Under the pieces are notes generated by a model that had not been told where the DNA came from, searched no databases, and saw nothing but the letters and a program-made list of their open reading frames with translations. Positions 1 to 20,616 of a stretch of 20,616 nucleotides of DNA are shown in pieces (within the stretch, counting starts at the first letter, position 1; each line of letters begins with the position of its first letter). Source of the stretch: a virus; the IMG/VR virus record IMGVR_UViG_3300042565_003210, positions 1 to 20,616 of that record; one strand, given 5' to 3'. Position numbers and translations under genes: made by a program.

Positions 1-266
1 GGAGGCTCAACAAATGGTGAGGTGAATCCACCGCCCGCCGTTGGTTCAGCTACTGGTTCAACCGTCGGTTCAGCTACTGGTTCAACAATCGCAGGATCGG
101 CCGGAGAGGAAGGGGGCTCAACCGCTGGCTCAACTACCGGAGAAGGAGAAGAGGCACTTGCATCATCAGAGACGGCTGGCTGGTCGATCACCGCTGATGT
201 AGTTGCCTCAGTTTCAGTTACTTCGGAGGCATCAACCGCCGGAGTAGAGTTCGCTTTCTTTGCCAT
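1..266 (-). CDS. Partial protein with Pro/Val/Glu repeats (C-terminus outside window)
   Basis: The minus-strand frame opens with ATG at 266 (MAKKANSTPAV...) and stays open to the left edge, giving at least 88 residues, so the gene is cut by the window. After a Ser/Thr/Ala-rich stretch it contains repeats of the type VEPA/VEPV, for example EPVAEPTVEPVAEPTA, then a Gly-rich bend. The composition predicts a disordered low-complexity segment. It lies 82 bases downstream of the probable capsid gene on the same strand, where head-completion or tail genes usually follow. I do not recognise the family. No strong Shine-Dalgarno is visible, only GAAAGTG. The opposite-strand frame here reads as an artefact of the repeat. 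Confidence 0.6.
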   Translation of the reverse strand, partial: MAKKANSTPAVDASEVTETEATTSAVIDQPAVSDDASASSPSPVVEPAVEPPSSPADPAIVEPVAEPTVEPVAEPTAGGGFTSPFVEP

Positions 267-348
267 TGTCAGTTCACTTTCAAAATCAACACTTCAGGAG
301 AAAAGGAAAGGCCAGCCAGCCAAAAGACAGGACAAAGGCCAACAAAAA

Positions 349-1392
349 TCAGATCGCGTTGCCGAAGATGATCCCGGTCGCTGGGGCAGTCATGACATAC
401 GCCCAGTTTTCGCTGACAGCACCGTCAACCAACTTGTTCCAGGTGTCCGTCTTCGCTTCGACGTTCATTTCTTCGTGAGCGAAACAGGTGATCGTCGAGA
501 ACGACGGAGCACCGTATTTGCCTTCGATTCCGCCCGGACGGGCAGTGATGAAAGGAGTGTCACCGCCCAAGACGTATGAGCTTGCCAGAGTTGCACCCGG
601 CTTGCTGGTCACGCGAACCGTGTCTTCAATGACCAGTTCCAGGCCGAACAGATACTTCGGCAGGTCATAGTCAACATTCGGATTTTCATTCATCGCTTCG
701 CCCTTCAAACTTGCCAAGGCGAACGGGCTCTTTGCGATGAAATCAACGACTTCCTGACACTCAGAAATCTGCTGAGCACAATCGGGACCGATAACCAACT
801 GCAGATCCTTCTTCTTCACGGCACCCAGAGTGCTCTTGTGAATCTGCTTCACGGCCGCATTGATGGACTTGCGGATCGTTCCGCGAGCCACGGTTGACGC
901 GCCCCATCGGCTGGAGTCACCGGAGATTGAAGTAACGTCAATCTGATGAGCCGAGGCATAGTTGCCAGTCGTCGTTGCCACAGCAATCGCCCGAGTGGCT
1001 CGATGAGTCATCGCCAACTGCTGCTTCATTCGGGCATGGCGTTCAACGTTGTCCCATGAAGCATTTTCAACGCCCAACTGACCGAGCGTGAACCCAAAGT
1101 TCTTGCGGCGAGTGATGTAGCTTAGGAACTCATGTTCCGCCGTGCCATCGACACCGGACGGACGAGGAGCCCCATCGGGCCAATCGACTTCAAGACCAGT
1201 TGCAGAGATTCGACCGGCTGCCGCAATGTCCAAATTCAGGTACAGGCCAACCGTCGGAGCATCAGGAACAACCTGAGTGTATCGGTTCACCGGGAAGCTG
1301 GACGGCTTGCGGGCGAAGTCGATAATCAGAGATCGCTTCTGTTCGAATGTTGGAACAAAGGTGTTATTACCACCTGGGTGAACCATAGTCAT
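349..1392 (-). CDS. Probable phage major capsid protein
   Basis: 347 residues. ATG at 1392 has AAGGA 9 bases upstream. The length, an early region rich in short beta-like segments (IDFARKPSSFPVNRYTQVV) and a central basic helix region followed by alternating beta segments fit a HK97-fold major head protein. The position fits too: it follows a protease/scaffold gene and a small decoration-type gene. The assignment rests on context more than on a diagnostic motif. The N-terminal peptide VHPGGNNTFVPTF (residues 4-16) recurs nearly unchanged inside the protease/scaffold protein at its residues 231-243. A 12-bp inverted repeat with the conserved late motif lies upstream at 1454-1490. It could instead be another abundant head protein, which is less likely. 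Confidence 0.7.
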   Translation of the reverse strand: MTMVHPGGNNTFVPTFEQKRSLIIDFARKPSSFPVNRYTQVVPDAPTVGLYLNLDIAAAGRISATGLEVDWPDGAPRPSGVDGTAEHEFLSYITRRKNFGFTLGQLGVENASWDNVERHARMKQQLAMTHRATRAIAVATTTGNYASAHQIDVTSISGDSSRWGASTVARGTIRKSINAAVKQIHKSTLGAVKKKDLQLVIGPDCAQQISECQEVVDFIAKSPFALASLKGEAMNENPNVDYDLPKYLFGLELVIEDTVRVTSKPGATLASSYVLGGDTPFITARPGGIEGKYGAPSFSTITCFAHEEMNVEAKTDTWNKLVDGAVSENWAYVMTAPATGIIFGNAI

Positions 1393-1453
1393 GGCTGGAG
1401 ATCCTTCAAAGTTTCAGAGATTCAATGTTTCAGGAGGAATCGTGTTTTGTGGT

Positions 1454-1490
1454 CTTATGTCACATCCCAGCCAGATGCATGTGACATAAG
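1454..1490 (-). promoter_or_regulatory. Control site A: perfect 12-bp inverted repeat upstream of capsid gene
   Basis: CTTATGTCACAT at 1454-1465 and its exact reverse complement at 1479-1490 flank a 13-base loop. The right part contains ATGCATGTGACAT (1475-1487), which recurs exactly at 3809-3821 and 15207-15219 and with two changes at 13631-13643. No T-run follows on the minus strand, so it is unlikely to be an intrinsic terminator. A protein-binding site or RNA hairpin controlling the capsid gene, 62 bases downstream of the repeat, is the best reading. Confidence 0.6.
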
Positions 1491-1513
1491 AGAGTCAGGT
1501 TTCAGAGTTCAGA

Positions 1514-1918
1514 TCAGGCGAGAATGCCGGAGATCGGAGTGACGCGGATGTATTCCCCGGCCGCCCCGGATTCGTCGGCGATTGCACCGTAATACTTGCC
1601 AGTCGTGCAAGTGATGCCCTTGCCGTCAGCGTCTGGCATCAGCAATGCACCGCGAGTGACACCGCCAGTGCCGACAAGCAGCCAAACGGTTGAATCGTGG
1701 CCTTCACCGGACAAACCCGGCTGGTGAACCTGAATCAGCCCGCCCGATGTTCCTGCTGCAGATGCAGCACCAGTCAGCGGAGCAACTTCCGCCCATCGCT
1801 GAGAGATCCCACACGGAAACGAATCAGCATCAGCCTGAAGGACCGTAAAGTCTGCAGCAGTGCTGCGCTTCACGAATCGAGCAGGTTCAATTGTTCCACC
1901 ACAAGCAAAAGCTTTCAT
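1514..1918 (-). CDS. Probable capsid decoration (cement) protein, DUF2190-like
   Basis: 134 residues. ATG at 1918 is preceded by GGAG with 8 bases spacing. The sequence starts MKAFACGGTIEPARFVK and is rich in Gly, Ala and Thr with short beta-type segments. It ends GAIADESGAAGEYIRVTPISG, resembling the end of DUF2190 capsid cement proteins, where a Gly/Ala-rich loop precedes a hydrophobic beta strand. Those proteins are small and are encoded between the protease and the major capsid gene, as here. The match is by eye. A terminator-like hairpin lies upstream (1951-1972), so its expression may be separated from that of the protease/scaffold gene. Confidence 0.55.
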   Translation of the reverse strand: MKAFACGGTIEPARFVKRSTAADFTVLQADADSFPCGISQRWAEVAPLTGAASAAGTSGGLIQVHQPGLSGEGHDSTVWLLVGTGGVTRGALLMPDADGKGITCTTGKYYGAIADESGAAGEYIRVTPISGILA

Positions 1919-1950
1919 TTTTCAAACTCCAGATCGGCGAGAAACACTAT

Positions 1951-1972
1951 CAAAAACGGCTTCAATCAGCCG
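1951..1972 (-). terminator. Candidate intrinsic terminator after protease/scaffold gene
   Basis: On the minus strand CGGCT, a 6-base loop GATTGA and AGCCG are followed directly by TTTTTG. The stem is short (5 bp) but has a clean U-tract. It lies 42 bases past the stop of the protease/scaffold gene and 32 bases before the decoration gene start, so it may set the ratio of scaffold to capsid products. Confidence 0.45.
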
Positions 1973-2014
1973 ACGATTTCACTTTTCACTGGGGCAAACT
2001 AAAGCCCCGCAGGT

Positions 2015-3664
2015 TCAAGACTTGGCAGACTTCACTGGGAAGGACTTGCCATTCCGAAGATAAATTTCTTTGGCATCAAAGAAATTCACATCGTGTTCAA
2101 TGCAATACTTTTCAACCACTGGCAGTTCAGCAGCAGTCAACTGGCTTTCAGACTTTGACGGACCAGTCACGCCGCCCGGAGTGGCCTGAACCCCATCCGA
2201 CAACGCGGCAAAGTCCGGCATGTTCGTCAGAGTTCGCTGATAGTTGTCAGTGATGATCTGAACGTGAGCGTCAAACTGCTCAGGCGAGTAGCCAGCAGTT
2301 CGTTCCAACTCAACTTCCGGCTTCAGGATGAAGTCAGATGCAAGCTTCTCAAGGCGGGAGTAACGCTCAATCCGAGTCTTCTCGCCGTCGATTTCGGCGA
2401 TCCTTGCCAATGCATCAGCCAACTGCTTGCGAAGCTGGGCATTTGCATCCATCACGTCGCGAAGATCGCGAGAGTATTTGTCTTTGTCTTTGTCCTGGAC
2501 CATAGGAGGCATTCCGGGTTTAGGAGGAACTGGAGGAGCCCCGGCCGCAGGAGCGACTGGAGGAACCGGAGAATTGTTTGCCGCTGGCGGCTGAGCCATC
2601 GAAGACTGATTTGCCGGAGGTTGACCGGGCATCTGAGCCGCAGGGTCGGCCGGAGAGGGAGGAGCCTGAGCACCGCCCGCCGCTGGAGCATTCGGATCAG
2701 CAGGGATCTGATTCGGGATTGCAGGGTTTGGCATTCCGGAATCACCAGATTGCCGCATCAGGCCGAACAGAAACTGCATTGGCTGGGTTTCCAACCAAAC
2801 TTCCATCAACTCTTCCAAGGTCAACTCGGAAAGCTTTGTGCCTTGACCGCTGCTGACTGGAGTCTGAGCAAGACCGTTTGAAGAGTCCGCTGAATACTGA
2901 TCGGCCATAGGTTTGCGTCCGTCTGGCGATGCCTTGAACGATGGAACGAATGTATTCGAGCCACCAGGAAAGACAGCCGAATAGCATTCAACGAAAACCG
3001 GCGATTCATCCGCGGATCGTCGCGAGTAATGAGCCGGAGGAAGATTCAATCGAGGCATTTCCTCGCCCAGAGTGGCAATCGGATAAAAGAACCGATCACG
3101 CATCCGCGAGTAACGCCAAACTTCAGGAGACCGGCCGACTCGCTTTTTGAGTTCCGGAACAGCGTCCTTCATGTGATATTCAGTGCCGAAAATCGCCCAT
3201 CGGGGATTCTTTCGGCCAATCATTCCCAGTTTGTATGGACCGGCAAACCCGAGAACCTCTGGCATTTGCCTGTCGCCATCCTTCGCGCCCGGCTTTTGGC
3301 CGGTATGTCCGCGAGTGATCGGGCTGAATTCGTCATGATCCAAGATCCGGTCATTCATCCCGTCAACCATTTCGGCCAGTTCATCGCGGCCGTAATGCTG
3401 AGCAGGGATTTCCTTATCCTGAATTGTCTGAGCCGGAACAGTGTGTTCGTGGAACATCGCCACGTTATTCAATCGCTGGTATTGATCCGGAGTGAACCGA
3501 GATTCGACCAGTTCGGAAATCGTTGGATCTTCGCCACGATGTTCATCCCAAGCAGCAAAACAGGCTTTGTTTCGCTTCGAGGTGTCAGGCATTTCGCCCA
3601 TCATCGCTTCATGGAAGCGGATAGCGAATTGCGGCTGAGTCTCGTTTTCGTTGGGGATGATCAT
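2015..3664 (-). CDS. Prohead protease/scaffold fusion protein (Mu gene I-like)
   Basis: 549 residues in three parts. Residues 1-225 resemble the protease of Mu-like I proteins: PITRGHTGQ near 115-123, then GxxGPYKLG, a YRYS-type segment (VWRYSRMRD, 182-190) and a PRLNLPPAHY segment near 204-213. Residues 253-390 form a Pro/Ala/Gln-rich linker. Residues 390-440 form a charged coiled coil (LRDVMDANAQLRKQLADALA) typical of scaffold domains, followed by a conserved-looking C-terminus. In this family the protease cuts scaffold and capsid during head maturation. The peptide VFPGGSNTFVPSF at the protease/scaffold junction is nearly the capsid N-terminus. Met253 has a GGA-type site upstream and could start a nested scaffold product. 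The ATG at 3664 lacks an obvious Shine-Dalgarno, which is unusual here. Confidence 0.7.
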   Translation of the reverse strand: MIIPNENETQPQFAIRFHEAMMGEMPDTSKRNKACFAAWDEHRGEDPTISELVESRFTPDQYQRLNNVAMFHEHTVPAQTIQDKEIPAQHYGRDELAEMVDGMNDRILDHDEFSPITRGHTGQKPGAKDGDRQMPEVLGFAGPYKLGMIGRKNPRWAIFGTEYHMKDAVPELKKRVGRSPEVWRYSRMRDRFFYPIATLGEEMPRLNLPPAHYSRRSADESPVFVECYSAVFPGGSNTFVPSFKASPDGRKPMADQYSADSSNGLAQTPVSSGQGTKLSELTLEELMEVWLETQPMQFLFGLMRQSGDSGMPNPAIPNQIPADPNAPAAGGAQAPPSPADPAAQMPGQPPANQSSMAQPPAANNSPVPPVAPAAGAPPVPPKPGMPPMVQDKDKDKYSRDLRDVMDANAQLRKQLADALARIAEIDGEKTRIERYSRLEKLASDFILKPEVELERTAGYSPEQFDAHVQIITDNYQRTLTNMPDFAALSDGVQATPGGVTGPSKSESQLTAAELPVVEKYCIEHDVNFFDAKEIYLRNGKSFPVKSAKS

Positions 3665-3696
3665 TGATTCAGTTCAATTCAAAAACCACAAACGAC

Positions 3697-3738
3697 AAAA
3701 GCCCCGCCGAAACCGGTTAAGGCTTCGACGGGGCTTTT
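3697..3738 (-). terminator. Strong intrinsic terminator, bidirectional in form
   Basis: AAAAGCCCCG (3697-3706) pairs with CGGGGCTTTT (3729-3738). After a C/A mismatch the stem continues with CGAA/TTCG, around an 11-12 base loop. The minus strand continues TTTTGTCGTTTG. It ends the accessory block transcribed from the right and lies 32 bases before the protease/scaffold start, so that gene must be reached by read-through or antitermination, or have a promoter not seen here. Confidence 0.85.
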
Positions 3739-3775
3739 TGCTGACCGTCATGTCAATCTGATTCTGATTTCAGAG

Positions 3776-3821
3776 CACATGCATGAACCGCAAATTGCGT
3801 TACGTTCCATGCATGTGACAT
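3776..3821 (-). promoter_or_regulatory. Control site B: nested inverted repeats with the conserved late motif
   Basis: CACATGCATG (3776-3785) and CATGCATGTG (3808-3817) are perfect inverted copies. The match extends inward as GAAC/GTTC with one bulged base, and a CGCAA/TTGCG hairpin sits inside. The right arm is part of ATGCATGTGACAT (3809-3821), identical to sites A and C. A TTGACA lies downstream on the minus strand at 3756-3751 but has no good -10. The site lies between an accessory gene and the terminator ahead of the protease/scaffold gene. Confidence 0.6.
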
Positions 3822-3828
3822 CCAAGTG

Positions 3829-4158
3829 TTAAAGATGTTGAATTAATTCCGTCCTCGTGTCAACAACAGTGCCAAGAAAAAAAGAGTATGTCACAGAAAT
3901 TTCTGAATCTTCATTCGGAAGACCGTCATTCGGTATGTCCTTTTCCATGCTTCGAATCACATCGGCCGGAAGGAGGAGCTTCGCGCGATCCGTCACAGGT
4001 TCACGGTTCAGGACCGGGCATGATAAAACTCTGATCGTCGCTCGCTTTGACTTCGCATTCCGATAGCAGACGCGACATTCAACGATGCCGGTAAACTTCT
4101 TGCGTTCTGACCTGGCAATCGTTGCGGTGGAACGCTGAGTGAAAATCTGCCAATCCAA
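3829..4158 (-). CDS. Unknown 109-aa protein, last gene of the helicase operon
   Basis: I choose TTG at 4158 as start. It has GGAG 8 bases upstream and begins 16 bases after the previous stop, whereas the ATG at 4248 would overlap the upstream gene by 74 bases without a comparable site. The product has a basic first half (RSERKKFTG), one CRVC pair with a further Cys about 18 residues on (VLSCPV), and an acidic region (EKDIPNDGLPNEDSEI) before a short hydrophobic segment. I do not recognise it. It is the third gene after an SF2 helicase and a membrane protein, closely spaced, and is followed by a late-type control site and a strong terminator. Confidence 0.6.
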   Translation of the reverse strand: MDWQIFTQRSTATIARSERKKFTGIVECRVCYRNAKSKRATIRVLSCPVLNREPVTDRAKLLLPADVIRSMEKDIPNDGLPNEDSEISVTYSFFLGTVVDTRTELIQHL

Positions 4159-4174
4159 GTTCAGCACTCCGTAT

Positions 4175-4615
4175 CTACTGATATTGACTTGGCACGTAAG
4201 CGGAATCAGCGGTAAAAACAGACCGCAATTTGTCTTTATTGAAGTCAAGCAAATAGAAAATCACGTATTTCACGTTGCCAGCATTATCAATGATCTTCGT
4301 CCGGATGAGCCCATCCCACGGAATCTTGTATCCATCAGATGGTCTTATGCCAAAATTCTCATTTGGCATATTTTCCTGGTTCCAGAAGTGAGTGACAACA
4401 ACATTGTGACCATTCGGAATGGCAATGAGCCCTTTCAGCTCAGCAACATTGACCGCCGTAAATTCCGCCAATGGTGAAGGTGAAGGCCATCCAGAATTAA
4501 CAACTGCAACAGTCAAAACGCCTGTAGCTAAAAAAACACATCCGCCAATGCAAAGACAAACAGCAAGGCAAATACCGAAAGCAATTGCCAACGTTTGCCG
4601 CAAAAATGGACTCAA
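4175..4615 (-). CDS. Small membrane-anchored protein in helicase operon
   Basis: I place the start at TTG 4615: AGGAG lies 7 bases upstream and the codon follows the helicase stop by 2 bases, so translation is probably coupled. The ATG at 4696 lies deep inside the helicase gene. The 146-residue product has a basic N-terminus (SPFLRQ), one long or two short hydrophobic segments (about residues 8-39, rich in Cys, Gly, Ala and Val), and a soluble domain of about 105 residues with WDGLIRTKIID and a hydrophobic VIFYLLDF strand. No known family is recognised. A single membrane anchor plus a small outer or inner domain next to a helicase suggests a membrane effector or exclusion protein, but that is inference from context. 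Confidence 0.65.
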   Translation of the reverse strand: MSPFLRQTLAIAFGICLAVCLCIGGCVFLATGVLTVAVVNSGWPSPSPLAEFTAVNVAELKGLIAIPNGHNVVVTHFWNQENMPNENFGIRPSDGYKIPWDGLIRTKIIDNAGNVKYVIFYLLDFNKDKLRSVFTADSAYVPSQYQ

Positions 4616-4617
4616 TG

Positions 4618-6669
4618 TCAGTCTCCTGGTATTCCTTCCGGGAAAAGAGCCTTTATCGTCTTGTGCAGCGTACCATGTGGGGAGACTCTTTCGCAATGAT
4701 CATGCACAGAGCCCCAGCTTTTACAAGGTAGGCCAAATACATCATAGCCTGAATACTGAGTCGGAATTGACCCATTGACTTTGTGAAACTTGGAGACAGC
4801 CATTATGAATCTTGCCTCGTAGTCAGAGTTCCACTCTTTTGGAGGTCTTTCAACAAGAAATCCCCTGAGTCCGCTTTCCCCAAGCCTCCTCAGATAAGAA
4901 TGAACCTGAAACCATTTCTCACACGGCAATTCTCCAGTGTCGCCGTCCTTCATGGAGGGCATTCGGCCATTTTGGTTCTTAAACCTTTCAGCCTCTTGCC
5001 TGATTGTCTCCTTCCATTCTTCCGGCAAACGCGAACCCCAACTGGCCTTTACAACAACCCCTTTACCGCATAACTCAACAATTGCATTGTTCAACGATCC
5101 GAAATTCGTTGTCAGTTTGAAATAGTTGTTCGCTGAAATCCATGTACGGCAGAAAAAACCAAAGGTGTCGCCGTCTCTCTTTGTTGGATACTTCCCAAAT
5201 CGTTCACGAAACGCTTCAACAGATGAAATGAACTCTGCTTGAACTTCTGGAGACCACCTCTTCCATTTCATGTAACTGGAAAACTCAAGGATCTTTTCTG
5301 AAAGTGTTTCGGGATTCAGATTCGTCAACAGCCTCTTCCACTTTGCCAGCCCTTCATTAGTCCTCGCAGGCCCATCCTCGCCACCGTTTACGCGAACAAT
5401 ATCCCGAATCTCGGTGTTCAGCGTCTCGTCAATGCTCCTCATGGCATTCAGAACCTTCACCGCATGGCGAAACGGCGAACTTTCAACAGAAACCTCATCC
5501 TCATCTCCATTCGCCCAAGCATCCACAAAAACAGGGATGTAGATGACGAGCTTTTCTTTACCGAGTTCAACCCTCGTCCCCCGGCCGATTGCCTGGGCAA
5601 TCTGAATTGTCGAAGTCATAGGATCAGCAATCACAATCCGATTCACTGACGGCGCATCAATGCCCTCGCCAAACACCTTAACACTGCAAATCGCACTGCT
5701 CGCAGAATGATCCTCAAACTCCTTCAGGATCTTCTCTCGCTTCTTAACTGGATATTTCCCAGTGATGCAAGCTGAATGAACCCCATTCCGTTGAAGGATT
5801 CTGTTGAACTCTTCTGACCGATCAATTCGAGTGTGAAACACAAAGACGCGGCCCCTATCTTCATTCTTCATCTGACTTGCCACATGGGCCGCCACAATCT
5901 CAGAGAGTTCTTCTGGATGTTCTGCCTGCCGGATTTTTCGCAATGAATCAAGCGCCAGCACATCAACAATGTGAATCTCATAGTCACAAACGATTCCGCA
6001 CTCCAGAGCCTTTGCAAAGCTGAACTGAAAGAACTCTGGACCATACAAAGATTCATCATCCATACTGGCCGACTCATCTTTTGAGCCAGAATAAAGACGC
6101 GGAGTTGCTGTCAAAAACAACCTGTTTGTCACCTGCATGTGACTATCATAGATGCAGTGAGACATTTTCTTGTTCTTTGGTCCGGCCGTATTGTGGGCCT
6201 CATCAGACACGAGAAGGCCAATCTCCTTTCCGGCCGTTTCATTTGCCTCACAGAGTTTCAGGTAGCTTTGATACGTGCTGATCACAAGAACCGGAGATTT
6301 CTTTGTTGCCGTCGATAACGTCTCAGCGATTTCGGCCGGAGAGGTGGTGGCATTGGCAATCTCGTAATCTTCTGGCGTTTCACCATGCATCTTCGAACAA
6401 ACTGGCAGCACTCGATGTTTCGGCGCGTGCTCCTGGCAGTCTTTCAGGAACTGGCTGACAAGCCCGAGAGACGGGACACAAATCACCGTCACTTCATCAG
6501 ATCGTTTCGCGATGACCATGAAGGCAACTCGCGTCTTGCCGGTCCCGCAAGCCATGATGCATTTGCCGCGAGAATTCTTCTTAAATCCCTTCAGGATCGC
6601 ACGAACGGCAGAAGCCTGAATCCTTGTCTTCTCTTGATTGATCTGCTCAATTCTCAACATCGCGTTCAT
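4618..6669 (-). CDS. SF2 DEAH helicase with C-terminal helicase-associated (HA) repeats
   Basis: 683 residues. The DEAD/DEAH core shows Walker A MACGTGKTR (39-47), Walker B DEAH (156-159), motif III LTATP (186-190), motif V VFGEGIDAP (332-340) and motif VI QAIGRGTR (359-366), in the order and spacing of restriction-type or UvrB-like SF2 translocases. The C-terminal third holds three repeats, at about 472-517, 549-595 and 611-660. Each has a W, a helix, a [FN]G.[MIY]P turn and a C..W motif (for example RMPSMKDGDTGELPCEKW). They match the helicase-associated domain. No nuclease or methylase motif is visible. ATG at 6669 has AAGGG about 9 bases upstream. A terminator lies just before it. It probably acts on nucleic acid during replication, recombination or defence. 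Confidence 0.85.
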   Translation of the reverse strand: MNAMLRIEQINQEKTRIQASAVRAILKGFKKNSRGKCIMACGTGKTRVAFMVIAKRSDEVTVICVPSLGLVSQFLKDCQEHAPKHRVLPVCSKMHGETPEDYEIANATTSPAEIAETLSTATKKSPVLVISTYQSYLKLCEANETAGKEIGLLVSDEAHNTAGPKNKKMSHCIYDSHMQVTNRLFLTATPRLYSGSKDESASMDDESLYGPEFFQFSFAKALECGIVCDYEIHIVDVLALDSLRKIRQAEHPEELSEIVAAHVASQMKNEDRGRVFVFHTRIDRSEEFNRILQRNGVHSACITGKYPVKKREKILKEFEDHSASSAICSVKVFGEGIDAPSVNRIVIADPMTSTIQIAQAIGRGTRVELGKEKLVIYIPVFVDAWANGDEDEVSVESSPFRHAVKVLNAMRSIDETLNTEIRDIVRVNGGEDGPARTNEGLAKWKRLLTNLNPETLSEKILEFSSYMKWKRWSPEVQAEFISSVEAFRERFGKYPTKRDGDTFGFFCRTWISANNYFKLTTNFGSLNNAIVELCGKGVVVKASWGSRLPEEWKETIRQEAERFKNQNGRMPSMKDGDTGELPCEKWFQVHSYLRRLGESGLRGFLVERPPKEWNSDYEARFIMAVSKFHKVNGSIPTQYSGYDVFGLPCKSWGSVHDHCERVSPHGTLHKTIKALFPEGIPGD

Positions 6670-6680
6670 TGTTCAAGCCC

Positions 6681-6720
6681 TTGAAAAAAGAAAGGCAGCT
6701 CGCGATTGCGCGGCTGCCTT
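6681..6720 (-). terminator. Strong intrinsic terminator between the regulator operon and the helicase
   Basis: AAGGCAGC (6692-6699) pairs with GCTGCCTT (6713-6720), and CGCG/CGCG continues the stem around an ATTG loop after one bulged T. On the minus strand the stem is followed by TTTCTTTTTTC. It lies 15 bases past the stop of the 94-aa gene and 11 bases before the helicase start, so helicase expression from upstream depends on read-through. Confidence 0.85.
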
Positions 6721-6735
6721 GTCGTGAAAAATAGA

Positions 6736-7020
6736 TTACGCCGATCGCTTTGATTTCGGCGAAGGCATGGAGACCCAGCAAAACAAATCATCATCCCATC
6801 GACAGCCGGGAATCTTTACACCCTGTTCCGGAGCCAGTGAGATCTGGAAAAACTCATCAGCCCCAGCATCCCCGATACGCTCTGCTTCAGTCACGCTGAA
6901 TGACGGCGAGGATCTGAAGATTTCATTTCCGGCCCGATCCTTGATGATTAGGCAAATGCTCTTCTTAAAATCAGGGGAATCGACAATGGCCAAATCTGCA
7001 CTTTGTGTAGCACTGTCCAT
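6736..7020 (-). CDS. Unknown 94-aa protein downstream of XRE regulator
   Basis: I choose ATG at 7020, with GGAAGG about 10 bases upstream, rather than the TTG at 7038. The product (MDSATQSADLAIVD...) has a beta-like first half (KKSICLIIKDRAGNEIF), an acidic middle and a C-terminus with GCRWDDDLFCWVS and a basic SPKSKRS tail. I do not recognise it. It follows the XRE gene by 72 bases and is followed by a strong terminator, so the two form a bicistronic unit. It could be the regulator's partner, for instance in a toxin-antitoxin-like pair, or a DNA-processing accessory. Nothing in the sequence decides this. Confidence 0.6.
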   Translation of the reverse strand: MDSATQSADLAIVDSPDFKKSICLIIKDRAGNEIFRSSPSFSVTEAERIGDAGADEFFQISLAPEQGVKIPGCRWDDDLFCWVSMPSPKSKRSA

Positions 7021-7092
7021 GACGCAAACACCTTCCAACTAACATGAAGGCGATGCAGTTCCCAGACAACTCTGAATGGGACATCGCCGGAG

Positions 7093-7338
7093 TCATGCTG
7101 ATGGCTTTTCTGACTCAGGTTGATCTTTCACCAAGGATAAGCCAAGAACTTTGCATACCTCATCGGCAGAGCCAAGAGTCAAATCACGTTCACCACGAAC
7201 AAACCGTGACAACTGTGATGCGCTGATGTCTGTCTTGTCTGCAATTGAAACAAGCGTTTCTCCTGATTCTGAAATGGCTTTTCTAACCATCTCGCTCAAA
7301 GACAACCGCTTGCTCTTTGATGGCTTCTTCTTCTCCAC
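7093..7338 (-). CDS. XRE-family helix-turn-helix regulator
   Basis: 81 residues starting with GTG at 7338, AGGA about 12 bases upstream. After a basic N-terminus (EKKKPSKSKR) comes a five-helix lambda-repressor-type domain. The segment LVSIADKTDISASQLSRFVRG (about 29-49) is the helix-turn-helix, and TLGSADEVCKVLGL is the following dimer-side helix. The size is that of Cro-like repressors and antitoxin or controller proteins, with no peptidase domain. The upstream region carries a sigma70-like promoter whose spacer contains a tandem 15-bp repeat, so autoregulation is likely. It shares a transcript with the 94-aa gene up to the terminator at 6681-6720. Confidence 0.8.
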   Translation of the reverse strand: MEKKKPSKSKRLSLSEMVRKAISESGETLVSIADKTDISASQLSRFVRGERDLTLGSADEVCKVLGLSLVKDQPESEKPSA

Positions 7339-7374
7339 GGCACAAAATTCCTGATAAAGTCACCAGTTGTGAAC

Positions 7375-7403
7375 AATGTAAGTGTCAATAGTCAAAGTGT
7401 CAA
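7375..7403 (-). promoter_or_regulatory. Sigma70-like promoter of the XRE operon
   Basis: On the minus strand TTGACA (7403-7398) and TACATT (7380-7375) are separated by 17 bases. The second copy of the tandem repeat, with its own TTGACA, lies within the spacer. Transcription would begin near 7368, about 30 bases before the GTG start of the regulator. Confidence 0.6.
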
Positions 7404-7410
7404 TAGTCAA
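7381..7410. repeat. Tandem 15-bp repeat, likely operator of the XRE regulator
   Basis: AGTGTCAATAGTCAA occurs twice without gap or mismatch (7381-7395 and 7396-7410), overlapping the -35 and spacer of the promoter at 7375-7403 and the last codons of the upstream gene. Just downstream is an inverted TTGT-GA-ACAA element (about 7367-7376). Binding of the XRE protein here would block its own promoter. Confidence 0.65.
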
Positions 7411-7706
7411 TTGCTCTCTTTAGCCGAGAAGCTACCTTTCACAATGTTGTTGTGATTGATGAACTCTCGTACTGCACTGGAAATTGTCTCATTAGCTTTG
7501 GCATTTCTGAAAAATGCAACGATCAGTAATTTGTTAGATGCCCCAATCTGACTCCAGCATGATTGGCAAACTGGAATCAGATTGTCTCCATCGATAACAA
7601 ACGGCGAACACTGCTTGACGCAAACAGCACATCTGTAAACGTGGCCGGAAACATTCGGCGCGCACTTTCGCGACTTCTCGTTCTTTTCACCTTGGCTGCC
7701 AGCCAT
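7407..7706 (-). CDS. Small zinc-binding protein with two CxxC knuckles (degenerate HNH-like)
   Basis: 99 residues. ATG at 7706 has GGAG 8 bases upstream and follows the KTSC gene stop by 24 bases. Two knuckles, CAVC (26-29) and CQSC (47-50), flank IDGDNLIPV. The arrangement NL.P.C..C resembles the zinc-holding part of HNH endonucleases, but the catalytic His residues are absent and a Trp replaces the usual final His. It is therefore more likely a zinc-ribbon or treble-clef binding protein than an active nuclease. The second half is helical with mixed charge. It is the first gene of the accessory block, and its last codons overlap the regulator's operator. Confidence 0.65.
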   Translation of the reverse strand: MAGSQGEKNEKSRKCAPNVSGHVYRCAVCVKQCSPFVIDGDNLIPVCQSCWSQIGASNKLLIVAFFRNAKANETISSAVREFINHNNIVKGSFSAKESN

Positions 7707-7730
7707 TTAATCGACTCCAGTGAAGGAACT

Positions 7731-8984
7731 TCACCTACCAACATAAGGTCTGCCGGATTCGATTCGCCCGCGACTATCGCCGCCACGATCTCGATTTCCG
7801 TAATTTGCTGCAGATCCTCTGGGCGGATTGTACCGGCCAACAGTCTGATTAGGTAATGGAGATCGCAAAATCTCTGTGCGTCCGTCCGAGTAAAGTGCTG
7901 TTCGCTGTCGCCTCACAAGACGTTGCATTTGATTCTGGACAACAAATCGGCGTGGAAGATAACCCTGGGCGGCACGAATCAAATCATACTCGTATTGATG
8001 CCCTGCTTTTGTGCCCCTAATTCGTAACCTGTCCCACACCCACTTTCCGGCCGATCCAGCATTCAACATGTCAGAAAACCAGTCAGGATGAACCGATTTG
8101 TAACTGTAGGTCGGGCCTCCAACTTTGCCAGATCCGCCCTTTCTGTCCTTCTGCAAATACCGAATGATCAATTCGCCCTTCAGTGGCTGATTGAAATTAA
8201 AAGCGTATCCGACGGCGTAAACGTTCGAGCTTTGGACTCGAATCATTTCTCCAGTAAGTAAAGGATCACGAGGATTCAAAACTCTGTGATATCCAGGCCC
8301 CCTCACTTCGTAGTCGCCGTTAGAGAGAATTCTCACATTGGGATGAGGCCCCAGAGCGTAATCGGTGGCAGGCGGAAGTCTGTTCGATGAGCCGCCGGAA
8401 CCGCTCGAACCACTTCGGCCGGAAGAAGGAGAGGCGGGCGCGTTCGGGTTTCTCGACTGGGAAGGCGTTCGCGGCTGAATCGGTGGCAAGTCTGGAACGT
8501 TGGCACCCTCAAACCAATCTTCCACCCGTCGCCCGCCGGCCTGCTCAGGCGTCACCGGTTCATCCATCAACTGAGGAGCAAACTGGCTGAGCATGTTCAG
8601 GGCCTGCTGAACATTCTGCCGAATCGGATTCAGGGACTGTTGCCCCTCGCGACCTCGCAGCCAGGACTGAATCAACTGCCCTGGAGTTCCCAGAGAATTC
8701 AGAACTTGACTCACCAATGAGTTCGCCTGCTCCCTCGCCATCCGGCCGACCGCATCGGCCATCCGGACCAACTGAGATTCCACCGGCAGAAGCCCGCCAG
8801 TTCCCCGCAATGCTGAGGCCAACTGCCGAGCGTCTGACTCAAGTTGCCTGGTTGTCTGGGAATGCGGGTATTGCAGAGCCCGATTCATCCGCTCGAGGAT
8901 TTCCGTAGCTCGCTGGGCCTGTTCGCGAGCGCGAGCAGACTTGGTTGAATTGGGGAATAGATTTGTGTTTCTGATGAGGGCCAT
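7731..8984 (-). CDS. KTSC-domain phage structural or head-associated protein
   Basis: 417 residues. ATG at 8984 has AAGGA 9 bases upstream, overlapping the end of the terminase gene 13 bases away. Residues 15-140 are helical and Gln/Arg/Ala-rich, probably coiled coil. Residues 145-205 are a Pro/Ser/Gly-rich linker. Residues 249-323 match the KTSC pattern: SSNVYAVGY, then a beta strand, YSYKSVHPDWFSDML, and a Gly-Ser-Ala-Gly-Lys helix before LRIRG. The C-terminus is Arg/Gly-rich and likely disordered. KTSC domains are small and widespread, often in phage or plasmid proteins of unknown role. Its place directly after terminase, where a portal would be expected, suggests a packaging or minor head function. 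Confidence 0.65.
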   Translation of the reverse strand: MALIRNTNLFPNSTKSARAREQAQRATEILERMNRALQYPHSQTTRQLESDARQLASALRGTGGLLPVESQLVRMADAVGRMAREQANSLVSQVLNSLGTPGQLIQSWLRGREGQQSLNPIRQNVQQALNMLSQFAPQLMDEPVTPEQAGGRRVEDWFEGANVPDLPPIQPRTPSQSRNPNAPASPSSGRSGSSGSGGSSNRLPPATDYALGPHPNVRILSNGDYEVRGPGYHRVLNPRDPLLTGEMIRVQSSNVYAVGYAFNFNQPLKGELIIRYLQKDRKGGSGKVGGPTYSYKSVHPDWFSDMLNAGSAGKWVWDRLRIRGTKAGHQYEYDLIRAAQGYLPRRFVVQNQMQRLVRRQRTALYSDGRTEILRSPLPNQTVGRYNPPRGSAANYGNRDRGGDSRGRIESGRPYVGR

Positions 8985-8997
8985 TTTGTTCTATCCT

Positions 8998-10851
8998 TCA
9001 ACCTTCAAACTCTTCCTTAGACTTCTTCCCCCGACCATACCGACCGCCGAACGAAGTTTCCAGACCATTCCCGGCCAACAGATCACGCCAGTTGCCGGAA
9101 CTCTTCGCCACATTCTGAGCCGCTTTGCTGGATGACCGAACTGATTCGATCGTCAGGCCCAATTGCGAGTCATCAGAAAACGTGAGATACCTGAGCGCGT
9201 CCATACAGTGATCGTCAAACTTCAAAGGCTCAGGCCGAGGATTCAACGGGTTCAGGCTTTGGCCGTTCGCCCCGTCGGACTTGATCCACCGGTATTTCTT
9301 GATTTCCCTGATCAGATTCACGCACGAATAGTGAATGAACAGCCGCGGACGCTGAATCATGGATTCAGTGAACTCATTCCATTCCGGAATTGACCGCTTC
9401 AGCAGCCACTGAACATGCTCAATTCCTTCAATCACAGCATTCCGAGCCATGGACATGTTCAGATTCGGAATATCCTCTTTCGGTGGACCATACTTCGCCA
9501 ACTGCTGAGCTAACCGGATGTTCCCCGGGCTCGCTGGATCCGCGTAAGTCGTCCCGTACCATGGCTGATTCGGCCAGGGATGACGTTTCGTGACATCAAC
9601 CAGATGATCGACCGTCGTTTTCTCCTGATCGGTCGAATAAAGCTCATCGTAGATAAACCACTGGCTGAGCCGATTGCGAGCGCCCCACAGGCACACAAAA
9701 GCATTCTGAGGACCGGCACCCCAGTCAATTGCCCGCCGATGGCTGCAATTCCCTGACAGAATCCAATCGAAAATCTCATCACCGACAACGTGAACCGTCG
9801 GATCAAAGCTTTTGTAAATCACTCCTTCAAACGCCGCAAACAAACCCTTCAGCCGCATCCCGAGCGACTCTTTTGGGATCATCCCAAAGTATTCGTCGAA
9901 CCATTCCTTCGAGACATGGCCCGCTTCCATCGCACATTCAGTGTTCGCGTGGAAAACCTCCCAGTCATCGGGAAGATATTTCATGTTTGACCGGAGGGTG
10001 ATCTTTTCCGGCTTGCCGTTCTCATCCTCACTCTTCGGCCGCTTGCCGTTCTGAATCATCTCTTCGATGTCGCCGGACAAATCCGGATCCACCGGCGTAT
10101 ATTCGACCATCTTGGAGCCGGGAAGGTTGTATTCACGGCATCCGCGAAGAACTTCAGTAAAGACACCCCAGGGGAATTGCTCGACAAACGCGAAACCGCC
10201 GATGGATCGAGCCATCATCTGGTCAGCGCCTTGCCGCCAGCTTTTGAATTCCAGTGACCAATTGCCCCGAGGATCGTAAGGGAATTGTTCGGGGATCAGT
10301 TTTCTGAATAGATCACGATCGGCCTGGCAGTATGTCGGCAGGAGAGGAACGCGAAAGGGCAATTGCTGTTTCGGACGGTACCAGGCAACACGGTCCCAGT
10401 CGATATCGTCGTCCAGAATGTGCCCGTGCCCGTATAACTTTTCCTTCCAGCATGTTTCCATCGACTGTTCATAAGAACCGCCGATCACCCAGAATGGAGT
10501 ATCCTTTCGAGGAGCTGGAGTGTTCAGGACGAACTTGGCGACTTTGGCCATAGTCGTTTCGGTCGTGCCGGCACCGTTGCCGCCCAGCAGCCAGATCACC
10601 CCGCGAGAAGGGCAATTGTAGAACCCTGTTTGCTGGTCATATCTTTCAGGCTGATCAGGCCGAGGCTGCCACTTCAGTTGCGCAGGAAGATCAATCCCAA
10701 GAGCCGCTTCAGCGAGTTCCGCAAGTTCTGAGAGCTCAAAGGAATCAGGATCGGCGTTGAACAGCCGGTCAAAGAATGCATCGTCGAGATCGGCGAACTC
10801 TGGAAGATCAGAGGCGGCCGGAGAGGAGGGAGGACCGGCAAAGGCAATCAT
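8998..10851 (-). CDS. terL: Terminase large subunit, with altered Walker motifs
   Basis: 617 residues from ATG at 10851, which overlaps the ferredoxin stop as TGATG. The N-terminal ATPase region has the P-loop frame GGNGAGTTE (90-98), where the usual GKT/GKS lysine is Thr96. The Walker B region reads FAFVEQFPWGVFTE (221-234), with Val223 where Asp is expected and Glu224 kept. The C-terminal RNase H-like nuclease has its acidic residues: AIDWG (Asp376), YADPASP (Asp438) and FDDHCMDALRY (Asp546/547, Asp551). This motor-nuclease cuts and pumps phage DNA into proheads. The nuclease side looks complete, while the ATPase site is unusual. No small terminase subunit was recognised upstream. Confidence 0.85.
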   Translation of the reverse strand: MIAFAGPPSSPAASDLPEFADLDDAFFDRLFNADPDSFELSELAELAEAALGIDLPAQLKWQPRPDQPERYDQQTGFYNCPSRGVIWLLGGNGAGTTETTMAKVAKFVLNTPAPRKDTPFWVIGGSYEQSMETCWKEKLYGHGHILDDDIDWDRVAWYRPKQQLPFRVPLLPTYCQADRDLFRKLIPEQFPYDPRGNWSLEFKSWRQGADQMMARSIGGFAFVEQFPWGVFTEVLRGCREYNLPGSKMVEYTPVDPDLSGDIEEMIQNGKRPKSEDENGKPEKITLRSNMKYLPDDWEVFHANTECAMEAGHVSKEWFDEYFGMIPKESLGMRLKGLFAAFEGVIYKSFDPTVHVVGDEIFDWILSGNCSHRRAIDWGAGPQNAFVCLWGARNRLSQWFIYDELYSTDQEKTTVDHLVDVTKRHPWPNQPWYGTTYADPASPGNIRLAQQLAKYGPPKEDIPNLNMSMARNAVIEGIEHVQWLLKRSIPEWNEFTESMIQRPRLFIHYSCVNLIREIKKYRWIKSDGANGQSLNPLNPRPEPLKFDDHCMDALRYLTFSDDSQLGLTIESVRSSSKAAQNVAKSSGNWRDLLAGNGLETSFGGRYGRGKKSKEEFEG

Positions 10852-11171
10852 CAATCCACCCCGCCAAAATTCTCCCTGATCCTTTGTTTCTCCGCGTCAA
10901 TCGCCTGCTGAGTCTGAGTCAAAGGATAAACAGACCGCTGACCAGTGACAGGCTTATCACTCTTCGCGTCCTCAACCATCAAAGCCCCAGACGGGCATTG
11001 TTCAACCTGCTCTCGAATGTCCTCAGTTGTTCCGGCCTTCATGTTGACCCATGGCCGAGCATCCGGATTGAAAACTTCCGGCAATCCTTCCTGGCATTCG
11101 CCGCAATGAGTGCAGAGGCTGGAATCCCACAGGACATTGATTTCGCCGTTGGTGTATGTCCGTTTTGCCAT
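10851..11171 (-). CDS. Single-cluster [4Fe-4S] ferredoxin-like protein (YjdI/Fer4_19 type)
   Basis: 106 residues from ATG at 11171, preceded by CGGA about 10 bases away; a TTG at 11189 would add six residues. YTNGEINVLWDSSLC leads into CTHCGEC (Cys20, 23, 26), then LPEVFNPDARPWV, and QCPSGAL carries the fourth Cys (Cys59). This order, including the PEVF and RPW segments, is that of the divergent 4Fe-4S mono-cluster family. All four ligands are present, so one cubane cluster for electron transfer or sensing is likely. A helical tail of about 40 residues is extra. It overlaps the terminase start by one base, which ties an iron-sulfur protein to DNA packaging genes. Its partner is unknown. Confidence 0.8.
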   Translation of the reverse strand: MAKRTYTNGEINVLWDSSLCTHCGECQEGLPEVFNPDARPWVNMKAGTTEDIREQVEQCPSGALMVEDAKSDKPVTGQRSVYPLTQTQQAIDAEKQRIRENFGGVD

Positions 11172-11195
11172 TGGTTCAAATCCGTTCAAACATTC

Positions 11196-11678
11196 TCAGA
11201 CCCACGTTTCATGATCAGTCTCAGACTGAACCTCATCCAGTTCATCCGGACCAATCGACCACTGCTTCAAAAGCTCCAGCAGGAACGGCAACACGAACCA
11301 GCGAACAAACAACCAACCGAAACCCGCTGGCAGAATGCCGACCTCCTGCAACTGGCTGACAATCTTTGCTCGATGAAACTTCAGAACCTTGATTTGTTCC
11401 CGTCGAATAACCCGTGATTTCTGCTTCTGGTTCTGCCTCTTCCTTGGTTCCTCAAGATCCAAAGCCGCATCAAACGCCGTCGCAATCATGCCGTTTTTGT
11501 AGATTTCAGCCGCCGCACAGAGACACATGTTGAACATGGAATCCGGGACATCGAGAAGGCATTCATTGACAATCTTTTGATAGGTTGGCAGCCCGCAAAT
11601 GATTGTGGTGGCATCAACGGCAGACTTGGCGAAAGTTGCCCGGGGGAAGTCGATGTGGGAGGAATGAAACTCGGTCAT
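11196..11678 (-). CDS. Unknown 160-aa protein with one hydrophobic segment
   Basis: ATG at 11678 overlaps the upstream stop as ATGA, showing translational coupling to the thioredoxin-like gene. The first half carries several Cys residues (IICG, NEC, MCLC) in helices. The middle is strongly basic (EEPRKRQNQKQKSRVIRREQ, about 76-95). A hydrophobic segment WLFVRWFVLPFLLELL (about 122-137) could be a membrane or amphipathic helix, and the C-terminus is acidic. I do not recognise the family. It sits between a redox protein and a ferredoxin. A small terminase or head-assembly role is possible because the next genes are ferredoxin and large terminase, but there is no motif to support it. Confidence 0.6.
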   Translation of the reverse strand: MTEFHSSHIDFPRATFAKSAVDATTIICGLPTYQKIVNECLLDVPDSMFNMCLCAAAEIYKNGMIATAFDAALDLEEPRKRQNQKQKSRVIRREQIKVLKFHRAKIVSQLQEVGILPAGFGWLFVRWFVLPFLLELLKQWSIGPDELDEVQSETDHETWV

Positions 11679-12607
11679 TTCAAGATCACTTTCAGGTCAC
11701 TGATCAACCGCCCGTTCAACCGCAAAGTGACCTCCCGGCCATTAACCTCAACCGCCTTCACCGCTGCCGAAACTTCCAGAATCTTGCGGTAACTGACATC
11801 AATCGGAGGATCAAAGGCAATGCTTCGCTTCCCGGCCGGCCAACTGATCTTTGCCCCGCCAATCTCCAGCCCTTTGGCCGACAGAAGCCCGTCCAGGACT
11901 TTCAACATTGGGTCATTGACATCAACGTCAATTTCGGGCAGCCACGACTGAGCTACTCTGGCGGATTCCGCCATGCCAGACCGAGAAACATGATCAACCA
12001 AAGCCGCAACGACGGCCGAAGAGGAGGAGCCGTCGACTTTCACGATCTGCAGGCCCTTCATTTCTTCGGCCGCATCTTTCGAAACTTTTGTTCCTTCCGT
12101 CGGCGTGTGGTCTTTGATCCACTTTTCGAGGGTTTTGGTGTCCATGTGCCCCTCAAATCCTGTCCCGTCCGGCGCGACCCAATAGGGAACGAGCCCGGTT
12201 GGAGATTGCCCCTGCGCTGGCACCTTGACGATCTCGTATCCGAATTTTGGCTTAGAGGTTGAAAGATACCCTGCTTGAATATCACATGCCCGGCACTTCC
12301 ATGTGCCATCCGAAGTAAAAAGAGTAGCCACCTTTGGCCGATCCTGATCAATTGAGTCATCCTCAACCACCGCTGGCGGAATCTCTTCCATCCAATCAGC
12401 CGAAACTCTTGGCGGGTCATTACTCGCGAAGTCATCCGGCAGAACCGGAGCTTCCTCCTCAATCGCCAACTGAGCCGACGCGTCGATATCGACCGAGACG
12501 GCCGGAGGAACAGGAGGCCCCGCGCAGCAGGTTCCGAGGGCCATCCCAAACAGGAAGAAGAAAATAACGCCAATAAGAATCCATTCAGAAATCCAAAGCA
12601 CTCTCAT
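11675..12607 (-). CDS. Membrane-anchored protein with thioredoxin/glutaredoxin-like domain
   Basis: 310 residues. ATG at 12607 overlaps the peptidase stop as ATGA. Residues 4-26 are a hydrophobic anchor or signal (WISEWILIGVIFFFLFGMAL), followed by Cys27-Cys28 and a long acidic/Pro-rich stretch. Residues 92-165 look like a thioredoxin fold: VATLFTSDGTWKCRACD with the CRAC redox pair (Cys105, Cys108), a second strand GYEIVKVP, a Pro before a strand (LVPYWVAPDG) and a final GFEGHMDTKTLEKWI helix. The C-terminal 110 residues form an unrecognised mostly beta domain. It probably acts on thiols outside the cytoplasmic membrane. Other CxxC proteins, such as a metal-binding protein, remain possible. 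Confidence 0.6.
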   Translation of the reverse strand: MRVLWISEWILIGVIFFFLFGMALGTCCAGPPVPPAVSVDIDASAQLAIEEEAPVLPDDFASNDPPRVSADWMEEIPPAVVEDDSIDQDRPKVATLFTSDGTWKCRACDIQAGYLSTSKPKFGYEIVKVPAQGQSPTGLVPYWVAPDGTGFEGHMDTKTLEKWIKDHTPTEGTKVSKDAAEEMKGLQIVKVDGSSSSAVVAALVDHVSRSGMAESARVAQSWLPEIDVDVNDPMLKVLDGLLSAKGLEIGGAKISWPAGKRSIAFDPPIDVSYRKILEVSAAVKAVEVNGREVTLRLNGRLISDLKVILK

Positions 12608-13608
12608 GATGCCAGCCTTTCCATTTCACTGACCGATCGAGTTCCACCACCAGCACCCCGGAACTCCTGCCCAGGGCGAACACAAACAGCGTGAGCGTCC
12701 CACCACTGCGAGCGCCGCTGAGCTTGCACGAAGTTGGACGCCTTCACGCCATAGCAGGCAGGAGGAAGCTGAACACGCTCGCCGCCCTGCAATACAATCT
12801 CAGAAGGCCCGGAAGGCATGTTCATGCCCCATGACTGGATTTCAACGAACGAGTCTTCCCCGTCCTGATCCACGTAAACGCCGATGACCGCCTGGCAGTG
12901 TGCCCCGGTATCGCTCGCAACACATTGGCCGCTTCTGTCTCGATTGCTGAACAGCGTATCCCAGCACCGGAAAATCCCGAAGTAGCTGGCAATCGCATCG
13001 GCAATCTCAGTGTTATTCCGCACCCGATGCACCGAGCATGTGTGATTCTGCAATTCATCAAGCAACTCTTTTGGCAATCGTGATCGAGGATTGCCATTCT
13101 GGACGGACCAAGATTCATTATCTTTCGACAGATCAGCCGAGCCATAAACACCACGCCGACAGATGCCGCCGATGCCCTTGATTCCGGCCATCCATTCAGC
13201 CGCCCATGGACCGACAGAGCCGTCACCACTGCCGAGCCGACCTTGACCCGGATAGACTCGCGATCCCGCGTAAATTGGCTCCCACGCAATTTCAACCGCT
13301 TCACCAACGGCCAACTGATTTCCGAGAGAATGCAAATAACTGGCTTCAATCGCTTTATGAGCCCCGCGAGCAACGCAGGTTCCACGCCGCTGATGATGTG
13401 GCAGGAGAGGACGGAACTTCTGACCGAGAGGCCAGAGCAGGACCGCCCGAACGCCTTTTTTCTTCAGTTCTTCCCATCGGCCGTTGAATTGCGATTGAGC
13501 AACGCGGAATTCAACCTGCAGGCCAGAGTCTGCCATTCGCTGGTCAGTCTCTTCGGCGAATCTTTGAGACAGAATGCAGCCGAGTAGTGATTGATCGATT
13601 TTGGCCAT
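12604..13608 (-). CDS. Papain-like cysteine peptidase candidate (lysis or structural)
   Basis: 334 residues. ATG at 13608 has GGGA about 8 bases upstream. Three segments match the papain order: GTCVARGAHKAIE with Cys78 at a helix start, GAHCQAVIGVYVD with His237 at a strand start, and VEIQSWG (about 255-261), the counterpart of papain's IKNSWG with Gln for Asn. The spacing of about 160 residues from Cys to His is normal for the family. The fold includes endopeptidases and cell-wall amidases. Neighbouring holin-like, membrane and lipoprotein genes suggest a wall-lytic role, while a capsid-internal or tail peptidase is the alternative. Site D of the late motif lies 22 bases before the start codon. 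Confidence 0.55.
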   Translation of the reverse strand: MAKIDQSLLGCILSQRFAEETDQRMADSGLQVEFRVAQSQFNGRWEELKKKGVRAVLLWPLGQKFRPLLPHHQRRGTCVARGAHKAIEASYLHSLGNQLAVGEAVEIAWEPIYAGSRVYPGQGRLGSGDGSVGPWAAEWMAGIKGIGGICRRGVYGSADLSKDNESWSVQNGNPRSRLPKELLDELQNHTCSVHRVRNNTEIADAIASYFGIFRCWDTLFSNRDRSGQCVASDTGAHCQAVIGVYVDQDGEDSFVEIQSWGMNMPSGPSEIVLQGGERVQLPPACYGVKASNFVQAQRRSQWWDAHAVCVRPGQEFRGAGGGTRSVSEMERLAS

Positions 13609-13630
13609 TGCTCGAATCCCTGAACGTTAC

Positions 13631-13643
13631 ATGCAAGTCACAT
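13631..13643 (-). promoter_or_regulatory. Control site D: variant of the late motif
   Basis: Read on the minus strand, 13643-13625 is ATGTGACTTGCATGTAACG. It differs from the ATGTCACATGCAT core by two bases, and its flank resembles site B (TGCATGGAACG). It lies 22 bases before the peptidase start, just upstream of its Shine-Dalgarno, which is close for a conventional promoter. Confidence 0.45.
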
Positions 13644-13663
13644 GAGAGCCACAATCGAATGAA

Positions 13664-14113
13664 TCAACCGCCGCGGATCTTATTGGCGATGAAGTTTTTG
13701 TTGGCGTCCGTCACGTCAGAGCGTTTCGTTTCGTACTCCGACAACCGGGACAAATCTTTCAAGTGCCCGAGTGACTTCTGAGATTTCGCGGTCATAACAA
13801 TCTGATCGGTATTCGTAAACCGGCCAGCTTCAACCAGATCGGCCAGAGCGTTCCAGTAGTCGGCTTCAGTTGGTTCAACTGGCTTCGGGGGTTCTGGTTC
13901 AGGTTTCGGAAGAGGATCAGGCTTCGGAAATGGCTCAGGCTGGGGCTCAGGCTGAGGAAGCGGATCAACCGGCTTCACGTCTTGGCCATCCGGCAGAGCA
14001 TTCAACAGATTGCAGCCGGACATTCCGCCGGACATGCCAACCAGCAGGAAGGCAACAATCAGGAGACGTGCTAAGGAATGGTTGCACTGCTGAAGGTGGA
14101 TTTTTCCTATCAC
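13664..14113 (-). CDS. Lipoprotein with Pro/Glu-rich spacer (spanin-like position)
   Basis: I choose GTG at 14113, which has AGGAG 8 bases upstream. The longer frame from 14302 would run back into the preceding gene. The 149-residue product starts MIGKIHLQQCNHSLARLL, has a hydrophobic core LLIVAFLLVGMSGG and a lipobox-like MSGC (signal peptidase II type). It continues with a Pro-rich stretch of PEP/PKP repeats (DPLPQPEPQPEPFPKPDP), then a helical C-terminal domain (ADYWNALADLVEAGRF). A lipoprotein in a lysis-type cluster recalls outer-membrane spanins (Rz1), although those are shorter. It could also be an unrelated surface lipoprotein. Confidence 0.7.
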   Translation of the reverse strand: MIGKIHLQQCNHSLARLLIVAFLLVGMSGGMSGCNLLNALPDGQDVKPVDPLPQPEPQPEPFPKPDPLPKPEPEPPKPVEPTEADYWNALADLVEAGRFTNTDQIVMTAKSQKSLGHLKDLSRLSEYETKRSDVTDANKNFIANKIRGG

Positions 14114-14192
14114 CGCGCCGTCTCCTGATTGGTGTTCACTTTGATGAATGAATGATGATGATTGAATAAATAAATCTAGTGAAGCCGCCGAA

Positions 14193-14702
14193 CTACGATT
14201 GTTTTGCGTCAGTCTTTTCTGCAGGAACAGACCAAACACCATCCTCCAGAGTCTTCCGGATAATTTCAGCAATCCGATCATTAGACTTCGGAGAAGGCAC
14301 ATTCAGCACCTGAATCGGATTGTCAATCTTCGCCTGCTCCAACTTCGCCCGGCGATGTTCGGCCAATAATAAATCTCCCGCCATGCCGGCCAAGTGGCTC
14401 GCATGGTCCGGAGTGACATCGGGATCCCGAGCGAGCCCGTAAAGATTTTCAAGCCGCTCCAGAAGATCGGGGCTCAGGCCCTGCTTGACAGTTCGAGTTA
14501 CCACCGTCCGACCGTTGAGCCATTTCACGCCCAGAGTTCCACCGGCACCGAGCGCCGCCAGAATCGACGGGATGACCGTGATGTTCATCGGTGACTTCCC
14601 GCTGCGGATCCCAACGGCGGCATCGGCCGAAGAGAGGAGGCCGACGAGGGCAAGCAGAATGTTGAGCCAATTGGCTTTGAGTTTCTGGAGGAGGTTTTGC
14701 AT
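14193..14702 (-). CDS. Small membrane protein with two hydrophobic segments, holin/lysis-associated candidate
   Basis: 169 residues from ATG at 14702. Hydrophobic segments lie at about 12-32 (WLNILLALVGLLSSADAAVGI) and 39-61 (MNITVIPSILAALGAGGTLGVKWL), followed by a cytoplasmic-type charged helical region with GLSPDLLERLENLYGLAR and AEHRRAKLEQAKI. Two adjacent segments plus a charged tail resemble class II holins extended by a helical domain. It sits between a shorter holin-like gene and a lipoprotein gene. The leader contains three tandem GAAAGCT copies where the Shine-Dalgarno would lie, so translation signals are unusual. The family is not recognised. Confidence 0.65.
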   Translation of the reverse strand: MQNLLQKLKANWLNILLALVGLLSSADAAVGIRSGKSPMNITVIPSILAALGAGGTLGVKWLNGRTVVTRTVKQGLSPDLLERLENLYGLARDPDVTPDHASHLAGMAGDLLLAEHRRAKLEQAKIDNPIQVLNVPSPKSNDRIAEIIRKTLEDGVWSVPAEKTDAKQS

Positions 14703-14709
14703 ATCAGCC

Positions 14710-14730
14710 AGCTTTCAGCTTTCAGCTTTC
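14710..14730. repeat. Three perfect tandem 7-bp repeats in a leader
   Basis: AGCTTTC occurs three times in a row (GAAAGCT on the coding minus strand), ending 7 bases before the ATG at 14702. Slippage here would change the distance between upstream signals and the start codon. Confidence 0.7.
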
Positions 14731-14747
14731 GGGGTTGAGGACGAGGA

Positions 14748-14759
14748 CGGCCGGAGAGG
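14748..14759 (+). repeat. Non-coding copy of a recurrent 12-mer
   Basis: CGGCCGGAGAGG occurs exactly at 98-109, 2647-2658, 6333-6344, 10815-10826 and here, always on the plus strand. Four copies fall in genes on the opposite strand, in the same codon phase (Ser-Pro-Ala). This one is outside any gene. This copy and 10815 share 16 bases, CGGCCGGAGAGGAGGG. Confidence 0.55.
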
Positions 14760-14774
14760 AGGGGGCAACAAACT

Positions 14775-14853
14775 TCCCAGTGCTGGACTCGAACCAACAC
14801 ATTGCGCGAGCCGTTAAGCAGGCGACACCCACTGCCGATTGTGGTAACTGGGA
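14775..14853 (-). tRNA. tRNA-like gene, anticodon arm atypical (possibly Ser GCT)
   Basis: The minus strand folds into most of a cloverleaf over 79 bases. The acceptor stem is perfect, TCCCAGT (14853-14847) with ACTGGGA (14781-14775). T8-A9 follow, then a D-arm CCAC/GTGG with loop AATCGGCA, and a T-arm GTTGG-TTCGAGT-CCAGC. The middle is weaker: GTCGC-CTGCTTA-ACGGC has a C/A mismatch, two bases instead of one before it, U instead of a purine at position 37, and an 11-base variable region. If the loop is read this way the anticodon is GCT (Ser). The 3' CCA is not encoded. It lies between two membrane-protein genes. It could be a functional phage tRNA, a decayed one or a tRNA mimic. Confidence 0.6.
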
Positions 14854-14866
14854 TCAGTTCAAAAGA

Positions 14867-15136
14867 TCAGATCACCTGTTCCGTCTTCGAGATAGCCGAC
14901 CGCAACGCGAGCAATCCTGCCGCACCCAACCAACTCAAAATCTCCTGGCCTTGCGCCGGAGTGATGTAGCCCATCGACTGAGCGAACGCCGTCCCGCCCA
15001 TCGCCAGAGCAGTGATGATTGTTTTCTTCCCCTGCAGGAACTTCCAAACTTTGCCCATATCGCACCAGCCTTGAACTTCAATCCTATGCAACAAATGAAA
15101 AGGCGACCGGCAACGCACCGGCCGCCCGTTCTGCAT
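14867..15136 (-). CDS. Holin-like small membrane protein, two possible starts
   Basis: The C-terminal 63 residues (MGKVWKFLQGKKTIITALAMGG...) are typical of small phage holins: a basic start, a hydrophobic segment TIITALAMGGTAFAQSM, a turn with TPAQGQE, and a second segment ILSWLGAAGLLAL. Two starts are possible. ATG 15136 has GGAG 7 bases upstream and fits the promoter at 15167-15196 with a leader of about 23 bases, adding 26 Arg/Cys/His-rich residues. ATG 15058 has only a weak AAGG but gives the usual N-terminus. A dual start making holin and antiholin forms is conceivable. It opens the leftward cluster, directly before the tRNA-like gene. Confidence 0.65.
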   Translation of the reverse strand: MQNGRPVRCRSPFHLLHRIEVQGWCDMGKVWKFLQGKKTIITALAMGGTAFAQSMGYITPAQGQEILSWLGAAGLLALRSAISKTEQVI

Positions 15137-15166
15137 TTCCCAACTCCGTCAGAATTGGAAGATTGA

Positions 15167-15196
15167 ATCATGCATCCAGTTGGCACAGTTTGTCAA
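15167..15196 (-). promoter_or_regulatory. Sigma70-like promoter for the leftward cluster
   Basis: On the minus strand TTGACA (15196-15191) and CATGAT (15172-15167) are 18 bases apart, with a predicted start near 15160 and a Shine-Dalgarno GGAG at 15147-15144. The conserved 13-bp motif at 15207-15219 lies 10 bases upstream of the -35, where an activator would bind. Confidence 0.6.
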
Positions 15197-15206
15197 TCCA
15201 TGCTCC

Positions 15207-15219
15207 ATGCATGTGACAT
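15207..15219 (-). promoter_or_regulatory. Control site C: exact copy of the late motif
   Basis: ATGCATGTGACAT matches sites A and B exactly, and site B also shares the two preceding bases CC. A second ATGCAT lies at 15170-15175, overlapping the -10. Confidence 0.65.
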
Positions 15220-15391
15220 AGATTGAGCAAACTTCATGGCGGTTGATGGTGGCAAATTTCAGAAGCTGGCGGCAGAGGCTTCAGGGCGCGGACGTCCGGA
15301 AAGGAGGGGGCCTTGACCGCTCGACCGACCAGCCAACAAAGTCTGAAAATCTGGTATGCAAGACCTATTCCAACTACAAGTCTAGTAGGCT

Positions 15392-15706
15392 GCACAGATC
15401 GTGTGTGCGCGAATTTTGTACAAATACCTCGGTAAAACATCGCTAGAAATTTTGAAAAAGTCTCTGCGCACGGATGCACAGATGAAATCCCTATTGTGGG
15501 GAGGTTTACATTTTTAGCATATGTACACTACTCGATTCCCCTAATCCTACGTATCCACCCCAATATACCAACCACCTGTGACCTAAAACTCTTGCCAATA
15601 TATTCTGTGATTCTGTGCTAATATGTTGTAAGTGTATGTATTGTATAGAGTTACAGAGGCACAGATATAGCACAGAGTCTGCACAGATTAAGGGTGGCAT
15701 CTGTGC
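15392..15706. repeat. Iteron-like GCACAGA repeat cluster
   Basis: GCACAGAT occurs at 15392-15399, 15476-15483, 15659-15666 and 15681-15688, with GCACGGAT (15468) and GCACAGAG (15670) as near copies. Copies at 15659, 15670 and 15681 are exactly 11 bp apart, one helical turn. Reverse-oriented copies are TCTGTGC at 15612-15618 and 15700-15706. ATTCTGTG is tandemly doubled at 15602-15617. GCACAGAT (15681-15688) and ATCTGTGC (15699-15706) form a perfect 8-bp inverted repeat 10 bases apart. Confidence 0.6.
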
Positions 15707-15890
15707 GAACAATGGGAAATCTGGGTTGTGTCGAACGATGGGCTGAATAGGAAAGGCAATCAAAAATGAGAATGAACGTTTTGGCCGTTTTGGTTTTAGT
15801 GTCAAAACTTGTGATTTTCATGTTACATGGATGTTGCAAACATGGTCGATATGTGTGATATTTCATACTCAAATTGATGAGGTTGAGGCT

Positions 15891-15910
15891 AGCGGAGTGG
15901 AACATCCGCT
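15891..15910 (+). repeat. Hairpin of the CAGCGG/CCGCTG family, copy 1
   Basis: AGCGGA and TCCGCT are perfect inverted copies around 8 bases. The right arm with its flank, TCCGCTGTTGGTGG (15905-15918), is repeated exactly at 20328-20341. Confidence 0.5.
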
Positions 15911-15954
15911 GTTGGTGGCGGGCTTTGGTGTGGTTGGTGGAATTTACAGGGTTT

Positions 15955-15977
15955 ATGCGGCGGAATTGACTCCGCTG
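15955..15977 (+). repeat. Hairpin of the CAGCGG/CCGCTG family, copy 2, in leader of first rightward gene
   Basis: ATGCGGCG, then AATT, then ACTCCGCTG. The same design recurs at 19557-19581 ahead of another gene. GCGG pairs with CCGC. The Shine-Dalgarno AAAGG and ATG 16003 follow within 26 bases. Confidence 0.5.
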
Positions 15978-16002
15978 TTGATTTGCTTGAAAGGTGTCTG
16001 AA

Positions 16003-16296
16003 ATGAAGTACGCGACTGAGTTTTATCCGAACGTTAAGTGCATGGGCGTTCATTCCGAAAAGCGATTTCCGCGAATCTCTTGGCTGTCCAGTGAGGGGAA
16101 GACTCCGGAGGCTGAAAAGCTTAAGGCCGACTTGCTGGCGATTCCAGGCGTCACCGAAGTCACGGCATACGATTACAGCCTGACTGTCACACGCGGCGGG
16201 GTTTTCACTTGGCAGGAGTTGGAGCCTCAGGTGCTCGCTGTTGTCCGAGAGTTTTTCGGCGTTGAAGAACTGACACCAGTCGTCGCTTACACCTGA
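16003..16296 (+). CDS. Nfu/NifU N-terminal-domain-like protein
   Basis: 97 residues from ATG at 16003, with AAAGG about 9 bases upstream; a GTG at 15994 is the alternative. The C-terminal two thirds follow the Nfu N-domain layout: a helix EAEKLKADLLAIPGV (36-50), TEVTAYDYSLTVTRGG (51-66), where Nfu proteins have an SVFIGPDFITVTK-type strand, then WQELEPQVLAVVREFF (70-85), matching the usual W..L.P.V.A.I..FF. The Cys-containing C-domain that carries a cluster in full Nfu proteins is absent. It is the first gene of the rightward cluster. With the ferredoxin on the other arm it forms a second iron-sulfur link. The match is by eye. Confidence 0.6.
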   Translation: MKYATEFYPNVKCMGVHSEKRFPRISWLSSEGKTPEAEKLKADLLAIPGVTEVTAYDYSLTVTRGGVFTWQELEPQVLAVVREFFGVEELTPVVAYT

Positions 16297-16315
16297 CTGA
16301 TCAACAGAGGAAATT

Positions 16316-16338
16316 GCATCCGCTAGGCGCGCGGATGC
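16316..16338 (+). repeat. Perfect 8-bp hairpin ahead of 16360 gene
   Basis: GCATCCGC (16316-16323) and GCGGATGC (16331-16338) flank a 7-base loop. It lies 21 bases before the next ATG and carries the CCGC/GCGG core seen in other gaps of this cluster. No T-run follows, so it is not a clear terminator. Confidence 0.5.
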
Positions 16339-16359
16339 TCAAAAACATTGGGGATTGTT

Positions 16360-16581
16360 ATGTCGGAATCTCAAATCATAGACGCGGCGTTCGTTCACTG
16401 CTGGGACTGGAAATCAACCCCGGATTTCGAGGACATCAAGGACGCGATCATTCGGCATGGCAAGGATTGCAAAATTGTCGAAATAAATACCCGCACTGAT
16501 GAGCATTGCGTTGTGATTGGGCCTGCGGAAATGACAGCATTGCACGCCGCTCTGGCGTATGTAAAGGCGGTGGGGCTGTGA
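16360..16581 (+). CDS. Unknown 73-aa protein
   Basis: ATG at 16360 has GGGGA about 6 bases upstream, better than the TTG at 16348. The product (MSESQIIDAAFVHCWDWKSTPDF...) alternates helix and strand, with a DIKDAIIRHGKDCKIVEIN segment and a final alanine-rich helix ALHAALAYVKAV. It resembles a small alpha/beta domain but no family is recognised. It belongs to the rightward run of tiny genes and may be followed by a GTG-started mini gene overlapping its stop. Confidence 0.6.
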   Translation: MSESQIIDAAFVHCWDWKSTPDFEDIKDAIIRHGKDCKIVEINTRTDEHCVVIGPAEMTALHAALAYVKAVGL

Positions 16582-16706
16582 AATATCTGGAAACGGAACC
16601 ACGCTGCCTGCAGCTTCGAGCATGGCAAGGCTGTTGGCCGCATGGAAATGATCAGGGAACTAAAAGAAAAGCTCGAACGTGGAACGATTCCGGAGGTAGT
16701 GAATGA
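16578..16706 (+). CDS. Possible 42-aa mini gene
   Basis: GTG at 16578 overlaps the previous stop (GTGA), and the TGA at 16704-16706 overlaps the next ATG (ATGA), so it would be coupled at both ends. GGTGGGG lies just before the GTG. The product is short, Trp/Arg/Gly-rich and matches nothing known. A competing frame, ATG 16642 to TGA 16752, reads MEMIRELKEKLERG and looks equally protein-like. At most one is likely real. Confidence 0.25.
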   Translation: MKYLETEPRCLQLRAWQGCWPHGNDQGTKRKARTWNDSGGSE

Positions 16707-16945
16707 AGAATCAAATAGAAACAATCCCAGACGAACGACTGAGGCAGATTGAGCGATCTAATCAGTCAATGCTTATTGCGTATTTGAAAGAGGATACGAT
16801 ATTCGATTCGCAAGGAATCGACGAAATGCTTGAACTCGCGAAGACGTTTGCGAGGCGAGAACTGGAACGAAGACGGTTTACGGACCAGCGAACGCCATCG
16901 ATAACTGTTGATGTTGAGATGGACTGCCGTGATATTGCAAGCTAA
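16703..16945 (+). CDS. Unknown 80-aa charged helical protein
   Basis: ATG at 16703 is preceded by GGAGG with 6 bases spacing, one of the best sites in this cluster. The product is mostly helical and charged (DERLRQIERSNQSMLIAYLKED, then DEMLELAKTFARRELERRRF), suggesting a small dimerising or coiled-coil protein, with a short beta-type C-terminus (SITVDVEMDCRDIAS). No family is recognised. It is followed by 162 bases without a gene that hold a tRNA-like remnant. Confidence 0.65.
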   Translation: MKNQIETIPDERLRQIERSNQSMLIAYLKEDTIFDSQGIDEMLELAKTFARRELERRRFTDQRTPSITVDVEMDCRDIAS

Positions 16946-16989
16946 CGATCAATGCCAAGTGTGCCCAAACCGAATAACAATTCGGGGCG

Positions 16990-17066
16990 GGATGGCGGTG
17001 GTTTCGGTAAGAGTCGCGATGCTAAACCGGAACGTAATTCCATCGGGTTCGAATCCTGCTTTGGCT
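16990..17066 (+). tRNA. tRNA-like remnant, Ser-type 3' half
   Basis: A T-arm CGGG-TTCGAAT-CCTG (about 17044-17058) follows a short variable-arm hairpin GGAA-CGTAA-TTCC (17029-17041) and an anticodon-loop-like ATGCTAA (17019-17025, GCT if read as anticodon). Upstream GATGGC...GGTGGTTTCGGTA resembles a type II D-arm. The 3' end TTTGGC has no nearby 5' partner; the only match, GCCAAG at 16954, makes the element 112 bases. It is probably a broken tRNA, or a phage attachment site copied from the 3' part of a host tRNA gene. It occupies the gap before the 17108 gene. Confidence 0.35.
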
Positions 17067-17107
17067 CTTTGCGTTTATGTGGGTTCTTAACAATCAAAGG
17101 GCACGAA

Positions 17108-17359
17108 ATGAAACAGGTTTTCAAATTGGAGACGTTTGAGGACATCGAAAAGGCATTCGTCGGAATTCGCGAGCCTGACGATCCGGTTCCGGTGGTCGGT
17201 GAAAAAGATTGCTTGGTCATTGGTGGCGACTGGATGCGTATCGAGTCCAAATCGTTTGTTCTGTCGGAAAACATGCAAGCGTCTGGACGGAAGTTTGTGG
17301 AGTATTGCATCTACAAGGTTATCGGGCCTCACTTCGACGCTGAAAAGGCACTGAAATGA
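17108..17359 (+). CDS. Unknown 83-aa protein
   Basis: I start at ATG 17108, preceded by AAAGGG with 7 bases spacing. A longer frame back to 16952 would cross the tRNA-like remnant and reads as low-complexity Gly/Asn/Arg. The product (MKQVFKLETFEDIEKAFVGI...) has an N-terminal beta-helix unit and a strand pair around DCLVIGGDWMRIESKSFVLSE, and ends in a basic helix. No family is recognised. Its stop overlaps the next ATG as ATGA. Confidence 0.65.
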   Translation: MKQVFKLETFEDIEKAFVGIREPDDPVPVVGEKDCLVIGGDWMRIESKSFVLSENMQASGRKFVEYCIYKVIGPHFDAEKALK

Positions 17360-17556
17360 CTCAATGCCTCTGCCGTGGAATGTTCCAGCGAGATATCGAC
17401 CCGATGTGCGAGATTCACGCAACGCGGGCGAATCTCAAAGAAGAAGAGCGGCAAGATGCTCTGAAGGAATTGCGAGCACGAAAGCGGCAAATTGAGCGGC
17501 AGATAAAAGCATTGATTTTTGGAGCAGCAGGCAATGGCGAAGCAGCAGGCGATTGA
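17356..17556 (+). CDS. Unknown 66-aa protein with N-terminal Cys/His cluster and coiled coil
   Basis: ATG at 17356 lies in the ATGA overlap with the previous stop, so translation is coupled. The N-terminus has CLC and CEIH about 12 residues apart (MTQCLCRGMFQRDIDPMCEIH), which could hold one zinc ion. Residues 25-55 form a charged helix (NLKEEERQDALKELRARKRQ) of coiled-coil type. The tail is Gly/Ala-rich and overlaps the next gene by 23 bases. No known family. Confidence 0.6.
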   Translation: MTQCLCRGMFQRDIDPMCEIHATRANLKEEERQDALKELRARKRQIERQIKALIFGAAGNGEAAGD

Positions 17557-17812
17557 TGATTTGATCGCGAGTTACGTAAGCACGTTTGGAGAACAGCCAG
17601 ATAACGTTACTGGCATGGTCATCTATTCCAGTGCCCAGCGAGTCGTCGACGGGGAATGGTTTCGATGGGTGCAGGACGGCCAATGGAGAAAGATTGAGTG
17701 GAACCCAACTGATGAGAACTTGAAGTGTATGCAGCCAGGATTCATTCAATCTGTGATCGAAAAGGTTAATCGAGAAGATGCTGGTAGAAAAACGACGGCA
17801 AAAGCTGACTGA
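17534..17812 (+). CDS. Unknown 92-aa protein, paralogue of the next gene
   Basis: ATG at 17534 has GGAG 9 bases upstream. The core runs from YVSTFGEQP through VVDGEWFRWVQDGQWRKIEW. The downstream gene has the same core without gaps: FG at the same place, P three positions on, 28 residues from Phe to Trp, then a Gly four residues after Trp and a Lys four after that. The pair looks like a tandem duplication that diverged. Function is unknown. The pattern of aromatic and basic residues on short strands could suit nucleic acid or protein binding. The tail is basic (REDAGRKTTAK). Confidence 0.65.
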   Translation: MAKQQAIDDLIASYVSTFGEQPDNVTGMVIYSSAQRVVDGEWFRWVQDGQWRKIEWNPTDENLKCMQPGFIQSVIEKVNREDAGRKTTAKAD

Positions 17813-17975
17813 TGAATACAAGCTCGACTACATCAAGGCGTTTGGTACTCCTCCGGGACCTAACGCAATTCGCGAAATTGCGGAACACATGAACTCCCTT
17901 CTGAGTGGATCCAAATACAAATGGATTGAACGTGGTAAGTACTTCAAAGTCAGGCTGCTTGTGAAAGACAAGTGA
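17778..17975 (+). CDS. Unknown 65-aa protein, paralogue of the previous gene
   Basis: ATG at 17778 overlaps the previous gene by 35 bases. No other start is suitable in frame. The core YIKAFGTPPGPN...SGSKYKWIERGKYFKV aligns ungapped with the upstream protein (see that entry). The N-terminus (MLVEKRRQKLTDEYK) and the C-terminus (RLLVKDK) are basic. The stop codon is followed directly by GCAGCGG, the 5' half of the intergenic hairpin family. Function unknown. Confidence 0.6.
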   Translation: MLVEKRRQKLTDEYKLDYIKAFGTPPGPNAIREIAEHMNSLLSGSKYKWIERGKYFKVRLLVKDK

Positions 17976-18021
17976 GCAGCGGAAACGGACAAAACAATTT
18001 TGTAAATCAATATTTGTGGTA

Positions 18022-18049
18022 TTGACAACAAAGAACATGACGATAAGAT
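18022..18049 (+). promoter_or_regulatory. Sigma70-like promoter inside the rightward cluster
   Basis: TTGACA (18022-18027) and TAAGAT (18044-18049) are 16 bases apart in the 114-base gap before the 18090 gene. The surrounding sequence is AT-rich. Predicted transcription start is near 18056, leaving a leader of about 34 bases with a GGAG site. Confidence 0.55.
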
Positions 18050-18089
18050 TGATGTCAGTGATGAACGCAATATCAATTCGGAGAAAGTC

Positions 18090-18308
18090 ATGTCGACAAC
18101 AGCAACTCTCTATGTCTACAAAAACGGCAAAACATGCCAATATCCAGATTCAAAGTTTCGAAAATTGATCAAGGAATTGCAGGCGGGTCGCGGGCAGGCT
18201 GAAATGGCAAGTCTGATCGAAAACGGATACGACGAGTTTCTTGCGGCTAACGGTGAAGCCTACAGCATTGACGGCATGACACTCGAACTTCTCGGATACA
18301 AAAAGTAG
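18090..18308 (+). CDS. Unknown 72-aa protein
   Basis: ATG at 18090 has GGAG 7 bases upstream and its own promoter candidate. The product begins with a strand (STTATLYVYKNGKTCQY), then a helical middle (SKFRKLIKELQAGRGQAEMASLIENGYDEFLAANG) and ends with a short strand-turn-helix (YSIDGMTLELLGYKK). It looks like a complete small alpha/beta domain but no family is recognised. It is the first gene of a tightly packed group of three (18090-18736). Confidence 0.65.
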   Translation: MSTTATLYVYKNGKTCQYPDSKFRKLIKELQAGRGQAEMASLIENGYDEFLAANGEAYSIDGMTLELLGYKK

Positions 18309-18323
18309 AACTGGAGAACACCA

Positions 18324-18536
18324 ATGGCAACGTGGAAAGAGCTTGAAGCACAAGGCGTAAAACGGTGCTGTGCAATTTTCACAAGCGGAAAACGGTGTCG
18401 ATGCCGAACAAACGGTAAAGGCTCATGGTGCGATAAGCACGCAGCCGTGATCGAACCAAAGGTGGCGCAGGCGATGAAGGCGATAAACGCGGCGGCAAAG
18501 GATACTGTGGCATCATGCCTTGAGGATGAGACATGA
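18324..18536 (+). CDS. Small Cys/His zinc-binding protein
   Basis: 70 residues; ATG at 18324 has GGAG 7 bases upstream. The segment CCAIFTSGKRCRCRTNGKGSWCDKH follows the pattern C.A....G..C.R....G..WC..H, found in many small phage and bacterial proteins and expected to bind one zinc ion with three Cys and one His. The C-terminal half is an alanine-rich helix with a late Cys. The role is unknown; such proteins may bind nucleic acid. The stop overlaps the next start as ATGA. Confidence 0.7.
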   Translation: MATWKELEAQGVKRCCAIFTSGKRCRCRTNGKGSWCDKHAAVIEPKVAQAMKAINAAAKDTVASCLEDET

Positions 18537-18736
18537 ACCAAGAACCAAAACGAGGACGCCCTGCAACAGAACGAGGGGCATACAATCCAAACCCGGCGAG
18601 ACAATTCGGGCGAATCAGTGATGAGGACTGGAGCGAGCTGAAAGCGGCTGCTGATGCGGCTGGCCAGTCAATGGTGGAATGGGCGTTGCCAACACTGTTG
18701 AAGAAGGCTCGGCGGGAAGCCAAAAAGGCGAAATGA
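18533..18736 (+). CDS. Ribbon-helix-helix-like small DNA-binding protein
   Basis: 67 residues; ATG at 18533 is coupled to the previous gene by ATGA. A basic N-terminus (PKRGRPATERG) leads to a strand-like RQFGRIS, then DEDWSELKAAADAAG, a short turn and SMVEWALPTLLKKARRE. This is the strand, helix, G-[QS], helix order of CopG/Arc-type regulators, which bind DNA as dimers through the strand. The preceding RGRP could add minor-groove contacts. A phage regulator of early genes is plausible. The stop is followed by GCAGCGG. Confidence 0.6.
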   Translation: MNQEPKRGRPATERGAYNPNPARQFGRISDEDWSELKAAADAAGQSMVEWALPTLLKKARREAKKAK

Positions 18737-18781
18737 GCAGCGGAACTTGTATTCGGTGGGCGCAAAAACAAAGGGAAAACT

Positions 18782-19165
18782 ATGAGACGAAGTGGAAAGC
18801 CACGGTGGAGCCTTGTCGTATCCGGTGACTGGGAGACGGTTATCTCTGCCCGTGAGTATCGGGAACAATTACTAGACCAGAAGCCATTCGATGAACAAAT
18901 GGCGGAATGGCATGTGTATCGAATTGACTGCGAAACGACGGCAGCCTTTGTCGCCGCATACCGCGTATTTTGTGAGCGGTTAAAACTGCAGTGTGAATTC
19001 GAGGCGTCATTCATTTCTGACGATCGTTTGGTGCGTTCGGAGATGCAGACAGGTTTTGATGGTGACAGCGAACCGCGTTGTAGTGTCGATGCGGAGTTCC
19101 CTGAATCAAAGGTCAGGGATGCAGTAAAACAAGCGATTGCACTGCTTGAGGAGGCTATGAAGTGA
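18782..19165 (+). CDS. Unknown 127-aa protein
   Basis: ATG at 18782 has AGGG about 7 bases upstream. The product has a basic first strand pair (RRSGKPRWSLVVSGDWETVIS), a helix REYREQLLDQKPFDEQMAEW, two Cys-containing strands or helices (RIDCETTAAFVAAY; FCERLKLQCEFEASF), an acidic loop and a C-terminal helix DAVKQAIALLEEAMK. It may be a two-layer alpha/beta protein. No family is recognised. A GTG overlapping its stop begins the next gene. A long open frame on the opposite strand covers it but lacks start signals. Confidence 0.65.
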   Translation: MRRSGKPRWSLVVSGDWETVISAREYREQLLDQKPFDEQMAEWHVYRIDCETTAAFVAAYRVFCERLKLQCEFEASFISDDRLVRSEMQTGFDGDSEPRCSVDAEFPESKVRDAVKQAIALLEEAMK

Positions 19166-19473
19166 CAATGCCACACCTTGAGAATTGCCTGCACTCGGAA
19201 ACGGGCTGGTGTCTTGCTTGCGTCAAAAGGCAATGGGACGAATTGGATTATGCTGAGATCGTAAATGCGAAGGTGAATCGTGAAAACGAATTGCTTCGGG
19301 CTGCCTTACGATCGGCTCGTTTGGGCATGAAGATACGCGGCATAACAACGCGAGAGTTTGCAAAAATGTGCTGCGTGCGACCATCGCTGATTAGTGAATG
19401 GACTGGTGACAAGATCGAGTCTTATCCGGATTTCGTCGACGGGACTGATGATCGAAGACAAGACAATGCGTGA
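19162..19473 (+). CDS. Small protein with zinc knuckle and helix-turn-helix-like C-terminus
   Basis: 103 residues. I choose GTG at 19162: GAGGAGG lies 7 bases upstream and it overlaps the previous stop. ATG 19168 would lose the spacing. The N-terminus has Cys9, Cys17 and Cys20 (CLHSETGWCLAC) with nearby His5 and His11, a possible metal site. The middle helix (ENELLRAALRSARLGM) leads to RGITTREFAKMCCVRPSLISEWTG (about 59-82), which reads like an XRE-type helix-turn-helix: a [IL]T..E.A turn, a small residue, then SLIS.W.G. It may be a regulator of the early genes. Confidence 0.6.
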   Translation: MTMPHLENCLHSETGWCLACVKRQWDELDYAEIVNAKVNRENELLRAALRSARLGMKIRGITTREFAKMCCVRPSLISEWTGDKIESYPDFVDGTDDRRQDNA

Positions 19474-19556
19474 CCGAAAGTAACAGAGGAATTCCGTTCC
19501 GAGTGTACACAATTTTGTTGATGTCAACGAAATGGTTCTATTCAAAAACATTGGCA

Positions 19557-19581
19557 ATGCGGCGAGAAATTAACTCCGCTG
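19557..19581 (+). repeat. Hairpin of the CAGCGG/CCGCTG family, leader copy
   Basis: ATGCGGCG, then AAATT, then AACTCCGCTG. It parallels 15955-15977 in order and spacing, and in both places lies 26-27 bases before the next gene start. The 134-base gap upstream also contains palindromes GTGTACAC (19503-19510) and TTGATGTCAA (19518-19527). Confidence 0.5.
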
Positions 19582-19607
19582 CTCTTTCTGAAAGTGAGTG
19601 TTAGGAA

Positions 19608-19889
19608 ATGTCGGAAACACAATTAACAGTCGAGGCATTCAAGAACCAGCCAAGGCGATTTCGTCGACCGATCGAAGACGGCGTTTTGCATCCAAACGGA
19701 TCTCAGCTTCGGTACAGGTACGGATGCTACTTTCCAGCGACGGATTTGGTTGTGAACGACATGGGCGGTCGAGGAACTGGAGAGCCGGACAACGTTGAAT
19801 GGTTAGATGGCGAATTGGCTGGCGAGAAATCACCATTCGAAAAACCAAACACGTCGGCACGTTCAGGCATGGGACTGCCGAAGCAGTAA
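19608..19889 (+). CDS. Unknown 93-aa protein
   Basis: ATG at 19608 with AGGA close upstream (GTTAGGAAATG), so the spacing is short. The product starts MSETQLTVEAFKNQPRRFRRPIE, has aromatic and basic strands (QLRYRYGCYFPATDLVVND), and a hydrophilic, probably disordered C-terminus rich in Gly, Glu, Ser and Lys. No family is recognised. Its stop is followed directly by CAGCGG, the start of another intergenic element. Confidence 0.6.
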   Translation: MSETQLTVEAFKNQPRRFRRPIEDGVLHPNGSQLRYRYGCYFPATDLVVNDMGGRGTGEPDNVEWLDGELAGEKSPFEKPNTSARSGMGLPKQ

Positions 19890-19926
19890 CAGCGGTTGTC
19901 GATGACCGGTAGGCGCGGAGAAACCA

Positions 19927-20313
19927 ATGCAAACGGCAGCCGAAGAAATCACAGGCCTTGAATCGTGGACCGAACAGGATTTCGGCTTTTACTGGGATGG
20001 AGACCAGACGCTGCTGCCCAATGGTGAGTGCCTCGGGCGATGTACTAACGGGGCTCATTACGTTGTCGGCATTGTTGGCCGTGGTCAGGTGTTCGGGTTC
20101 TACGATCACGAAAACCCCGGTACGGAGACCGGGGAATTCGCTGGCGGTCATGATTTCGCAGTGATTGACAATCGGTGGATTGTGGATCTGTGGTCGAAAC
20201 ACTTCGCGGGGATCTCAGGCCGATGTGTTTTCGACTTGGAATCTGACGCAGATGCTTCCGAGATTCGACGGCTGTTTGGATGTCGATCGAGGTGGAAATT
20301 GATGTCAGAGTAA
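19927..20313 (+). CDS. Unknown 128-aa protein with HDFAVIDNRWIVD motif
   Basis: ATG at 19927 has CGGAG 7 bases upstream. The protein has an aromatic-rich N-terminus (WTEQDFGFYWDGDQTLLPNGECLGRC), a strand pair YVVGIVGRGQVFGFY, then GGHDFAVIDNRWIVDLWSKHF (about 73-93). A His two residues before an AVID strand, followed by a second strand ending in Asp, recalls the His/Asp half of papain-fold or transglutaminase-like proteins. No convincing partner Cys is seen, other than Cys34 or Cys39. I regard this as suggestive only. The 7-bp inverted repeat at 20115-20134 lies inside the gene. The stop is part of the next intergenic hairpin. Confidence 0.6.
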   Translation: MQTAAEEITGLESWTEQDFGFYWDGDQTLLPNGECLGRCTNGAHYVVGIVGRGQVFGFYDHENPGTETGEFAGGHDFAVIDNRWIVDLWSKHFAGISGRCVFDLESDADASEIRRLFGCRSRWKLMSE

Positions 20314-20336
20314 CAGCGGTGGTGGTGTCCGCTGTT
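20312..20336 (+). repeat. Perfect 8-bp hairpin of the CAGCGG/CCGCTG family across a stop codon
   Basis: AACAGCGG (20312-20319) includes the last two bases of the TAA stop and pairs perfectly with CCGCTGTT (20329-20336) around a 9-base loop. A GGGAG ribosome site and the next start follow at once, so the hairpin could affect coupling between the two genes. Confidence 0.6.
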
Positions 20337-20352
20337 GGTGGGAGAAATGACG

Positions 20353-20559
20353 ATGGACGTTTGGCACGATGATCTTGGTGTTCAGCATGAACAATATGAA
20401 ATGATGGTACTTTTCATTCCTCCCGCTTCCGAAATTCGTCCCGTCTATTCTGCGGTGACTGGTGGTGATGTCGCCACGGCAATGATGGATGTCTATCTCG
20501 GGACGTTGATGGTTCGGTGGTATTCAGTCGTCAGAGATTTGTGTTTGGCAGGGTTCTGA
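20353..20559 (+). CDS. Unknown 68-aa protein
   Basis: I choose ATG at 20353, 8 bases after GGGAG. ATG 20347 is only 2 bases from it, and TTG 20335 lies in the hairpin. The product begins MDVWHDDLGVQHEQYEMM, followed by strand VLFIPPASEIRPVYSA and a hydrophobic helix or strand region (MMDVYLGTLMVRWYSVVRDLCLAGF). It is Met- and Val-rich. No family is recognised. It lies directly downstream of the hairpin at 20312-20336. Confidence 0.55.
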   Translation: MDVWHDDLGVQHEQYEMMVLFIPPASEIRPVYSAVTGGDVATAMMDVYLGTLMVRWYSVVRDLCLAGF

Positions 20560-20602
20560 GGATCGGGTCTGCACTCCGCTGTCCCTATGAAAGAATCGAA
20601 AT

Positions 20603-20616
20603 ATGAGTGAAGCAAA
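20603..20616 (+). CDS. Possible start of a further gene, cut by window end
   Basis: ATG at 20603 (MSEA...) with GAAAGAA about 8 bases upstream continues the rightward run and follows another CTCCGCTG element (20574-20581). Only 14 bases are visible. Confidence 0.25.

Follow-up and report, generated by a model that had tools for sequence, protein, structure and literature searches.

A short peptide of the capsid N-arm recurs in the protease/scaffold protein, and the two copies co-vary across a virus family

Results

Genes and proteins of the head cluster

The window, as we call the whole stretch of DNA analysed, is a 20.6-kb fragment of a virus record in IMG/VR. On its minus strand, the gene encoding a protease/scaffold protein of 549 aa (positions 3664-2015) is located upstream of the gene encoding the 347-aa major capsid protein (1392-349), and between the two lies a gene for a small head protein (1514-1918, minus strand), which was matched by phrog_673 and is probably a decoration protein. 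Inside the head cluster, with terminase on one side and protease/scaffold on the other, a DEAD/ResIII helicase-like protein of 683 aa is also encoded (4618-6669, minus strand). Directly upstream of the terminase gene is a gene for a ferredoxin-like protein (10851-11189, minus strand), the product of which matched Pfam Fer4_19, a divergent 4Fe-4S mono-cluster family (E 1.2e-22).

The window capsid itself gave a weak match to phrog_1005, 'major head protein' (0.0028), and the same family was matched by 11 of 22 relatives, the best at 2.4e-11. The AlphaFold model of the capsid (pLDDT 78) retrieved 3bjq (E 2e-12) and the D3, T5 and HK97 capsids in a Foldseek search. As judged from this predicted structure, the window capsid has the HK97 fold. 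The N-arm, residues 1-26, was modelled with pLDDT below 50 and is unstructured in the monomer model.

For the protease/scaffold protein, no match was found in Pfam, NCBIfam, the named PHROGs or PDB. In BFVD, the prohead protease of POR1 (E 0.027) and a KSP20 scaffold (E 0.066) were matched weakly, and unnamed proteins more strongly. Four residues, His120, Thr121, Ser179 and Glu181, are invariant in 21 relatives, and the invariant His120 and Ser179, the gene order and the weak structure matches together suggest that the N-terminal domain is a protease. The protein is thus named here as a putative serine protease (residues 1-230) followed by a linker (231-281), short helices, a Pro-rich stretch (309-397), a coiled coil (394-442) and C-terminal helices. 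In the AlphaFold model the chain is folded up to residue 230, of low confidence between 231 and 281, and helical thereafter.

A peptide common to the capsid and the protease/scaffold protein

The first-pass annotation of this DNA had pointed to a peptide present in both proteins, and this observation was confirmed. Residues 4-16 of the capsid, VHPGGNNTFVPTF, which lie inside the N-arm (1345-1383, minus strand), and residues 231-243 of the protease/scaffold protein, VFPGGSNTFVPSF, which lie in the low-confidence linker (2936-2974, minus strand), are identical at 10 of 13 positions. When both whole proteins were compared without anchoring, the best ungapped match fell on the same stretch with a score of 59, the highest score in 60 shuffles being 45. 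The similarity was also claimed to be kept at the protein level, and codon usage bears this out. The same codon is used at four of the 10 identical residues, as compared with 4.1 expected from codon usage, and, summed over 25 lineages, at 71 of 195 identical residues, as compared with 80 expected. Since codon likeness is no higher than expected, the similarity is kept at the protein level and not by gene conversion, which is thereby ruled out. The motif profile detected no copy in the small head protein encoded between the two genes.

To collect relatives, contigs of IMG/VR and GTDB were scanned with profiles of the capsid and of the protease, which gave 35 lineages that carry both genes and have capsids about 40-81% identical. 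Relatives from MAGs are labelled Planctomycetaceae, Phycisphaerae and Saprospiraceae. A search of 50,697 phage records with the window capsid and protease and with the L043 and L034 capsids detected no cultured relative, and a sequence search for solved relatives found none. In one lineage, L087, protease and scaffold are encoded by two overlapping reading frames instead of one protein (6914-9492). The large terminase frames of L017 (2-901) and L021 (1-537) open, by eye, with what resembles an intein C-terminus.

In each of 26 loci the motif profile gave exactly two strong matches, one to the capsid and one to the protease/scaffold protein, and no further copy elsewhere in the head genes. Together with the shuffles, this result rules out a chance match. 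When capsid residues 2-21 were compared with the whole protease/scaffold protein, the motif was the best match in 33 of the 35 lineages; the remaining two, L052 and L087, have weak scaffold copies at the expected place. A scaffold copy was therefore identifiable in all 35 lineages, and none retained one copy without the other, so that this part of the refuting condition named in the first-pass annotation was run and did not refute it.

The scaffold copy was described in the first-pass annotation as separating the protease part from the scaffold part. This holds for the window, as judged from the AlphaFold model, but not for some relatives: the copy sits in the middle of the scaffold in L105 and N-terminal to the protease domain in L102. 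This relocation indicates that the copy is a movable module rather than a feature of the junction, and a junction or release site as its required position is ruled out.

Co-variation of the two copies

Alignment of the relatives, proposed earlier as a check, indicated that the two copies change together over the 35 lineages. The pair similarity was 39.7 for copies from the same genome and 30.7 for copies from different genomes (z 8.9, p<=5e-6). As shared ancestry could inflate such pairing, each lineage was matched to its nearest relative by capsid body and the partners were exchanged. Own pairs were better in 14 and worse in two of the 16 informative cases (p=0.002), a test that lessens the effect of shared lineage ancestry rather than removing it, both pairing tests being simpler than full phylogenetic models. 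The joint changes can be seen directly in the capsid and scaffold copies, respectively, of L033 (PGPQNTFV and PGPENTFV), L054 (PGPSNVYI and PGPSNVFV, with PGPS in both), L106 (PESSNTFVP and PESGNTFVP), L097 (GPFSVHVP and GPGNVHIP, with SVHVP against NVHIP) and L061 (PSATN and PSATS, with PSAT in both). 

Register of the copies and candidate tyrosine cleavage sites

In 24 of 25 lineages the scaffold copy is preceded by Tyr, and in the other one by Phe. The residue ahead of this Tyr/Phe is K, R or C in all 25, with a consensus of V-E-[KR]-Y. In the same 25 lineages, the two copies are in register when the residue after the capsid Met is aligned with the residue after the scaffold Tyr, the mean BLOSUM score being 1.17 per position as compared with -0.13 or less for other shifts. 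The register is clearest in L070, with AITPQYPSGYN after the capsid Met and SIAPQAPGAYN after the scaffold Tyr. Residue 2 of the capsid is A, P, T, V or S in all 35 lineages, the capsid starts of L035, L040 and L042 being GTG codons picked by alignment. With such a small second residue, removal of the initiator Met is expected.

The tripeptide [KR][YF][SA] was found 84 times in the linker and scaffold parts against 10 expected, an eight-fold enrichment, often at domain borders; in the capsid it was found 13 times against seven expected, with no strong enrichment. This distribution suggests that the tripeptides are candidate self-cleavage sites. In the window, cleavage is predicted ahead of the motif at VEC-Y228|S229 (2978-2992) and beyond it at DQ-Y257|S258 (2891-2899). 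Further candidates are the HYS where the protease core ends (residues 212-214; positions 3023-3031), the KYS where the coiled coil begins (residues 396-398; 2471-2479), and the RYS within the coiled coil (residues 434-436; 2357-2365; all on the minus strand), of which Arg434 is invariant. The L102 copy has no Tyr site ahead of it, and several lineages (e.g., L039, L057 and L065) differ in the distance from Tyr to motif, so that an N-terminus freed just ahead of the copy would not be universal.

Discussion

Proposed mimicry of the capsid N-arm

The reading we favour, with an even chance of being right on the sequences at hand, is one of N-arm mimicry: the scaffold copy would imitate the arm of the capsid and keep its docking site occupied until proteolysis. 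In the procapsid, the scaffold copy would fill the site used by the capsid N-arm, which may be a groove on an adjacent capsid subunit or the place of one partner where two arms meet, and would so tether the scaffold to the shell. The [KR]Y|[SA] repeats of the scaffold would then be cut by the protease, in most lineages once just ahead of the copy, which would give a fragment with an N-terminus resembling that of the Met-trimmed capsid. Removal of the scaffold would free the site, and the real N-arms would occupy it during maturation. Binding of the copy to the capsid, cutting at the Tyr sites and the order of these events are all steps that we infer. If N-arm and scaffold share a docking site, the scaffold copy would have to track every change of the arm. 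A more specific proposal, that self-cleavage after Tyr exposes a Met-trimmed-capsid-like N-terminus which holds the place of the N-arm, and that the two copies have coevolved throughout the existence of the family, is offered as a tentative possibility.

Partner exchange of this kind has parallels. In SPP1, the capsid N-terminus is engaged by the scaffold, and once set free the N-arms pair antiparallel with those of the next capsomer (PMC6813328); in JBD30, the hooks of the N-arms touch one another (PMC11445458). Both systems are like our proposal in that the N-arm exchanges its partner once the scaffold is released, and in that arms come into contact with one another. They are unlike the window family in that the available text mentions no copy of the arm in the scaffold (PMC6813328, PMC11445458).

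A possible shared processing site and other explanations

The first-pass annotation offered two readings of the peptide: a site of processing, or a stretch of scaffold mimicking or docking the capsid N-arm. The joint change of the copies fits mimicry or docking well, and the motif now appears less likely to be the cut site itself. Co-variation, however, would arise equally if a protease read both copies, one enzyme with two substrates, and it thus also fits a shared recognition site. The main rival is accordingly that the phage protease, or a host protease, accepts the motif of either protein as a substrate and would both trim the N-terminus of the capsid and cut the protease/scaffold protein, the two sites following one specificity; we consider this unlikely. 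It has a precedent in the S. aureus phage 80alpha, where the host protease Prp cuts an N-terminal sequence common to capsid and scaffold at F|A, with removal of 13 residues from the capsid and 14 from the scaffold (PMC5744158), and the place between protease and scaffold would suit a release site. Against this, L102 and L105 carry the copy elsewhere than between protease and scaffold. Another motif, present many times in the scaffold, looks more like a cut site, the [KR]Y-[SA] repeats adjoining and beyond the peptide being the likelier places of cleavage. At the position of the Phe in NTF, the scaffold copy has F, Y, H, C, R or V, leaving no obvious fixed P1. In addition, the Met+1/Tyr+1 register and the small capsid residue 2 (35 of 35) would be left without a reason.

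It is less probable still that the peptide is a common address tag, bound in both proteins by one third partner such as a portal, a minor head protein or a chaperone, the copies then not competing for a site on the capsid. Such a tag would explain both the co-variation and the relocation, and a common chaperone was proposed for the shared N-termini of 80alpha (PMC5744158). It fits less well with the capsid N-arms of known systems, which bind other capsid subunits and contact the scaffold.

An internal translation start beside the motif, producing free scaffold with a capsid-like N-terminus, is very improbable, even with the precedent of Mu, where Z is made within I, and with a Met near the place in several lineages (e.g., RYMMVAPGG in L018). 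No ATG, GTG or TTG is present there in the window, L033, L034, L035, L044 or L045, which rules out such a start as a general rule. Chance, or mere inheritance of a duplicated peptide that now has no function, could appeal to the shortness of the motif and the joint inheritance of both genes, but it is hardly credible: each of 26 loci gave exactly two matches, both copies differ jointly between close relatives such as L054 and L033, codon likeness is not above expectation, and the swap test contradicts it.

Comparison with known systems

The window family and 80alpha both share a short peptide between capsid N-terminus and scaffold. Both 80alpha copies are at gene starts, whereas the scaffold copy of the window is internal to a protease/scaffold fusion; the peptide sequences are unrelated, and the copies of the window family co-vary over 35 lineages. 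In 80alpha the scaffold sequence is essential for assembly and its cleavage is not (PMC5744158).

Mu gpI/Z resembles the window in that a single frame ahead of the capsid gene encodes both protease and scaffold. The LSA sequence occurs six times in Mu gpI (L046, 2557-3642), mostly within A-[AV]-L-S-A, and seven times in a Pasteurella relative. This repeat may mark the cut sites of the Mu protease and is comparable to the [KR][YF][SA] repeat of the window family. Membership of the window protein in the Mu gpI family is not supported by profile comparison (hhalign probability 0.3%, E 0.23), and by eye no obvious copy of the Mu capsid N-terminus, MIVTPASIKALMTS, was found in gpI. Herpesviruses have a self-cleaving protease fused to a scaffold with a release site, a layout analogous to that of the window protein.

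Significance

Among open-licence papers, we found none describing this pairing of capsid and scaffold peptides. The Tyr register, the enrichment of [KR][YF][SA] and the mobility of the scaffold copy are new in this work. Recognition of the capsid by a phage scaffold is usually seen from structures only. Here the sequences point to the scaffold-capsid contact, a ligand of 10-15 residues present twice and coevolving in 35 lineages, and such a twin ligand makes the hand-over from scaffold to capsid directly testable. They also suggest a cut-site rule for the protease, [KR]Y|[SA], in a family without a cultured match in the collection searched. From these sequences, the scaffold protein probably holds on to the shell during assembly by mimicking the N-arm of the capsid protein.
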